A DNA stretch of 64,000 nucleotides, taken from positions 124,001-188,000 of the forward strand of contig NZ_JAYKGJ010000004.1 of NCBI RefSeq assembly GCF_036860695.1. The letters are read 5' to 3'. Made by a program: the position numbers and the translations under genes. This DNA is from Rosettibacter firmus. Lineage in GTDB: Bacteria; Bacteroidota; Ignavibacteria; Ignavibacteriales; Melioribacteraceae. Shown here piece after piece: positions 1-64,000 of the stretch. Each line of letters starts with the position of its first letter. Position 1 is the stretch's first letter. Below the pieces are notes generated by a model. It worked only from the letters and a program-made list of their open reading frames with translations. It did no database searches and was not told where the DNA came from.

Positions 1-2
1 AG

Positions 3-104
3 GGCGTTGCTCCTCAAACTATTTCATTCGATTGGCAGATTAACATAAACGGTGTTTATGAAAGCGCATATTTTATAAATCAGATTGTATTTTCAAAAAA
101 ATAA
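3..104 (+). CDS. 3' end of an unidentified protein (cut by window start)
   Basis: The window opens inside a gene. Reading from base 3 gives 33 codons without a stop, ending in TAA at 102-104. The visible tail is polar and aromatic (for example DWQINING-like spacing and a final FSKK), which resembles the end of a secreted or outer-membrane protein, but too little is present to name a family. It is followed at once by a small inverted repeat and then by another exported protein gene on the same strand. Confidence 0.6.
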   Translation, partial: GVAPQTISFDWQININGVYESAYFINQIVFSKK

Positions 105-107
105 AAT

Positions 108-127
108 TCTATCAATCCATTGATAGA
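108..127. repeat. Perfect inverted repeat, 9-bp arms with a 2-base spacer
   Basis: The left arm TCTATCAAT and right arm ATTGATAGA flank the spacer CC. It lies 4 bases after the stop of the truncated gene and about 40 bases before the next start. There is no strong T run after it, so it could be a weak terminator or a protein-binding palindrome in the promoter of the gene at 165. Confidence 0.45.
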
Positions 128-164
128 TTTAATAAATAATAACAAATAAACAGAGGAGTTAAAA

Positions 165-722
165 ATGAAAAAAGCTACAGCCATTCTTTTTTTTGTTCTT
201 TTAATAGTACTTAATCTTAGCATTAAAGCACAATCAGATTTTGGATTAAAAGGCATCGGCGCAAAATTGGGTTATGTCTCTCCAGAAGATCCTATTGAAA
301 GTACAATCGGTTTTGGTGCAGTAGTCAATCTAGGCCAAATTATTCCTGCAATAAAACTTGATGCTGGAATTGATTACTGGTCTAAAACTTATGACAGCGG
401 ATCAATTTATGGTACTACTTGGGAAAGTACTATATCAGCCATTACAATTTATGGACTCGGGAAATATTATATTCCTGTTGGTAATACTCCGGTTAAACCT
501 TATGGTGGAGTTGGTTTAGGATTTGTAATTTCTAAAGTTAGCGTGGATGTACCTGGCTTTTCTACATCAGAAAGTGATACTGATTTTGGATTCAGATTAG
601 TTGGAGGAGCTGATTACCAGATTTCACCAAACATAAAAGGATTTGCCGAAATTAATTATCACTCAAATGGAACAGACTTCCTTGGAATTTTTGCAGGTGT
701 AGTATATATACTTGGCAAGTAA
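165..722 (+). CDS. Outer-membrane beta-barrel protein (porin-family-like)
   Basis: A 185-residue exported protein. Residues 1-23 form a Sec signal peptide (KK, then a long hydrophobic core, ending KAQS). The mature part alternates polar and hydrophobic residues with many Gly and Tyr, as in 8-stranded beta-barrels. It has repeated G-x-G-x turns such as YGGVGLGF and FGFRLVGGADY, and ends with an aromatic-rich strand. The start is supported by a GAGGAG ribosome site 6 bases upstream. It appears monocistronic, between an inverted repeat and a strong terminator. The ligand or role cannot be told; the family often has structural or adhesion roles. Confidence 0.7.
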   Translation: MKKATAILFFVLLIVLNLSIKAQSDFGLKGIGAKLGYVSPEDPIESTIGFGAVVNLGQIIPAIKLDAGIDYWSKTYDSGSIYGTTWESTISAITIYGLGKYYIPVGNTPVKPYGGVGLGFVISKVSVDVPGFSTSESDTDFGFRLVGGADYQISPNIKGFAEINYHSNGTDFLGIFAGVVYILGK

Positions 723-752
723 TTTTAATACAATTAATTTATAACTTTGCTT

Positions 753-792
753 GATGACCCGGTAAAACAAACTTACCGGGTCATCTTTTTTT
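753..792 (+). terminator. Rho-independent terminator
   Basis: A perfect 13-bp stem (GATGACCCGGTAA pairing with TTACCGGGTCATC), a 7-base loop and seven T residues follow the beta-barrel gene by about 30 bases. It should end that transcript before the epimerase gene. Confidence 0.92.
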
Positions 793-857
793 GAGATATC
801 TCTTCCTTTAATCCTTTTCTATTTGTAACTTAATAGCACAAAATAGGAGAACTGAAT

Positions 858-1265
858 ATGGAAATAACTCATCTCGATCATATAGCAATTGCAGTAAAAA
901 ATTTAGATGAAAAAATTAAATATTACGAAAATGTTCTTGGATTAAAATGTAATTCAATTGATGAATCAAGAACACAAAAAACAAGAACTGCATATTTCAC
1001 AATAGGCCAGACAAAAATTTATTTAATTGAATCGACCGAACCTTATGGCCCAATTGGAAGATTTATTGAAAATAAAGGTGAAGGAATTCATCACATATCT
1101 TTTGCTGTAAAAGATCTACCTGCTGCATTAAAAGAAGCTGCTTCAAAAGGTGTACAATTAATTGATACTGAGCCAAAATTAAGTCCAGAAGGTTATTACA
1201 TTGCTTATTTACATCCAAAATCTACACATGGAGTACTAACACAACTTTGTGAGTTACCCAAGTAA
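858..1265 (+). CDS. mce: Methylmalonyl-CoA epimerase
   Basis: Interconverts (R)- and (S)-methylmalonyl-CoA in the propionate/succinate pathway. It is a cytoplasmic 135-residue protein, the usual family length. It has the vicinal-oxygen-chelate (glyoxalase) fold as two repeats. The first holds LDHIAIAVKNL with metal ligand His8; the second holds GIHHISFAVKDL. The C-terminal HPKSTHGVL and TQLCE motifs are hallmarks of the epimerase, and Glu132 is the expected last metal ligand. A GGAG-like ribosome site precedes the ATG. The neighbours are unrelated; no mutase gene is in the window. Confidence 0.93.
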   Translation: MEITHLDHIAIAVKNLDEKIKYYENVLGLKCNSIDESRTQKTRTAYFTIGQTKIYLIESTEPYGPIGRFIENKGEGIHHISFAVKDLPAALKEAASKGVQLIDTEPKLSPEGYYIAYLHPKSTHGVLTQLCELPK

Positions 1266-1304
1266 AACATTATTTATAAAATTAAATTCATACTTCACAT
1301 CATT

Positions 1305-3284
1305 ATGATAAAAGTATTCTCGTCAATTTTATTTTTTGCTTTATTCTTAAATCTACAAGCACAAAATGATGCAAAATATTGTTCGGAATCTAAAATTAAA
1401 TTATACAATAAAACTCTAACACTTTATAAAACATCATATTATAGCGATACAACCATTAACATCACTTATTACAAATTAAATTTATTCATCGATTACAACT
1501 CAAAATTTTTAAAAGGTGTTACAACTATAAAATTGAAACCTTCATTGGATGCTATTAATAATTTCTACCTTGATTTTTATTCCGATTTTAATATCGATTC
1601 TGTCGTAACAAGTAATATACGTTTGAGTTTTTCTAAAACAATTTCAAATAAACTCATAATTTATTTAAATAAATCTTACCCAAAGGATACTGAAATAGCA
1701 ATAGATATTCATTATCATGGCACTCCAAATTCTAACGGGGGCATTGGAGGAAGTTTTGTATTTGAAAAGACACAAGCACAAAATCCTGTTATCTGGACTT
1801 TAAGTCAACCTTATGGTGCAAGAGATTGGTTCCCTTGTAAAGATACTCCTTCGGACAAAGCTGATTCTTCTGATGTATGGATAACTGCTGATTCATTTTT
1901 TGTCTCGGTATCAAATGGAATTTTAAATGAAGTTGTAAATAATCATGATGGAACAAAAACTTATAAATGGAAAAATAGTTACCCAATTGCTAACTACCTT
2001 ATTTCACTGGCAATGTCAAATTATTTTATTTATGAAACAAAATATGAGTATGACAAAAATAAATTTTTACCTATCATCCATTACATTTATCCCGAAAACT
2101 TTCAATCCTATAAAGATATATTAGATTTAACACCTGACATGATGAAAATTTTTTCAAATAAATTTGGTGAGTATCCATTTATTAAAGAAAAATATGGACA
2201 TGCTGAATTTGGTTTTTCTGGCGGAATGGAACATCAAACATGCACATCAATTGGTGTAATTTCCGAAGATGTTATTGCTCATGAATTAGCTCATCAATGG
2301 TTTGGCGATAAAGTTACCTGTAGAGACTGGCATCATATCTGGCTTAACGAAGGTTTTGCTACTTATATTACTAATATTTACTTCGAAGAAAAATATGGTA
2401 AAGAAAAATTTGCCGAGAGAATTAACTCGATGATGACTTCTGCTAAACTATCATCAGGATCAATTTATGTCCAAAACATTGACAGTGACACTGCAATATT
2501 TAATTATAACAGAACTTACAATAAAGGTGCAACAGTCTTACACATGCTAAGAGGTATTCTGGGAGACGAAATATTTTACAAAACATTAAAAGAATATTTA
2601 AATGATCCCAAATTAGCTTACTCAACAGCAACAACAGAAGATTTCCAGAAAATTGCAGAAAGAGTCTCTGGAATGAATTTAAAATATTTTTTTGACGAAT
2701 GGATCTATGGTGAGAATTATCCTAAATATATTTTTAAATGGAATTATTATATAAATGAAAATGACAAGTATACAATTACTATTAATCTTTCACAAAAACC
2801 AAATACAAATCCACAATATTTTATTATGCCAATCAAAATTAGAGTTACAACAACTGCCGGGATTACGAATCTAAATTTGTTTAACGATAAACCAGAACAA
2901 CAGTGGGATTTTGAAATTGATGGTTTACCAATTAATGTAGAATTTGATCCAGACAACTGGATTCTTAAAGATGTAGAGATACAAAATCTTACATCTTTTA
3001 AAAAAGAAACTCCACTTGAATTTTTACTTTTTCAAAATTATCCCAACCCATTCAATCCAAACACTTTTATTAAATATCAAATACCAGCACAATGTAAAAT
3101 AGTATTAAAAATTTATGACATCTTAGGAAAAGAGATAACAACATTAATCAACGATATACAACAACCAGGTAATTACGTAATTGAATTTAATGCTGAGAAA
3201 TTTAATCTTTCAAGCGGTGTTTATTATTACAAACTCAGTACCGATTTTTTCACAGAGACAAAGAAGATGATGCTGATAAAATGA
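1305..3284 (+). CDS. Secreted M1-family metallopeptidase with type IX secretion C-terminal signal
   Basis: A 659-residue zinc aminopeptidase-like enzyme. Residues 1-19 are a signal peptide ending LQAQ. The gluzincin site is clear: HELAH at 326-330 and Glu349 in LNEGFATY give the HEXXH-18x-E zinc motif. The substrate-binding exopeptidase motif reads GGMEH rather than the usual GAMEN. A tyrosine in the YNKG region probably stabilises the transition state. The last ~80 residues, beginning with NYPNPFNP and including a YDILGKE-type strand, are a Por/T9SS sorting domain, so the enzyme is probably secreted through type IX and attached to the surface. It is convergent with the GH26 gene, with 4 bases between the two stops. 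Confidence 0.88.
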   Translation: MIKVFSSILFFALFLNLQAQNDAKYCSESKIKLYNKTLTLYKTSYYSDTTINITYYKLNLFIDYNSKFLKGVTTIKLKPSLDAINNFYLDFYSDFNIDSVVTSNIRLSFSKTISNKLIIYLNKSYPKDTEIAIDIHYHGTPNSNGGIGGSFVFEKTQAQNPVIWTLSQPYGARDWFPCKDTPSDKADSSDVWITADSFFVSVSNGILNEVVNNHDGTKTYKWKNSYPIANYLISLAMSNYFIYETKYEYDKNKFLPIIHYIYPENFQSYKDILDLTPDMMKIFSNKFGEYPFIKEKYGHAEFGFSGGMEHQTCTSIGVISEDVIAHELAHQWFGDKVTCRDWHHIWLNEGFATYITNIYFEEKYGKEKFAERINSMMTSAKLSSGSIYVQNIDSDTAIFNYNRTYNKGATVLHMLRGILGDEIFYKTLKEYLNDPKLAYSTATTEDFQKIAERVSGMNLKYFFDEWIYGENYPKYIFKWNYYINENDKYTITINLSQKPNTNPQYFIMPIKIRVTTTAGITNLNLFNDKPEQQWDFEIDGLPINVEFDPDNWILKDVEIQNLTSFKKETPLEFLLFQNYPNPFNPNTFIKYQIPAQCKIVLKIYDILGKEITTLINDIQQPGNYVIEFNAEKFNLSSGVYYYKLSTDFFTETKKMMLIK

Positions 3285-3288
3285 ATAT

Positions 3289-4500
3289 TCAATTACATCT
3301 TACTGGATAAAATCCCATTGTTTTAATGATATCAAGATTTTTTTTGAAATTAATTTTTTCGATGATATTATCATTAATTGATGTTTTATATAAATTGGGT
3401 AGATCCTTTTCTAATAAAATTTTTGGACTGAAGACAAACTCAACAAAATTTTCTGCACTTGGATGTCCCTTGTAAGGTGCATAATGATGAGTTTCGTTTG
3501 CATTTCGCCAGACCATTAAATAAGCAATTTTAATTGAATCATTATCAAATGATTTAAGCAATCTATCTGTCCACCATTTATGGTTTACAATTCCTTCGAG
3601 ACCTGTTTCTGTAAATGCTGCAATTTTATTTTTCTTTTTTGCAAGTTTTGTGATTATACTTAGTTTTTTTGTAATCCATTCTATTCCATCACCACCGGGT
3701 ACAAAATCATAATAATCATCCATTCCTAAAATATCTACAAACTCATCACCAGGATAACGTTCAAGATATTCTTCTTCGCTATAAAAATTTCTATCCGGTG
3801 AATAAGCATATAAAAAATTTTTAACACCTTTTTTATTTCTTAAATAATTTACAGTTGTTCTCCATAATTCAATAAATTCTTCTTTTGTACAGAAATTTTT
3901 ACCCCACCAGAACCAGCTACCATCAAATTCATGGAATGGTCTAAAAATTATAGGAATTGGTTCTCCTGTAGAATCTTTAAGATTATTAGCAAAATCTGCA
4001 ATGGAATCGAGAGCTCTTAGATACTTCAAATAAAAACCTCCACCCGGTAATATTTTTTTTACTGCAATTGTTGTATCATAGAATGAACCATCTGTAACTG
4101 GATTATTATAATGCCAGCAGAATGTATTGACGCCTCCTCGTTTATAAGCATCAAGTACTAATTTTTTCATATAATTTTTAACAGGATTATTTTTGTTTGA
4201 TGTAATATGACTGAAATCCCATCCATATAAACCTGGATATGAATTAACAACACTTTTAACATCAGAACTATCCTTACCAAACCAACCCACACCATATGCA
4301 GTTGCATCGTGATGTCCAAAAATTATTTTATGTTCAGATAATTTTTTAAGATTATAAAAAAGTAAAACAGTTTCTTTGCTGGCAGATGAATCAACTAATT
4401 TTACATTTAATTTTTTTTGAAAATATATGCTGTTATATTCTGGCACACAGGATATTAATATCACAAAGATTAAGATTGAGAAGATTAACTTTAATTTCAT
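3289..4500 (-). CDS. GH26 endo-beta-1,4-mannanase, lipoprotein
   Basis: Hydrolyses internal beta-1,4 links of mannan or glucomannan. The 403 residues begin with a lipoprotein signal (LISC, lipid Cys18), so it is membrane-anchored, probably at the cell surface or in the periplasm. The GH26 barrel is recognised from IIFGHHDA near residue 59 (the GH26 N-terminal motif), the general acid/base Glu191 in RPFHEFDGSWFWWG, and the nucleophile Glu298 in AFTETG. It is the last gene of the minus-strand mannan array, 14 bases after the GH5 gene. Length is normal, with no extra binding module. Exact substrate (mannan, galactomannan or glucomannan) is inferred. Confidence 0.9.
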   Translation of the reverse strand: MKLKLIFSILIFVILISCVPEYNSIYFQKKLNVKLVDSSASKETVLLFYNLKKLSEHKIIFGHHDATAYGVGWFGKDSSDVKSVVNSYPGLYGWDFSHITSNKNNPVKNYMKKLVLDAYKRGGVNTFCWHYNNPVTDGSFYDTTIAVKKILPGGGFYLKYLRALDSIADFANNLKDSTGEPIPIIFRPFHEFDGSWFWWGKNFCTKEEFIELWRTTVNYLRNKKGVKNFLYAYSPDRNFYSEEEYLERYPGDEFVDILGMDDYYDFVPGGDGIEWITKKLSIITKLAKKKNKIAAFTETGLEGIVNHKWWTDRLLKSFDNDSIKIAYLMVWRNANETHHYAPYKGHPSAENFVEFVFSPKILLEKDLPNLYKTSINDNIIEKINFKKNLDIIKTMGFYPVRCN

Positions 4501-4514
4501 AGTTCTTTCTAAAA

Positions 4515-5870
4515 TTAATTTCTTGATATGCTGTTAATTTTAAATCCATTTTTAATTAAAGCATTCATTTTTTCTGAATTTTCTTTAATAATTGATAGTG
4601 TAGATAAGTCAGTATCATAAATTGAATTAAATCCTTGAGGCTCTTGAGGAGGGTCGCCAACAAATGGATCTCCAACTCGCCACATATTATCTTTATTTTT
4701 TCCTCTTCCAACACCAGCCCACGACCAGAAGTTCGTTCCGGCTATTGGAGCTCCAGAAGAAGCACTATCATAAATTATATCATAAATAATTTTATAATAT
4801 TTATCGCGTGCTGTTGTAGGAGTTCCAGCACTACAAATTTCATTATCACGAGATAAACCAAATTCTTCCAGTGTTATGGGTTTATTTAATATTCTTGCAT
4901 ACTTTAAATGCTTATTTATATAATCAATAGCTTTTTCAATTGTAGAAGGGAGTGTTTCGTCTATTCTTTTTGCATCGAACCAGCCCCAGTTTTTAGGCCA
5001 GAGATGAAAAGTAATATAATCAATATTTTTGCTTTGATGTGCTTTCAAATATATTTCTTCTGAATCAAGACATCCTCTTAAACCTTCATTCCCTGTTGTA
5101 ACAAGATGATTTGGATCAAGAGAATGAATGAATGCAGCTGTTTCATCAATCCATTTATAAAAATAATCAACATAAGGAAGTGCAACATCACCCCATCCGG
5201 GTCTTGGCTCGTTAGCTAATTGCCATGCCATTATTGTTGGATCTTCAAAATAATATTGACCAGTAAATTTATTTTTACGAGTAATTATTTTTTTAATAAA
5301 TTCTCTGAAATGTTCATTTGCTTTCTCATTCCTGTAAAACTCAGCTGAATAATTCATAAAATCTGGCCATGAATATTCTGGTTTATTTGGATCTACTTCT
5401 TTTCCACTCCCAAACCATTTATTATAAACAACAAATCCACCCGACCATTCCCAGTAGTTACCTAAAAAAACTACAGCATGCATATTTCTTTTTTTCATTT
5501 CTGCAAGAAGATAATCAAGTCCTTCAAGAAGATCTTCGTTATAAATTCCGGGTTCAGGTTGAATTGCTGGCTCGAGCGAAGTTTTTATATAAGATTTTTC
5601 TGATGCAGCAAGAATTCTAAGATTTGTAATTCCATTTTCTTTCAGTAAATCAAGTTCTCGTTTTAATCTTTCTCTATCTCCAGTTACACCTGGAGAGCCA
5701 AGGTAACAACCATACCAGAAATTCGCACCAACAAAGTAATAGGGTTTCCCATTTAATTCGAATTGTGTTCCCCGTACTTTTATAAAGTCTGATGTTTCTC
5801 TAACAAGAGTTGATGAACAACCCTCAACTAAAATTACAAATGCAATAAGAAGTAAAAAAATTTTCTTCAT
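4515..5870 (-). CDS. GH5 (subfamily 7-like) beta-mannanase, lipoprotein
   Basis: A 451-residue endo-beta-1,4-mannosidase-like enzyme. The N-terminus has a lipoprotein signal ending VEGC (Cys18). FELNGKPYYFVGANFWYG near residue 37 is the typical start of a GH5_7 barrel. The acid/base is Glu221 in QLANEPRPG and the nucleophile is Glu336 in LEEFG. His and Trp residues of FHLWPKNWGW line the predicted active site. The start is supported by AGAGG 5 bases upstream. It lies 84 bases after the sigma-54 regulator gene and probably shares a transcript with the GH26 gene. Two mannanases of different families suggest complementary attack on mannan chains. Confidence 0.88.
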   Translation of the reverse strand: MKKIFLLLIAFVILVEGCSSTLVRETSDFIKVRGTQFELNGKPYYFVGANFWYGCYLGSPGVTGDRERLKRELDLLKENGITNLRILAASEKSYIKTSLEPAIQPEPGIYNEDLLEGLDYLLAEMKKRNMHAVVFLGNYWEWSGGFVVYNKWFGSGKEVDPNKPEYSWPDFMNYSAEFYRNEKANEHFREFIKKIITRKNKFTGQYYFEDPTIMAWQLANEPRPGWGDVALPYVDYFYKWIDETAAFIHSLDPNHLVTTGNEGLRGCLDSEEIYLKAHQSKNIDYITFHLWPKNWGWFDAKRIDETLPSTIEKAIDYINKHLKYARILNKPITLEEFGLSRDNEICSAGTPTTARDKYYKIIYDIIYDSASSGAPIAGTNFWSWAGVGRGKNKDNMWRVGDPFVGDPPQEPQGFNSIYDTDLSTLSIIKENSEKMNALIKNGFKINSISRN

Positions 5871-5954
5871 ATTACCTCTTTAATGAATAATATGGTATAA
5901 AGTTGTTCAATACATAAAAATGTTGTGATAAGAAAAAGCTGAAAAATAAGAGCA

Positions 5955-7409
5955 TTATTTGAGACCCAATTCTTTACACATTCTGTAGAAATTTGATGGT
6001 GCTAAACCAAGTCGTTCCGCAGCAGCAGAGTCGGAACTTGAAATGCTTCTGACATATTTGAAATATTTAATACGAAATTGTCTTTCTACTTCTTTAAGAG
6101 GCAATACCTGTCCATTATAAATGTCTTCAAAATTTGTTTCTTCTTTTGCAATTATTTGATTACCAAGTATAAGTGGGCTACTAATATCCTTTGCTGTAAT
6201 TGTTCCCGAACAATTTAACATTAAACGTTGAACAACATTTCTTAACTCTCTTACATTGCCGGGCCATTTGTAGTTTAATAGAATTTCCTTGACTTTTTCA
6301 TCGTATGTTGGTTTAGGAATTTCCATATCATTGCTGAAGTAATCAAGAAAATAATCAAAGAGTAAAATAATATCTTCTCCTCTATCTTTAAGTGGCACAA
6401 TATCAAGAGGAACAACATTCAATCTGTAATATAAATCTTCTCTGAAACGATTATTATTAACTTCATTAGCTAAATTTTTATTTGTTGCAGCAATAATTCT
6501 AACATTAACAGATATTTTTTCTGTTCTACCAATTTTTTCAATTTCTCCTTCCTGTATTACTCGTAATAATTTAACCTGAGCTGAAGGAGGAAGTTCAGCA
6601 ACTTCATCTAAAAAGATTGTACCATTATTTGCAATTTCAAACAAGCCGGCTTTACTACCACTTGCCCCGGTAAAAGAACCTTTTTCAAATCCAAAGAGCT
6701 CACTCTCAATTAATTCAGATGGAATGCTTCCACAATTGATTGGTACAAAATTTTCGTACCTTCGCTTACTTTTAAGATGAATATTCCATGCAACTAATTC
6801 CTTCCCTGTACCGGATGGACCATTAATTAAAATATTCACATCACTCTTTGCATATTTTTCAATATTTTCTTTTAACTGCAACATTGGTTTCGATTCGCCA
6901 ATTATTTTTTTTGATTCAAGTAATTTTTCTATACTCTGTTTTAATCTTTTATCTGATTTCAATTTTTGTTTTTCTAATTTCTTTTTTTCATAAGCATTAA
7001 AAATGCTTAATATAAAATCTGTGGGTTGATAGATATACTCTTCGATATTTCCGGGATATTTAGTACAATACCAGAAAGCACCTGCCCGCAGTAAATTATT
7101 TGCAAAATCATAATTTGTAATATTAATTGTCATTTTAGTAATAACAATGATTTGAATAAGTGGATCGCAATCTTTCATCTTCATAATCAATTCTTCACCC
7201 TTGAGGCCACCAGATATTTGATAATCCATAATAACAACATCATATTTATCTGGATAGGCTTTAATGAGCTGAAGAGCTGCCAGACCATTAGAAACAACAT
7301 CCAGCAGCTTAACTCTCGAGCTATAATAATTGAGAGTATTTTTCACTCTCTTTACATCAAAATCTTCATCTTCTACTAATAAAATGTTTATTTGATCAGT
7401 TTTAGTCAT
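5955..7409 (-). CDS. Sigma-54-dependent response regulator (NtrC family)
   Basis: Activates sigma-54 RNA polymerase. The order is a receiver domain (acid pocket in LLVEDED; phospho-acceptor Asp62 in VIMDYQ), a basic coiled linker, the AAA+ domain (Walker A GPSGTGKE at about 197-204; ELFGFEKGSFTGA; Walker B IFLDEVAEL; R-finger region) and a Fis-type helix-turn-helix at the C-terminus (AAAERLGLAPSNFYRM). The sigma-54 contact loop reads GSFTGA rather than GAFTGA. I start at the ATG one base after the kinase stop, because an AGGG ribosome site fits it; a GTG three codons upstream is also open. It is encoded directly after its kinase within the mannan locus, so it is likely to control that locus. 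Confidence 0.93.
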   Translation of the reverse strand: MTKTDQINILLVEDEDFDVKRVKNTLNYYSSRVKLLDVVSNGLAALQLIKAYPDKYDVVIMDYQISGGLKGEELIMKMKDCDPLIQIIVITKMTINITNYDFANNLLRAGAFWYCTKYPGNIEEYIYQPTDFILSIFNAYEKKKLEKQKLKSDKRLKQSIEKLLESKKIIGESKPMLQLKENIEKYAKSDVNILINGPSGTGKELVAWNIHLKSKRRYENFVPINCGSIPSELIESELFGFEKGSFTGASGSKAGLFEIANNGTIFLDEVAELPPSAQVKLLRVIQEGEIEKIGRTEKISVNVRIIAATNKNLANEVNNNRFREDLYYRLNVVPLDIVPLKDRGEDIILLFDYFLDYFSNDMEIPKPTYDEKVKEILLNYKWPGNVRELRNVVQRLMLNCSGTITAKDISSPLILGNQIIAKEETNFEDIYNGQVLPLKEVERQFRIKYFKYVRSISSSDSAAAERLGLAPSNFYRMCKELGLK

Positions 7410-7410
7410 T

Positions 7411-8901
7411 TTAAACACCCTGGTTTTTAATTGTTAGTGTGAATCTACAACCACCTTCAGTTAGATTAATTACATCTATATCCCAGCCACATTTTTCGAC
7501 AGCCATCTGATAAGCGATATAACAACCATAACCTGAATTTGCACCTTCCAGTTTTTTTGTAGATTCGTTTTCTAAAAATATTCTTTTTATTCCATTTTCA
7601 TTCACTTCAAGTAATTCTTCTTTAATTCCCACACCATCATCTTCGATAACAATGTAAGACAGATTTGTTCCAGGATCATATTTTGTAGAAATCTTTATTG
7701 TAATTGATTTTTTATTTCCATGATCTATGCTATTCTGTATCAATGGTTCAAGTATTTCCCAGATAACAAACTCATTTACATTAACTGGAGGTAATTTTTC
7801 ATCCAGTTCTACTTTGAAATTAAACATCTCGTTTTTACTTGAAATACGTAAAAAGACATTATCGATAATAAATTTAATAACTTCGTTAATATTTGTACTG
7901 AACATTGGATTAATAATTGTATTAATATCCTGGTCATACCACTTCATATCATAAATAATTCTTGAAATAAAATTCGAATAAGTAATTACTCTATTTTTTA
8001 GTTCTTCTATTCCATGTGCATTCATTTTACGAACATCTTCTTTAATGAATCCAATTATTTTTTCTGCTTTATGATGAGTATGATAAATACGTTTTGTAAA
8101 TAGCGATTCTTTTTCGAGTCTTATTTGTTTCTTAATATTTTCCTGATGTTCTTCATAAAATTTTTGTAAAGCTTCGTTACGTTCTTTTACTGCCTGAGAT
8201 GATATAACAAAAATTATTATTAAGCCTATAAAAATTAGCGAAGTATAAATCATTGCTACTTTATCGTAACTTGCACGTACTTCTTTTGTGAGAAAAGAAA
8301 AATCAGGTGTAATCTTCATATACATTACACCAAGATATTCACCATCGGGTACAAAAGGAACAAGAATATTAAATGTCTTATTGTTTTCAAGAGTACTATA
8401 AATAATTTCAGAAGCTTTCATTTTGTCTTTAACTTTCAAAAACAATTTTACTGCTTCGATATGAGCATCTCGATGAGTATCATAAGGTTCGAGTGTGTTT
8501 GTTAAGAATTTATATAATTTTTGTCCGCTATCAATTACATATAGTCTGTGGTTTTTTATTAATATCAAACTAATATCTTCAACACTTTTTTGAATAAGTT
8601 GTTGTTTAAAAATTACATTAAAGGAATATGTTATTCGTCTTTCATCGTATTCGCTTTGTGGTTTTTCCATAAACAAATTTTCATAAAGTAATTCCATACT
8701 TGTAGAAGTAACAATAGCCAATCGTTCAGCAGAATATTTTTGATACCATGACTGAGTTTCTACAAGAAAATCGTTTAGCGAAGATTTTTGAACTAACGCC
8801 ATTATAATTTGAAATACAATAAGAATAAACAGAAATGCTGTTATATGTTTAATTTCAAATCGATATTTAGAAAATTTATTTTTTACTTTTTGCCTTACCA
8901 T
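7411..8901 (-). CDS. Membrane sensor histidine kinase
   Basis: A 496-residue kinase. It has a first membrane helix at about 18-37, an extracytoplasmic sensor segment of ~170 residues, a second helix at about 216-236 (IFIGLIIIFVIS), a coiled coil, a dimerisation region, and an ATPase domain with an N box (EPLIQNSIDHG), G1 (EDDGVGI) and G2 (GANSGYGCYIA). No canonical HisKA H-E-x-x-P box is obvious; the YHTHHKAEKI segment is the likely helical phospho-acceptor region. The gene lies between the sugar-binding protein and the sigma-54 regulator with gaps of 15 bases and 1 base. This suggests the three act as one sensing unit, with the binding protein presenting the ligand to the sensor domain. Confidence 0.88.
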   Translation of the reverse strand: MVRQKVKNKFSKYRFEIKHITAFLFILIVFQIIMALVQKSSLNDFLVETQSWYQKYSAERLAIVTSTSMELLYENLFMEKPQSEYDERRITYSFNVIFKQQLIQKSVEDISLILIKNHRLYVIDSGQKLYKFLTNTLEPYDTHRDAHIEAVKLFLKVKDKMKASEIIYSTLENNKTFNILVPFVPDGEYLGVMYMKITPDFSFLTKEVRASYDKVAMIYTSLIFIGLIIIFVISSQAVKERNEALQKFYEEHQENIKKQIRLEKESLFTKRIYHTHHKAEKIIGFIKEDVRKMNAHGIEELKNRVITYSNFISRIIYDMKWYDQDINTIINPMFSTNINEVIKFIIDNVFLRISSKNEMFNFKVELDEKLPPVNVNEFVIWEILEPLIQNSIDHGNKKSITIKISTKYDPGTNLSYIVIEDDGVGIKEELLEVNENGIKRIFLENESTKKLEGANSGYGCYIAYQMAVEKCGWDIDVINLTEGGCRFTLTIKNQGV

Positions 8902-8916
8902 AAAATCTAATTAAAG

Positions 8917-10224
8917 TTAATATTCTTTAATAATATTTTTTTCGTACTGAATTGCATTGGTTGCTCTTGAAAGAGCTTCTTTAACACTAATCTTTTTTAA
9001 TAATGCTTGTTCAAAGTAATAAGACATTATTTTAGAGTATCTTGTATATTCTTCGTGTGCAGGACGATGAATACCTGTATTAAGAAGTTTCCGAATTTCG
9101 ATGAACTCAGGATATTTTTTAATAAAAGAAGAATCTTCATAAAACTTTCTTAAAACCGGGTAATGGCCGCTTAATCGATAAAATGTTTCCTGTGATTTTT
9201 CACTTAAAAGAAATTTAACAAAATTAACCGCTTCTTCCTTTTTATCTGAAAATTTAGAAACCATGAGATTCCAGCCACCTATTATTGATACCGGTCTACC
9301 ATTTTTAAAATGAGGTAGAGGTGCTTTTCGTAAATATTTTTCTTTTGTTGAATCAAAAGGATTTTCTTTAAAATCTTTATCGTAACTTGGCCATCCTCTA
9401 ATAAATAAACCATCGTTTTTTATATAGTATGCATAGCTTGGAATTTCTGTAAATTTAATTACTTCTTTTGGAGTAATCTTATATTTATAAATAAAATCTA
9501 TAAGTGTCTGGAGTGCTTTTTCTGCTTCGGGTTTATCAAGGTTAAATCCATATTGATGAAAATAATCTGGATTCTGGCTGAGTAATAATTCCATAAAACT
9601 ACATATAAAACCTTCATAATCAGCAGCTGGATAAATATAATAAAGACTATCGAATTTTAATTTTTCTTTCAGCTCAATAAATTCTTCCCATGTAATTTTA
9701 TTTTGAATCTTCTTTATTATTTCTTCTCCATTTTTAAATTTTTTCAAAATATCTTCTCGATAATAAAGGACTCCCTGAACTCTATTGAGTGGCACAGCTA
9801 CAAGTTCACCATTGGAATAGCATGATTCTAAGGCTAAGGGTAATATTTTTTTCTTTTCTTCATCTGTAAAATATTTATCAAGAGGTTCACACCATTTTGC
9901 AAATCTCTGTACCCAGATTATATCAACTGCAAAAATGTCAATTCCATCTCCTGTACCTCTTAAAGAACGAGCAAGAACTTCTTTTCTTTCATTGGTACTA
10001 AAATCAAAATTCGGGAAATCAATAGGGATTACTTTTACTTTACCAGCCATTAGTTTGTTATACTCATTTATCAAAACACGATGTGCTGCAGTGATTCTAT
10101 CTGCAAAATAAATTTCAGTAACTGAGTTTTCTGGTTGATATCTTTGAAAATAATAAATTAACAAATAGACCAAAGCTAAAAACAGAAGAAGTCCAAAACC
10201 CCATTTTTGTTTTATGCTAACCAT
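8917..10224 (-). CDS. ABC-type sugar-binding protein, probably a sensor component
   Basis: A 435-residue family-1 extracellular solute-binding protein. One N-terminal hydrophobic helix (about 10-26) lacks a cysteine, so it looks like an uncleaved anchor. The fold is shown by VTEIYFADR at the start of lobe 1, GDGIDIFAVDIIWVQRFA, VPLNRVQGVLYYREDIL, and IIGGWNLMVSKFSDKKEEAVNFVKFLLS near the C-terminus, which are hallmarks of carbohydrate-binding MalE-like proteins. No permease or ATPase gene is nearby; instead a kinase and a sigma-54 regulator follow directly. I infer a ligand-recognition partner for the kinase, with mannan oligosaccharides as likely ligands. An ordinary importer whose permease lies elsewhere cannot be excluded. 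Confidence 0.82.
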   Translation of the reverse strand: MVSIKQKWGFGLLLFLALVYLLIYYFQRYQPENSVTEIYFADRITAAHRVLINEYNKLMAGKVKVIPIDFPNFDFSTNERKEVLARSLRGTGDGIDIFAVDIIWVQRFAKWCEPLDKYFTDEEKKKILPLALESCYSNGELVAVPLNRVQGVLYYREDILKKFKNGEEIIKKIQNKITWEEFIELKEKLKFDSLYYIYPAADYEGFICSFMELLLSQNPDYFHQYGFNLDKPEAEKALQTLIDFIYKYKITPKEVIKFTEIPSYAYYIKNDGLFIRGWPSYDKDFKENPFDSTKEKYLRKAPLPHFKNGRPVSIIGGWNLMVSKFSDKKEEAVNFVKFLLSEKSQETFYRLSGHYPVLRKFYEDSSFIKKYPEFIEIRKLLNTGIHRPAHEEYTRYSKIMSYYFEQALLKKISVKEALSRATNAIQYEKNIIKEY

Positions 10225-10305
10225 TTTATAACCAATTATTTTACTTTATTTTGGCTGTTCATTAAAATTCCACTATCTCAATATTTTATTAAAATTAACT
10301 TTTAT

Positions 10306-11367
10306 TTATTTTTTATTTCTTTGCATAGCTTCTTTGAAAAATTGTCCGCATTCAGTAAGCTCAAAAGTTTTCCAGGATTTTATCATACTTGGATACCATT
10401 CTGGATCAAAAACCCATGCAATCCAGCTAATTCCTTTTGATTCAAGATAATTTATTATTGCATTACCATATTCACCATTTGCATTGATTGATTCATCACC
10501 AAGAGTAAAACCAATTTCTGTTGCAATTATAGGATATTGACTTGCAGCAAATCCAAAATTTTCTTCCCACTTTGGTTCCCATGGTTTTGTTCTTTTATGA
10601 GGATATGGATGAGTTACATAAGCAATATTTTCTGCATTGATTGGTTCGACAAGAAGAGGAGTTAAATCATAAGCCCAATCAAAACCAGCAACAAGTGGAA
10701 TTGTTTCTTTATCGTAAGCTCTAATTAACTTAATAATATTTTCATTTGTTTTTTTCCAATCACTCCAGGAAGCAACTCCAAGTTGATTAAAATAAAGTGT
10801 TGGTTCATTAAACAATTCGTAAAATGCTATTGTGTTATTTTCACTGTATCTTTTAGCTATTGTTCGCCAGAATTCATATGTTTCTTTTTTTGTGGTTTCA
10901 TACATTGGATCCTGGAATAATTCCATTTCAAGATTACCGATTGTATGCCAATCAATTATAATGTACATTTCAAGTTCTGTACACCATTTAACAGCGTCAT
11001 CAATTAGTTTAATATATTTTTCTGGAGTTCTTTCTCGCCATGCTACTGGATGAACAGGAATTCTTACAATTGTTGCTCCAAGTTCTTTTACTTTTTCAAA
11101 AATCTTTTTACTCCATTGTCCTTGATTTTCAATTTTATCTGGATCCGAAATTGATAATCCACGGAATAAAATTGTATCTCCTTTCTCTGTAACAAATTTA
11201 TTCCCTTTTACTTTAATTAATGGAAGTTTTTTATTATCTGGACTTTCATATTGTTTATTTAAGTATTGTTCATTCCACCACGCACGATATTTTGGTTGTT
11301 GTGCATTTGCAAATTGAATCTGGAGTAATAAAAGCAATATCAAGATTTTTAAGATCATTTTTTTCAT
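10306..11367 (-). CDS. GH5 endoglycanase (cellulase/mannanase type), exported
   Basis: A 353-residue GH5 enzyme with a cleavable signal peptide (about 1-22, ending ANAQ). Barrel landmarks are GATIVRIPVHP, YIIIDWHTIG, the acid/base Glu188 in FYELFNEP and the nucleophile Glu284 in IATEIGF. The single-domain length is typical. It differs clearly from the GH5_7-like enzyme at 4515-5870 and looks closer to endoglucanase-type subfamilies, so it could cut the glucose-containing regions of glucomannan. An AAAAGGG ribosome site supports the first ATG. It follows the acetylesterase gene by 18 bases, so both share a transcript. Confidence 0.85.
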   Translation of the reverse strand: MKKMILKILILLLLLQIQFANAQQPKYRAWWNEQYLNKQYESPDNKKLPLIKVKGNKFVTEKGDTILFRGLSISDPDKIENQGQWSKKIFEKVKELGATIVRIPVHPVAWRERTPEKYIKLIDDAVKWCTELEMYIIIDWHTIGNLEMELFQDPMYETTKKETYEFWRTIAKRYSENNTIAFYELFNEPTLYFNQLGVASWSDWKKTNENIIKLIRAYDKETIPLVAGFDWAYDLTPLLVEPINAENIAYVTHPYPHKRTKPWEPKWEENFGFAASQYPIIATEIGFTLGDESINANGEYGNAIINYLESKGISWIAWVFDPEWYPSMIKSWKTFELTECGQFFKEAMQRNKK

Positions 11368-11385
11368 GATTAAACCCTTTTCAAT

Positions 11386-13404
11386 TTATTCATCCCAATT
11401 ATCTGTTCTAAAAGAAGAAGCAGGCAAACCTGCTGCTTTATTAAACAAAGTTGCTTCTGAAGTATTATCCCAGCAATAACGTACAGCAACTGGATTTTTT
11501 ATTTCTGGATTATATACAATTAATTTTTTCCCTTTCACTTTTACTTCTGCTTTTTTGAATACTTTATCTTTACCAGCTATTAAAAAATTATTATTACCAT
11601 TTCTTTCTTTTATAATAAGTCCACCGTCTGCATAATCAAAGCTTAATTCAATTTTGTCATTTAAAATTTTCATTGATTTATAAATTGGTCCAGAATAAAA
11701 GAATTTTTTATTGTAATCTTTTGCAAGTGCCCAGAGTGCCAGTCGCACTCCAACATCTTTTTTATTTCCAGGATGAATGTTTTCTGGATTACCGATATCA
11801 AGAGTTACAACCATTCCAGTTTTAGGTACTTTGAGAGTTTTAAGTTGTGCTTCTCTTAATTTTTGAGATTGAGTTTGTTCTCCGTAATTATAAGGTGCAA
11901 TTTGAACATAATAGAAAGGAAAATTTCCCTGTTTCCAATCGTCACGCCAGTTTTTAATCATTAAAGGAAAGAGAGTTTTATAAAGCTCAGGATTTCCTGT
12001 ATTGGATTCACCCTGATACCAGATTACACCTTTTATTCGATAAGGGATTAATGGTGCAATCATTGCATTATAAAGTGTAGTGGGAGTATATGCAGATAAA
12101 TCGACAGAAAGTTTTGGTCTTTGATAATATTCTTCACTAATTACATCAAATACATAATACTTTCCTCCTGAATATTCTGCGACTGGCAAATATTTCCATA
12201 AACCAGATAGCGAAATAAATTCTGAAGAATCTTTGGGATAAATTTTCATTTTTTCTTTTGCACCCCAGATTCCACCACCACCCTGATTATCAATTACACG
12301 AACTGCAATCAATAGTTCTTTATTGTTTACAATATTTGATGGAATGGTATAAATTCTATCTTCCTGCCAGAAGCCTTCTTCTTCGTAGCCTCCTACTTTA
12401 ATTCCATTTACAAATGTTGCATCGATATCATCAATTGGACCAAGTTCAAGTTTAAGCTCTTTATTAATCCATGATTCTGGTATTTCAATTTTTTTTCTGA
12501 ACCATATTACACCATCAAAATTTCCAACTTCTGTTCTTTCCCATGTTGTTGGAAGATTCATTTCTTTCCATTTGCTATCATCAAAATCAATTTTGGAACA
12601 GATTGAATCTTTAAAATCGACATTCTTCCACTTTTCTTCTCTTGTTGATATATCTACAATTGGCTTTGTAGCAAGCCATTCTTTTAATTTAATAATTTCG
12701 TCTTTACTCTTTTCCAGTTGTTCAACAATAGTTTTGTAATCATCGACTTGTGAAATGTATTTTCCACCTGTCCATGCTTCTACAGGTGTACCTCCCCAGC
12801 TTGAATGAATAAGTCCAATTGGAACTTTTAGTTCATCATATAACTTTTTACCAAAGAAATATGCAGTTGCACTAAACTTACTTGCTGTTTCTGGATTAGA
12901 TTCTTCCCATTTTCCTTCGCAATTAAATTCTGGTTTTGTAGATATTGCACGCGTAACAGTAAAGAATCTAATATTCGGGTTAGTAGCATTTTTAATTTCT
13001 TCTCTTGCACCAAATATTGTATCTCTTGGTGGCCATCCTGCAAGTGGCATTTCCATATTTGATTGTCCCGAACACAACCAGACTTCACCTATCATAATAT
13101 TTTTGTAAATAACTGTAGTATCATCTGTTTGAATTTTCATTTCATATGGACCACCTGCTTTTGGTGTTTTAATCTTAAGAATCCAGTTTCCATCTTTATT
13201 AACATTTGTAATTGCTTTTTGCTTCCAGCCAGTCTCTACTTTAATTTTTGATCCTGGTGTAGCCTTCCCCCAAATCGGAACAAAAGATTTCTGTTGTAAA
13301 ACCATATTATCAGAAAATATTGATGGCATCTCAAAATTTTTCTTGTTACCATTTTGAGCATTAATAATTGAAATAGTCAGAAGAAAGAGAAGGTATTTTT
13401 TCAT
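11386..13404 (-). CDS. SASA-family carbohydrate acetylesterase (sialate O-acetylesterase-like)
   Basis: About 672 residues with a signal peptide (about 1-17). It is an SGNH-type hydrolase: the nucleophile Ser115 is in CSGQSNMEMP, a second block is GVIWYQGESN, and the C-terminal catalytic His is in NIHPGNK. A jelly-roll insert (around 260-390, with WFRKKIEIP and VNGIKVGG) resembles the galactose-binding domain of GH2 enzymes and is common in this family. In a mannan locus it most likely removes acetyl groups from acetylated gluco- or galactomannan; sialic acid is an unlikely substrate here. I start at the ATG with a GAGG site 6-7 bases upstream. A GTG four codons earlier would overlap the previous stop and lacks a ribosome site. 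Confidence 0.85.
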   Translation of the reverse strand: MKKYLLFLLTISIINAQNGNKKNFEMPSIFSDNMVLQQKSFVPIWGKATPGSKIKVETGWKQKAITNVNKDGNWILKIKTPKAGGPYEMKIQTDDTTVIYKNIMIGEVWLCSGQSNMEMPLAGWPPRDTIFGAREEIKNATNPNIRFFTVTRAISTKPEFNCEGKWEESNPETASKFSATAYFFGKKLYDELKVPIGLIHSSWGGTPVEAWTGGKYISQVDDYKTIVEQLEKSKDEIIKLKEWLATKPIVDISTREEKWKNVDFKDSICSKIDFDDSKWKEMNLPTTWERTEVGNFDGVIWFRKKIEIPESWINKELKLELGPIDDIDATFVNGIKVGGYEEEGFWQEDRIYTIPSNIVNNKELLIAVRVIDNQGGGGIWGAKEKMKIYPKDSSEFISLSGLWKYLPVAEYSGGKYYVFDVISEEYYQRPKLSVDLSAYTPTTLYNAMIAPLIPYRIKGVIWYQGESNTGNPELYKTLFPLMIKNWRDDWKQGNFPFYYVQIAPYNYGEQTQSQKLREAQLKTLKVPKTGMVVTLDIGNPENIHPGNKKDVGVRLALWALAKDYNKKFFYSGPIYKSMKILNDKIELSFDYADGGLIIKERNGNNNFLIAGKDKVFKKAEVKVKGKKLIVYNPEIKNPVAVRYCWDNTSEATLFNKAAGLPASSFRTDNWDE

Positions 13405-13412
13405 AAAATTCC

Positions 13413-14246
13413 TCACAGTTTATTTATTCCAAAAAACATTTTTACTCCTTCATACAAAGCTGGCTCCCAAACAGTATAATGATCTTTCCCTGCATCAATA
13501 TATGATTTCATATAAAAATTTTTATAATTCCTTTTCTGAAGAATATCAATTAAATCTTTAAATGGATCTAAGAAACGTTCTGGATCTTCATTGCCTCCTA
13601 CTGCCATATATAAATTTACTTCTAATTCTTTTGTTCTGGAATAGAGAATTTTTTCAAGGTCAAATAAATCAAGATATTGATTATTATAGAAAGTCTTTTC
13701 TTTTGCTGCAGGACTGACAATAATGTAATTATTGAATACATTTTTTGTTTTATCTACATAATTAAAAAGTGCATACATTCCAAAAAATCCTCCAAAAGAA
13801 GAACCCCACAAAGTTCTTTCATTTGTTACACGATATTTATTTTCTATATGGGGAATTAATTCATCGCAAATAAAATTGAGAAATTTATCTGCATGCTCAA
13901 TTAGATCTCTTTTTCTTATAATATTGGGATTATAAGAATCAGGATAACCAATACCAACTATTACCAACTCTTTAATTACTTTCTGCTTCGATAACTCATG
14001 AATGGTTTTGTGTTGATCTCTTCTCCAGTTTCCATCAGTTAGAAATAGAACCGGATATTTTTGATTTGTATTTTTTGAATAGCTTTCCGGGAATGAAATA
14101 TCAATTTGAAAAGTATCTTTTACATTTTCCGAGAACATCTTGAAACTTATCATTAAAGTAGAATTTTCTTCAAGCACATTACAGTCCTGAGCAAATAATA
14201 TTAAAACAAAAATAAAATTAAATTTCATCAAGTATAATAGTTGCAT
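13413..14246 (-). CDS. Alpha/beta-hydrolase esterase (esterase D/CE1-like), exported
   Basis: A 277-residue serine esterase. The nucleophile Ser150 is in GSSFGG. The strand KYPVLFLTDG, the oxyanion-side VIVGIGYPDS and a late Asp/His region (DAGKDHYTVWEPA) fit the putative-esterase (Fes/CE1) family. The N-terminus is hydrophobic and export-like (FIFVLILFAQ). Two ATG codons are possible (14246 or 14228) and neither has a good ribosome site; the gene is probably translationally coupled to the gene ending 9 bases upstream. In context it may remove acetyl or feruloyl groups from mannan or hemicellulose; the true ester is unknown. Confidence 0.75.
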   Translation of the reverse strand: MQLLYLMKFNFIFVLILFAQDCNVLEENSTLMISFKMFSENVKDTFQIDISFPESYSKNTNQKYPVLFLTDGNWRRDQHKTIHELSKQKVIKELVIVGIGYPDSYNPNIIRKRDLIEHADKFLNFICDELIPHIENKYRVTNERTLWGSSFGGFFGMYALFNYVDKTKNVFNNYIIVSPAAKEKTFYNNQYLDLFDLEKILYSRTKELEVNLYMAVGGNEDPERFLDPFKDLIDILQKRNYKNFYMKSYIDAGKDHYTVWEPALYEGVKMFFGINKL

Positions 14247-14255
14247 AATTTTAAT

Positions 14256-16070
14256 CTATGGTTGATATTTAATTTCAACCCTGCTTATTTGAACACCTTC
14301 ATTAATGATAATTTTTACAAACTTAGAATTTTCCGGGATATTAGTTGCAGTATATCTTACAGCATCAAAAAAGTTATAATCATTCTTCCCGAATTTAAAT
14401 ATTTGTTTATCAATGCTTACCTCCTCAAGATTATCGAGATTATTCCCGGCTTCTATTTTGATATCACCATCGTCAGATAAAAAGAACTCAACTTTTATTT
14501 CAGAAATATTCATTGGCGATTTATAAATCAAATAGCTCCCATCTTTTCCTGTTAATCTACTACGATCTTCTTTTGCACGACGTATATCCTGATAGGTTAA
14601 GAGTTTAAATTCACCATCTTTTTGAAAAACTTTATCAAAGTTCTCCATTTCATCAACAATTTTCTTGAATTTGACTTTTACCGGGCCAACAATATTTGAA
14701 TAATCAGAAATACCTGATTCATTTTTTGCAGCAATCCTGTAAAAGTATCTTTTATCAAACTCAGCTGTTTCATCATTAAATAAAGGACGATATTGATATT
14801 TAGCATCATCAACATTATCAGCAATAACTTCCCATTCATCCGAGTCTTCTTCTCTTCTTTCAATAATATAAGATTCTGCCCCTGCTGAACCCTGCCATGA
14901 TATTTGAGAAACATCATCAAATTCAAAAAGTACTGGTGGCTCTGGCACTGGAAGCATTGGGACTGTTTTACCATCTATCTGATATGCTTTTTCTCTAACC
15001 ATATTTAAAATTAATTTTTCGTTATACCATTCACCACTCGAAAAACCTGGCCAGCGATAAGCACTAACTTTATTATATTCATAATGATTATAAAAACCTC
15101 CTTCTCGATTTCTAAATCTTAAGCTCCATAATAAACCACCAACTAATCCCTGATTAATAATTGTATCCATGATTGCTCTTATTTCCTGTGTAGGTACAAT
15201 TCCAAATTCACCAACAAAATAAGGTTTTTTTCCTCTTGCCAATTTCTGGTTTGCAACTATTTTTTCGAGATTGGATTTTGTATCTCTATAATGATGTGTT
15301 GTTACTACATCAATATTTGTATCCTGTATTGCTTCGATAGATAAATCAGGTGAATTTCTTCCTTCAATTACAAGATGGTTTTTATCCAGACTTTTAATAT
15401 AAGCTGCAATTTCTTTTGTCCATTCATAAGGTGCATTTAATTCATTTCCAGTTTCCCAGCCAAATATTGCTTTATCGTCTTTGTATAATACTCCAGTAAA
15501 AGTATTTTTTCTATTAATAACAAATTCAATTGTTTTTTTGAAATCAGAAATAATTTCGGGATCACTCCAGAATGCATCTCTATCTTTACCTCTAAACGAT
15601 GCATATTCTTTTGGTCCACCCCACCAGTGCCAGTTATCAACAAGTGGTATAATAATTCTTATCCCAATTTCATTTGCAATTTGAAGAACTTTATCAAGTG
15701 CTTTGAATGCTTCCTCATTAAATTTACCTGGACCTTCCACATGTCTTATAATATCTGGAGTATCAATATCTCTACGTACAGAGAGAACATAAATTCTAAC
15801 TACTTTACCATTAAGATGTTTTATTGCGGTTAATGCATCACGAATTTCGAATTCATCAGGCAATCTCCATGGATTTGTCGAATCGAACGGCAAGTAATCT
15901 TCGATGTAGTGAAGATTTGGAATATTAAATGAAATAAACCGTAACTCTTTTCCATTATCATAAAGTTTATCATTTTTTCTTTCTACAAATGTTGTAAACT
16001 TACTATCAGAAGAGTAAACAAATGAATAACTTATCAATAATGTTATTAGCAGAATTAATCTTTTTTTCAT
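14256..16070 (-). CDS. GH5-like mannosidase/mannanase with FN3 and C-terminal beta-sandwich domain
   Basis: A 604-residue exported protein (signal peptide about 1-20). The N-terminal barrel resembles the COG3934 endo-mannosidase group: GKVVRIYVLSVRR, IIIPLVDNWHWWGG, acid/base Glu210 in ETGNELNAPYEW and nucleophile Glu288 in FVGEFGI. Residues ~370-475 form a fibronectin-III domain (SWQGSAGAESYIIERR ... YRIAAKNESG). The last ~110 residues form a beta-sandwich that may bind carbohydrate. It is the first gene of the minus-strand array; a candidate sigma-54 promoter lies about 65 bases upstream. It might be an exo-acting or branched-mannan enzyme; specificity cannot be read from sequence. Confidence 0.78.
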   Translation of the reverse strand: MKKRLILLITLLISYSFVYSSDSKFTTFVERKNDKLYDNGKELRFISFNIPNLHYIEDYLPFDSTNPWRLPDEFEIRDALTAIKHLNGKVVRIYVLSVRRDIDTPDIIRHVEGPGKFNEEAFKALDKVLQIANEIGIRIIIPLVDNWHWWGGPKEYASFRGKDRDAFWSDPEIISDFKKTIEFVINRKNTFTGVLYKDDKAIFGWETGNELNAPYEWTKEIAAYIKSLDKNHLVIEGRNSPDLSIEAIQDTNIDVVTTHHYRDTKSNLEKIVANQKLARGKKPYFVGEFGIVPTQEIRAIMDTIINQGLVGGLLWSLRFRNREGGFYNHYEYNKVSAYRWPGFSSGEWYNEKLILNMVREKAYQIDGKTVPMLPVPEPPVLFEFDDVSQISWQGSAGAESYIIERREEDSDEWEVIADNVDDAKYQYRPLFNDETAEFDKRYFYRIAAKNESGISDYSNIVGPVKVKFKKIVDEMENFDKVFQKDGEFKLLTYQDIRRAKEDRSRLTGKDGSYLIYKSPMNISEIKVEFFLSDDGDIKIEAGNNLDNLEEVSIDKQIFKFGKNDYNFFDAVRYTATNIPENSKFVKIIINEGVQISRVEIKYQP

Positions 16071-16135
16071 AATAAATCTCTGTTTAATTATAAAGTTATA
16101 TTTAGTTTCATGAAAACCTTTTAATTACTATGTAA

Positions 16136-16151
16136 TGCCAAAACTATGCCG
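16136..16151 (-). promoter_or_regulatory. Candidate sigma-54 (-24/-12) promoter of the mannan array
   Basis: On the minus strand the site reads CGGCATAGTTTTGGCA. It has the invariant GG and GC separated by exactly 10 bases and keeps GGCA at -24. It is not a perfect consensus (TTGC is TGGC here). The expected transcript would begin roughly 50-55 bases before the ATG at 16070. It is supported by context because the locus encodes a sigma-54 activator, but one such match could arise by chance. Confidence 0.4.
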
Positions 16152-16159
16152 ATAGTTTT
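16140..16159. promoter_or_regulatory. Perfect palindrome overlapping the divergent promoter region
   Basis: 8-bp arms AAAACTAT and ATAGTTTT flank GCCG. It lies in the 251-base region between the divergent GH5-like and epimerase genes and overlaps the candidate sigma-54 element. It may be an operator, possibly for a regulator encoded elsewhere. A sigma-54 activator would normally bind 80-150 bases further upstream, so this is not a clear enhancer site. Confidence 0.4.
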
Positions 16160-16321
16160 ATTTATTAATAAAATAAATTTTCAAAATACTTGCATAATTC
16201 ACTTTATTATTTTAATAAAATTATTATCATATTGTAAAAAATACACTAATAAAATCAATAAATTATCAATACTTTTTTTAGCATAAAATTTGACTATATA
16301 CTAATAACATTTACTGGTACT

Positions 16322-17704
16322 ATGGAAAACAATTTAATAATCAAAAACGAAATGCTTGAACAATTAAAAAATAATTTATTAGAAAAATGGTATCCACTGG
16401 CTATTGATAAAGAGTTTGGTGGATATTTTACAAATATTTCTTATGATTTTAAAATTATGCCTTCTCAAGAAAAAATGATTGTAACACAAGCAAGACACAT
16501 GTGGACTACAGCAAAAGCCGCAAAATTTTTTGATAGCAATCAATATTATGATTATTCTCTCCATGGTTTTAAATTCTTGATTGAAAAGATGTGGGACGAC
16601 AAATACGGTGGATTCTATCAAATAAGAAGTAGAGAAGGAAATTCTTGCGATGTTGAAGGCTGGTTTGATGAAAAAAGGGCATATGGAAATGCATTTGCAA
16701 TTTATGGATTGGCTGCACTTTATAATATTACAAAAGATAAAGTAATTCTCGATGCCGCAATATCTGCATTTGAATGGCTGGATCAACATGCCTACGATCC
16801 TGAATTTAAAGGTTATTTTCAGTTTCTTACACGAGAAGGAATTCCATTCGATAAAAATAGTTCATACAAAACAAAAGCAACAGATGCAATCGAAGTTGGT
16901 TACAAAGATCAAAATTCATCAATTCATTTACTCGAAGCTTTTACCGAATTATATCATGTCTGGAAAAATGAAAAATTATATAATCGATTATTTGAACTTC
17001 TGCATCTTATTCGTGATGTTATAACAACACCTAAAGGTTACCTTCAATTGTTTTTTGAAAGAGACTGGAAACCAGTTTCATTTAGAAATGCTCCAGAAGA
17101 AATTCGAAAAGCAAATTATAGATTAGATCATGTGTCGTTTGGACACGATTATGAAACTGCTTATTTAATGCTCGAAGCTTCTTATGCACTTGGTCTGGAA
17201 AATGACATCGAAACTTTACGTGTAGCAAAAAGAATGTTAGATCATGCTATTGAAAATGGCTGGGACGAAAAAAATGGTGGCTTTTTTGATGAAGGATATT
17301 ACTTCTCTGGAGATAACAAATGTAAAATAATTAAAGACACAAAAAATTGGTGGGCACAGGCAGAAGCTTTAAATGCTCTTTTGCTTTTCTCTCGAATCTT
17401 TCCTAAAGAAAAAAAATATTATAAACTTTTTCTTAAAGAATGGGAATATGTTAATAAGTATCTAATAGATCACACTTATGGCGATTGGTACTGGGGCAGC
17501 CTCGAAAAAGAACCACATTATAGAACAGAACCAAAAGGAAATATCTGGAAAGCAACTTATCATAATGGACGTGCTTTAATGAATTGCATAACAATATTAT
17601 CAAATGACGATTGTGAACTGTATAAACTCAATAGCTTTAGAAAAATAAAAGATGAATTTGAAAATTTCATTGATCACTGGAAAAACATTGCAACTAATTT
17701 ATAG
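16322..17704 (+). CDS. AGE-family epimerase, probably mannobiose/cellobiose 2-epimerase
   Basis: Epimerises the reducing-end sugar of beta-1,4-disaccharides, for example mannobiose to mannosylglucose. It is a 460-residue cytoplasmic (alpha/alpha)6 barrel without a signal peptide. Family residues are visible: Arg58 in QARHMWT, His202 in SSIHLLEA, His275 in FGHDYETAY and His414 in WKATYHNGRALM. The motifs fit cellobiose/mannobiose 2-epimerases better than N-acylglucosamine 2-epimerases, and the mannanase neighbours agree. It is divergent from the mannanase array and 7 bases ahead of a GH2 gene. The usual partner, a GH130 mannosylglucose phosphorylase, is not in the window. Confidence 0.82.
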   Translation: MENNLIIKNEMLEQLKNNLLEKWYPLAIDKEFGGYFTNISYDFKIMPSQEKMIVTQARHMWTTAKAAKFFDSNQYYDYSLHGFKFLIEKMWDDKYGGFYQIRSREGNSCDVEGWFDEKRAYGNAFAIYGLAALYNITKDKVILDAAISAFEWLDQHAYDPEFKGYFQFLTREGIPFDKNSSYKTKATDAIEVGYKDQNSSIHLLEAFTELYHVWKNEKLYNRLFELLHLIRDVITTPKGYLQLFFERDWKPVSFRNAPEEIRKANYRLDHVSFGHDYETAYLMLEASYALGLENDIETLRVAKRMLDHAIENGWDEKNGGFFDEGYYFSGDNKCKIIKDTKNWWAQAEALNALLLFSRIFPKEKKYYKLFLKEWEYVNKYLIDHTYGDWYWGSLEKEPHYRTEPKGNIWKATYHNGRALMNCITILSNDDCELYKLNSFRKIKDEFENFIDHWKNIATNL

Positions 17705-17711
17705 CATAAAC

Positions 17712-19496
17712 ATGAAACAATTATTCTTGTCATTCTTCTTTGTTTATATTCTAATCTTGGCACAAGAACCTCTAATTCAAAATCCTTATGGAAGAAATTA
17801 TACTTTTCTAAATGGCAAATGGAAGTTTGAAGTTGATCCATACAAAAGCGGTAAAAAAAATGAATGGTATGAAGGAATTTTTATGGATCGAAAACAAAAT
17901 TATAAATGGGAAAGGATTGAATATAATTTTGACAAAAGTAAAACTATTTATGTACCTGGTGACTGGAATTCTCAATCTGAAAAATTATTTTATTACGAAG
18001 GTTTGTTATGGTACAGAAAAATTTTTGACTATAAAAAATCGAATCCAACAAATAGAATTTTTATTTATGTAGGTGCTGCAAATTATGAGGCAGAAATTTT
18101 TTTGAATGGACATACAATTGGCTCGCACAAAGGTGGTTTTACACCATTTAATTTTGAAATCACCAATTACATTAAAGAAAAAGATAACTCACTTTTTATA
18201 AGTGTTGATAATGAAAGAAAAGCTGAATATCTACCTGCATTAAAAACTGATTGGTGGAATTATGGTGGTTTAAACAGAGATGTGATGTTAATCGAACTTC
18301 CTTCTACATTTATTCGAGACTATTTTATTCAATTGAAAAAAGATTCTGATAAAGAAATAGAAGGCTATGTTAAATTAGATGGCAATAAACTGGTTCAAAA
18401 AATTTTAATTGAAATACCTGAATTAAGAATTCAAAAAGAATTTTCAACTGATGAAAATGGAGTTGCACATATATCTTTAAAAACAGAAAATATTTCTTTG
18501 TGGTCGCCAGAAAATCCAAAACTTTATCAGGTAATAATAAAATCAAACGAAGATGAAATAAAAGACGAAATAGGATTTAGAAGAATTGAAGTAAAGGGAA
18601 ATAAAATTTATTTAAACAATAAACCTGTTTTTTTAAAAGGAATAAATATACACGAAGAAAATCCAATAAGAGGCAATCGAGCTTATAATATTGATGATGC
18701 AAAAATGCTTTTAAACTGGGCAAAGGAACTGGGATGTAATTTTGTTAGACTTGCTCATTATCCACATAATGAATTTATGACTAAGATTTCAGATAAATTA
18801 GGTTTAATGGTCTGGTCAGAAATTCCAGTTTACTGGTCAATCGATTGGAATAATCCCATAACTCTAAATTATGCAAAACAACAACTTGAAGAGATGATTC
18901 AAAGAGATAAAAATAGAGCATCAATAATTATATGGTCTGTTGGAAATGAAACTCCCAATACACCACAAAGACACAATTTTATAAAAGCATTGTGTGAGCA
19001 TGTAAGACAATTTGATAAAACACGATTAATTAGCAAAGCATTTAATTCATTCTATGAAAGAAAAGAAAATAGTTTCACAAAAATATTTGATGATTCAACT
19101 GCTAATTTAATGGATGTTATTGGACTAAACGAATATGTAGGATGGTATGATGGATTACCAGATAAATGCTTAAAAACAAAATGGGAAATTAATTTTAATA
19201 AGCCAGTTATTATTTCAGAATTTGGTGCTGGCTGTTTATATGGCTTACATGGAGATTCATTAACAATATGGACAGAAGAATATCAGGAAGATTTTTATAA
19301 GAAAAGTCTTGAAATGATTTCAAGGATTCCAAATTTAATTGGGATCTGTCCCTGGATACTTGCAGACTTCCGTTCGCCTACAAGATTACTACCAGAGATT
19401 CAGGATGGCTGGAATAGGAAAGGATTAATCTCAGAGAAAGGTTACAAGAAGAAAGCATATTATGTTCTGAAAAAATTTTATGAAACCATCAGATAA
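17712..19496 (+). CDS. GH2 glycoside hydrolase (beta-glucuronidase/mannosidase-like), exported
   Basis: About 594 residues. I start at the ATG at 17712 because it begins a signal peptide ending ILAQ; an upstream in-frame start would overlap the epimerase gene. The domain order is a jelly-roll sugar-binding domain (GDWNS, VGAANYEAEIFLNG), an immunoglobulin-like domain, and a barrel starting at FLKGINIHEENP. The acid/base is Glu413 in SVGNETPN and the nucleophile is Glu503 in ISEFGAG. It is shorter than LacZ-type enzymes and looks like the UidA-related GH2 group. In a mannan locus a beta-mannosidase or a side-chain enzyme is plausible, but sequence alone does not separate the activities. Confidence 0.82.
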   Translation: MKQLFLSFFFVYILILAQEPLIQNPYGRNYTFLNGKWKFEVDPYKSGKKNEWYEGIFMDRKQNYKWERIEYNFDKSKTIYVPGDWNSQSEKLFYYEGLLWYRKIFDYKKSNPTNRIFIYVGAANYEAEIFLNGHTIGSHKGGFTPFNFEITNYIKEKDNSLFISVDNERKAEYLPALKTDWWNYGGLNRDVMLIELPSTFIRDYFIQLKKDSDKEIEGYVKLDGNKLVQKILIEIPELRIQKEFSTDENGVAHISLKTENISLWSPENPKLYQVIIKSNEDEIKDEIGFRRIEVKGNKIYLNNKPVFLKGINIHEENPIRGNRAYNIDDAKMLLNWAKELGCNFVRLAHYPHNEFMTKISDKLGLMVWSEIPVYWSIDWNNPITLNYAKQQLEEMIQRDKNRASIIIWSVGNETPNTPQRHNFIKALCEHVRQFDKTRLISKAFNSFYERKENSFTKIFDDSTANLMDVIGLNEYVGWYDGLPDKCLKTKWEINFNKPVIISEFGAGCLYGLHGDSLTIWTEEYQEDFYKKSLEMISRIPNLIGICPWILADFRSPTRLLPEIQDGWNRKGLISEKGYKKKAYYVLKKFYETIR

Positions 19497-19521
19497 ACAT
19501 CTTTATAATTTTTGATATAAA

Positions 19522-21537
19522 TTATTTAATAAGCTTTTTTAATTTTTCTATTTCATCTCTTAAATAAGCTGCTCTTTCAAATTCAAGATCGCGTGCTGCA
19601 GCATACATTTCTTCTGTCATCTGCTCAATTAATTCTTTTCTCTGTTCATTTGACATATATTTAATTACTGGTTCAACAACTTTTAAAATAGTTGCTTCTT
19701 CTCTTTCATAATCTTTCTTTCTTACATCGGCAATTGATGTAGAAGATAAAATTTCTTCAACGCTTTTATAAATAGTTTTTGGTGTGATACCATGTTTTTC
19801 GTTGTATTCCTGTTGAAGCTTTCTTCTTCTATTAGTTTCTTCAATAGTTTTACGCATCGATTCTGTAATTGTATCTGCATACATAATAACTTTTCCATTA
19901 ACATTACGAGCAGTTCTACCAGCTGTTTGCATAAGTGATCTTTCACTTCTTAAAAATCCTTCTTTATCAGCATCAAGAATTGCAACAAGAGAAACTTCTG
20001 GTAAATCAAGTCCTTCTCTTAAAAGATTTACACCAACAAGAACATCAAAATCACCCATTCTTAAATCTCTTATAATCTCCACTCTTTCCAGAGCATCAAT
20101 ATCACTGTGGATATATCTAACTTTAATATTAAGTTTATCGAGATAATCAGTTAAGTCCTCTGCCATTTTCTTAGTTAATGTAGTTACAAGTACTCTTTCT
20201 TTTCTTTCTGCTCGTTTTCTTATTTCACCAATTAAATCATCAATTTGATTTTTTACTGGACGCACTTCAATTTCGGGATCTATCAATCCAGTAGGTCTAA
20301 TAATTTGTTCAACATAAACGCCGCCACTTTTTTCAAGCTCATAATCACCTGGAGTTGCACTTACATAGATTACCTGATTAATTAACTCTTCGAATTCTTC
20401 GAATTTAAGTGGACGATTATCCAGAGCAGAAGGAAGTCTAAATCCATATTCAACAAGAGTTTCTTTTCTGGAACGATCTCCATTATACATTCCTCTTATT
20501 TGGGGAATTGTAACGTGTGATTCATCAATAATTAAAAGATAATCTTTTGGGAAGTAATCAAATAAACAATATGGTCGAGAACCTGGTGGTCTTCCATCGA
20601 GATGACGTGAATAATTTTCAATTCCTGAACAATAACCTATTTCTCTCATCATTTCAATATCGAATCTTGTTCTTTGTTCAAGTCTTTGAGCTTCAACATA
20701 TTTTTCTTGTGACCAGAAATACTTTAATCTTTCTTTTAGTTCTTCTTCGATTGATTGTATTGCTTTATTTATTCTGTCTTTTGTTGTAACAAAATATTTA
20801 GCTGGATAAATTGGAACAGATTCAACTTCTCTTATTACTCTACCAGTAATTGAATCTATGATTGAAAGTTTTTCGATTTCATCATCCCAGAATTCAACAC
20901 GAACAGCTTCTTCATATTGATATGCTGGAATAATTTCAATAACATCTCCGCGTGCTCTAAATGAACCTCTGGAAAAATCTGTATCGTTTCTTGTAAAATA
21001 AATATCAATCAAATTTCTCATTAATTGTTTTCTATCGATCTTTTGACCTTTCCTTAAAAACAAAATTTGACGGGCATATTCATCTGGTGCTCCAATACCA
21101 TATATGCACGATACACTGGCAACTATTATAACATCTCGCCTTCCTTCGATTAATGCAGTTGTTGCTTTAAGTCTAAGTCTATCAATTTCTTCATTTATAG
21201 AAAAATCTTTTTCAATATATAAATCTCTTTTAACCACATAAGCTTCAGGTTGATAGTAATCATAATAGCTGATAAAAAATTCTACAGCATTATTTGGAAA
21301 GAATGATTTGAACTCAGAATAAAGTTGTGCTGCAAGTGTTTTGTTATGTGAAATAACAAGTGTAGGTTTATTTATTTCTTTAATTACGTGCGACATTGTA
21401 AAAGTTTTGCCACTACCTGTAACTCCAAGCAGAACCTGATGCTTTACTCCTTTCCTTAATCCTTCAACAAGTTCCTTTATTGCTTTTGGTTGATCGCCAG
21501 CAGGTTCATAATTTGAAACTAATTCGAATCTATCCAT
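19522..21537 (-). CDS. uvrB: Excinuclease ABC subunit B
   Basis: The damage-verification helicase of nucleotide excision repair. The protein is 671 residues, the normal length. It opens with [11 protein letters not shown] and Walker A GVTGSGKT. The DNA-clamping beta-hairpin lies in the [11 protein letters not shown] region, Walker B is IIDESH, and helicase motif VI is in [13 protein letters not shown] motif for UvrC contact is at the C-terminus ([16 protein letters not shown]). It appears to be a single-gene unit, convergent with the GH2 gene (25 bases between stops). No SOS box is recognised upstream. Confidence 0.98.
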
Positions 21538-21661
21538 TTTTTTATTAATTATAATTAAAGACTAAATTAAAATATATCAAAATTGAAATACTAATTTAAA
21601 GAAGGGAAAAATTTTTACTTATAAATTCGCTAATTAAAAATTATTCCAAATTTATTTTAGC

Positions 21662-23257
21662 TTATTCTCCCGAATCGCTCTTTGATAAAACCTCCATCTC
21701 TTTATCATACAATTCTTTATACTTAATAAGTGCTTTTAATATAGCTTTAGCAATTTCAAGCTGTCCCTTAAAACTTTTTAAATAAGCTTCATCTTTTGGA
21801 TTTGAAAGATATCCTGTTTCAATTAAAACTGAAGGCATAGAAGCTCCTACAAGCACATAAAATCCAGCCTGTTTAATTCCATTTGAAGGAATACCAACAT
21901 TTTTTTCCCATTCTTGATTTAATAAATCTGAAAACCTTTCTGAATATCTCATATATTGAGAATGTGCCATAGTCACAAGAATAAAATTTTCATCAGTTAA
22001 TTGTTGATATCTTTCAGGATTGTCTTCATACTTAATCACACTATTTTCAAATTCTGCTATAGCAATGGCTTCTTTTGTTCTACCAGGTCTTAAAAGATAA
22101 ACCTCAAAACCTCTACTGGAAATATTTCTCTGGGGAGTAGAATTACAATGAATAGATATAAACAACTTTCCATTTGCTGAATTAGCAATTTTACCTCGCT
22201 TATATAATTCCACAAATTCGTCTGTCTTTCTTGTATATACAACTCTCACAGAAGGAAGATTCTCTTCAATTAATTTACCAAGTTTTAATGCAATACCAAG
22301 ATTAATATCTTTTTCTTTAGTTCCATTTAAACTAATTGCACCTGGATCTTTACCTCCGTGACCAGGATCTATTACAACAACATCGAATTGCCATTTATTC
22401 ACATTATCGTTTGATCTTTTTATTCTTTCTTTAAAATTCTTATCGTGAATTGTCAAAATAATATCATTTGTATTTTCATCCTGAAAAATTTCTATACTGG
22501 AATAACCTTCATTCAAATTGAATTCAAGCTGACTGCTTCGACTTGATGTTAAAACTAAATTACATTGTTTTACAAAACCTACAGGTAAAACATTCTTTGT
22601 TAGCTCGGGATTGATTGTTGTATTTGTAAAAAAGACATATAAAATATTATCGTGGATTGAGTGTCTTGGTAGAATTATTTTTTTATTCGACTTAAGTCTA
22701 ATTAAAGTACCATTAATTTTGTCTTCTATTGAAAGTGCATAAATATCGTATCTGGTTTTATTAAATCTGGAGTAATTATTTGCATCAAGATTATTATTAG
22801 ACTTTTCATTTGAATCTGATGATTTAATAATTAATGTTTTTGTTTTAGAATTGAACTCAACTTTTTTATTAATTGCATCACTTAAATAATCTTTCAAAAA
22901 AACTATTGGAACATAAATATCATCATTAATTAAAATTGTTTGAACCGGCAATTGATATATTAATTGCGAATTATCACTTTTCTTTGTAAACACAACAAAA
23001 TAACTATTAGCCGTAATCTTTAGATTATAATCCGGCAGTTTAATTTCGATTTTTTTTGTTTCAGGATTATAGTAATAATTTGATGAAATAGCCTTTGCTA
23101 ATTGACTGGAAGAAACAAAAATATTTCCATTTTTTGTTACACAGGAAAGAGTAAAATTTTTACCATCTATCTCGGCAGAAATTTTTAAGATCTTTTGAGG
23201 ATAGATTTCAATAATAATTGAAAAAAAAATTAAGAATATGATTTTATAAAACTTCAT
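21662..23257 (-). CDS. N-acetylmuramoyl-L-alanine amidase (Amidase_3)
   Basis: Cleaves the amide between peptidoglycan glycan and stem peptide in the periplasm. It has a signal peptide in the first ~20 residues, then a copper-amine-oxidase-N-like domain (GNIFVSSSQLAKAI ... DIYVPIVFLKDYL), an AMIN-like beta domain (~170-270) and the catalytic zinc domain. Zinc ligands are His300 in DPGHGG, a Glu in the following helix and His in SIHCNS; the catalytic Glu is in LIETGYLSN. I use the ATG at 23257; a TTG three codons upstream overlaps the previous gene's stop. It is coupled to the methyltransferase gene (5 bases). Confidence 0.92.
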   Translation of the reverse strand: MKFYKIIFLIFFSIIIEIYPQKILKISAEIDGKNFTLSCVTKNGNIFVSSSQLAKAISSNYYYNPETKKIEIKLPDYNLKITANSYFVVFTKKSDNSQLIYQLPVQTILINDDIYVPIVFLKDYLSDAINKKVEFNSKTKTLIIKSSDSNEKSNNNLDANNYSRFNKTRYDIYALSIEDKINGTLIRLKSNKKIILPRHSIHDNILYVFFTNTTINPELTKNVLPVGFVKQCNLVLTSSRSSQLEFNLNEGYSSIEIFQDENTNDIILTIHDKNFKERIKRSNDNVNKWQFDVVVIDPGHGGKDPGAISLNGTKEKDINLGIALKLGKLIEENLPSVRVVYTRKTDEFVELYKRGKIANSANGKLFISIHCNSTPQRNISSRGFEVYLLRPGRTKEAIAIAEFENSVIKYEDNPERYQQLTDENFILVTMAHSQYMRYSERFSDLLNQEWEKNVGIPSNGIKQAGFYVLVGASMPSVLIETGYLSNPKDEAYLKSFKGQLEIAKAILKALIKYKELYDKEMEVLSKSDSGE

Positions 23258-23262
23258 ATTAA

Positions 23263-23850
23263 TCAACCAATGAAAGGGATAAAAAAACCAGTATGCTTTT
23301 TATAATTCACAAATTCATCCTTAAAGTATTTTTGAAGAATTTTCTCTTCATAAATTGCACGCATTATAAAAAGTGGTATTTCAATTAAAATAACTATAGG
23401 GATAATCAAGTAATTTAATAAAGCAATGCCAGCACCCAGATCACTTAATATTTGAGATAAATATTGAGGATGCCTGATAAATTTATAAATCCCTTTTTTA
23501 ATTAATTTATGGTCTTTTAGAATGATAATATCCTGTGTATAATAGTCTCCAAGGGCTTTGAAAGCGAAAACCTGTAACCATGAGAACAAAACAAATAATA
23601 AAAGTCCCACCACACGAATAGTAAGATATTTTTCATCATTTATAGCCTGTAGATTTCCTACATTAAAAATGCCCAGAATAATCAAAACAAGTACTAATGC
23701 TGCAATATTTGTCGGCAATTTTTGAAGATAAGTATTGGGTCGTTCTACAACTTTAGTTAAAGATATTTTTAAACCTTTCTTAGTACCACTCCAGTTAGCA
23801 CTTATAGTTGCAACAAGGTTAATAGCAATAAGTAAGTTAATGGCATCCAT
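23263..23850 (-). CDS. ICMT/PEMT-like integral-membrane methyltransferase
   Basis: A 195-residue membrane protein with about five hydrophobic helices. The cofactor motif RHPQYLSQ at ~131 and the late E-E-x-x-L-x-x-x-F segment (IYEEKILQKYFKDEF) are typical of the isoprenylcysteine carboxyl methyltransferase / phospholipid methyltransferase superfamily, which uses S-adenosylmethionine. Bacterial members act on varied lipids or quinone-like substrates, so the substrate is unknown. It lies directly before the amidase gene and is likely co-transcribed with it. Confidence 0.8.
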   Translation of the reverse strand: MDAINLLIAINLVATISANWSGTKKGLKISLTKVVERPNTYLQKLPTNIAALVLVLIILGIFNVGNLQAINDEKYLTIRVVGLLLFVLFSWLQVFAFKALGDYYTQDIIILKDHKLIKKGIYKFIRHPQYLSQILSDLGAGIALLNYLIIPIVILIEIPLFIMRAIYEEKILQKYFKDEFVNYKKHTGFFIPFIG

Positions 23851-24019
23851 ATATTTATTATCTTTTATAAATGTGAGAATTTTTACCAGTTAAAATTACG
23901 GATATAATCTACAACATTAAAAAATATGAAGAAAATCACATTAAGATTTATAGCACAATATTTGTATGGCAATAATAATATAATTTAATTAATTTTTAAT
24001 TGAGATAAATGGTGATACT

Positions 24020-24553
24020 ATGAATACAGGTCAGATGTTATTAACAATTGGGGCAATATTTCTTTTAAGTACAGTAATATTGAATGTTAATAGAGGCTTA
24101 TTAACCACAAACACAACCATGATTACAAATCGCTATGGAATAATGGCAACATCTCTGGCAACTTCGATGATTGAACGAGCAATCAGTAAAGCATTCGATG
24201 AAAAAACAGACACTGCAGAAGTAACAAGCTTAAATCAACTAACGTTACCACAAAATCTTGGTCTTGATCCCGGTGAAAATAGAAACGATCCAAATTTATT
24301 TGATGATTTTGATGATTTTAATTGTTATCGTACCATTCCTCAAAGAGATTCTCTAATACTTGACCAGAATGATCCTTCAAAAAGAATATACTTCAATACC
24401 TATTGCCAGGTAGATTATGTAGATCAGAATAATCCAGACTTAATAAAAAATCAAAGAACATGGCATAAAAGAATTAAAGTTCTTGTAACAAGTGAAGCTA
24501 TGGAAGATACAATTAGAATGTCGACAGTTTATAGTTACTGGAGATTTAAATAA
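24020..24553 (+). CDS. Unidentified membrane-anchored protein, pilin-like architecture
   Basis: A 177-residue protein with one N-terminal hydrophobic helix (about 6-22, LLTIGAIFLLSTVIL) followed by a soluble domain. There is no canonical prepilin cleavage motif. The helix continues into an amphipathic stretch rich in Thr and Ala, as in type IV pilins or pseudopilins. The gene overlaps the next one by a single base (TAATG) and is the first of three co-directional genes of similar design. A minor-pilin or PilV-like role is an inference from architecture and order; no functional motif was recognised. Confidence 0.6.
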   Translation: MNTGQMLLTIGAIFLLSTVILNVNRGLLTTNTTMITNRYGIMATSLATSMIERAISKAFDEKTDTAEVTSLNQLTLPQNLGLDPGENRNDPNLFDDFDDFNCYRTIPQRDSLILDQNDPSKRIYFNTYCQVDYVDQNNPDLIKNQRTWHKRIKVLVTSEAMEDTIRMSTVYSYWRFK

Positions 24554-25191
24554 TGGGATTCAGTACACTTATTGACATACTTGGTTCAACTATTATTGGT
24601 GGTTTGCTATTACTAATTCTTTTACGTATGAATGATACTGCTGTAGAAAACAATTATTTATTTAGTGGCGAAAAAATAGTTCAGCAGAACTTACTGGATA
24701 TTGTTAGACTTATAGAATATGATTTTACAAAAATTGGTTATTGCAAAGATTGGACAAAAATACCTGATCCAGCAAAAGCTATAATCAGTGCAACTGATAC
24801 AAGCATTTCATTTTTAACAGATGTTGCTGTAAGTCAGGGAAATTTAGAAGGTGATGGAGTTCCAGATACTTTAAAATATTACTTAGGAACTAAAGAAGAA
24901 CTTTCTTCTACTCCAAATCCAAATGATCGTATCTTATATCGAGTTGTAAATAACCAAACCGCACGAGGTTCTAATTTAGGTGTTACTCAATTCAAATTAA
25001 CTTATTTTGATGCACTGGGAGATACTTTACATCCTAATGAAATGCCAGCATCTCCTCCATTAGGAATTTGTACAATACAAATTGATGTTGCTGTTGAAAA
25101 TCCAGCTGCATACGGAGATGATTATTCTTCTGAAAGAAAAGTTATCTGGCGTCAGATAAGATTAGCAGCAAGAAATTTAAAGACAAGATAA
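24553..25191 (+). CDS. PilW/PulJ-like minor pilin-like protein with degenerate prepilin start
   Basis: A 212-residue protein. It begins MGFSTLIDILGSTIIGG, which recalls the class III prepilin site (GFTLIE) but has an inserted residue, Asp in place of Glu, and almost no leader. After the N-terminal helix the body contains GVTQFKLTYFDALGD, similar to the conserved strand of PilW-type minor pilins. It overlaps the upstream gene by one base and lies 11 bases before the next, so they form one operon. Whether a prepilin peptidase processes it is uncertain. Confidence 0.6.
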   Translation: MGFSTLIDILGSTIIGGLLLLILLRMNDTAVENNYLFSGEKIVQQNLLDIVRLIEYDFTKIGYCKDWTKIPDPAKAIISATDTSISFLTDVAVSQGNLEGDGVPDTLKYYLGTKEELSSTPNPNDRILYRVVNNQTARGSNLGVTQFKLTYFDALGDTLHPNEMPASPPLGICTIQIDVAVENPAAYGDDYSSERKVIWRQIRLAARNLKTR

Positions 25192-25202
25192 CGAGGTGAA
25201 AT

Positions 25203-26447
25203 ATGGGAGGTAAAGGAGCTCTTTTGCTTGTACTTGGATTCAGTTTAATCTTTATGGTTGCTGGCAGAAATTATAATAATATGGCTACAAGTACTGTAGA
25301 ATCATTTGCAGATTACTATTATAATTCTAAAGCACATGCATATGCAGCTGCTGGGATAAATTTAGCAGCAAATCAATTATATCTAAATAACTCTCTTCCA
25401 GATGGTACCTTTAACTACACTTTGCATGATTCTCCATTAGACTTTGGTAATATAACTGTTACACTTACAACAATTGATGCATTCAAAAGAATTAGACAAT
25501 TAGTATCTACTGCTGAGTATCAGGGTCATACTTATACTATAAAAGTTCTATTCCAGCCCAGCTCATTTGCAAAGTATGCATATTTTTCAGATACCGAAGG
25601 TGCAAATATATGGTGGACTACAAGAGATACCGTCTGGGGTCCATTCCATACTAATGGTCAATTAAGAGTTGCAGACGAACCAGTATTTTATGGAAAAGTT
25701 ACAATTGATGGTAGTTTAGTGAAATATAGTAACCGTGCAAATCCCAAATTCTATGGAGGTTTTGAAACAGGTGTTCACCAGGATATTCCGGAAAATGGCG
25801 TTAGTTTAGTTGGAAGTGCTGCAGCTTCCGGTGGAAAAGTGATTACCAACAAAAGCTTGGTCTACCTGGAATTTAGAGGTGATAGTATTCGTTATCGTTA
25901 TAGCTCAACTGGCTCATGGACATATGTATTAGCATCTCAATTTGCTCCGAATGGAATTATTTACATTGATAATTCTGAAGTTCATATAAGTGGTACTGTT
26001 AAAGGTCAGTATACAATTGCAGCTTCTGGTATTGGAGGTAATAGAGGCAAAATTTATCTTGACAATGATATAGTTTATTATTCTGATCCGAGAACTAATC
26101 CAAATTCTACAGATATGCTTGGTATTGTAGCTGAAAGAGACGTTGTTATTACAGATAATACAGCAAATCGTTCTGATATAAACATACAAGCTGCAATTTA
26201 TGCTCAGCGAGGTTCATTTACTGCAGAGAATTATAACACAAGACCACCGAGTGGTTTTATAAATCTTTATGGTGGTATAACACAATACACCCGTGGTCCA
26301 GTTGGTATTTTTCATGAATCACGTGGTCAAATTTATATTGATAACGGATTCAGTAAAAAATATCGTTATGATAATAGATTTATGCTTGCAAGTCCACCTG
26401 CATTCCCCGGTACAGGAAATATGGAAATTGTCTCCTGGTTCGAATAA
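25203..26447 (+). CDS. PilX/DUF4900-like secreted beta-rich protein
   Basis: A 414-residue protein with an N-terminal hydrophobic helix (about 5-19), a helix-forming region AHAYAAAGINLAANQLYL, and then a long beta-rich region. WGPFHTNGQLRVADEPVFYGKVTIDG, NGIIYIDNSEVHISG and GIVAERDVVIT look like the parallel beta-helix found in DUF4900/PilX-like minor pilin proteins. A GAGG ribosome site precedes the ATG. It is the third gene of the pilin-like trio. The beta-solenoid may be exposed at the tip of a pilus or pseudopilus; this is inferred. Confidence 0.62.
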   Translation: MGGKGALLLVLGFSLIFMVAGRNYNNMATSTVESFADYYYNSKAHAYAAAGINLAANQLYLNNSLPDGTFNYTLHDSPLDFGNITVTLTTIDAFKRIRQLVSTAEYQGHTYTIKVLFQPSSFAKYAYFSDTEGANIWWTTRDTVWGPFHTNGQLRVADEPVFYGKVTIDGSLVKYSNRANPKFYGGFETGVHQDIPENGVSLVGSAAASGGKVITNKSLVYLEFRGDSIRYRYSSTGSWTYVLASQFAPNGIIYIDNSEVHISGTVKGQYTIAASGIGGNRGKIYLDNDIVYYSDPRTNPNSTDMLGIVAERDVVITDNTANRSDINIQAAIYAQRGSFTAENYNTRPPSGFINLYGGITQYTRGPVGIFHESRGQIYIDNGFSKKYRYDNRFMLASPPAFPGTGNMEIVSWFE

Positions 26448-26451
26448 TTAT

Positions 26452-27363
26452 TTATGTTAACAAATTACTTAATGCCTCATCTATATCTTCATATTTAAAT
26501 TTATAACCATACTCTAAAGTTCTGCGAGGTATAACTCTAGCACCTTCCAATAATACTAAAGCTAATTCTCCTAAAATAAATCTTAAGAGAAAAGCAGGAA
26601 TATTTAAATAACAAGGTTTATTCAGATATTTACTTAATATCGATACAAATTCTTTCTGTTTTACTTGAGTGGGTGATACACCATTTAGCACACCTTTAAT
26701 TTCTGGATTATTTAATGCCATAAGAAAAATTCCAACCGCATCATCAATATGAATCCAGGGAAACCATTGATTACCGCCTGCTATGGTTCCACCAAGATAA
26801 TAATTGAATTGTTTAATTAACTTTTGTAAGGCACCCCCTTCCTTAGAAAGTACTGTTCCCAATCTTATACTTACTACACGAACATTATAATCTTCAAGTC
26901 GTTTAGATTCATTTTCCCAATCATTAACCAGTGATGCTAAAAATCCATTCCCTTTATCAGAATATTCATCAACTTCATCTTCTCTATTTCCATAAAAACC
27001 AACCGCCGATGCTGAAATAAAACATTCTGGTTTATTGCCCGTTTCTATTATAGCATTTACTAAAGCTCGAGTTGATAAAATTCTACTATCATATATTTTT
27101 CTTTTTACCTTTTTAGTCCATCGTTTTGAGGCAATATTTTCACCTGCTAAATTTATTACTGCATCAGCTTTGTTCAAATATTTTTTCCAGTTAGAATTTT
27201 CATAATCCCAGAACACATAGCTTGTTGCACCCTTAATTATTTTTTTTGCTTCTTCTGGTCTTCTTGAAAAAACTATTACATTCTCATTATTTTTAATTAA
27301 AGCATTTGAAATATTTCGACCAATTAATCCGGTTGCTCCTGTTACTATTATATTTCTATTCAT
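26452..27363 (-). CDS. TIGR01777-family SDR epimerase (YfcH/SulA-like)
   Basis: A 303-residue NAD(P)-binding protein of the atypical short-chain dehydrogenase SDR39U1 type. The Rossmann motif is GATGLIGRNI at 9-18. Other marks are VINLAGENIASKRW, SASAVGFYGNR (replacing the usual YxxxK site), WFPWIHIDDAVG and the C-terminal VIPRRTLEYGYKF region. The family's substrate is unknown. It is convergent with the pilin-like operon (4 bases between stops) and stands alone. Confidence 0.9.
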   Translation of the reverse strand: MNRNIIVTGATGLIGRNISNALIKNNENVIVFSRRPEEAKKIIKGATSYVFWDYENSNWKKYLNKADAVINLAGENIASKRWTKKVKRKIYDSRILSTRALVNAIIETGNKPECFISASAVGFYGNREDEVDEYSDKGNGFLASLVNDWENESKRLEDYNVRVVSIRLGTVLSKEGGALQKLIKQFNYYLGGTIAGGNQWFPWIHIDDAVGIFLMALNNPEIKGVLNGVSPTQVKQKEFVSILSKYLNKPCYLNIPAFLLRFILGELALVLLEGARVIPRRTLEYGYKFKYEDIDEALSNLLT

Positions 27364-27467
27364 AATTTAAATTTTCTTAGAATAACATTTTATTTACATT
27401 GAAGTTAATAAAAAATATTTACTTTATTATTTACAAATTTTTTAACACCCAAATAAGAGTTTATTTT

Positions 27468-29876
27468 ATGAAAATTGTCATAATAACTTTTTTCTTTGTA
27501 CTTAATAATATTGTTTACGCTCAATTATTTTCTTTTACTGGACAGGTAAAAGATAAGTTAACTGGTGAAAAATTAAGTTTTGCAAATATTCGTGTTCTGG
27601 GAACAACAACTGGAACAGCCGCTAATTCAGAAGGTCTATTCGAGTTGAGACTCAAAAAAGGTGATTACACTTTCATTACATCTTTTATTGGATATAAATC
27701 CGATACAACTAAAATTATACTTAATGAAAATAAATTCTTAGAAATTTATCTTGAACCCATTCCTATTAAATTGTCTGATATCACTATACTACCAGGAAAA
27801 AATCCTGCACTTGAAATTGTCGAAAAAGCTATCAATTACAGAAAGGAAAGGGATAGTAAATTACACTCTTACATTTTCGATGCTTATACAAAATCATTAA
27901 TAAAAACCACAAAAGATATTATAGCATCAGATAAAAGTATTGGAATTTCGATAGGTGAAAAAGATACTGGAAAAATTAAAATTACAGGTATTATAGAAAA
28001 TCAAAGTCGTGGCTATTTTAAAAAACCCAATAAATATAAAGATATAATTGTTGCAAGAAAACAAAGTGCAAATACACCCCCTACAATCAATATACTAACG
28101 GGAGGAAGAACAATCCAGAATTTTTATACAAATGACATCAGATTTTTTAATCGACCATTACCAAGTCCAATCTCTGATGAAGCACTTAATTTTTACTACT
28201 ACATAATTAAAGACACTCTATTCATTGACAATTATAAAGTATACAAAATTTACTTTGAACCTATTGATACATTAAATCCAGGACTTTATGGAGATATTTA
28301 TTTAATCGATAGTTTATTTGCACTCATAAAAATTGATGCACACATAAACGACGCAGCTAATCCCGGTAAATTGTTTGATAAGATAAATATATTTCAACAA
28401 TTCACTTCTTTTGATAACAATATTTATATGCCGGTTGATTATCGAATTTTTGTAGAAGGAAACATCTTGGGGCTTTTAAAACTTGGTTTTGAATTAAATA
28501 CAATTTTTTATAATTACCAGATTAATAGTCATATTGATGATGAAATTTTTGATATGGCATTAATTAGTGTTTTGCCAGATGCTGACAAAAAAGATTCTTC
28601 CTACTGGAAATCAAATCAAACAATTCCCAACACTTTTGATGAATTAATGGCTTATAAAAAAATTGATAGTCTTGAACACATAAAACGAAGTTTCTGGCAA
28701 AACAATTCTTTATTTAGTCCTCGATGGTATTTTTCTGATATCTATTCAATTACCGCACCACTTGGGATTTATAATTTTAATAAGGTCTCCGGGCATCAAC
28801 TAAATTTTGGTTTCTTTATTGAAAATGAGCTTGATATGAGATTTAATTCAAATATTAAAATCGCATATGGTTTTTCTGACAAAAAACTAAAAACCAAATT
28901 TTTCATTGAATACTTAACTGGAAAATATCGTACAGGTAAAATTTCACTAAACATTTTTAATTATCTCACTGATTTATTTGGTGAAAATATTCCTTATAAC
29001 AATTTCACTTCTACATTTCTAAGCTTATTTAATAAGTATGATTTTCGTGATTATTATTATTCAAAAGGATGGACATTAAATTTTTATAATGAATTTTTCC
29101 CGGTACTTGGTTTGGGAATTGGACTAATTAGTAGAACCGATAATTCTGCTCATAACAACTCTGATTTTTCATTTTTCTATAAATCAAGAAAGTTCAACGA
29201 GAACAAACTTATTTATGAAACAAAAATAAATGCTATTACTGCTAATTTTAATATTGATATAAGAAAATACATTGAGAATGGTTACTATCGTCAAAGGATT
29301 AATAGAGGAGAATTATTTTCCAGTTTTAATGGTAATGTAATAATTAGTAACAAATCTTTATTAAAAAGTAATAACGAGTTCAAATTATATCAACTGAACT
29401 TATCTGGAAATATTCCTTTATTCAAATCAACTTCTTTAGTTTATAATATTCAAAATATTTTTTCCAGTGGTGCTGTTCCTTTTCAAATGATGTATGCTTT
29501 AGCAGGTAACATAAACAATGTTGGAAAAAATTTAACTTTCAGAACTATTAGATTGGGAGAAGTATTTGGAGATAAAGGATTAATAATAAATACACAATAT
29601 AATTTTAATGATGAATTATTTAGATTACTAAAAATCCCTTTTCTTAAAGATTCACAAATTGGTTTATCCTGCCATTTTAACGCCGCATTAATTAGTATTT
29701 CAGAGGAAAGTAAATCAATTCTTTCACACTCTTACAAAGAATTTAAACATCCATTCTATGAAATAGGTTTTGGAATAGGGCATCTTTTATTCCCGATTTC
29801 AATTGAACTTACGTGGAAATTGAACTATCGTGATAAAAATAATTTTGTATTTGGTGTGAATGTTATTATGCTATAA
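27468..29876 (+). CDS. DUF5686-like outer-membrane protein with carboxypeptidase-like regulatory domain
   Basis: About 802 residues. I start at the ATG at 27468, which begins a clean signal peptide (ending VYAQ) and has an AAGAG site; the longer open frame upstream has no ribosome site. Residues ~23-110 form a CarboxypepD_reg-like beta-sandwich (FTGQVKDKLTGEKLSFANIRV ... TTTGTAANSEG ... YTFITSFIGYKS). The rest resembles the DUF5686 family, a long protein ending in many amphipathic strands that should form an outer-membrane barrel. Related proteins occur throughout Bacteroidota; function is unknown. Confidence 0.78.
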   Translation: MKIVIITFFFVLNNIVYAQLFSFTGQVKDKLTGEKLSFANIRVLGTTTGTAANSEGLFELRLKKGDYTFITSFIGYKSDTTKIILNENKFLEIYLEPIPIKLSDITILPGKNPALEIVEKAINYRKERDSKLHSYIFDAYTKSLIKTTKDIIASDKSIGISIGEKDTGKIKITGIIENQSRGYFKKPNKYKDIIVARKQSANTPPTINILTGGRTIQNFYTNDIRFFNRPLPSPISDEALNFYYYIIKDTLFIDNYKVYKIYFEPIDTLNPGLYGDIYLIDSLFALIKIDAHINDAANPGKLFDKINIFQQFTSFDNNIYMPVDYRIFVEGNILGLLKLGFELNTIFYNYQINSHIDDEIFDMALISVLPDADKKDSSYWKSNQTIPNTFDELMAYKKIDSLEHIKRSFWQNNSLFSPRWYFSDIYSITAPLGIYNFNKVSGHQLNFGFFIENELDMRFNSNIKIAYGFSDKKLKTKFFIEYLTGKYRTGKISLNIFNYLTDLFGENIPYNNFTSTFLSLFNKYDFRDYYYSKGWTLNFYNEFFPVLGLGIGLISRTDNSAHNNSDFSFFYKSRKFNENKLIYETKINAITANFNIDIRKYIENGYYRQRINRGELFSSFNGNVIISNKSLLKSNNEFKLYQLNLSGNIPLFKSTSLVYNIQNIFSSGAVPFQMMYALAGNINNVGKNLTFRTIRLGEVFGDKGLIINTQYNFNDELFRLLKIPFLKDSQIGLSCHFNAALISISEESKSILSHSYKEFKHPFYEIGFGIGHLLFPISIELTWKLNYRDKNNFVFGVNVIML

Positions 29877-29982
29877 TCTCTTATAATTTCTAAATTGCAT
29901 TTTTAATTTAATGCTATAATTCATAAATAAATAATTCATTTTTATTTCCTGTTGTAGAATTAAATATATCGGTAAAATTTTT

Positions 29983-30858
29983 ATGAATAAAAGTTTTTTA
30001 AAACACTCCTGGAAACCATTAACTTCAGTAGTAATCTGGGGCGGATCTTTTATTGCTACAAAATATTTACTGAGCTATTTAGAACCACTTGCAATAATAT
30101 TAATAAGACAAATACTGGCTGTAATTTTTTTAACTATTATTGCATCAAAACAGAAAAAAAGTTTTTCAGTTAATCTTCACGATCATACATATATTTTTAT
30201 TTTATCTTTAATTGCCACTTTCCATTTATGGATTCAATTGAATGGATTAAAATACACAACAGCTTCTAACACTGGATGGATAATCGGCATAACTCCAGTA
30301 TTTATGACTTTACTTGGTATCATATTCTTTAAGGAAAAAATTACAATCATTCAATTAGCAGGAATTGCAATTTCATTCTTTGGTTTAATTCTCTTAATAA
30401 GCAAAGGTGATTTTTCATCAATTGATTTTATATCGAACAAAGGAGATTTTTTAATACTTGCAAGTTCATTTACATGGAGTGTTTATTCACTTGTTAATAA
30501 AAAAATTTCTGTTCACTATTCCCCTTTAATGACAATATTATTTTTATTCTTGATGATGTCAATTATACTTTTACCATTTACAATTACTCGTCACAATATC
30601 AACTCTATACAAAATCTTTCTTTTCAAAGCTGGATTGCTTTAATATTTCTTGGAATATTCTGTTCTGGATTAGCTTATGTACTCTGGGCAGAAGCAATGA
30701 GTGAAATGCAATCTTCCAAAGTTGGAGCATTTCTCTACATCGAACCATTTGTCACTGTATTTACTGCATGGATTATTTTAAAAGAAGAAATTACAGTTCT
30801 AACAATGTTAAGTGGAATAGTTATTATACTGGGAGTGATATTAGTTAATAGAAAATAA
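29983..30858 (+). CDS. DMT-superfamily transporter (EamA)
   Basis: A 291-residue inner-membrane protein with ten predicted helices arranged as two EamA repeats. Repeat 1 includes IWGGSFIATKYLL and the turn LKYTTASNTGWIIGITPVFM. Repeat 2 includes SSFTWSVYSLVNKK and LAYVLWAEAMSEMQSSKVGAFLYIEPFVTV. Members export or import amino acids, nucleosides or other small metabolites; specificity is not readable. It is flanked by unrelated genes and probably monocistronic. Confidence 0.88.
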   Translation: MNKSFLKHSWKPLTSVVIWGGSFIATKYLLSYLEPLAIILIRQILAVIFLTIIASKQKKSFSVNLHDHTYIFILSLIATFHLWIQLNGLKYTTASNTGWIIGITPVFMTLLGIIFFKEKITIIQLAGIAISFFGLILLISKGDFSSIDFISNKGDFLILASSFTWSVYSLVNKKISVHYSPLMTILFLFLMMSIILLPFTITRHNINSIQNLSFQSWIALIFLGIFCSGLAYVLWAEAMSEMQSSKVGAFLYIEPFVTVFTAWIILKEEITVLTMLSGIVIILGVILVNRK

Positions 30859-31010
30859 TTTTATTCCAAATAGTAAATCAAATTTCAAATCTTCTACTTA
30901 ATTATCAGCTTAAAAAATATATATATTACAATAATCCCCCAGACAAAAAAATAACATAGATTAATTTATTTAATTAAATTGTATACAAATAATTCATTAA
31001 AAACAGTATT

Positions 31011-32735
31011 ATGAATATAAAATTAGTATTTATAATGCTATTTTTATTTTTACTTCAGATCATTTTTACAAATTGCAAAGACGACGATATGCCAGAACAA
31101 GCAGACATAGTAATTATAAATGGTAAAATTCTGACAATGGACAGTACAAATATGTTCGTTGAAGCACTGGCTATTAAGGATAACAAAATTTTATCGGTTG
31201 GTACTACAAATGAAATAAAAGAATTTATTGGAAACTCTACACAAATAATTAATCTTAATGGAAAGTTTGCAATGCCAGGTTTTATTGAAAGTCATGCACA
31301 TTTAATTGGATTGGGGGAATCATTAATTTATGCCGATTTGAAAAAAGCAAAAAGCTGGGATGATGTTATAAATATAATTTCTGATTTAAATAAAAATTTT
31401 AAACCTGGTGAATGGATTGTTGGACGAGGCTGGCATCAGGAAAAATTCAATCCTGTTCCCACACCAAATGTGAATGGCTATCCCATACATAATAGTTTAA
31501 GCAAAGTTACTCCAAATAATCCTGTTATACTATATCATGCAAGTGGACATGCAATCTTTGCTAATGCTAAAGCAATGGAAATTGCAGGCATAGATAAAAA
31601 CACAAAAAATCCAGAAGGTGGAACAATTGTTAAAGATGAAAATGGAAATCCAATTGGTGTATTTGAAGAAAATGCTGAAAAGTTAATTACAAAATTTTAT
31701 GAAGATTATTTGAATAAAAGATCTCAAGAACAAATTCGTTCAGATTATATAAAAAAAATCCAATTGGCTTTTGATGAATGCATAAAAAATGGAATTACTT
31801 CTTTTCACGATGCTGGAGAACCTTTTGAAATTATTGATTTACTAAAACAACTCAATGATTCTTCAAAAATATCTGTTCGTCTTTATGTAATGATTAACGA
31901 TTCTAAAAATAATCTAAAAGAAAAATTAAAAGATTATAAATTCATAAATACAAAAGATAACTTTCTTACGGTACGAGCAATAAAATTATATATTGATGGT
32001 GCACTTGGTTCTCGTGGTGCATGGTTAATTGAGCCTTACAATGATTTAAAAAGCCATTACGGTTCAAATGTTACTCCTATTAATGATTTGGAAGAAATTT
32101 GTGATTTAGCAATAAAAAATGATTTTCAAATATGCATACATGCAATTGGAGATAGAGGCAACTATGAAGTGCTGAATCTTTACGAAAAAATATTTAATAA
32201 ATATCCAGATAAAAAAGATTTACGATGGAGAATTGAACATGCACAACATTTACAGGAAAAAGATATTAAGAGATTTTCTCAGCTTGGAATTATTGCTGCA
32301 ATGCAGGGCATTCATTGTACATCAGATGCACCATTTGTAATTGAGAGACTTGGCGAAAAAAGAGCAGAAGAAGGTGCTTATGTCTGGAGAAAATTAATTG
32401 ATAACGGAACAATTATTTGTAATGGAACCGATGCTCCAGTTGAAAACATGAATCCTATTAAAAACTTTTATGCTTCAGTAACAAGAAAAATATCTGATGA
32501 TAATTATTTCTTCCCTGAACAAAAAATGACAAGACTGGAAGCATTAAAATCTTATACAATTAATGGTGCAATTGCATCTTTTCAGGAAAATCTGCTTGGT
32601 TCATTATCAAAAGGTAAATTTGCAGATATTGTTGTATTGTCCAATGATTTATTGAATTGTCCAGAAGATGAAATTTTATCAACAAAAGTTTTATATACAA
32701 TTATCAATGGAAAAATTCTTTACAGAGCAAATTAA
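31011..32735 (+). CDS. Amidohydrolase (YtcJ-like, Amidohydro_3), exported
   Basis: A 574-residue metal-dependent hydrolase. The N-terminal hydrophobic segment ends TNCKDDD, so it may be a lipoprotein (Cys22), although the lipobox is poor. Metal-binding motifs are His95 and His97 in ESHAHL, HAIGD, RIEHAQHL and the catalytic Asp in NGTDAPVE. LYIDGALGSRGAWL is typical of the YtcJ/NfdA group. The family hydrolyses amides or formamides; the substrate is unknown. The M28 peptidase gene follows by 27 bases, suggesting co-transcription and perhaps a role in peptide or amide scavenging. Confidence 0.85.
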   Translation: MNIKLVFIMLFLFLLQIIFTNCKDDDMPEQADIVIINGKILTMDSTNMFVEALAIKDNKILSVGTTNEIKEFIGNSTQIINLNGKFAMPGFIESHAHLIGLGESLIYADLKKAKSWDDVINIISDLNKNFKPGEWIVGRGWHQEKFNPVPTPNVNGYPIHNSLSKVTPNNPVILYHASGHAIFANAKAMEIAGIDKNTKNPEGGTIVKDENGNPIGVFEENAEKLITKFYEDYLNKRSQEQIRSDYIKKIQLAFDECIKNGITSFHDAGEPFEIIDLLKQLNDSSKISVRLYVMINDSKNNLKEKLKDYKFINTKDNFLTVRAIKLYIDGALGSRGAWLIEPYNDLKSHYGSNVTPINDLEEICDLAIKNDFQICIHAIGDRGNYEVLNLYEKIFNKYPDKKDLRWRIEHAQHLQEKDIKRFSQLGIIAAMQGIHCTSDAPFVIERLGEKRAEEGAYVWRKLIDNGTIICNGTDAPVENMNPIKNFYASVTRKISDDNYFFPEQKMTRLEALKSYTINGAIASFQENLLGSLSKGKFADIVVLSNDLLNCPEDEILSTKVLYTIINGKILYRAN

Positions 32736-32762
32736 CCAAAACTTTTTGGGAGAAATTATTTT

Positions 32763-34145
32763 ATGATTATTTTAAAAAAGAATTCTATCTTGATAACTCT
32801 CCTGTTGATTTTCATTAACATAAAAGCACAGACCATTACTCTTAACAGAGATGCAAGCATCATCAGAATGATAGAAGAAATTTCGGCTGCTAATTTAGAC
32901 TACATTGTAAAATCATTGGTTGGTTTTAAAACACGTCATTCACTCAGCACACAACGAGATGATAAAACTGGAATTGGTGCAGCAGCTCGCTGGATCAAAT
33001 CACAATTTGATGAATATGCTAAATCTTCAAATGGAAGATTAATAACAGAAATTGATTACTTCACAATTGAACCAGATGGAAGAAGAATAAATAGAAAAGT
33101 AAATCTTATGAATGTTATGGCAATATTGAAAGGAACAGATTCGACAGATAATAGAGTTATTATTGTTGGTGCTCATTTCGATTCAAGAGCAGAAGATGTA
33201 ATGGACAGCATTATAACTGCTCCAGGTGCTAATGATGATTTATCTGGCGTTGCTGCAGTTTTGGAATTAGCAAGAATTATGTCCAAACACGAATTCCCAG
33301 CAACCATAATTTTTGTAGCATTCTCTGGCGAAGAGCAGGGACTTTATGGTTCAACACACTTAGCAAAAAGAATAAAAGAAAATAATTTGCCAGTTATTAA
33401 AAATTGTAATTTAATTGCTATGCTCAATAATGATATGATTGGAAATACTCTTTCAAATGAAACATTACTTCGTGATAATATGCAGGTTAGAATATTTAGT
33501 GAAAATATTCCTGCTAATGAATCTCCAGAAGAAGAAAGATTAAGAAAAATTTCCGGTTCAGAGTATGATGGAAAATCCAGACAATTAGCTCGTTACATAA
33601 AAGAAATTGGAGAAAGGTATGTTGATCAAATTCAGGTAAAATTAATTTTTAGAAGCGATAGATTTTTACGTGGCGGAGATCATACCCCTTTTAATAGACT
33701 GGGATATGCTGCAGTTCGTTTCTGTGAAATGAATGAAAATTATGACTACCAGCATCAAAATGTAAGAATTGTTAATGGCAAACAATATGGTGATTTACCT
33801 GAATTTATTGATTTTGAATATGTCCGCAAAATTACAGCTATAAATTGTGCTGTTATTGCAAATCTTGCATTAGCACCAGCATCACCAGAAAATGTTAGCA
33901 TTGATGTTCGAGAATTAACCAACAAAACAAAATTATATTGGGATGTTCCAAAAACAGGAAAGAAACCACTTGGTTATTATGTATTAATGAGAGAAACATT
34001 TCAACCTTTCTGGGAGAAAAAATTTTTTGTACAGGATACGAGTATTACTTTACCTTATTCAAAAGATAATTATTTCTTTGCTGTACAATCAGTAGATGAC
34101 AAAGGACACGAAAGTTTGCCTGTTTTTCCAGTGCCAGTTAGATAA
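32763..34145 (+). CDS. M28-family zinc aminopeptidase, exported
   Basis: A 460-residue co-catalytic di-zinc peptidase with a signal peptide ending IKAQ. Zinc ligands are His138 (with Asp140) in GAHFDSR, bridging Asp158 in GANDD, the catalytic/ligand pair Glu190-Glu191 in FSGEEQGLYGS, Asp224 in LNNDMIGN and His in GGDHTPF. The C-terminal ~90 residues (KLYWDVP ... FFAVQSVDDKGHES) form a fibronectin-III-like domain. A GGAG site precedes the ATG. It probably removes N-terminal residues from peptides outside the cytoplasm. Confidence 0.92.
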   Translation: MIILKKNSILITLLLIFINIKAQTITLNRDASIIRMIEEISAANLDYIVKSLVGFKTRHSLSTQRDDKTGIGAAARWIKSQFDEYAKSSNGRLITEIDYFTIEPDGRRINRKVNLMNVMAILKGTDSTDNRVIIVGAHFDSRAEDVMDSIITAPGANDDLSGVAAVLELARIMSKHEFPATIIFVAFSGEEQGLYGSTHLAKRIKENNLPVIKNCNLIAMLNNDMIGNTLSNETLLRDNMQVRIFSENIPANESPEEERLRKISGSEYDGKSRQLARYIKEIGERYVDQIQVKLIFRSDRFLRGGDHTPFNRLGYAAVRFCEMNENYDYQHQNVRIVNGKQYGDLPEFIDFEYVRKITAINCAVIANLALAPASPENVSIDVRELTNKTKLYWDVPKTGKKPLGYYVLMRETFQPFWEKKFFVQDTSITLPYSKDNYFFAVQSVDDKGHESLPVFPVPVR

Positions 34146-34262
34146 AATTTATTTTATTTTATGAATAAAACTTTTAATCAAACAATTATGTTTTGTTAGA
34201 AGAAAAATCTTTAAATATAATTGCTTTTACTCTATAATTAAGTAAACATTTTGAGGTAAAAA

Positions 34263-35102
34263 ATGAATAGATATTTATTAAGTATAATAATTTTTACATC
34301 GAGTATATTTGCTCAAATAGAACTACCACGTTTAAGCCCAAAAGCATCTGTATCACAAACCATTGGCTATACTGTTATATCAATTGAATATTCCAGACCA
34401 GGAGTAAAAGGAAGAAAAATTTGGGGGGACTTAGTTCCATACAATAAAGTCTGGCGAACAGGTGCTAATGAATCAACTCGTATAACATTTACCACAGATG
34501 TTATTATTGAAGGCAACAAAATACCAGCAGGAATTTATTCTTTATACACTATTCCAAACGAAAATGAATGGACAGTTATAATTAATAAAGCATTAACTTG
34601 GGGAATCAATTATTATCCAGAACAAGATGTACTGAGATTTAATGTAAAACCAGAATCAGCTCCCTTCACAGAAAGACTTTTATTTACAATTCCAGAATTA
34701 ACCGATTCATCGTGTAATGTAGTTATGAATTGGGAAAATTTGCAAATATCATTTAAAGTCGAAGTAGAATTAACAAAGCAGGTTTATGAAAAAATTAAAA
34801 ATGCAATTGCAAATGCAAAAAATGATGACTGGCAGATTTATGTTGTTGCTTCAAATTATGCAGCTGAACACAATGTGTTTTTAGATGAAGCTTTTCAGTG
34901 GATTGATAAAGCTCTTTCAATGTCAAAAAATTTTAACTGCTATCTCACAAAGGCTAAATTATATTTCAAAAAGAATAATTACGTTGATGCACTTAAAATG
35001 ATTGATTTATGCAGAGAAGCAGGAAGAAATGATGAAGACTATCAACATCACTTAATAGAAATTGATTTATTAGAAAAACAAATTAAAGAAAATATGAAAT
35101 AA
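34263..35102 (+). CDS. DUF2911 protein with C-terminal helical (TPR-like) region
   Basis: A 279-residue exported protein (signal peptide about 1-17). DUF2911 is recognised by LPRLSPKASVSQTIG, IEYSRPGVKGRKIWG, VPYNKVWRTGANESTRI, IPAGIYSLYTIP and the INKALTWGINYY strand. The last ~90 residues are helical and TPR-like (EAFQWIDKALSMS ... YVDALKMIDLCREAG). Function is unknown, although the domain is common and conserved in Bacteroidota. A strong GAGGT site supports the start. It lies 15 bases ahead of ispH. Confidence 0.85.
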   Translation: MNRYLLSIIIFTSSIFAQIELPRLSPKASVSQTIGYTVISIEYSRPGVKGRKIWGDLVPYNKVWRTGANESTRITFTTDVIIEGNKIPAGIYSLYTIPNENEWTVIINKALTWGINYYPEQDVLRFNVKPESAPFTERLLFTIPELTDSSCNVVMNWENLQISFKVEVELTKQVYEKIKNAIANAKNDDWQIYVVASNYAAEHNVFLDEAFQWIDKALSMSKNFNCYLTKAKLYFKKNNYVDALKMIDLCREAGRNDEDYQHHLIEIDLLEKQIKENMK

Positions 35103-35117
35103 GGAAATTTTTCTTTT

Positions 35118-36347
35118 ATGAAAAAATTTGATATTCCTGATTTTTATAAAAGCTCAATTATTTCGTTGATTAAAGAAAAAAGAAGGGACGAGGATAAAAA
35201 AAATCAGAACTTTACACCTACAAAACTGGATTTTGGACCTGTCGAATTTTTAATTGCACGCCACTTTGGATTTTGTTATGGAGTTGAAAATGCAATAGAA
35301 ATTGCATACAAAGCAATCGAACAGAATCCTGGTAAAAGAATATTTTTATTGAGTGAAATGATTCATAATCCACATGTTAACAATGACTTGCAAAAACGTG
35401 GCATTCAGTTTATTATGGATAATCATGGTAATCAATATATTCAATGGGATGAATTAAAATCTGATGATATTATAATTATACCTGCTTTCGGTACAACAGT
35501 TGAAATCGAAAATTTACTTAGAGAGAAAGGATTTGATATAATTCAATACAACACTACTTGCCCATTTGTAGAAAAGGTCTGGAATCGTGCTGAAGTACTT
35601 GGAAAACAAAATTATACAATTATAATTCACGGCAAAGCTTATCACGAAGAAACTAAAGCAACATTTTCTCATACAATACGAAATTCTCAGTCTGTAATTA
35701 TTCGAAATATAAACGAAGCAAAATTTCTATCTGAAATAATTCTTAACGTAAGACCAAAAGAAGAATTTTACTCTTACTTTGCAGGTAAGTATTCAGCCAA
35801 CTTTGATGTAGAAAGAGATTTGAAAAGAATTGGCGTTGTAAACCAGACTACAATGCTTGCAAGTGAAACTCAAGAAATTGCAGATTTACTAAGAGATACA
35901 ATGATTAAAAAATATGGCGAAGAAAATCTGAAAGAACATTTTGCTGACACTCGTGATACTCTTTGTTATGCTACAAATAATAATCAATCAGCAACAATAG
36001 CTCTAAAAAATGAAGATGCCGATTTTGCAATTGTCATTGGTGGTTACAATAGTTCAAACACATCTCATCTTGCAGAATTATTAAGTCAGAAATTCATTAC
36101 ATACTTAATATCAGATGCATCAAAAATTTATTCAGATAAAGTAATATTTCATTTTGATTTAAACAGTCACAAAGAAATCAAGACTGAAAATTATATACCA
36201 CAGAAGGAAAAAGTAAGAATTGCAATTACCAGTGGAGCATCTTCACCTGATTCTATTGTTGATGATGTAATTAGAAAATTACTTTCTTTCTTCGAAAACA
36301 CAATTGATATTAACACGGTTCTGAATAATGCTTTTGGTAAATTATAA
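35118..36347 (+). CDS. ispH: 4-hydroxy-3-methylbut-2-enyl diphosphate reductase
   Basis: The last enzyme of the MEP isoprenoid pathway, reducing HMBPP to IPP and DMAPP with a [4Fe-4S] cluster. It is a 409-residue protein of the long form seen in cyanobacteria and Chlorobi-Bacteroidota relatives. Cluster cysteines are Cys53 in FGFCYG, Cys148 in TTCPFVEKVW and Cys283 in DTLCYATNNNQ. The proton-relay Glu lies in the AYHEET segment and the substrate-binding C-terminal motif is TSGASSPDSIVDDVI. It is convergent with dgt with one base between the stops. Confidence 0.96.
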   Translation: MKKFDIPDFYKSSIISLIKEKRRDEDKKNQNFTPTKLDFGPVEFLIARHFGFCYGVENAIEIAYKAIEQNPGKRIFLLSEMIHNPHVNNDLQKRGIQFIMDNHGNQYIQWDELKSDDIIIIPAFGTTVEIENLLREKGFDIIQYNTTCPFVEKVWNRAEVLGKQNYTIIIHGKAYHEETKATFSHTIRNSQSVIIRNINEAKFLSEIILNVRPKEEFYSYFAGKYSANFDVERDLKRIGVVNQTTMLASETQEIADLLRDTMIKKYGEENLKEHFADTRDTLCYATNNNQSATIALKNEDADFAIVIGGYNSSNTSHLAELLSQKFITYLISDASKIYSDKVIFHFDLNSHKEIKTENYIPQKEKVRIAITSGASSPDSIVDDVIRKLLSFFENTIDINTVLNNAFGKL

Positions 36348-36348
36348 T

Positions 36349-37614
36349 CTATGCTAAATCTGCAAGTGTACTATAATCTGGATCAAATAATCTCCTGTAA
36401 ATTCGCATTGCATAAGAATCAGTTGCTCCTGCAATATAATCACACACAAGACGTGCTCTGAGTTTTTTATTTTTTTCATTCCGAATTAATTTATCATTGA
36501 AATCTGGTAACAATTTAGCTGATTTCAAATTGTTAATGTAATTTTCTTCGAACAATTGAAATATCTTTTGTATCATATTATTCCCTTTGAACTCAATCTG
36601 ATGAAGAGAAGAAGAATAAAAGACCAGATCGATAGAAATTTGCTTATAAAGTTTTGCTTTCTCTAAAATGTCATCTGGTATTATCAAAACATATTTGTAA
36701 CGATTTGTTAATGAATCAAAAGTTTTTCTTTCTATTAACTTACACGAACGCACAAATTCTCCTATTTCTGAACCAAATTTTCTTTTAAAGTTTCCTTCCT
36801 TAATCCATTCAATTATATTTTCAACAATGCGATTCTGATTATCATTCAAACTATTAATCTTTTGCCATTTCGATAGTTTTTCGATTGTAATAAATCCACC
36901 TGAAATACTATCAACAATATCATTTATAGCATAAGCAGTATCGTCTGCCCAATCCATAATCTGGCACTCAATACTTTGAAAACTATTTAATTTATCTGGC
37001 TTTGATAATTCTACTGGAATTTTTTTATTACCAAAAATAAAATTCAGATACTTCTTTTGTTCATCATAAATAAAATGATTTTCAGGATTTTTTAATGAAG
37101 AGAATGTAGTTTTATATTTCATAACTCCATCAAGAAATGCTCTTGTTGGATTCATTCCACGATAGTTATTTTCATCTCTATAAAAAATTTCTGTTACAAG
37201 TCTAATTGTTTGAGCATTTCCTTCAAAGCCACCATAATTCATCATTAATTTATTTAAAATTCTTTCTCCTGCATGACCAAATGGTGGATGCCCGAGATCG
37301 TGAGCAAGACAAATCGATTCTACAAGATCTGGATCAATAAAATATTCTTCATTAAAAATATCACTCTGCGAGAAAAGCAAATAATTACAAATTGATCTGC
37401 CAATTTGTGCTACTTCAATTGAATGTGTAAGACGAGTTCTATAAAAATCGTATTCACCTGGCAAAAATACCTGCGTTTTTCCCTGTAACCTTCTAAACTC
37501 AGATGAATGAATTATTCGATCTCTATCGATTTGAAAAGGTGTTCTGTAATCTTGTGAACGTTTACTTGGTTTTATGCGTTCTATATCAAAATCAATATAA
37601 AATTTGTTTTTCAT
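36349..37614 (-). CDS. dgt: dGTPase-like dNTP triphosphohydrolase
   Basis: Hydrolyses dNTPs to deoxynucleoside and triphosphate. The 421-residue HD-domain protein shows FRRLQGKTQVF, metal ligand His64 in RLTHSIEVAQIG, His105-Asp106 in LAHDLGHPPFGHAGE and the final Asp (224/225) in DWADDTAYAINDI. Length matches the dNTPase group rather than small YfbR-type enzymes. It is divergent from the cation exporter gene with 50 bases between starts. Confidence 0.93.
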   Translation of the reverse strand: MKNKFYIDFDIERIKPSKRSQDYRTPFQIDRDRIIHSSEFRRLQGKTQVFLPGEYDFYRTRLTHSIEVAQIGRSICNYLLFSQSDIFNEEYFIDPDLVESICLAHDLGHPPFGHAGERILNKLMMNYGGFEGNAQTIRLVTEIFYRDENNYRGMNPTRAFLDGVMKYKTTFSSLKNPENHFIYDEQKKYLNFIFGNKKIPVELSKPDKLNSFQSIECQIMDWADDTAYAINDIVDSISGGFITIEKLSKWQKINSLNDNQNRIVENIIEWIKEGNFKRKFGSEIGEFVRSCKLIERKTFDSLTNRYKYVLIIPDDILEKAKLYKQISIDLVFYSSSLHQIEFKGNNMIQKIFQLFEENYINNLKSAKLLPDFNDKLIRNEKNKKLRARLVCDYIAGATDSYAMRIYRRLFDPDYSTLADLA

Positions 37615-37664
37615 TTTACAACTTATAAATTTGTAAATATTAATAACAAATTAATAAAAAAAAT

Positions 37665-38579
37665 TTGGCTATTAATCATTTACATAATAATCATGAAATT
37701 TTTTCTTCCACAAAAGGAAGACTGATTTTTACAATATTTCTGAATTTCATAATTACATTAGCAGAAATTATTGGCGGATTAATATCAGGAAGTTTATCTC
37801 TTATATCCGATGCACTTCATAATTTCTCTGATAGCATATCAATTGTAATAAGCTACATTGCTCTTAAACTAAAATTAAAAAGTAATTCAATAAAACATAC
37901 CTTTGGACTTAAGCGTGCAGAAATTTTAGCAGCTGTTATTAACTCAGCTGTTTTAATTGTTATATGTATATACGTTTTTTATGAAGCAATACTAAGATTA
38001 AAAAATCCTGAAGCTATAAATGCAGGGATAATGAGTATTGTTGCTTCAATTGGTTTATTAGCAAATCTTTTTGCAGCAATTCTTTTAAAAAAAGACTCGG
38101 AAAAAAGTATAAATATTCGATCGGCATATTTACACATTGTTGGAGATACGGTCTCATCTATAGCAGTTTTATTGGGTGGTTTATCAATTTATTTCTGGAA
38201 AATTTACTGGATCGATCCAGTTTTAACAATAATAATTGGGTTTTACATAATTAGAGAAAGTTATATCATACTACAAGAAGCAATACATATATTAATGGAA
38301 GGTGCACCATTAGATATTTCAATTGAACAAATACAATATGAAGTTGAAAAATTTAGTGAAGTAGAAAACATTCATCACATTCATTTATGGATGGTTGGTG
38401 AAAATGATGTTCACTTTGAAGCTCATGTTAATGTTAACGATATGAAAATAAGTCAATGTGATTATTTAAGAAAAGAAATTGAACAGGTTCTTCAAACAAA
38501 ATTTGGAATACATCATATTACACTTCAATTTGAATGTAATCAGTGCAAGACATCTGGCTTAATCGAACAACATCCATAA
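37665..38579 (+). CDS. Cation diffusion facilitator (Zn2+/Co2+/Cd2+ exporter)
   Basis: A 304-residue CDF transporter that exchanges cytoplasmic divalent metal for protons. It has six helices, with metal-site residues in DALHNFSDS (helix 2) and LHIVGDTVSS (helix 5), and a C-terminal ferredoxin-like cytoplasmic domain (~215-300) ending with a Cys-x-x-Cys. The N-terminus is His-rich. The start is unusual: the open frame begins with TTG, there is no ATG before the first helix, and an in-frame stop lies 7 codons upstream, so TTG (or a nearby ATT) must be used. It is convergent with sufE. Confidence 0.92.
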   Translation: MAINHLHNNHEIFSSTKGRLIFTIFLNFIITLAEIIGGLISGSLSLISDALHNFSDSISIVISYIALKLKLKSNSIKHTFGLKRAEILAAVINSAVLIVICIYVFYEAILRLKNPEAINAGIMSIVASIGLLANLFAAILLKKDSEKSINIRSAYLHIVGDTVSSIAVLLGGLSIYFWKIYWIDPVLTIIIGFYIIRESYIILQEAIHILMEGAPLDISIEQIQYEVEKFSEVENIHHIHLWMVGENDVHFEAHVNVNDMKISQCDYLRKEIEQVLQTKFGIHHITLQFECNQCKTSGLIEQHP

Positions 38580-38580
38580 A

Positions 38581-39015
38581 TCAATTAACCTTTTTTGCTT
38601 CCAAAGTCTTATAAGCAAGAGCATACATTTGAATTTGTTTCATCATTGCTGCAAGTCCATTTTTCCTTGTAGGAGAAAGATGTTTATCTATTCCTATCTT
38701 AGAAAGAAAATCAGGCGGGTTAGATAATATTTCATCTGGTGTATGACCTGAATATACTTCTAACAAAATTGCAATTAATCCTTTTACAATTGCTGCATCG
38801 CTATCTGCTTCGAAAAATATTTTACCATCTTCTAAATTTGCTTTTATCCATACCTGAGATTGACAACCTTCAATTTTATATTTGTCTGTTTTATATTCTT
38901 CACTGATTGGTTTCATTTTTCTACCGAGCTCAATTAGATATTTATACTTATCTTCCCATTCAGTATACTGTTCAAAGTCCTTTATTAATTTATTTTTTTT
39001 GTCCTGTATGGTCAT
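38581..39015 (-). CDS. sufE: SufE-like cysteine desulfurase activator
   Basis: Accepts sulfur from SufS for Fe-S cluster assembly. About 144 residues. The acceptor Cys51 lies in KIEGCQSQVW. Other signature segments are YKYLIELGRKMKP, FEADSDAAIVKGLIAILLEVYSGHTPDEI and LSPTRKNGLAAMMKQI. I start at the ATG giving MTIQDKK, which matches the family N-terminus; an upstream extension of 18 codons lacks support. No other suf gene is adjacent. Confidence 0.93.
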   Translation of the reverse strand: MTIQDKKNKLIKDFEQYTEWEDKYKYLIELGRKMKPISEEYKTDKYKIEGCQSQVWIKANLEDGKIFFEADSDAAIVKGLIAILLEVYSGHTPDEILSNPPDFLSKIGIDKHLSPTRKNGLAAMMKQIQMYALAYKTLEAKKVN

Positions 39016-39124
39016 TGTAATTTCATAATTATTATCATTACTTAAACAAATTTTAATAAAGTTTAACAATTATTCAAATAATTATGCAATTCTTTTTATA
39101 TTGTTATCGATTAAAGAGAAATAT

Positions 39125-39829
39125 ATGAAAAGAAATGCTCTTGTTTTAATTTTATTTATAATTTCATTTTTACCTTTCTATAGCCAATCCCACAAAGAAA
39201 ACAACATTTTATTTCAGGTGTCATTATTTGATTCCTTATATTATGGAAATTATAATGGCTTTTATAATTTAAATGAATTATTGCAATATGGTAATTTCGG
39301 TCTTGGAACATTCGATAAACTTGATGGAGAGATGACTATATTAAATGGCTCTGTTTATCAATTCAAATCTGATGGAATGATTTATAAACCAGAACTTTCT
39401 TTAACTACTCCATTTGCCTGCATAGTAAACTTTATTCCAGATTATTTCTATAAGAAAAATAATTTAGATAAAAAAAGTTTTATCGAGTATATTGATGGTG
39501 TTATTATCAATAAAAATTATTTTTATGCAATTAAATTATCAGGTAGATTTTCTTTTATAATAACCAGAACAATTCAAGTACAAGAAGAACCATATAAAAT
39601 TCTTAATGAAGTTTTAAAAGAACAACTTACTTTTGAAAAAAATAATATTACAGGAACTTTAGTTGGTTTCTACTTTCCTGAATACGCAGATAAAATTAAT
39701 ATCACAGGCTATCACTTTCACTTCATAAGCGACGATTTTAATTTTGGTGGCCATATGCTTGATTTCGAATTAGAAGATGGTGAAATTGAAATTCAGAAAA
39801 TAAATCAACTAAATCTGCTATTAAGATAA
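39125..39829 (+). CDS. budA: Alpha-acetolactate decarboxylase, exported
   Basis: Converts acetolactate to (R)-acetoin. 234 residues from the ATG at 39125, which has a GAG site. Recognised by FQVSLFDSL, LLQYGNFGLGTFDKLDGEM, TPFACIVNF and GTLVGFYFPEYADKINITGYHFHF. Zinc ligands are His197, His199 and His210 (GGHMLDF); Glu69 and Arg148 match the catalytic pair. The first ~22 residues form a signal peptide (FIISFLPFYSQS), so it should act outside the cytoplasm, as in several Gram-positive homologues. No acetolactate synthase is nearby. It may make acetoin as a neutral product or relieve a toxic intermediate. Confidence 0.9.
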   Translation: MKRNALVLILFIISFLPFYSQSHKENNILFQVSLFDSLYYGNYNGFYNLNELLQYGNFGLGTFDKLDGEMTILNGSVYQFKSDGMIYKPELSLTTPFACIVNFIPDYFYKKNNLDKKSFIEYIDGVIINKNYFYAIKLSGRFSFIITRTIQVQEEPYKILNEVLKEQLTFEKNNITGTLVGFYFPEYADKINITGYHFHFISDDFNFGGHMLDFELEDGEIEIQKINQLNLLLR

Positions 39830-39842
39830 ATGAATAAATATT

Positions 39843-40712
39843 TCACTGAAAGATTATTGTTTTCTTACCATACTTCAAAACACGATTATTTATATGCAAA
39901 TTTACAGCACGAGCAAGTACTAATCTTTCCAGATCTTTTCCCTTCCTAATCAAATCATTTAATGAATCTTTGTGAGTAATTCTGATTACATCCTGCTCAA
40001 TTATTGGTCCTTCGTCAAGTTCTTCTGTAACATAATGACTTGTTGCACCAATTAATTTAACACCTCTTTCATAAGCTTTCTTGTAAGGATTTGCACCAAC
40101 AAAAGCAGGAAGAAATGAATGATGAATGTTAATGATATTATTTGGATACTTCTCGATAAATAATGGAGAAAGAATTTGCATATATCTTGCAAGAACTATT
40201 GTATCAATTTTGTATGATTCTAATAACTCTAATTCTTTTAACTCCTGCTCATGTTTGTTTTCTTTAGTAATCGGGAAATAATAAAATGGAATTTCATATC
40301 TCTTTGCAATTTCTTCAAGAGTTGTGTGATTAGAAATTATCAATTTGATTTCTGCATCAAGCTCCCCATTTTTATAACGCCATAAAATTTCCTGCAAACA
40401 GTGATCATACTTCGAGACAAAAATTGCTAATTTGTGTTTGTTATAGCTGTACTTTATTTCCCACTTTGCATCAATTTCGTCAGCAAGATTTTTAAATTCA
40501 TCTTCAAATTGCTGACATGAAATACTTAACTCACTTAAATCCCACTCCACTCTTATAAAAAACATTTTCTCATCAGAGTCAACATGTTCATCAAGATCTA
40601 CAATATTTCCACCTCTTTGAAAAATAAATTGAGCAATCTTTGCAACCAATCCTTTTTGATCTTTACAGGATAAAATTAAAGTGGCCGTATTCTTTTTGTC
40701 AGTATTATTCAT
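39843..40712 (-). CDS. purU: Formyltetrahydrofolate deformylase
   Basis: Hydrolyses 10-formyl-THF to THF and formate, supplying formate for purine synthesis. It is a 289-residue cytoplasmic protein with an N-terminal ACT domain (residues ~8-90, SCKDQKGLVAKIAQFIF) and a formyltransferase-fold domain. Catalytic Asn and His are in NIHHSFLPAFVGANPY and the Asp is in HYVTEELDEGPIIEQDV. It is convergent with the acetolactate decarboxylase gene (13 bases). Confidence 0.95.
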   Translation of the reverse strand: MNNTDKKNTATLILSCKDQKGLVAKIAQFIFQRGGNIVDLDEHVDSDEKMFFIRVEWDLSELSISCQQFEDEFKNLADEIDAKWEIKYSYNKHKLAIFVSKYDHCLQEILWRYKNGELDAEIKLIISNHTTLEEIAKRYEIPFYYFPITKENKHEQELKELELLESYKIDTIVLARYMQILSPLFIEKYPNNIINIHHSFLPAFVGANPYKKAYERGVKLIGATSHYVTEELDEGPIIEQDVIRITHKDSLNDLIRKGKDLERLVLARAVNLHINNRVLKYGKKTIIFQ

Positions 40713-40744
40713 ATTGAAAAATATTTTTAATCATATTCATTAAT

Positions 40745-41746
40745 TTAATTATTTTTTTGAAAAGCATCGTTTAATTTCTTCTTGATGTATTCAAAATATT
40801 CCTTAGTAAAAGTCACTTGATTATAGATATCTATTATATCATTCCTGGTTATTTTATTAAAGTCTTCTTCTCTTACTGTAATTATAATTCCACCTAAATC
40901 TATTGCTGCTGGACTAACGAGTAATTTTCTATTATCATCAAAATAATATTGTTTTGGTCTGTGAGTAAGTCGTGGAAAAATAATCAATCTAAATTTCTCA
41001 TCATAAAAAGAAGAAATTAGATTAATCATTGGTTCTTCTTCAGAAAATAATTTTTTTATTGCATTTAAAAATACTTTGAACGCATAGAGTATATCAATCT
41101 TATTTTTTGATTCGAACGAGATAAATTTTACAATAGCATTTTCAAAGATGTATATATCCAGCTGATTACTTCTTATGAATACTTCTTCTTTTAAAGCTTC
41201 GTAATATTTTTCAACAGGGAGAACATTTTTTGTAATTGCCTGAAAATGCATATGATCTGGAGCAGAAGCACCGCACTTAGGTCCATTATAAACAATTGTA
41301 AAATTTTCACTAAGGTCTTCTGTTAAATCCAGTAAATCATGAAAGTGACTGATAATTGTTTGTGGTGTGTGTTTTATCTTAGATATTGTTAAATGTTCTT
41401 TCAAAATTGGATATGGATTAACAAGTATTAAAAAGTTCTTATTATAAATTAAACCATCCTGTTCTTCAGGTAAATTATTTGTACATAAAAAACATTTTCG
41501 ATTTTGAATAACATTCTCGTTCAGGTCAGCTGTAGTAGATTTAATTCTATGTGGATTGAACTGTACAATTATTCTTTTTGTAATTTTGTTTTCGAATTCA
41601 AATTCTCGTGTCTTTATGCTGGATAAGTTTTCATAATTATTTTTTAGAAGTTCCCATTTTTCCTTTTGCATCTCAATTAAATCTGATATTTTTTTTAACC
41701 AGAATTCTTTCTGGTTATTCTTTGGTATTTTTTCATCAATAATCAT
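40745..41746 (-). CDS. DUF4922/HIT-like nucleotidyl transferase or phosphorylase
   Basis: A 333-residue cytoplasmic protein. Segments [40 protein letters not shown] and [13 protein letters not shown] resemble the DUF4922 and HIT superfamily (Apa1/GDP-galactose phosphorylase-like), in which the His-x-His forms the transfer site. Late segments [17 protein letters not shown] and [17 protein letters not shown] also fit that group. It overlaps the upstream glycosyltransferase gene by 4 bases (ATGA), so the two are tightly coupled. An activity that makes or breaks a nucleotide-linked sugar is plausible but unproven. Confidence 0.7.
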
Positions 41747-43233
41747 TGGTTCATATTTTTTTGTATTCTGATTAAGATTTCTTTTGTTCTTAATGAATCT
41801 TTATAAAAATTATTTTTGTTAATTTTTTCAATGCTTAAAGATGAATCGGTATTTCCTTCCCATCTTCTACAAATATAAATTGGCTCATAAATTCTTGAGA
41901 CTTTATATTCACGAGAAATTGTAATACCTAAATAATAGTCTTCTCCATAACTAACATTTGGAATTTTTATTGTTCTTAGTAAGGGAGTATAAAATGCTCT
42001 TGGTGCTCCCAGTCCATTAATCCTTAAAGCATTGTTTGGACCATTTTCATCTGTCCATTCTTTATGGTCAATTATTCCAGGCGGAATTTCTTTTAGATTA
42101 AAATCTGTCAATATGTAAGAACCAATTACCATTGCTGAACGATCTTCATAAAATTTTGAAATAATTTTTTGAAGAGTATTTTCGTCTTTATATAAATCAT
42201 CACTATCAAGCTGGACGGAAAATTTTCCACAAAGAGGATGATGAATAGCTAATTCCCAGCAACCTCCAATTAATAAATTTTTTTGATCGGGGATTATATG
42301 AATTAATTTATTGTACTGAGTCGAAAGTTTTTTTAATATATCAGTTGTTCCATCTGTTGAATAATTATCAACCACAATTACATTATACTTAAAATTTGTT
42401 TTTTGATTTAAAGCAGAATTTACTGCATCAACAATTGTTTTAGCTCTATTTTTAACAGGAATTATTACTGATGCTTCATATTCGAAATTGTTTTTGTTTA
42501 AATCGATTTCCTTGAAAGGGGGTTTAATAAATGCACCTATTTCTTTCAAGTGTTCAGTTGCTACCTTTTCCATTTCAATTTGACTTAAACGATTCTTGGG
42601 ATCAACATACGCAAAATGTTTTTCATAATCTTTGTCTAAGTATATTTTTTCTGCAGTATACAAATATTCTTTTATGTGATAAACACTTTTATAATAATCT
42701 TCTGTTGATAAATTATCTTCTATTGTAATTCTAAGTCTAATATCATAAAAGCCAGCGTAATTATAATTTTCGTTTGACTGCTCAAGTGCTTTTTTAAACG
42801 AGTTAGTATTTATCATAACTAAATGACCAAAATCAAAATCATCACGAATACTTCCAATCTGATAATCAATTAATGGATGTTCAATTATTTTATTATCAAC
42901 TTTTTCATAAAAATCAGAATAAATAATTCTGGAATTTGTTGAGAAGGCAGAATTATAAAATTTTCCAATTGCTTCTTCACACAGTTGTATCGATGATTTG
43001 TTTATCTGAACAAGTATATATTCACTCTTAATTTGCTCACTTAATTTTTTCAATGTCTTGGTATTATTGATATTTCCTTCACACATAAATTTTACATCAG
43101 GGAAGAAATTGTTTTGTTTTTCATCACAAAGCAGAAAAATATCTTCAATTAATTCAGATCTTTTTAATTGTGTAATTATCTTTAATGTTATTACTTCATC
43201 AATAAATGGAAGTACAACAGATATTTTTTTCAT
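41743..43233 (-). CDS. Tandem GT-A family 2 glycosyltransferase
   Basis: About 496 residues from the ATG at 43233, which has a GGAG site; a TTG seven codons upstream is less likely. The C-terminal half is a standard GT2 domain: [36 protein letters not shown] and the metal motif DSDD in [11 protein letters not shown]. The N-terminal ~230 residues also look GT-A-like ([10 protein letters not shown], then [10 protein letters not shown] and [12 protein letters not shown]) but lack a clear DxD, so this half may be degenerate. No membrane helix is seen. The overlap with the DUF4922-like gene suggests a joint pathway. Confidence 0.75.
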
Positions 43234-43684
43234 TCTAAAATCTCCAGTAATCAAAATAAAATTATTAAGTATTTCTCTTATAGATTAGTGGAATAATTAT
43301 TATTCAGTAAATAAAATTACTAAAAGTTACCATAGTTTAAACTAATTGTAAACTTTTTTCATAAGTTCAATATATCTATATTTGTTAATACAAAATGTAT
43401 CAAAAAGTAAATAGTATATTTTTTGAATTATTAGTTTAAAGATAGAAATCAGTTAATTAAAGAAAACAGGTTACACATTATAAATATCATATTAAATATT
43501 GTATCCGAAAAAAATTCACAGGAGTTAAAATTGGATAACTTTTCATCAGAGAAGTTATCTCTCAAAACACTTTCTAATCGAACCTGCAAAAGCTTCAATC
43601 CCAATCTGAAAATATAGACAACAAAAGTTTTCTTGAATTTTCTTTTTACTCAAAAGTTATGTAAAACAAAAAGAGAGGTAGTTA
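43234..43684. other. 451-base AT-rich leader/intergenic region before rlpA
   Basis: The region separates the divergent glycosyltransferase and RlpA-like genes. I see no open frame with coding character and no tRNA. Bases 43501-43684 hold most of the recognisable structure: a hairpin at 43534-43559 and the GAGAGG ribosome site of rlpA. The unusually long leader suggests 5'-UTR regulation of rlpA. Confidence 0.5.
43534..43559 (+). promoter_or_regulatory. Hairpin in the long leader upstream of rlpA
   Basis: A perfect 8-bp stem (GATAACTT pairing with AAGTTATC) with a 10-base loop, about 125 bases before the start. No T run follows, so it is not a standard terminator. RlpA genes in several phyla are controlled by c-di-AMP riboswitches, but I do not see the conserved G-rich core of that class, so it is left as an unclassified leader structure. 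Confidence 0.35.
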
Positions 43685-44164
43685 TTGCGTATAATTAAAT
43701 TAATGTTAATAATATCAATGATAGCATTAACAGTTGGTGTAATTAATTTCGGTGATTCAACAGCAAGAGAAACAACTATTATTGACAAAGTAAGAATCAA
43801 CAAAGATATAAATCCCGATATTGTTCCGGTCAATTATAATGAATTAGGAGTAATGATAGCTTCGTGGTATGGTCCTGGTTTTCATGGAAAAACCACAGCC
43901 AATGGTGAAATTTATAACCAAATGGCATTAACAGCTGCACATAAAGAACTCCCATTCGGTACATATCTAAGAATTACCAATTTAAAAAATGGAAAAAGTG
44001 TAATTGTAAGAATTAATGATCGTGGACCTTATATTGAAGGAAGAGATTTAGATTTATCTAAAGGAACAGCTTTAGCGTTGGGAATGATTAGACATGGTGT
44101 CATTAGAGTAAAAGTAGAAGAGATAACCATTGATAATATATTACCAGCGATAGTATTAAACTAA
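43685..44164 (+). CDS. rlpA: RlpA-like septal-ring/lytic transglycosylase domain protein
   Basis: 159 residues with an N-terminal hydrophobic segment and a double-psi beta-barrel domain. The conserved segments are IASWYGPGFHGKTTANGEIYN, ALTAAHKELPFGTYLRITNLKNG and VRINDRGPYIEGRDLDLSKG. RlpA domains cleave or bind glycan strands lacking stem peptides. No SPOR domain is present, so septal targeting is unclear. The start is TTG at 43685, supported by a strong GAGAGG site 6 bases upstream; the next ATG has no such site. Confidence 0.88.
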   Translation: MRIIKLMLIISMIALTVGVINFGDSTARETTIIDKVRINKDINPDIVPVNYNELGVMIASWYGPGFHGKTTANGEIYNQMALTAAHKELPFGTYLRITNLKNGKSVIVRINDRGPYIEGRDLDLSKGTALALGMIRHGVIRVKVEEITIDNILPAIVLN

Positions 44165-44199
44165 CTTTAATATAATTTATAATCGTTTCTTAAATTCAA

Positions 44200-44231
44200 G
44201 GCAAGTCCAGTAATGTGGATTTGCCTTTTTT
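44200..44231 (+). terminator. Rho-independent terminator after rlpA
   Basis: A 10-bp stem (GGCAAGTCCA with TGGATTTGCC, one G-U pair), a 6-base loop and six T residues, 35 bases after the rlpA stop. Confidence 0.9.
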
Positions 44232-44650
44232 ATTTTTTACATAAGTTAGCATTCGGCTACATTTCTATTAATAAATGTTTAGACTTCTTTACCGATAAAT
44301 TTTTTCTTAGTACAATGTAGATATTATCCAAATCGTGCACTTTCAAATCAAATAATTACTAATAAATATAAATTCTACTTGCTTATAAATTTCTTACAAC
44401 TTAATCTACAAAATTTGAGTCGATACGAAATAAAACAAGATATTACTCGTCACATTCAAGCAAAATATTGGTGATTCATACTCAGTAATATTAAATAAAT
44501 GAAAAGGATATTAATAAAAATTTTGTATTTAATATTACAGTGTGATTAAATATTAGAGAAGTGTTAACCTTGATGATTACAATTTTTTATTTGCTGATTA
44601 AGTTTCAATAAATAAATTCCTATAGTGCACATCATTAAAACACATTAATA
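44232..44650. other. AT-rich intergenic region, nothing recognised
   Basis: About 420 bases between the rlpA terminator and the 3' end of the histidine kinase gene. The two flanking genes are convergent. I see no coding frame, tRNA, or clear terminator for the kinase. Only scattered short AT-rich inverted repeats occur, for example ATATTACT and AGTAATAT about 35 bases apart near 44440-44490. Confidence 0.5.
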
Positions 44651-46075
44651 TTATATCAATGGTAATTGAATTATAAACTCAATCGAATTATTAGTTTTTT
44701 CTGCTTTTATTAAACCATCATGTAAATTAATAATTGATTTTGCTACATTTAAGCCCAAGCCCATACCTCTTATATTTTTTGTTGCTGATAAATCTGATCT
44801 AAAATTTCTATTGAAAATTTTTTCTGTATCAATTTCATTTACGTTTTCACATTCATTTTTTACAATTATCTCAAACATATCAGAATCTTTTTTCAGTGCG
44901 GTAACTATGATTGGATATCCATCCAAGCCATATTTAATTGCATTATCAATAATATTTGTGAGAGCTTGCTTGATTAAATCCGGATCAAAAAAAGCAGAGA
45001 AGTCACTTTCCAAATTGAGTACAAGCTTTTTGCTTTTTTCGTTGAGTAAGACATTAACATTTCTAATTAAAGACGATAAGAATTTTTCTAATTCAACTTT
45101 TTTCTTATTAAGTGTTATTAAATTATGCTCATTTTTGGATATGAAAAATAAATTATCAATAATTTTTATAAGTCTTAGAATCTCCTCATAATTACTTTTA
45201 AGAATTTCTACATATTCTCCCTGTGATTTATTAGACTTAAGAGCTATTTCAATTTCGCCTCTTAGAATAGTAAGTGGTGTTTTTAATTCATGTGCTACCG
45301 AGATTGAAAATTGATTCATATATTCAATAGAAGTTCTTATTCTTTGAATCATCTCATTCATCTTTTTTACCAATCTACCAAATTCATCATCATGTTCTTC
45401 ACCTGGAATAATTTCATTTAAGTTGTGAGCTGTTATTTCTTCTGTCTTTTTAATAATCTTATCAATTCGAGATAATGATCTTTGAGATATTATTGCACCT
45501 CCCAGCAATGAAATCACAAAAAACAGAGGAGCTAAAACAATATATATATCTGTTAAACTATTTATTATTTGTACAATGTGTTTTTTAGGATAAGCCACTA
45601 TAACTTTGTATTTGTTGTTCTGTAAAAGTACTCCTCTTATTTCATCGTCGGATAATTTATGATCTGTAAAATCAAATATCATATACGGTCGTTTTATTTC
45701 AGAGAAATTTAGATTGGTTTCTAATAGGTTGGCTGATTTATATATAACCTTAGGTCCCGAGGAAATTTGAATAAATGTATTTCTTTCATTAAAAATTACC
45801 ACATCATAAATTATATCCCATATCAAATCCTCTTCACTTGTATAATTACTATCTGGTTGAAATGTCTCTATATCAATATGCTTCGACTCAAGTATGTGCA
45901 TTATTGCTTTTGCTTGTGAGGTAAGTGAAGCATCTAACTTTTTCAGCGAGTTATTATAAAGATATTGATACACAATTAATCCAAAAAGGCATTCGAGAAT
46001 TAAAAAAACCACAGCATACCAAATAGATATCTTGAAGCGAGTAGATAAAATGTATGATTTAATTAAGTTCTTCAT
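44651..46075 (-). CDS. Sensor histidine kinase (HAMP-HisKA-HATPase)
   Basis: A 474-residue kinase. It has a first helix at about 15-38, a periplasmic domain of ~130 residues, a second helix at about 176-198, a HAMP linker, and the H box AHELKTPLTI with His262. The ATPase domain has the N box ALTNIIDNAIKYG and the G2 box GMGLGLNVAKSI. The start codon follows the regulator's stop without a gap (TAAATG), so the pair is translationally coupled. With the small Lys-rich gene it is divergent from the chaperone-usher-like operon, which it may control. The periplasmic domain has no recognised ligand motif. Confidence 0.93.
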   Translation of the reverse strand: MKNLIKSYILSTRFKISIWYAVVFLILECLFGLIVYQYLYNNSLKKLDASLTSQAKAIMHILESKHIDIETFQPDSNYTSEEDLIWDIIYDVVIFNERNTFIQISSGPKVIYKSANLLETNLNFSEIKRPYMIFDFTDHKLSDDEIRGVLLQNNKYKVIVAYPKKHIVQIINSLTDIYIVLAPLFFVISLLGGAIISQRSLSRIDKIIKKTEEITAHNLNEIIPGEEHDDEFGRLVKKMNEMIQRIRTSIEYMNQFSISVAHELKTPLTILRGEIEIALKSNKSQGEYVEILKSNYEEILRLIKIIDNLFFISKNEHNLITLNKKKVELEKFLSSLIRNVNVLLNEKSKKLVLNLESDFSAFFDPDLIKQALTNIIDNAIKYGLDGYPIIVTALKKDSDMFEIIVKNECENVNEIDTEKIFNRNFRSDLSATKNIRGMGLGLNVAKSIINLHDGLIKAEKTNNSIEFIIQLPLI

Positions 46076-46747
46076 TTATTCATCTTTAATCATGTAACCT
46101 GAACCACGAATTGTATGAATTAATTTCTTTTCATAATCTTGATCAATTTTAGCTCTTAGTTTATTTATGTATACATCAATTACATTTGTTTCGGTATCAA
46201 AATGATAATCATAAACATGCTCAATAAGTTTGGTGCGTGTAACAATTCTATTTTTATTTCTGAGAAGATATTCAAGAATGGAAAACTCTTTTTGTGTTAA
46301 ATATATTTCTTTATTACCTCTAAAAACAGTATGTGTAATTAAATCTAATTTTAAATCTGCTGCGGTAAGAATATTCGATTTTAATATTTCATTTCTTCTC
46401 AGGAGAGCCCTAACTCTAGCTGTGAGTTCTTCAAATGCGAAAGGTTTTGTTAAATAATCATCAGCACCTGCATCAAGTCCTTCAACTTTGTCGCTTACAG
46501 AATCTTTAACTGTCAATAATAAAATAGGAGTGTTTATTTTCCTCTTACGCAATTCTTTTGTTAATGTAAGCCCATCGATATACGGAATCATTATATCTAA
46601 AATTATTAAATCATATTCTTCAACTGTTGCAAGTTCAAGTCCTTTCTTTCCATCGTAAGCAATATCGACAGTAAAAAATTCTTCTTCCAAACCTTTTTTA
46701 ATGAAAGACGCAACTTTTTTTTCGTCTTCTATAATTAAAATTCTCAT
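46076..46747 (-). CDS. OmpR/PhoB-family response regulator
   Basis: A 223-residue regulator. The receiver domain has acid residues in IIEDEKK, phospho-acceptor Asp51 in LIILDIMIP, and Lys in YLTKPFAFEEL. A winged-helix DNA-binding domain (about 125-220) holds LTQKEFSILEYLL, TRTKLIEHVYDYHFDTETNVIDVYINKLRAKI and TIRGSGYMI. It sits directly before its kinase. The group most resembles CusR/CopR-type regulators of envelope functions, but the signal is unknown. Confidence 0.95.
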   Translation of the reverse strand: MRILIIEDEKKVASFIKKGLEEEFFTVDIAYDGKKGLELATVEEYDLIILDIMIPYIDGLTLTKELRKRKINTPILLLTVKDSVSDKVEGLDAGADDYLTKPFAFEELTARVRALLRRNEILKSNILTAADLKLDLITHTVFRGNKEIYLTQKEFSILEYLLRNKNRIVTRTKLIEHVYDYHFDTETNVIDVYINKLRAKIDQDYEKKLIHTIRGSGYMIKDE

Positions 46748-46764
46748 ATATTATAAAATAATAA

Positions 46765-46789
46765 AAAGGAGAGTAATTAACTCTCCTTT
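46765..46789 (-). terminator. Terminator/attenuator between the Lys-rich gene and the regulator
   Basis: A perfect 10-bp stem (AAAGGAGAGT with ACTCTCCTTT) and 5-base loop, followed on the minus strand by a T-rich stretch. It lies between the small exported protein gene and the response regulator gene, so most transcription of the small gene should end here with some read-through into the two-component genes. Confidence 0.75.
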
Positions 46790-46816
46790 CGGAAGCTTAA
46801 CCCAAGACAATTTCAG

Positions 46817-47125
46817 CTATTGTTTTTTGTCTTCTTTTGTTTTTTCTTCTTTTGGTTTTTCTTCTGACTTTTTATGCTTTTTGTGGTGTGCAACCTTCTC
46901 CTTCTTTTCAGCTTTTATTGTGTCACTTTTGGTTTCTTTCTTTTTTTCAGTAACGGCTTTTGGCTTTTCAGCTTTTTGTGTAGAAGGAGATGAGGTGGTT
47001 ACCTGTGATTCAACTTTTTTTGTTTGAGGTGTTGTAGTATTAGATTGAGATTGCGCAATTACATTATTAACTAAAAATATAACAGCAACTAATACTGCAA
47101 GAAATGAGAAAATACCACGTTTCAT
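46817..47125 (-). CDS. Small exported Lys/Glu-rich protein of unknown function
   Basis: 102 residues. A signal peptide (about 1-24, ending VIAQ) is followed by a Thr/Ser/Gln stretch and then a long, highly charged tail with repeated Lys, Glu and a His-His-Lys-Lys-His patch (about 79-83). It should be largely disordered or coiled outside the cytoplasm. No known family was recognised. The gene is upstream of the two-component pair on the same strand and divergent from the fibre operon. It might be a surface-charge modifier, a metal buffer (the His patch) or a regulated target of the kinase; none of these is shown. Confidence 0.7.
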   Translation of the reverse strand: MKRGIFSFLAVLVAVIFLVNNVIAQSQSNTTTPQTKKVESQVTTSSPSTQKAEKPKAVTEKKKETKSDTIKAEKKEKVAHHKKHKKSEEKPKEEKTKEDKKQ

Positions 47126-47350
47126 AATATTATTCCTCTATTTGTGAGACATATTAATTAACACTCAAAAAATACATTCATATCATTAAGCATATATTAA
47201 AGAAAGATTAAAAAATTTTAATAAAAGAAACCTAGTGGTTGAAAAAGTAATTGTTTTATGCTTAGCTATTATGCATAATTATTCATAACAGTAAAATATT
47301 TATAACATTAACTAAACTTTTCCTAAATGATTGCGATAATTAACCAGAAA

Positions 47351-47385
47351 CGTTTATCAATTTTTTCACAGAGGATTGATAAACG
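47351..47385 (+). promoter_or_regulatory. Leader hairpin before the first DUF4402 gene
   Basis: A perfect 10-bp stem (CGTTTATCAA with TTGATAAACG) and 15-base loop lies 35 bases before the start. The loop contains TTCACAGAGGA, which is nearly repeated as TTCACAGAGAGG at the true ribosome site. The repeat and stem suggest control of translation or mRNA stability. The 295-base region 47126-47420 is otherwise AT-rich and should hold the divergent promoters. Confidence 0.4.
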
Positions 47386-47420
47386 AAATAAATAATTATT
47401 AATTCACAGAGAGGTGCGAG

Positions 47421-47903
47421 ATGAAGAAGCTAGCTAAACTTCTAGCAATTCTAGCGTTCTTTTTTACAGTTACAACAAACTATGCACAAAGTGCTAGTGT
47501 TCAGGTATCAGCAAACATTCTTGCAGCATTATCAATTCAACATATTTCTGGTAACCTGGACTTTGGAAATATCGTTGTAACTGGCAGTCCCCAAACTCCA
47601 ACCAAAACACCAGATAATGGAGCTCTCTTCGAAGTAACCGGTAATAATAACACTCCTGTAACAGTTACATTTAATAATGTTACACTTTCAAATGGTGGCT
47701 CTGGTAGTATGACATTTACTCCAGATGTTGAGCATACTACTTCAAGTTCCTACAGCGGTGCAACACCAATATCTAGTGGAAATCAGGTCACTTTAACAAG
47801 TGGTGGAAAGGCTTGGTTATGGGTAGGAGGTTCTTTAGCTGTTGCAGCAGATCAGGAGCCGGGCTCCTATTCTGGTACATTTACAATATCGGTTGCTTAT
47901 TAA
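47421..47903 (+). CDS. DUF4402-like fibre subunit 1 (probable major subunit)
   Basis: A 160-residue exported beta-sandwich protein. The signal peptide ends NYAQS. The DUF4402 pattern is seen in ILAALSIQ, LDFGNIVVTG, FEVTGNNNTPVTVTF and the C-terminal strand YSGTFTISVAY. The mature part is Thr/Ser/Gly-rich and has no cysteine, as in fibre subunits. A strong GAGGTG site and an immediate downstream terminator suggest it is made in larger amounts than the following genes, as expected for a major subunit. Paralogues follow at 48011 and 48524. Confidence 0.75.
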   Translation: MKKLAKLLAILAFFFTVTTNYAQSASVQVSANILAALSIQHISGNLDFGNIVVTGSPQTPTKTPDNGALFEVTGNNNTPVTVTFNNVTLSNGGSGSMTFTPDVEHTTSSSYSGATPISSGNQVTLTSGGKAWLWVGGSLAVAADQEPGSYSGTFTISVAY

Positions 47904-47922
47904 AGGGGAACTGCAATTATTA

Positions 47923-47955
47923 AAGACACTACCCAATTTTAAGGTAGTGTCTTTC
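47923..47955 (+). terminator. Hairpin terminator/attenuator inside the fibre operon
   Basis: A perfect 12-bp stem (AAAGACACTACC with GGTAGTGTCTTT) and 9-base loop follow subunit 1 by 20 bases, then a T-rich but interrupted tract. It should end most transcripts after the first subunit and allow limited read-through to the other assembly genes. Confidence 0.8.
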
Positions 47956-48010
47956 TTTATTATGTTCTTTATGTTGATATTTGCATCTTTATTATTTATA
48001 ATAAAGATGT

Positions 48011-48520
48011 ATGATAAAAAATTCATTAATAATAGTTTTATATTTAACTTCTCTTTGCTTTGCACAATCTGGAAGTGCAAGTGCAAGTGTAACAGCTAAT
48101 GTTATAACCCCTATTACTATTATTACAACAGGTAGTATAGATTTTGGAGACGTGATTGTTATGCCCAATCCTTATGTAGTTACAAAATCACCTGCTGAAG
48201 GAAGCAGGCACGAAATACAGGGTAATCCAAATAGTAGTGTAACAATTTCTTTTAGTTCTGTTACACTCGATAATTTTAGCTGGGTTGCTCAACATGGAGG
48301 AACAACCGGCACAATAACTTTTACTCCTGAAGTGAATCATACAGGAACAAATCCAAATTATACTAATCCTTCACCTGTGACAAGTGGAGGTGTTTATACA
48401 TTAACTGATGTAGGCGGTATAGGCAAACTTTATTTATGGACTGGTGGTTCTATAAGCATAAATGCCAACCAGCCTGTTGGTTATTATACCGGGACTTTCG
48501 TAATAAATGTTTCATACTAA
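48011..48520 (+). CDS. DUF4402-like fibre subunit 2
   Basis: A 169-residue exported protein with a signal peptide ending CFAQS. It is paralogous to the preceding gene: ASVTANVITPITIITTG, IDFGDVIVMPNP, HEIQGNPNSSVTISFSSVTLDNF, YLWTGGSISINANQ and YTGTFVINVSY align closely. It differs mainly in loops. Three bases separate its stop from the next start, so translation is coupled. It is probably a minor or tip-proximal subunit. Confidence 0.75.
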   Translation: MIKNSLIIVLYLTSLCFAQSGSASASVTANVITPITIITTGSIDFGDVIVMPNPYVVTKSPAEGSRHEIQGNPNSSVTISFSSVTLDNFSWVAQHGGTTGTITFTPEVNHTGTNPNYTNPSPVTSGGVYTLTDVGGIGKLYLWTGGSISINANQPVGYYTGTFVINVSY

Positions 48521-48523
48521 ATT

Positions 48524-48994
48524 ATGGCGAGGCAATTTTTACATATCAAGTATCTTTTTATTTTTTGCTTCCTAATTTATGAAACTACATTTGCACAATT
48601 AATTGTTAGTAAACTTAGGGATTTAGCATTCGGAGATGTATTCAAAGGTTATTCTTCTACTGTAAGTCATTTAGATGTTAATGCTGCAAAATTTTACTTC
48701 AATACCGGGAATTTACAGAATGTTAATATTCTTGTTCAATTTGTTTTACCTTCATATTTGACAAATAACATTGATAATCTTACTATAACTTTTAGCACTC
48801 AACAATCTGCATGGGCAAGAAGAGATTTAACAACTGGTAGAACTAATTTTGATCCTTACCAACCACTTACATTTAATAGACTAAAAAAGAATACTAATAT
48901 CTATATCTGGCTAGGTGCAACGATTACTATACCTGTATCAATATCAAGTGGTTTATATTCTGGTACAATAATTATGAATGTAGAAAGAATTTAA
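48524..48994 (+). CDS. DUF4402-like third subunit (divergent)
   Basis: A 156-residue exported protein with a signal peptide ending TFAQ. It keeps the domain's key marks, RDLAFGDVFKG near the mature N-terminus and YIWLGATITIPVSISSGLYSGTIIMNV at the end, but is otherwise divergent and lacks the leading Ala/Ser strand of the other two. A role as adaptor, base or terminator subunit is inferred from its place just before the chaperone gene. Confidence 0.68.
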   Translation: MARQFLHIKYLFIFCFLIYETTFAQLIVSKLRDLAFGDVFKGYSSTVSHLDVNAAKFYFNTGNLQNVNILVQFVLPSYLTNNIDNLTITFSTQQSAWARRDLTTGRTNFDPYQPLTFNRLKKNTNIYIWLGATITIPVSISSGLYSGTIIMNVERI

Positions 48995-49024
48995 ATTTAT
49001 CTTAAAAACAAAAATTTGATGGCT

Positions 49025-49852
49025 ATGAAAAAATATTATCTTATTTTAATTCTAATTCCCAATTTGCTTATTGCACAGATTATTATTTCACCTTATGTTG
49101 TTTATATGGACAACAAAAATCAATTTGCTAATATGATTGTTCAAAATGAATCTGATGAACCTTATGAAATTGGAGTATCATTTAAATTTGGATTCCCTGT
49201 TTCAGATTCTCTTGGAAATCTTTCAATGAAATATATTGATGAACCTGGAACTGAATATCCATCAATTCTTAACTACGTTCGAGCATTTCCAAAAAAATTT
49301 ATTTTGAAACCAAAGCAAAAACAATTAATTGGATTGACAATTAAACCTCCTCAAAATTTACAGGATGGAACTTACTGGGTGAGAATTGTTACTTCTTCAA
49401 CAAAACAGAGACCTCAACCTTTATTAGATACTAATAGTCAAAATCTGAATGCACAGATAAATTTTGTACTAAATCAAATTACTACAATGTTATATAGAAC
49501 TGGTAATGCTAATACTGGAATAGATATAGTAGATGCAAAATATTATAAAAATCAGGACAAACTTGATATCGTTACATCTTTAAAGAAATTAGGAAATTCA
49601 CCATTCTTTGGTGATGTCAAAGTTTCTATATATAATTCTGATAATCAACTTATTAAAACAGATACACAGCATACAAAAGTATTTTACGATTTATCAGTTA
49701 AACAAAGCTTCGATCTTGCTGAATTCAAAAAAGGAAATTATAAAGCAATTATTCAAGTAACACATAATGAAAAAGAAGATGTTCCTAATAGTGCTCCATT
49801 AAGTGTTATTAAGAATAATATTACAAAAACTTTAGATATAATTATAGATTAA
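49025..49852 (+). CDS. PapD-like periplasmic fibre chaperone
   Basis: 275 residues from the ATG at 49025; ATG at 49019 is also possible. The signal peptide ends LLIAQ. The first immunoglobulin-like domain has IIISPYVVYMDNKNQFANMIVQNESDEPYEI and KFILKPKQKQLIGLTIKPP, matching the G1-strand pattern of PapD-type chaperones. YWVRIVTSSTKQR is the usual F-strand region. A second beta domain follows (~160-265). It should bind and present the DUF4402 subunits to the usher encoded next. The conserved Arg and Lys of the chaperone cleft cannot be assigned with certainty. Confidence 0.75.
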   Translation: MKKYYLILILIPNLLIAQIIISPYVVYMDNKNQFANMIVQNESDEPYEIGVSFKFGFPVSDSLGNLSMKYIDEPGTEYPSILNYVRAFPKKFILKPKQKQLIGLTIKPPQNLQDGTYWVRIVTSSTKQRPQPLLDTNSQNLNAQINFVLNQITTMLYRTGNANTGIDIVDAKYYKNQDKLDIVTSLKKLGNSPFFGDVKVSIYNSDNQLIKTDTQHTKVFYDLSVKQSFDLAEFKKGNYKAIIQVTHNEKEDVPNSAPLSVIKNNITKTLDIIID

Positions 49853-49895
49853 GCTTTTGAAAGGAATAATAAAATAATTTTTTGTGAAACAATAA

Positions 49896-52571
49896 TTGAT
49901 AATTAAAGATGTCTTCATAATAAGTATTTTTTTATTACTTTTTGAACCAGCTTTAAGCTGGGCAAATAATTTTTCTATTTCAAATAATCCGCATCAAATA
50001 TTCAATGGATTAAAAGAAAATCGAGATACAATTAAAAACTTTTCTAAACCTGATTCTTCTTTAACTAAACCAGTCTTAAATACTTCTGATAATTATTTTG
50101 ATGAAAGAGAAGAAGCCTATTTCTATTTAATCTATAAAGATGTTTTGAGAAGTAGAATAATAACTTTATATACCAATAATTCATTTTATATTCCTTTATT
50201 AGAATTACTGAAATTATTAGAAATTAATTTTAATACTAATCTTAATGAAAAAATTATTACTGGCTTCTTCATAGAAGAAGATAGTACATATACTTTTAAT
50301 TTCACAAAATTAACTTATCAGGATAAACACAAATCATTCATAATTGCAAATGATGATTTCATCTTTACTCCACTTGAGATTTACATAAAACCAGAACTTT
50401 TAAAAAAAGCATTCAATATATCAACATCAATTAATCTAAACGACCTGAGTATAAATTTAATTACTGAAAAAAATCTCCCGATTTTAATGAGAGTAAAAAG
50501 AGAAACTCTTTATAAATATATTTCCAAAGAAACTATTGTCCCCGATTTTTATTATCCATTAACAAAGAAATATTTCTACGGACTTTTGTTTGATTATTTT
50601 ATATCATCGAATTTTACAAAGGGATTACCAGCATTTTATAATTATAATATTGGTGTTGGTGGAATTGTACTTGGTGGTACAACAGAAATTAACTTGAATG
50701 GTAGCTTAAATCAAAAGTACCATTCAATTAATGATTATACTTATAACTGGAGTTATGTTTTTAATAAAAAATCAATAACACAAATATCACTGGGTACAAA
50801 TGAGTATAATGGATTACAGCAATCAATATTCAATGGAATTAAAATTACCAATGAACCAGTTGAACCAAGAAAAAACTTTTATAATTATGTTATTTCAAAT
50901 TATTGTGGACCTAACTGGACTGTAGAATTATATGTTAATAATAAACTAACCGACGTTACAAAAGCCGATGCAAATGGATTCTTCAATTTCAACATTCCTT
51001 TACAATATGGCACTACATTTATTCATTTGAAATATTACAGTCCAGAAGGAAAATACATAACTACAAGAAGATTATTTCAGATACCTATAAGATTTATTCC
51101 ACCTGGTGAATTTAATTACACAATTAATATAGGAAGAATTACATATAACAATAATTTAGTTGGCAATATCTTAGGTACTTATGGAATAACAGAATCGATA
51201 ACAAATAGTATTGGTATTGAATTCTTAGAAAATAATTCACCAAAAAAATTCTTTTTATACAATGAATTCAATGCAAGGCTGGGTTCTTCTAACATCTTTA
51301 GTTTCACATTAGCACCAGATGCTTACTACAGAATTGGATTTAATACTTTGTTTTATTCACAAACTGCAATAAATATTCTTGCAACAAAATATTACAAATC
51401 TTCTTTTCATAATCCTTTTAATATTAATGAAGATTTTCAATTTGATTTTTTTTCGCCTTTAGACTTTAGAAACATTTCATTTGGTTTTGGAACAATTTTT
51501 AAATTGCAGAATTCATCAGACATTAAAAACAAATACTTTGGTCTAAACATTGGTGCAAAAACAGAGTACTTTAATCCTTCAATTTCATTTAAACAATATT
51601 TGACTGAATATAAAAATTATACAAGTAAGCAGTCATATCTGAGTTCAGGAATAATTATCCCTTTAAGATTTTTAGATAATATTTTGAGATCCACCAGTGC
51701 TAATTTGATTAACTTACAGGTTAATTATGATATTTCTCGCAATAAGTTTGTACAATATAACATAACTTATTCAACTGAGTTTTTTTCACAAAGCAGATTA
51801 GAAATCATATACAATAATGTTCTTAATTCTGGTAGTTATTTTCAATGTGGCCTGGTTATAAACTTCCCTTACATAAAAAATTGGTCAACAATTACAAACA
51901 ACAATATATTTACAAACATCTATGGTTCAATTGCTTATGATGCAGAAATCAATCGATATTCTTTTTACAACCGATCGCAGGTAGGGAAATCTTCAATTAT
52001 ATGTAGATTTTTCTTAGATAAAAATGGAAATAATAAATATGACAAAGATGAAACATTGATTAACGATGCAGAAGCATTTTTAGAAACTCCCTGTTCAATG
52101 GAAAAAGCAGGTGATGGAATTATTAAACTAAGAGAATTAAATCCATATACAACATATATTATAAGAGTTAATGAAAGCATTAAGAATGGATTTTTAATTC
52201 CAGCTTTTAAAACAATTGCTATTCAAACAGAACCCAATACTTCAAAAATAATTGATATACCATTTTACGAAGCCACAGAAATTTATGGTAGTGTTACTTT
52301 GTTATTGAATGATAATTCAAGAAAATCTCTAAATGGAATCAAAATTGTCTTTGAAAATTTAAATGATGGCTACAGGTTTTCTACAACTACATTTTCTGAT
52401 GGAACTTTTTACTTATCAGGAATAAAACCATCGAATTACAAAATATATATCGATCCTGAACAATTAAAAGCATTAAAATGTGTTTCATTTCCCGAAAACA
52501 TTATTTACAATCCCGGTAACTATGATAATACTCTGGAAAATATTAACTTTGAATTAAAAATTATCGAATGA
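49896..52571 (+). CDS. Usher-like outer-membrane fibre assembly protein
   Basis: An 891-residue exported protein (signal peptide ends SWAN). The order fits an archaic-type usher. An N-terminal domain (~70-190) holds an ITLYTNNSFYIPLLELLKLL segment. A plug region (~340-395) holds WTVELYVNNKLTDV and GFFNFNIPLQYGTTFIHLKYY. A long run of amphipathic strands should form the barrel. The C-terminus adds a Ca-binding-type DKNGNNKYDKDE segment (~705-718) and a carboxypeptidase-regulatory-like beta domain (~790-880). The start appears to be TTG at 49896, just after an in-frame stop, with a poor ribosome site. It probably secretes and assembles the DUF4402 subunits. Confidence 0.72.
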   Translation: MIIKDVFIISIFLLLFEPALSWANNFSISNNPHQIFNGLKENRDTIKNFSKPDSSLTKPVLNTSDNYFDEREEAYFYLIYKDVLRSRIITLYTNNSFYIPLLELLKLLEINFNTNLNEKIITGFFIEEDSTYTFNFTKLTYQDKHKSFIIANDDFIFTPLEIYIKPELLKKAFNISTSINLNDLSINLITEKNLPILMRVKRETLYKYISKETIVPDFYYPLTKKYFYGLLFDYFISSNFTKGLPAFYNYNIGVGGIVLGGTTEINLNGSLNQKYHSINDYTYNWSYVFNKKSITQISLGTNEYNGLQQSIFNGIKITNEPVEPRKNFYNYVISNYCGPNWTVELYVNNKLTDVTKADANGFFNFNIPLQYGTTFIHLKYYSPEGKYITTRRLFQIPIRFIPPGEFNYTINIGRITYNNNLVGNILGTYGITESITNSIGIEFLENNSPKKFFLYNEFNARLGSSNIFSFTLAPDAYYRIGFNTLFYSQTAINILATKYYKSSFHNPFNINEDFQFDFFSPLDFRNISFGFGTIFKLQNSSDIKNKYFGLNIGAKTEYFNPSISFKQYLTEYKNYTSKQSYLSSGIIIPLRFLDNILRSTSANLINLQVNYDISRNKFVQYNITYSTEFFSQSRLEIIYNNVLNSGSYFQCGLVINFPYIKNWSTITNNNIFTNIYGSIAYDAEINRYSFYNRSQVGKSSIICRFFLDKNGNNKYDKDETLINDAEAFLETPCSMEKAGDGIIKLRELNPYTTYIIRVNESIKNGFLIPAFKTIAIQTEPNTSKIIDIPFYEATEIYGSVTLLLNDNSRKSLNGIKIVFENLNDGYRFSTTTFSDGTFYLSGIKPSNYKIYIDPEQLKALKCVSFPENIIYNPGNYDNTLENINFELKIIE

Positions 52572-52577
52572 AAATTC

Positions 52578-53627
52578 ATGGAAGAATTACTAAAACTAAA
52601 ATACTACGACAATACTATCAAAGAATATTTAACAGCAGTATTAATATTAATTCTCACTTTTTTAATTATTCATTTTATAAAAAAGATTTTATTAAAGAGA
52701 ATTAAAATAAAAATTGAATCATCTGGTTTTAATAAATACAACTACATTGAAAAAAGTGTAAATCGACTTTTAATACCTGCTATATATTTAGGAGCAATTT
52801 ATTTAGTGCTTGAATATCTGAGTTTTGGTAAACAAGCCGATAGAATTATCAGCATAGTTTCACTAATTATACTAACTTATTTTATTATACGATTCACTAT
52901 TGCATTAATTAAATTTCTTTTAGATAGATATTTTCAAAAACAACGAGGAGTGGAGGAGTTACAAAGAATTCAACCACTTTATGGAATTATAAATCTAATT
53001 GTATGGATAATTGGTTTAATATTTTTACTGGATAATCTTGGTTTTCATGTTACCACAATAGTTACTGGTTTGGGAATAACAGGAATAGCAGTTGCACTTG
53101 CTGCTCAGGCATTGCTTGGTGATTTGTTTAGTTACTTTGTAATTTTTTTTGATAAACCATTTGAAGTGGGAGATTTCATTTCTTTTGATGGAAAGATGGG
53201 AAACATAGAAAAAATTGGTATTAAGACTACAAAAATTAAATCAATAAATGGCGAACAATTAATTGTTGCCAATTCAAAACTAACCAGTGCAATTGTTCAT
53301 AATTTCAAAAGATTAGAAAAAAGAAGAGTAGTGTTGAAGTTAGGAGTTACCTATCAAACTCCATTCGAAAAATTAAAAAGTATCCCTGAAATGATTAAAG
53401 AAATAATTATTAAAAATGATTTAGTACAATTCGATAGAGGACATTTTGCTGGCTATGGTGATTTTAGTCTTAATTTTGAGTTTGTTTATTTCATTCTTTC
53501 TCCAGATTATTTGACTTATATGGATATACAACAAAAAATTAATTATGATATTTTTGAGAAATTCGAAAAAGAAAAAATTGAGTTTGCTTATCCAACTCAA
53601 ACAATTTTTATAAACAAATCCGAATGA
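52578..53627 (+). CDS. MscS-family mechanosensitive channel
   Basis: A 349-residue inner-membrane protein with about four helices (around 18-35, 60-80, 90-115, 135-150) and the pore helix GLGITGIAVALAAQALLGDLFSYF. It is followed by the MscS beta domain (FEVGDFISFDGKMGNIEKIGIKTTKI) and the cytoplasmic vestibule. It releases solutes on osmotic downshift. It lies 6 bases after the usher-like gene, so it is likely on the same transcript, although a functional link is doubtful. Confidence 0.92.
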   Translation: MEELLKLKYYDNTIKEYLTAVLILILTFLIIHFIKKILLKRIKIKIESSGFNKYNYIEKSVNRLLIPAIYLGAIYLVLEYLSFGKQADRIISIVSLIILTYFIIRFTIALIKFLLDRYFQKQRGVEELQRIQPLYGIINLIVWIIGLIFLLDNLGFHVTTIVTGLGITGIAVALAAQALLGDLFSYFVIFFDKPFEVGDFISFDGKMGNIEKIGIKTTKIKSINGEQLIVANSKLTSAIVHNFKRLEKRRVVLKLGVTYQTPFEKLKSIPEMIKEIIIKNDLVQFDRGHFAGYGDFSLNFEFVYFILSPDYLTYMDIQQKINYDIFEKFEKEKIEFAYPTQTIFINKSE

Positions 53628-53644
53628 TATTTTAGAGTATATAT

Positions 53645-54076
53645 ATGACTGTCTTTTTCTCTAAAGCTTGTGAACTTGGAATTCAAGCAGTGTTATATTT
53701 ATCTATTAAAAAACAAAATGTTATTGTCAGTGCAGATGAAATTTCACAAGAACTAAAAGTACCAAAAGAGTTTGTTTCTAAAATATTACAGAAGTTGACA
53801 TATCATGGAATAACAGGTTCTAAAAAAGGGAAAGGCGGTGGATTTTATCTGGCTAAAAATCCCGGTAATATTCGTTTAATAGATATTATAGAAGCAATAG
53901 ATGGTTTGGATATTTTTAAATCTTGTGTACTTGGATTTCCCGGATGCTCAAATGAAAATCCTTGTCCTGTACATGACAAATGGGGCAAACTCCGAGAAGA
54001 AGCTTACAAAATGTTCAGTGAAGAAACACTCTCCCAGCTCAAAGAAAAAACAATTCAAAAAATATTAAACTTATAA
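53645..54076 (+). CDS. Rrf2-family Fe-S regulator (IscR/NsrR-like)
   Basis: A 143-residue winged-helix repressor. KACELGIQAVLYLS opens the domain, and EISQELKVPKEFVSKILQKL is the recognition helix, followed by the GGFYLAK wing. Three cysteines (Cys94, Cys101, Cys107) in SCVLGFPGC and NPCPVH match the cluster-binding loop of Rrf2 proteins such as NsrR and IscR. It lies convergent to and at the end of the nitrogen-oxide operon, so a role as NO- or redox-responsive regulator of that operon is plausible. No binding site was identified. Confidence 0.85.
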   Translation: MTVFFSKACELGIQAVLYLSIKKQNVIVSADEISQELKVPKEFVSKILQKLTYHGITGSKKGKGGGFYLAKNPGNIRLIDIIEAIDGLDIFKSCVLGFPGCSNENPCPVHDKWGKLREEAYKMFSEETLSQLKEKTIQKILNL

Positions 54077-54078
54077 AA

Positions 54079-54131
54079 AGAGCACAGATAACATAGAGCA
54101 ATAATTTTTATTTTTGCGTCATCTGTGCTCT
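54079..54131. terminator. Bidirectional hairpin between convergent transcripts
   Basis: A perfect 11-bp stem (AGAGCACAGAT with ATCTGTGCTCT) and a 31-base loop lie between the Rrf2 and HAO-like genes, whose stops face each other. A long loop is unusual for a terminator, but the location suggests it serves both strands. Confidence 0.6.
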
Positions 54132-54141
54132 AAACTTATTT

Positions 54142-55380
54142 TTATCTGGATTTATTTAATCTCATCTGATGTGCCAATTCTTTAATCTCTGTTAAATCTC
54201 TTTGCATTTCACTCCATCCATACCATAAAGCATAATCCGGGTTGTTATGAAATGTACCCTGAAAAGTTCTCATTCTGTGTTCAAGAAACATAACAAAAAG
54301 TTTTTGTTCTATTGCAGTAGGTGCATCATGAAAAGTAAGGAGCATTGGATAAGAATAAGAATAATTTTGAGGTTTTTCAATTATACCGTCTTTATATAAA
54401 TCTGCTACAATATTGATAGCTTCAGCCATTAATCGATCTGCACTCTTTATAATTTCGTCACCTTTTTTAAGTTCTGCTCGAACATAATTTTCTGAATGAC
54501 ATTTACTGCATACATTAATCATTTTGTTTCTTTCTTTTTCCCAGTCTTCTTGAGTTAATCTTGCAACATCAGCCGCTTTTACAACTTCAAGTAATTGAGT
54601 TGGCTTACCCTGTGGATCCAAAACACCAAGTGCTTTCAAAATAGTTGCTCTATCTTCAGCCCATTGTTTATCTTCTGGCATAGGTAATTTAACTGCAAGA
54701 AATCCCCAGGCAGTTCTGACTTCGTGATTTCCATCAGGCATATGACATGTTTGACAGGTTGGAGCAGAAACATTTTCTGATAAAGTTCCATTTTGTTTCA
54801 ATAAATATCTAACACCATGTTTTGAACCTGAATACATTTCCCACTGAGGATGATCAAAACCCTGATGACATGTTTGACAAGCTTGAGGTTGCTGAGCTTC
54901 TTTTTTACTAAAAGTATGTCTTGTATGGCATACATCACATGAAGAATGACCAAATACTGAACCATCGTTTTTTAATTTTTTAATTTCTTCTTCTGTTTTT
55001 AAACCAACTTTATGACATCCACCACAGCCTTTTAAGCCTTCCATTAAAACCATTGGTTGCATATGTGCTGTTGGCATTGCTTTCATTGCTGCCCATGCTA
55101 TTGAATGCTTTCCTTTTTTAAATTGATTAACTTGAGTATCATGACATTGTGCACAAGTTTCTGGTGTAGGTAATTTTACTTTTGATACATCATTTGCAGA
55201 CATGTGATCTGTTCCATGACATACAGAACAATCAATATCATTTTCAGCATGCTTGCTTAATTTCCAATCAGATACTATTTGTGGAGTTGTAGAATAATGA
55301 CATTCAATACACTTATTATTTCTGGAATAAATGAACCCTGATACAAAAAATAAAAGTAAAAATAAATTATAACTTTTCAT
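54142..55380 (-). CDS. Octaheme HAO-like cytochrome c
   Basis: 412 residues with a signal peptide (about 1-20) and eight CXXCH heme sites (cysteines 24, 51, 76, 119, 148, 168, 209, 291). CQTCHQGFDHPQWEMYSGSKHGVRY and APTCQTCHMPDGNHEVRTAWGF are hallmarks of the hydroxylamine oxidoreductase family. The heme 4 position (CGGCH) would be the catalytic one. Reductive homologues (epsilon-Hao type) turn nitrite or hydroxylamine into ammonium; the cross-linking Tyr of oxidative HAO is not clearly present. As the last gene of the nos operon it suggests nitrite/hydroxylamine reduction beside N2O reduction. No separate quinol-oxidising partner is seen. Confidence 0.82.
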   Translation of the reverse strand: MKSYNLFLLLFFVSGFIYSRNNKCIECHYSTTPQIVSDWKLSKHAENDIDCSVCHGTDHMSANDVSKVKLPTPETCAQCHDTQVNQFKKGKHSIAWAAMKAMPTAHMQPMVLMEGLKGCGGCHKVGLKTEEEIKKLKNDGSVFGHSSCDVCHTRHTFSKKEAQQPQACQTCHQGFDHPQWEMYSGSKHGVRYLLKQNGTLSENVSAPTCQTCHMPDGNHEVRTAWGFLAVKLPMPEDKQWAEDRATILKALGVLDPQGKPTQLLEVVKAADVARLTQEDWEKERNKMINVCSKCHSENYVRAELKKGDEIIKSADRLMAEAINIVADLYKDGIIEKPQNYSYSYPMLLTFHDAPTAIEQKLFVMFLEHRMRTFQGTFHNNPDYALWYGWSEMQRDLTEIKELAHQMRLNKSR

Positions 55381-55397
55381 AAAGCCTCCTTATGGGG

Positions 55398-55916
55398 TTA
55401 TATTTTTGAAATATATGTATGAACAAGATTTTCCCCTTTTATTTCTGTATAGGTTTTAAAACCTTTTTCTTCCACTATTTTAATTAATGGAGCAGGTACA
55501 AATGGAGTAATTAGTAAATAAATTTCATCTTCTTTTAGCTCTAAAATTTCTTTCGTTACTTTTGCTGCTGGATGAAATCCACTTTCAATATCTACACTTG
55601 CATCATACTCATAAGCAATTTTCTTTTTATCTACCCAATCTGGTTTACTTTCTTTTTGCTTTTCAGATTCAATAATTAATTGTTCTTGATTTACTTCAGC
55701 TCTTAATTTGTTCACTAATTGTGCAACAGAGATATTCGCAATCTGGGCTGCTTGTTTTAAAGTAGCCACTTTAGCAATTGTTTTTCTTAAAACTGGATTT
55801 TTTAATTTAGAAAACACTGGTGCAATTTCAATCAACTTATCTTCAAGTTGTGGATATGTATTGAGTAAATCACCCACAATTGTGTTTGGTGTTATTTCAA
55901 GATTTTTATTTGTCAT
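55398..55916 (-). CDS. DUF1858-DUF2249 protein
   Basis: A 172-residue cytoplasmic protein. DUF1858 covers about 7-80 (TPNTIVGDLLNTYPQLEDKLIEIAPVF ... LKQAAQIANISVAQLVNKL). A DUF2249 domain follows (about 115-172, KEILELKEDEIYLLITPFVPAPLIKIVEEKG). Both domains often sit with hemerythrin/DUF438 and RIC proteins in nitric-oxide-linked clusters. It overlaps the DUF438 gene by 11 bases. A role in NO/redox sensing or Fe-S repair is likely from context only. Confidence 0.85.
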   Translation of the reverse strand: MTNKNLEITPNTIVGDLLNTYPQLEDKLIEIAPVFSKLKNPVLRKTIAKVATLKQAAQIANISVAQLVNKLRAEVNQEQLIIESEKQKESKPDWVDKKKIAYEYDASVDIESGFHPAAKVTKEILELKEDEIYLLITPFVPAPLIKIVEEKGFKTYTEIKGENLVHTYISKI

Positions 55917-57135
55917 ATTGCAATATTCTCCTTTCTCCTTCGAGTGATTTAAATTCTTTAATATCCTGTGTTACTTCGAGAGTGCCTAAATACTCACCAT
56001 CTTTATTTCGAACAGCATAATAGGCTATATGCACATATTTGCCATGAAAATTAATCCAGAATTTTGCAACATTTTGTTTACCTGATTTAAAATCATTTAA
56101 TATTTGATTTACAATATGAACACTTGAAGGTGGATGACAATATTGAACCTGTCTTCCTAAAACTGCTTTTGGTCTTTGAAAAATTCTATCACCACCGTGA
56201 GAAAAGAATTTCACTTTATCATCTTTATCTACAAAAGTTAAATCAACTGGAATAGTATTTAATATTGCTTCTAATTCTTCTTTGGAGAGTGAACCATTCT
56301 CAAATCTTATTTTATCTAAATTATCAGTTATTTCTTCTGCTTCTTGAAATTCAGGTCGCCAGATTATTTCTGGAGAATAAAGACAATAACCGATGTCATC
56401 ACTCTGTTTACTAATTTCATACCATTCAACTTCGTTAAGTACATCCATACACATCGGGAACAGGATCTGTTCTTCTTTATAAATCATTTCTTCAATTAAC
56501 TTAACTGTTGGTTCAAACATTAATTCTATAAATCCACTTAAAACTTCTGATGAAACTTCATCCTTTTGTTCAAATAAATTGAAACAAGATTTTAAAAAAG
56601 TTCTTATTTCATCATGTTTACCCCACATCACCATTGGTGGTCCTGTTATGTTATGTTTTTCTAAAAAAGGAAATAAAAGATTTTCTTTTCTTAAATAATG
56701 TTTTTCAATATCCATCAATAAATTAAATTGCTCGTGCAGTTGAGTTAGAAGATCACCTGAATATTCTTCAGGATTTCTTTTTGAGTTCTCATAAAAAAGA
56801 TGTCTTATTTTATCAATTACTTTTTTAATTTCTTTATTTTCTTTTATGAATATATCTACAGGATGACCATCAGGAATTTGCTTTGCAAAAGTTGTATCGA
56901 TATGACCTTTTAAGGCTTCGGTATGCAGGTCACAAAATTTAAGTATTTCATTTCTTTCAAGTCCTTCGGCTATTAATTCTTCTTCTGCCTGAACAACTTC
57001 TCCATAAGGTACACTGCCTAATTTTTCGATTAATTTCTTTTTAGTTTCTTCGACAGAAATTCCCTTATGCAAATCAAGTATTAATTTTTTTAATTCATTT
57101 ACTCTCACTCTGCTGTTGTTAATTAATTCACTCAT
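55906..57135 (-). CDS. DUF438 / hemerythrin / PAS protein
   Basis: 409 residues in three parts. DUF438 is at about 12-80 (LKKLILDLHKGISVEETKKKL). A hemerythrin-like domain (about 85-235) carries HPVDIF, QLHEQFNLLMDIEKHYLRKENLLFPFLE, WGKHDEIR and YKEEQILFPM, whose His and Glu residues can bind a di-iron centre. The PAS domain (about 295-400) includes PVDLTFVDKDDKVKFFSHGGDRIFQRP and HPPSSVHIVNQIL. It is soluble. Such proteins are thought to sense O2 or NO; here it sits between the nos accessory genes and the DUF1858-DUF2249 gene, so a sensing or cluster-protection role is inferred. Confidence 0.88.
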   Translation of the reverse strand: MSELINNSRVRVNELKKLILDLHKGISVEETKKKLIEKLGSVPYGEVVQAEEELIAEGLERNEILKFCDLHTEALKGHIDTTFAKQIPDGHPVDIFIKENKEIKKVIDKIRHLFYENSKRNPEEYSGDLLTQLHEQFNLLMDIEKHYLRKENLLFPFLEKHNITGPPMVMWGKHDEIRTFLKSCFNLFEQKDEVSSEVLSGFIELMFEPTVKLIEEMIYKEEQILFPMCMDVLNEVEWYEISKQSDDIGYCLYSPEIIWRPEFQEAEEITDNLDKIRFENGSLSKEELEAILNTIPVDLTFVDKDDKVKFFSHGGDRIFQRPKAVLGRQVQYCHPPSSVHIVNQILNDFKSGKQNVAKFWINFHGKYVHIAYYAVRNKDGEYLGTLEVTQDIKEFKSLEGERRILQYDK

Positions 57136-57149
57136 AATACTCCTCTTAA

Positions 57150-57941
57150 TTAAAAATCTTTTTTAATAAATTTTTTTATTCCAATTACAAATGGAATAAT
57201 TGACCAGATTAACATCATCATTAATGCAAATATCAATCCCAATGAATTGCTAAAAAACTTCTGGAAAAGAGCACCAGTGTAACCCATTAGTGCTGCTATG
57301 TCAAGCTTAAGCATAATTATAATTCGAGCTAAGTCAATTGGATTTAAGAATGAAATTAATAAAGAAATTTTTTCTAATGGATAATCTTGAAAATGATTTA
57401 ATATAAATAAAATTAATCCATCATAAATTACAGTAAGAAATAGCCAGATAAATAAAGATAAACTCAATCCAAGCAGTCGATTATCTTTAAAAGTAGATAT
57501 CAGAAAAGACAAAGAAGAAAAAATAAGTGTCTGTAGAATTCCAATAGTAAAGAATAAGCTCAATAATAAAAAGTCTATTTCAAATTTATTTATAAAGAAA
57601 ATTAATGGTATTCCTGCTCCTAATAAAAAACTGATTATTAAAGGTAAAACAATACCAATGTACAAACCCAAGAATAATATTTCTCTTCTAATTGGTTGAG
57701 AAAGCATAAAGATGATATACTCTTTATTATTATATAAATAAATTGTACCGAATATTATTGAAACTAATGGTATAATTAGAAGAATTAAATTCATCATGCT
57801 TATAATTACTTTCGTAAAATTTTCGCCATATAAAAAGATAGAATAACTGAACACAAAGAAGAATATTGTATAAATTAATAACCATTTGTTTCGTGAAATA
57901 TCTTGAAGCTGATATTTAATAATCTTAAGTAACGTATGCAT
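57150..57941 (-). CDS. nosY: NosY-type ABC permease
   Basis: A 263-residue membrane protein with six or seven helices and a C-terminal basic tail. It belongs to the ABC-2 type permeases and, with NosF and NosD, forms the machine that matures the copper centre of N2O reductase (sulfur/copper delivery to CuZ). The gene overlaps nosF by 17 bases, and 14 bases separate it from the DUF438 gene. Confidence 0.9.
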   Translation of the reverse strand: MHTLLKIIKYQLQDISRNKWLLIYTIFFFVFSYSIFLYGENFTKVIISMMNLILLIIPLVSIIFGTIYLYNNKEYIIFMLSQPIRREILFLGLYIGIVLPLIISFLLGAGIPLIFFINKFEIDFLLLSLFFTIGILQTLIFSSLSFLISTFKDNRLLGLSLSLFIWLFLTVIYDGLILFILNHFQDYPLEKISLLISFLNPIDLARIIIMLKLDIAALMGYTGALFQKFFSNSLGLIFALMMMLIWSIIPFVIGIKKFIKKDF

Positions 57942-58635
57942 TTGAATTTTCTTTTATAAATGATAAAACAAGTTCTTCCAGAGTTTGATCTTTGATATTC
58001 TCTTTTTTAAGATTCATAATAACTTTACCTTCTAAGAGAAATATATAATCAGTAGCAATATCACCAAGGTCATTCAAAACATGTGAAGTAAAAATTATTG
58101 TTTTTCCTTTCTTATGCTCTTTAATAATTTTTTCTTTTAATATCTTTCCAGCATATGGATCCAAACTCGCTGTTGGTTCATCGAGAATTAAAATTTCGGG
58201 ATCAAAGAGAAAAGAAATTGCAGCATTTACTTTCTGTTTGGTTCCACCCGATAGATTTTTAATTTGTTTATTAAAGTCTTTTACCAGATTAAATTTTTCG
58301 ATCAATTCTTCATCATAATTAGACTTACTATTTCTCAATCCTTTTAACATTTGAAATATTTCTTTCACACTTAAATTTTCAGGGAAACTGGCTACCTGGG
58401 GCATATACCCGATTGACTCTTTATATTCATGCGATCCATTAAGATTAACTTCATTTACAAATAATTTACCAGATGATGGTTTTATCAATCCAAGTATCAA
58501 CTTAATAAGTGTAGTCTTACCAGATGCATTAGGACCGATGATATAATTTAAAGTACCACCTTCTATATTAATAGTAACATTATCCAATGCATTTATCGAA
58601 CCATATTGTTTACTTACATTAATTAATTTTATCAT
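57925..58635 (-). CDS. nosF: NosF-type ABC ATPase
   Basis: A 236-residue ATPase. Walker A is GPNASGKTTLIK (~35-46), the Q loop is in YMPQVASFPE, the signature LSGGTKQK, Walker B ILILDEPTASLDP, and the switch His is in FTSHVLND. It drives the NosDFY maturation complex for N2O reductase. It overlaps nosD upstream and nosY downstream by 17 bases each, which supports coupled synthesis. Confidence 0.93.
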   Translation of the reverse strand: MIKLINVSKQYGSINALDNVTINIEGGTLNYIIGPNASGKTTLIKLILGLIKPSSGKLFVNEVNLNGSHEYKESIGYMPQVASFPENLSVKEIFQMLKGLRNSKSNYDEELIEKFNLVKDFNKQIKNLSGGTKQKVNAAISFLFDPEILILDEPTASLDPYAGKILKEKIIKEHKKGKTIIFTSHVLNDLGDIATDYIFLLEGKVIMNLKKENIKDQTLEELVLSFIKENSNAYVT

Positions 58636-59878
58636 ACGACCTTTTCATTAATGGTTTTTCATCTAATAAATTTGCAGGAGTTAAAGTAGGTATAATTTTT
58701 TCTGCAAAATCCAGAATTTCAACAAAATAACTCCTTAATAAAATTAATGTCACTGGATTATTAGCAACAATGAAAGAGAATAATTTAACAGGGCGAAAAG
58801 GAACATCACCAATGTTATCTTTATTCAAGTCATAACCGTTGTAATTTGACCAGAAGTTTTCTGTAAAAGTATTAAAATTCTGAGTGCTATTTGTAGAAAC
58901 ATCAAAAGTATTTTCAATGAAATTATTTCTTTGAAATAGATTATTCATTGAATTCGTCATTAGCTTTATAGCCCAACCATTTTCTATAAAATCGTTATTA
59001 AATATTTGGTTTCTATTACACGATTCAAAATAGATCCCGCAGGAATTTTTGTAGAATTTATTTCTGATAATTTTGCTATCAGTAATATCTTTCAACAAAA
59101 GACCATAAGAACTACTACCCCAGTTATTTTTAAAATTATTTTCAATCATAGTCACATTCTTTGTAAACATTACAGCAACACCTGCTTTATTCATTTCAAA
59201 GTGATTTCGTCTATAAAAACAACTATCAGAAAACATAAAATGCAAACCATATCTTAAATTACCTTTGCAATAATTGTTTTCTATAAAACTACTTCTTACG
59301 AATTCTAAATATATCCCATCACGATGTCCTTCAATTTTATTCCCGATAACATAGATGTTTTTACAATTCCATAGATGAATACCATTTCCAGACATAGTTT
59401 GCTTATTGTTTGATGCAATAATTGTGTTGTTTATTATTTGTGAATTTCTTGTCTTAGAAAGATATATTGCAAAAAAATTGTTTAAGAATTTATTGTTCTC
59501 AATAATACAATTGTTTACACTGTCGAGTCTAATTGCAGAATTATCTGAAATAAAACTAATCCCAGAATTCTGAAATTGAAATCCTGTTATTTTGAAATTG
59601 GAAGATTTTACAATCATTATTTGATTTTTATGATTGCCATCAATTATCGGGAAATTTTCTCCAATTAATGTTACTGATTTATTAACTATAATCGTTCCTT
59701 CAGAATAATAATCTCTCTTTACTAAAATAGTATCACCATTGTTAGAGAGTTCCAAAGCAGATTTTATAGATGTTATTCGAAATCCTTTCTGAACTATTAA
59801 TATTCTTGATTGAACTTGATTAAATAATACAATTAAGAATATAAAGGAATAAATAATATTTTTACTAATGCCATTCAT
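58619..59878 (-). CDS. nosD: NosD periplasmic copper-maturation protein
   Basis: A 419-residue exported protein with a signal peptide (~1-24) and a right-handed beta-helix made of CASH repeats (recurring N-N-x-F, IIENNKF, MIENNFKNN segments). It ends with NYNGYDLNKDNIGDVPF and RPVKLFSFIVANNP, typical of NosD. It partners NosFY and helps load the CuZ site of NosZ. It overlaps nosL by 14 bases. Confidence 0.92.
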   Translation of the reverse strand: MNGISKNIIYSFIFLIVLFNQVQSRILIVQKGFRITSIKSALELSNNGDTILVKRDYYSEGTIIVNKSVTLIGENFPIIDGNHKNQIMIVKSSNFKITGFQFQNSGISFISDNSAIRLDSVNNCIIENNKFLNNFFAIYLSKTRNSQIINNTIIASNNKQTMSGNGIHLWNCKNIYVIGNKIEGHRDGIYLEFVRSSFIENNYCKGNLRYGLHFMFSDSCFYRRNHFEMNKAGVAVMFTKNVTMIENNFKNNWGSSSYGLLLKDITDSKIIRNKFYKNSCGIYFESCNRNQIFNNDFIENGWAIKLMTNSMNNLFQRNNFIENTFDVSTNSTQNFNTFTENFWSNYNGYDLNKDNIGDVPFRPVKLFSFIVANNPVTLILLRSYFVEILDFAEKIIPTLTPANLLDEKPLMKRSYDKIN

Positions 59879-60875
59879 CTTTTACTAAATCCACCAATTC
59901 TTCCCAATTAAAAATGTTACCATTAAATTCATTTTTTATTTTATTCAAACTATCTGTATTCGAAAAAGCACATATGTTTAATCCCATAGGACTTTGAATT
60001 TCACTACTTCTTAAAAAGTATGCATCTTTAATATTAATCAGTTCAGGTGGATTACTAAAATCTGTAACCCACATCGAATAAATTTCATCTTGATTAAAAT
60101 TCTCTGAATAAAAAACAAGGCACTCAATCGAATCAAATTTTAAAACTTTTCCTTTCTTTGTAATTAATTCTGCACCGAATCGATTATCCGAAATTGTCAT
60201 TTGACAACTTGCACAATCTTCGTTGTTATAATTAATCTTTTCAGGTTGTTTTTGGCAGAAATTAAATAACAACAAAACAACAATAAATGAAAAGGATTTT
60301 GAAATGAATTTATTTTTATCAAATAACAAAATTGAATTTATTATAACAGCTAATCCAATCAAATAACTTCCAGTATCTGGTAAAGATGTGGTTTTCATAT
60401 TGAGTAATTGCTTTGTACCTATCAATGGTGGTTGATAAACCATTCCAGGAATTTTTATAGGAGCATCTGGATTAAGATTATGACCATAATCATATTCCCA
60501 CAAATAAAAATCATATAATCCAATTAAAAGAACAATAATCAACAAAGCTATCCAGGTAGCAGAAAATAATTTATTATTTAAAAACATTAACATTAATCCA
60601 GAGAGTATAAAAAAGATAATTATATATGGCATTATTTTAAGCTCTGGAATTGATTCCTGGTCAATTACTTTCATACCAATATAGTGATTGAGTTTATTAA
60701 TATTATCGAGATCATATTCATTAACACCAGTAATTTTATTCAACCAGATTCTCAAACCAATTCCTTCGGGATATTGTGGAGCTTCGAGATCTATTTTCCA
60801 TATCGGGAAAAAAAATGTCAACGATAATAAAATTAGAGAAGATAAGATTAATATTTGTTTTTTATTTATTTTCAT
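59865..60875 (-). CDS. nosL: Membrane-fused NosL copper chaperone
   Basis: 336 residues. The C-terminal ~130 residues are NosL: Cys221 and Cys224 with Met226 in CASCQM, then GAELITKKGKVLKFDSIECLVFY, the Cu(I)-binding lipoprotein family that supplies NosZ. The N-terminal ~205 residues carry about five hydrophobic helices (around 8-27, 82-100, 106-126, 169-186, 193-206) not found in classic NosL. Cys207 at the end of the last helix (LLLFNFC) looks like the lipid cysteine of an ancestral NosL, suggesting a gene fusion. Many Bacteroidota-type nos clusters have related membrane NosL proteins. Confidence 0.88.
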   Translation of the reverse strand: MKINKKQILILSSLILLSLTFFFPIWKIDLEAPQYPEGIGLRIWLNKITGVNEYDLDNINKLNHYIGMKVIDQESIPELKIMPYIIIFFILSGLMLMFLNNKLFSATWIALLIIVLLIGLYDFYLWEYDYGHNLNPDAPIKIPGMVYQPPLIGTKQLLNMKTTSLPDTGSYLIGLAVIINSILLFDKNKFISKSFSFIVVLLLFNFCQKQPEKINYNNEDCASCQMTISDNRFGAELITKKGKVLKFDSIECLVFYSENFNQDEIYSMWVTDFSNPPELINIKDAYFLRSSEIQSPMGLNICAFSNTDSLNKIKNEFNGNIFNWEELVDLVKDEWH

Positions 60876-60894
60876 TTTAGATACCTTTATTATT

Positions 60895-60945
60895 AAAAGA
60901 TGACACAGAATTTAGTTTAATTAAAACTCTTCTGTGTCATCTTTT
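60895..60945. terminator. Long-stem hairpin between nosZ and nosL
   Basis: A perfect 16-bp stem (AAAAGATGACACAGAA with TTCTGTGTCATCTTTT) and 19-base loop in the only sizeable gap of the nos operon. On the minus strand T-rich sequence follows. It probably ends part of the transcripts after nosZ or protects the nosZ mRNA end, so nosZ is made in excess over the accessory genes. Confidence 0.72.
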
Positions 60946-60952
60946 TTAATCG

Positions 60953-62896
60953 TTAATTATAACTCAACTTAACATTACTATTTTGAGTAGAGACCCTAAT
61001 ATAACCCTGCATTTCTTGATGTAATGCAGAGCAGAAGTCAGTACAATAAAATGGATAAATGCCAGCTTTTTGTGGAACCCATAAGATAGTTTTAGTTTGA
61101 CCTGGCATAATTAATAACTCTGAATTATTCAATCCTTTTACTGCAAAACCATGTGGTATATCCCAATCCTGTTCAAGATTTGTAATATGGAAGTAAACTT
61201 TATCACCAACTTTTATTCCTTCAATATTATCAGGTTTAAAATGTGTTCTTGTGGTAGTCATATAAACATGAACTTCGTTTCCATTTCTAATAACTTTAGC
61301 TTCTTTTTCGCCATTAGTTTTATATGGATTTTTATTTTTTTCTAATTCATAAAATTTCTTGTTGTTTTTGATTAAAATATCTGCTGGAATAGCCTGTGCA
61401 TAATGTGGTTCTCCTACTGTCGGGAAATCAAGTAACAACTTCATTTTATCACCAGAAATATCAATCAATTGAGCAGCCTGACAGATTTCTGGTCCAGTTG
61501 GTAAATATCTATCTTTAGTAATTTTATTTAAAGCAACAACATATTTACCCCAAGGCTTTTTACTATCGCCACCAGGTATCATTAAATGACCAATTGAATA
61601 ATAAGTTGGTATTCTATCTACAACTTCCCATGTACCCAATTTCCACTTAACAATTTCTGAAGAAACAAACGCTGAAGTATATGCATAACCTTTACCATCA
61701 AATTCTGTATGAAGTGGTCCAAGGCCAGGATTTTCAACTTCGCCAGCAATAACAGATTCGTATCTTAAAATTGGGATTCCATCTACTTCACCTATGAAAT
61801 CTTTATTTTCAATTGCTTTCAACATTTTAGTAAATGAATGAACAGGAATAACAGTAGCTAATTTACCTCCAGCAACTATGTATTCACCGCTTGGATCTAC
61901 ATCGACTCCATGTGGAGATTTAGGAGTTGGAAGATAATAAATAATGCCTGGACACTCTTTTGAATTTAGAACAAGTACTTTAGATTTCTTTTCAGAATAG
62001 GCATGTAATTTTTCTTCATCAAAAACATTGTGATAATATTCAGCATCAATCCATTTTGCTTTTCCTTGAGAAATATATTTTTCTGCTTCTTTCCAATTTA
62101 CTGCAGCAATAAAATCTTTATCGTTCTTCGATGCATTAATTTCAAGGAGTTCATTTGCTTGTTCACTATTATAAGAAGTAAAAAATGCCCAGCCGTGTGA
62201 TGGTCCTTTACCTGCATGTGCTAAATCATAATTAAAGCCAGGTACAAGAATTTGAAATGCCAAATCCATTCTACCAGTATTTTGATCAACTTTAATAAAA
62301 CTAAGAGTGCCTTTAAAGTTTTCTTTATACGAAGAAATTGCAACATCTTTATTGGGCACTGGGACACTAAATCTTGTTGAAGCTACAACATATTCTGTAT
62401 TCTCTGTTAAAAATGGCGAGCCATGATTTCCAGCAGAATTAGGTATCTCTATAATTTCAGCTGTTTCGAATGTTCTTAAATCAATTCTTGCTACTCGTGG
62501 TGTATTATTAGCATTTATAAAAATCCATCTACCATCTGGTACGCCATTAGTTTGAGATAATTTTGGATGATGAGCATCGTCCCAGGGAATAAATCCATAA
62601 GAAGTATTCAACATAGCTTTTGTTTCTTCGGAATAACCATAACCTGTTTCTGGATTTTGTGAAAATACACTTATTGATTTGAACAGTCGTCCAGAAGGTA
62701 AGCCATAAACAGAAAGTTGACCATTAAATCCTCCTGAAAAAAATGCATAGAATTCATCTAACTTACCTGGTGCTACATATACTTTTTCTGCAGCATCTGA
62801 AAAACTTGCAGTTTCTTTCGACTGCGAGCAATTAAAAAGAATTGTTCCCAGAATTAATAAAGGAACTAATACTAATATTGTTTTTTTTGTTTTCAT
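60953..62896 (-). CDS. nosZ: Nitrous-oxide reductase, clade II (Sec-type)
   Basis: Reduces N2O to N2 in the periplasm. 647 residues. The Sec/lipoprotein-like signal (ends FNC, Cys23) lacks the twin-arginine motif, as in clade II (atypical) NosZ. The beta-propeller carries CuZ histidines, including His109-His110 in DDAHH and GPLHTEF, SIGHLM and HYAQA. The C-terminal cupredoxin has the CuA site Cys618, Cys622, His626 and Met629, plus an upstream His in DIPHGFAV. A GGAG site precedes the ATG. It follows the cytochrome c gene by 16 bases. It is the terminal enzyme of this operon and a likely respiratory N2O sink. Confidence 0.97.
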   Translation of the reverse strand: MKTKKTILVLVPLLILGTILFNCSQSKETASFSDAAEKVYVAPGKLDEFYAFFSGGFNGQLSVYGLPSGRLFKSISVFSQNPETGYGYSEETKAMLNTSYGFIPWDDAHHPKLSQTNGVPDGRWIFINANNTPRVARIDLRTFETAEIIEIPNSAGNHGSPFLTENTEYVVASTRFSVPVPNKDVAISSYKENFKGTLSFIKVDQNTGRMDLAFQILVPGFNYDLAHAGKGPSHGWAFFTSYNSEQANELLEINASKNDKDFIAAVNWKEAEKYISQGKAKWIDAEYYHNVFDEEKLHAYSEKKSKVLVLNSKECPGIIYYLPTPKSPHGVDVDPSGEYIVAGGKLATVIPVHSFTKMLKAIENKDFIGEVDGIPILRYESVIAGEVENPGLGPLHTEFDGKGYAYTSAFVSSEIVKWKLGTWEVVDRIPTYYSIGHLMIPGGDSKKPWGKYVVALNKITKDRYLPTGPEICQAAQLIDISGDKMKLLLDFPTVGEPHYAQAIPADILIKNNKKFYELEKNKNPYKTNGEKEAKVIRNGNEVHVYMTTTRTHFKPDNIEGIKVGDKVYFHITNLEQDWDIPHGFAVKGLNNSELLIMPGQTKTILWVPQKAGIYPFYCTDFCSALHQEMQGYIRVSTQNSNVKLSYN

Positions 62897-62912
62897 ATTA
62901 ATACTCCCTTTT

Positions 62913-63371
62913 TTATTTTGATTCGGAGCGTAAGTATTCTAAAATATTTCTTGCATCTTCTTGACTTACATTCTGAAAAGTCATTTGAAGTGCATACTCG
63001 CTCAAAAGTTTTTTAGCTTCAGGATGTTTTTGTGTCATTCCCTGGGGATTTAGAATCATATTCATAATATATTCTGGTGTTCTTCTTTTTGTAACGTCTC
63101 TGAGTGCTGGACCCGTGTATCTTTCATCTAGTTTATGACATTGAGTGCACTTTTCTTCAAAAATTTTTTTACCACTCTCCGCCTTAATCCGATCAATTTC
63201 AGAAGGGATATTCAATTTCTGTTTAATAGGTCCTACTCCATTTTCATATTCAAACGGAGTTAATCCATATTTGATTGCTAATTTTTCCTTTTCAGGATCT
63301 ATATTTGATTCATTCCCTCCGCAAGACCACAATAAGAATGAAAACGATAAGACTAATATTATTTTTTTCAT
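62913..63371 (-). CDS. Monoheme cytochrome c lipoprotein (nos-associated)
   Basis: A 152-residue lipoprotein (signal ends LWSC, Cys17). One heme site CTQCH at about 75-79 lies in IFEEKCTQCHKLDERYTGPAL, with a Met ligand in the MTFQNVSQ or NPQGM region. The fold and context match the NosC-type cytochromes of clade II nos clusters, which pass electrons from the cytochrome bc1/menaquinol side to NosZ. It sits between the RIC and nosZ genes, in the same operon. Confidence 0.9.
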   Translation of the reverse strand: MKKIILVLSFSFLLWSCGGNESNIDPEKEKLAIKYGLTPFEYENGVGPIKQKLNIPSEIDRIKAESGKKIFEEKCTQCHKLDERYTGPALRDVTKRRTPEYIMNMILNPQGMTQKHPEAKKLLSEYALQMTFQNVSQEDARNILEYLRSESK

Positions 63372-63379
63372 TTTATCTC

Positions 63380-64000
63380 CTATTTATTAATTAAGGTATT
63401 TTCTAATTCAACTGCTCTGGGGAATAAAATATAATTTTCAAGATGGATATGTTTATGTAAATCACTTTCAAACTCTTTCAATTCTTCATAAGTTAAAGTA
63501 AAAGTTGTGCATGCATCTTCTGGTAATTTATAATCTCCAGTCAATTCTCTAATTTTGTGTAAAATATTTCCAGCAGCATCGTGCTCTATTTCCATTTGTC
63601 TAATTGGACTTTTTATTGTTCCAAAACTCCTCGATCTTGGTTTTTCACCATCTTTCTGACAGTTAACCAGATAATTAATGAAGGGGAATAATATCTGTTC
63701 TTCTTTAAATAAATGATTTTCTAATTCCTTTGATACCTGAGAAAACAAATTTCCTATTTCTAATAGAAACTGATATTTTTCACCGTGCTTGCTTATTACT
63801 TTTTCTAAATGAGTTTTAATTATGGGAATCGCTTCAATAACATATTTATGATGAACATTAACTATATGATCTATTAACTTTTTTAAATCATATTCATCAA
63901 AATTTTCTTCTGCAGATGATTCACTTTTAATAATATTAATTAAATCATTTATAAGATCATTACCTTTAAGATTTTTTTCTTGCAGAACATCTTTAAGAAG
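63380..64000 (-). CDS. RIC/ScdA-family iron-sulfur cluster repair protein (5' end outside window)
   Basis: The open frame continues to the window edge: 206 codons are visible and there is no stop to base 64000, so the true start lies outside. The visible part begins in a linker (LLKDVLQEKNLKG) and then shows FDEYDLKKLIDHIVNVHHKYVIEAIP, HLEKVISKHGEKY, ELENHLFKEEQILFPF, QMEIEHDAAGNILHKIR and LHKHIHLENYILFPRA. These His and Glu residues form the hemerythrin-like di-iron site of RIC (YtfE/ScdA), which repairs Fe-S clusters damaged by NO. A TTG within the frame at 63748 is internal and should not be used as start. Spacing to the cytochrome gene is 8 bases. Confidence 0.9.
   Translation of the reverse strand, partial: LLKDVLQEKNLKGNDLINDLINIIKSESSAEENFDEYDLKKLIDHIVNVHHKYVIEAIPIIKTHLEKVISKHGEKYQFLLEIGNLFSQVSKELENHLFKEEQILFPFINYLVNCQKDGEKPRSRSFGTIKSPIRQMEIEHDAAGNILHKIRELTGDYKLPEDACTTFTLTYEELKEFESDLHKHIHLENYILFPRAVELENTLINK

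Follow-up and report, generated by a model that had tools for sequence, protein, structure and literature searches.

Five plus-strand open reading frames, in the order subunit-subunit-subunit-chaperone-usher, occupy positions 47421-52571 of the window, the 64,000-nucleotide stretch of Rosettibacter firmus DNA that was analysed (Table 1). An earlier note, made from the sequence alone, had claimed five consecutive plus-strand genes for three subunits, a chaperone and an usher, and the reading frames lie where it placed them. The window's genome has one copy of the usher family and two DUF4402 matches, both at this locus. A congener keeps the chaperone-usher pair, with 78% and 60% identity, on a contig that stops within the chaperone gene, leaving the subunits out of view, and the subunit-chaperone-usher order was found again in distant Bacteroidota. 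Because the pair is conserved in the congener and the gene order recurs, the locus is not a chance arrangement.

Table 1. Features of the locus and of its predicted proteins (window positions)
Feature	Position	Strand	Remarks
Subunit 1 (DUF4402), N-terminal extension pilin	47421..47903	+	160 aa; 22-aa signal peptide by eye, mature from 47487
Proposed donor strand of subunit 1	47487..47528	+	N-terminal extension, ~14 residues, QSASVQVSANILAA; putative function
Subunit 2 (DUF4402), N-terminal extension pilin	48011..48520	+	169 aa; mature from 48065 by eye
Proposed donor strand of subunit 2	48065..48109	+	putative function
Subunit 3, DUF4402-like, without N-terminal extension, proposed tip subunit	48524..48994	+	156 aa
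PapD-like two-domain periplasmic chaperone	49025..49852	+	275 aa; alternative TTG start 49016 gives 278 aa
Outer-membrane usher	49896..52571	+	891 aa
Usher N-terminal periplasmic domain	50109..50465	+	residues 72-190; from model secondary structure; pre-barrel place as in FimD
Usher barrel	50574..51941	+	residues 227-682; 24 strands counted in model
Plug domain	50874..51083	+	residues 327-396, between barrel strands 6 and 7; contains VELYVNNKL
CTD1-like usher domain	51978..52226	+	residues 695-777; paired by hhalign with FimD C-terminal part
CTD2-position usher domain, CarboxypepD_reg / SdrD-B like	52242..52565	+	residues 783-890; CarboxypepD_reg E 9.4e-6, below cut-off

Sequence comparisons, joined for subunit 1 by a structural comparison, indicated that the three small proteins are related pilin-like subunits. 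Subunits 1 and 2 matched Pfam DUF4402 (PF14352) above its cut-off (E 3.9e-14 and 6.7e-6), and subunit 3 fell under it (E 0.024). The shared motifs reported earlier, an initial DFG(N/D)V and a final YSGTF/YTGTF, are present, with the third copy slightly off: towards their N-termini subunits 1, 2 and 3 carry LDFGNI, IDFGDV and LAFGDV, and towards their C-termini YSGTF, YTGTF and YSGTI. An alignment showed an N-terminal extension in two of the three subunits, the distance from the mature start to FG being 13 residues in subunit 3 versus 27 and 28 in the other two; short-subunit and long-subunit profiles matched each other at 99.3% (hhalign). Exactly one subunit without the extension was found in all 21 operons that were scored, out of 22 having a chaperone and at least two subunits, and this pattern is a prediction of donor-strand exchange with a tip subunit.

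Of 49 aligned subunits, 46 matched DUF4402 at E <= 0.1, and spore coat U (PF05229) was absent from the 12 families that these 49 matched, although the two families are akin by profile-profile comparison. In hhalign, the extension-bearing subunits matched archaic spore-coat-U pilins at 94.7% (reversed profile 0.2%), the short-subunit profile alone at just 7.2%, and the subunit profiles gave no signal with E. coli classical pilins (<=0.3%) and at most 0.7% with EcpA. The AF2 model of subunit 1 (pLDDT 96.8) had chaperone-usher pilins or adhesins, many of them Caf1 chains, as its top 22 Foldseek matches and pilins or adhesins as its top 13 VIA rows; these matches were modest, with a best Foldseek E of 3.0e-3, none at E 0.001, and Z 8.4 at most. 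Residues 1-15 of subunit 1, the proposed donor strand, have no strand assignment in the monomer model.

At E 1, the window chaperone matched none of the PapD, usher and other pilus families of Pfam and NCBIfam, and neither it nor the usher had a PDB sequence match. Among the 35 members of its family, PapD_N was matched by 16 at E <= 0.1 (best 1.6e-5), the window protein not being one of these, and fn3_5 by 15 (best 5.8e-5), so that other Ig-like families match about as well as PapD_N. Profile comparison by hhalign agreed with the PapD-like chaperone proposed earlier, giving 97.3% with archaic chaperones and 90.5% with E. coli FimC-type chaperones. With EcpB/EcpE, however, the family profile gave only 19.8%, and with a wrong partner, the E. 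coli pilins, it still gave 10.6%; the proteobacterial chaperones within the family reached 74.5% with EcpB/EcpE. Anchor columns were matched to CsuC Arg89 (strand F1) and Tyr196 (domain 2) via hhalign: arginine stands at column 118 (17 members) or 120 (18) in all 35, and tyrosine at column 220 in 33, the window protein having F there with an adjacent Y. The classical pair Arg8 and Lys112 in PapD numbering, whose equivalence was read off the FimC alignment, is missing, with R at column 25 in 17 of 35 (V in the window protein) and K at column 154 in none.

Direct searches of these two databases at E 1 likewise linked the window usher to no usher family and no other pilus family, giving only sub-threshold CarboxypepD_reg and similar matches, and among the 38 members of the usher family the Pfam Usher model (PF00577) matched one, at E 0.013. 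By hhalign, the family matched six E. coli ushers at 96.8% over 510 columns (reversed profile 0.3%) and eight archaic ushers at 98.1% over 518 columns (reversed profile 0.1%), and EcpC at 13.2%. The large protein, which had been called usher-like, was therefore placed with ushers and with no other family.

The AF2 model of the usher (pLDDT 86.2) had FimD or PapC as all of its first 17 PDB matches in Foldseek (FimD E 2.8e-28). The strand count and plug position in the model are those of FimD, which has 24 barrel strands and a plug after strand 6, and the segment VELYVNNKL, earlier pointed out as part of a plug, falls at residues 343-351 within the predicted plug. The pore alone superposed on the FimD pore 3ohn_A with Z 16.6 over 349 residues at rmsd 3.5; the full-length superposition gave an rmsd near 8 A, for which domain movement could account. 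The N-terminal domain was hardly covered by the structural alignments, and FimD alignments extended to model residue 886-888, these ranges giving the first and last aligned residue only. A C-terminal regulatory-like domain had been described as extra. In the model, this CarboxypepD_reg-like domain occupies the usher CTD2 position and is therefore probably not an addition.

In the sampled Bacteroidota, a match to the usher family at E <= 0.001 was found in 72 of 296 genomes, 63 once weak partial matches were dropped and 44 with at least 289 bits. None of 292 Bacteroidota genomes, among them that of the window, reached the PF00577 cut-off, and the only three PF00577 matches at E <= 0.001 in this set, all sub-cut-off, lay within usher family members. 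All 47 sampled Bacteroidota genomes with DUF4402 had an usher-family match, and 89 of 108 DUF4402 matches lay within 10 kb of one. The DUF4402-usher system is present in cultured strains of Chitinophaga and Flavobacterium, and plasmids from Polaromonas (two), Sphingopyxis, Novosphingobium and Pseudoalteromonas xiamenensis carry the same operon. Of 82 named usher loci, 54 showed no chaperone in the 6 kb upstream, eight of these 54 having less than 2.5 kb of upstream sequence, which suggests that the usher can occur apart from the chaperone. An upstream reading frame of more than 1000 codons was present in 33 of these 54 loci, and all five long upstream proteins tested ended in a type IX sorting domain.

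Taken together, the gene content and order, the profile homology of all three parts, the folds predicted for usher and subunit 1, and the recurrence of a single short subunit per scored operon support the main interpretation of the earlier note, that the locus is a chaperone-usher system, and it is very likely a divergent pilus operon with DUF4402 proteins as pilins. In the proposed mechanism, the Sec route would take the subunits into the periplasm, where the chaperone G1 strand would complete each unfinished Ig-like subunit and the chaperone cleft would hold the subunit's C-terminal carboxylate, probably in the archaic fashion. The 24-stranded usher would open its plug, and its N-terminal domain would receive chaperone-subunit complexes and pass them on to the two C-terminal domains. 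The N-terminal extension of a new subunit, serving as donor strand, would displace the chaperone strand in the preceding subunit. Having no extension, subunit 3 could only be the first (tip) subunit, and the shaft of the fibre would consist of subunits 1 and 2. Such a fibre might be used in adhesion or biofilms.

It is unlikely that the locus is an archaic (sigma) system whose proteins have merely drifted, even though sigma is nearest by profile, among the systems tried, for all three parts and the chaperone may share the arginine and tyrosine by which non-classical chaperones anchor the carboxylate. Archaic and classical ushers matched each other at E 2.9e-50, whereas the window's family matched archaic ushers at only 1.1e-13. 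A tree of 58 ushers put archaic and classical ushers on one side (support 99; the eight sigma rows lie on one side of a branch with this support) and the window's family on the other (43 rows beyond a branch with support 100, stem 1.2), its deep order being unsure because this was a quick tree with long branches. The pilins, moreover, are DUF4402 rather than spore coat U, and a two-domain tip adhesin gene is missing after the usher. A modestly favoured reading, taken as a whole, is that these systems make up a separate unrecognised chaperone-usher class beside the classical, archaic and alternative ones, in Bacteroidota and some Proteobacteria; that this class has DUF4402 pilins, a CnaB/SdrD-B-like usher CTD2 and, in certain lineages, additional usher domains of peptidoglycan-binding or fn3 type; and that in a sister branch the usher and a single subunit are coupled to giant proteins secreted by the type IX route, perhaps with no chaperone involved.

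Alternatively, the chaperone-usher parts might export DUF4402 proteins as single molecules or in a short complex, such as a surface cap or coat, and build no long fibre. Many related loci, consisting of one subunit, an usher and a long upstream gene with no chaperone found nearby, would fit such export, but it is improbable for loci of the window type, with two extension-bearing subunits and one without, the set needed for a linear polymer (21 of 21). A further alternative makes the large protein a different kind of outer-membrane barrel (porin, TonB-type or LptD-type transporter) bearing periplasmic Ig domains, and has the small genes encode unrelated secreted proteins; it would accord with the lack of a direct Pfam Usher match and the CarboxypepD_reg-like best match of the window protein, but is strongly disfavoured by FimD and PapC at the top in Foldseek (E 2.8e-28, versus 6.0e-6 for the first porin), by the model's 24-stranded barrel with a plug following strand 6, by the profile matches to two usher groups, and by matches of at most 0.3% to LptD, BamA and FhuA, weak controls as single sequences, since FimD alone gave just 1.1%.

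Few bacterial fibres have been studied as thoroughly as chaperone-usher pili. A divergent pilus operon of this kind would give DUF4402, a family of unknown function, a testable role as a likely fibre subunit, and would place a chaperone-usher kit in Bacteroidota, where the standard Pfam model finds none. The outlying usher branch is a possible root for tracing the origin of the pathway. Tests are within reach because cultured Chitinophaga and Flavobacterium strains have the system.

Type V pili (FimA/Mfa1, Porphyromonas) are likewise fibres of beta-sandwich subunits in Bacteroidota, but they are built from protease-cut lipoprotein subunits and are not known to use an usher, whereas the window's system has an usher and a chaperone and no canonical lipobox was seen by eye in any of its subunits. 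With alternative (alpha) pili (EcpA-E), of which one system was compared, the chaperone shares an anchor arginine (EcpB Arg89) within a similar strand motif, but the matches were 13.2% for the usher to EcpC and 19.8% for the chaperone to EcpB/EcpE. Classical pili (FimD/FimC, PapC/PapD) are alike in usher fold, domain order and plug position, with profile matches of 96.8% for the usher and 90.5% for the chaperone; their E. coli pilins differ in having no sequence signal to the DUF4402 subunits, and their two basic anchor residues do not occur together in the DUF4402-system chaperone. The earlier note had compared the locus with classical pili; the chaperone-usher assignment holds by profiles and fold, but the nearest relatives by profile are archaic. 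Classical and alternative pili are assigned to beta- and gamma-proteobacteria, and archaic pili to Proteobacteria, Cyanobacteria and Deinococcus-Thermus, in the excerpted text of PMC4654587, which does not list Bacteroidota for sigma; an excerpt of PMC9452303 has archaic pili spread over 'a wide range of phyla'. Unlike archaic systems, the window's system has DUF4402 instead of spore coat U pilins, no two-domain tip adhesin gene, every subunit gene upstream of the usher, and an usher whose family forms a separate clade from archaic ushers in the quick tree. Nevertheless, archaic (sigma) pili, such as Csu of Acinetobacter baumannii, are the closest profile match tried for the usher, the chaperone and the extension-bearing subunit; both chaperone families may share the arginine and tyrosine anchor columns (F at the Tyr column in the window protein), and spore coat U pilins and DUF4402 subunits have in common LDFG near the start and a G-Y-x-x-T end strand.

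The five consecutive plus-strand genes described in the earlier note (window positions 47421-52571) were verified as open reading frames in the sequence of the host genome, which comprises 3.24 Mb in 9 contigs. With the Pfam DUF4402 model, subunits 1 and 2 gave E values of 3.9e-14 and 6.7e-6, and the match to subunit 3 (E 0.024) did not reach the cut-off. The window chaperone and usher matched no pilus-related models in Pfam or NCBIfam, and neither had a match among the PDB sequences when searched by phmmer as single proteins. The profile of chaperone relatives (alignment A2) returned one chance match from the PDB sequences and the profile of usher relatives (A3) returned SdrD, NOMO2, a SPOR protein and others, with no usher or chaperone in either case. 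Kinship with chaperone-usher components became visible solely by profile-profile comparison and in predicted folds.

Features adjoining the operon (window positions) and domains of the usher model (residues)
Feature	Position	Strand	Remarks
Histidine kinase	44651-46075	opposite to operon	upstream of operon
OmpR-type response regulator	46076-46747	opposite to operon	upstream of operon
102-aa protein	46817-47125	-	begins with a signal-like stretch; high content of K, E, S and T; lies between the kinase/regulator pair and the operon
MscS-type channel	52578-54076		6-base gap behind usher stop; followed by Rrf2 regulator
Usher N-terminal domain	residues 72-190		model
Usher barrel	residues 227-682		24 strands, counted from the model's secondary structure
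Usher plug	residues 327-396		after strand 6; model
Usher C-terminal domain, first	residues 695-777		model
Usher C-terminal domain, second	residues 783-890		model

The adjoining pair of OmpR-type regulator and histidine kinase genes (44651-46747) may regulate the operon. No close relatives of the pair were found beside the usher in other loci by blastp at E 1e-10: the kinase had no matches, and the response regulator had just two weak ones, in L070 and L085 (about 30% identity over 110 residues). The 102-aa protein matched nothing above the Pfam cut-off. The MscS gene adjoins the usher also in a Melioribacter sp. locus (L010), with 78% identity, and was not detected in the remaining usher loci at E 1e-10. 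The usher reading frames of L010 and of the congener's contig L004 both encode 897 aa.

The alignments of relatives were made from chosen subsets of sequences (A2, 35 chaperones; A3, 38 ushers; A4, 53 rows; A5, 49 subunits). At E <= 0.1, PapD_N was matched by 16 of the 35 chaperones (best 1.6e-5), fn3_5 by 15 of 35 (best 5.8e-5), DUF4402 by 46 of the 49 subunits, and the Usher model PF00577 by one of the 38 ushers (E 0.013). The 38 ushers matched 60 NCBIfam families; the matches listed (25 of the 60) were mostly domains such as RlpA, FtsN and OmpA, with no usher family among them. Several usher relatives in A1 and A3 (for example L011, L014 and L039) carry added domains, namely SPOR (15/38), OmpA (1), LysM (1) and TPR (2). 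RlpA-like matches occurred in up to nine usher relatives among the NCBIfam matches listed, and Melioribacteraceae usher relatives have long N-terminal extensions. It would be out of the ordinary for an usher to be linked to peptidoglycan.

The usher model, built from 53 sequences (mean pLDDT 86.2, pTM 0.67), had FimD and PapC as its first 17 Foldseek matches (best E 2.8e-28), and the first other barrel was a porin (E 6.0e-6). In the VIA comparison, residues 221-886 of the model were superposed on residues 132-832 of FimD (9fw9_D; 607 residues, Z 20.7, rmsd 8.2), and the pore alone was superposed on 3ohn_A with an rmsd of 3.5 over 349 residues (Z 16.6). The C-terminal regulatory-like domain, previously taken to be an extra one, is probably not an addition: the CarboxypepD_reg match (residues 806-852) sits inside the domain at the CTD2 place of the model. 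This domain alone resembled CnaB/SdrD modules (VIA Z 10.8-10.9 over 93-95 residues), and it is best read from the model as the usher's own CTD2, diverged.

The subunit 1 model (49 sequences, pLDDT 96.8) pointed to a pilin-like fold. Pilins and adhesins from chaperone-usher systems (Caf1, Csu, CFA/I, Fim and Pap, many of them Caf1 chains) took its first 22 Foldseek places, with a best E of 3.0e-3 and none reaching 0.001. The first 13 VIA rows were likewise pilins or adhesins, with Z from 7.7 to 8.4, values near 8 that may reflect a common arrangement; among them was CsuA/B in the pilus (7zl4_B; Z 8.4, 121 residues, 21% identity, rmsd 8.5). The pilin reading of subunit 1 is convincing because the list of matches is uniform, rather than by Z alone. 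Residues 1-15 had no strand assignment, so that in the modelled monomer the extension is either free or packed only loosely.

The yardsticks for profile-profile comparison by hhalign were, for the classical class, the ushers, chaperones and pilins of E. coli K-12 and, for the archaic class, eight operons from environmental plasmids (seven for the chaperone). The usher assignment of the large protein was upheld, at 96.8% against the E. coli ushers (E 2.3e-10, 510 columns) and 98.1% against archaic ushers, as was that of the PapD-like chaperone, at 97.3% against archaic and 90.5% (E 1.4e-6) against E. coli K-12 chaperones. The extension-bearing subunits reached 94.7% against archaic pilins of the spore coat U family and the mixed subunit set 94.3%; the short subunits alone reached 7.2%, and when E. 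coli pilins or EcpA were the partner the DUF4402 subunits stayed below 1%. In comparison with the E. coli alpha system, the only one of its class included, the usher family scored 13.2% and the chaperone family 19.8%.

Reversed profiles and wrong partners in the archaic set gave 0.1 to 3.9%, and the wrong-partner control of chaperones against E. coli pilins gave 10.6%. LptD, BamA and FhuA, compared as single sequences with the usher family, scored 0.1-0.3%, but these are weak controls that say little because FimD, also a single sequence, scored 1.1%; a fair control comes from the reversed profiles. The low FimD value also indicates that the usher's 96.8% depends on profiles at both sides.

Archaic and classical ushers matched each other (E 2.9e-50) far more strongly than either matched the window's usher family. 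In a quick maximum-likelihood analysis of 58 ushers, archaic and classical ushers together (14 rows, support 99) were placed apart from the window's family (43 rows, support 100, stem 1.2), within which a Bacteroidota group (37 rows, support 98) and a proteobacterial group (6 rows, support 92) were distinguished. EcpC stood alone on a long branch, and the deep order of the tree is unsure because of long branches and uneven composition.

According to text excerpted from PMC4654587, two residues of archaic and alternative chaperones grip the subunit carboxylate: an arginine on strand F of the first domain and a tyrosine of the second. By hhalign, the archaic arginine maps to column 118 of the chaperone alignment, where 17 of 35 rows have R and the remaining 18 have R at column 120. 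The archaic tyrosine maps to column 220, which is Y in 33/35; the window chaperone has F there and Y at 221. The classical anchor pair is not conserved in the family. An archaic-like grip is favoured by these alignments.

Among chaperone-bearing loci, 22 had at least two subunit genes, and in 21 of these, all except the Polaromonas locus, the spacing between mature start and FG motif could be scored. The scoring rule, an [ASGC]Q cleavage site plus an FG-like motif, is crude and left 24 of 146 subunit rows unscorable. In all 21 loci exactly one subunit was short (13-21 residues) and every other was long (26-39), with the split between 13-21 and 26 or more fixed after the distances were known; distances of 23-25 occurred in four rows from chaperone loci with one captured subunit. 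Stretches like QSASVQVSANIL or QSGSASASVTANV make up the difference in length. The profile of long subunits comprised 63 rows, of which seven (distance 46, from chaperone-less loci) were probably mis-scored. Several short subunits (19-21) have a proline-rich beginning. Since donor-strand exchange requires the extension in all but the tip subunit, the short subunit is best read, from its sequence, as the putative tip. The short gene lies between chaperone and usher in 14 of the 21 loci and ahead of the chaperone gene in six, all from the window's side of the family; L071 has another order.

The usher was present in 6 of 58 close relatives, including the window's genome, and a six-row profile at E <= 0.001 recovered it from 72 of the 296 Bacteroidota genomes sampled. 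When GTDB genomes were scanned, 168 usher stretches were confirmed, with Melioribacteraceae, Bacteroidales, Chitinophaga, Flavobacterium and Pedobacter represented; Chitinophaga filiformis DSM 527 and Flavobacterium omnivorum are cultured carriers. Eighty of the stretches were taken into the locus analysis, giving, with the window and Polaromonas, 82 named loci; in the 6 kb upstream of the usher, 77 had a subunit, 28 a chaperone and 27 both.

PF00577 and DUF4402 were searched in 292 Bacteroidota genomes. PF00577 matched none above its cut-off, and its three sub-threshold matches (1.9e-5 to 7.4e-4) all lay within members of the window's usher family, an unplanned and independent pointer to usher identity. 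DUF4402 was found at E <= 0.001 in 47 genomes (above cut-off in 43). For comparison with the usher, weak partial usher matches (E above about 1e-9) were dropped, which removed G195, G185, G253, G095, G174, G241, G024, G058 and G059, plus some extra partial matches in kept genomes, and left 63 of the 72 usher-positive genomes. All 47 DUF4402 genomes were among these 63 (P = 6e-41, a value that overstates independence because the genomes are related), and 89 of 108 DUF4402 matches, in 46 of the 47 genomes, lay no more than 10 kb from an usher match.

The DUF4402-chaperone-usher operon was also found on plasmids, two from Polaromonas and one each from Sphingopyxis, Novosphingobium and Pseudoalteromonas xiamenensis; the small gene ahead of it in Pseudoalteromonas sp. 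Bsw20308 bears no annotation beyond hypothetical. In six annotated plasmid records the chaperone is labelled chaperone (4) or hypothetical (2), and the usher carboxypeptidase(-like) regulatory (4), SdrD B-like (1) or hypothetical (1), never usher. Three of the six proteobacterial plasmid copies (L009, L120-L124) were typed conjugative, and IS6 transposases lie near the operon in both Polaromonas plasmids. The plasmid copies suggest that the operon was formerly moved by mobile DNA.

A second operon type, seen in L025 (3-7304), L043, L044, L065, L083 and other Chitinophaga and Bacteroidales loci, combines the usher with a single DUF4402-like subunit and a long protein. No chaperone was detected within 6 kb upstream in this type; one may be encoded elsewhere in the genome, and L071 has one further away. 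An open reading frame of more than 1000 codons lies directly upstream in 33 of 54 chaperone-less loci, and a type IX secretion sorting domain forms the C-terminal end of all five long upstream proteins tested.

In conclusion, the combination of DUF4402 subunits, chaperone and usher that the earlier note proposed is real and right in the main, and we infer that the subunits form a fibre. The word DUF4402 was not found in the open-access papers searched, and among the papers listed there for chaperone-usher systems with Bacteroidota terms none described such a system in its title or the beginning of its abstract. The finding matters beyond this locus, since the usher family is widespread and the standard usher model misses it. 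As judged by usher clade, pilin family and classical anchor, the system belongs to neither the classical nor the archaic class, and it is most cautiously filed as a new branch lying deep within the chaperone-usher pathway. Judged from its parts, it would work like the classical (FimD/PapC type) and archaic (Csu type) systems. The alternative class was represented by one alpha system alone in this comparison; the archaic class is the nearest, and the window's system differs from it in usher clade and pilin family.
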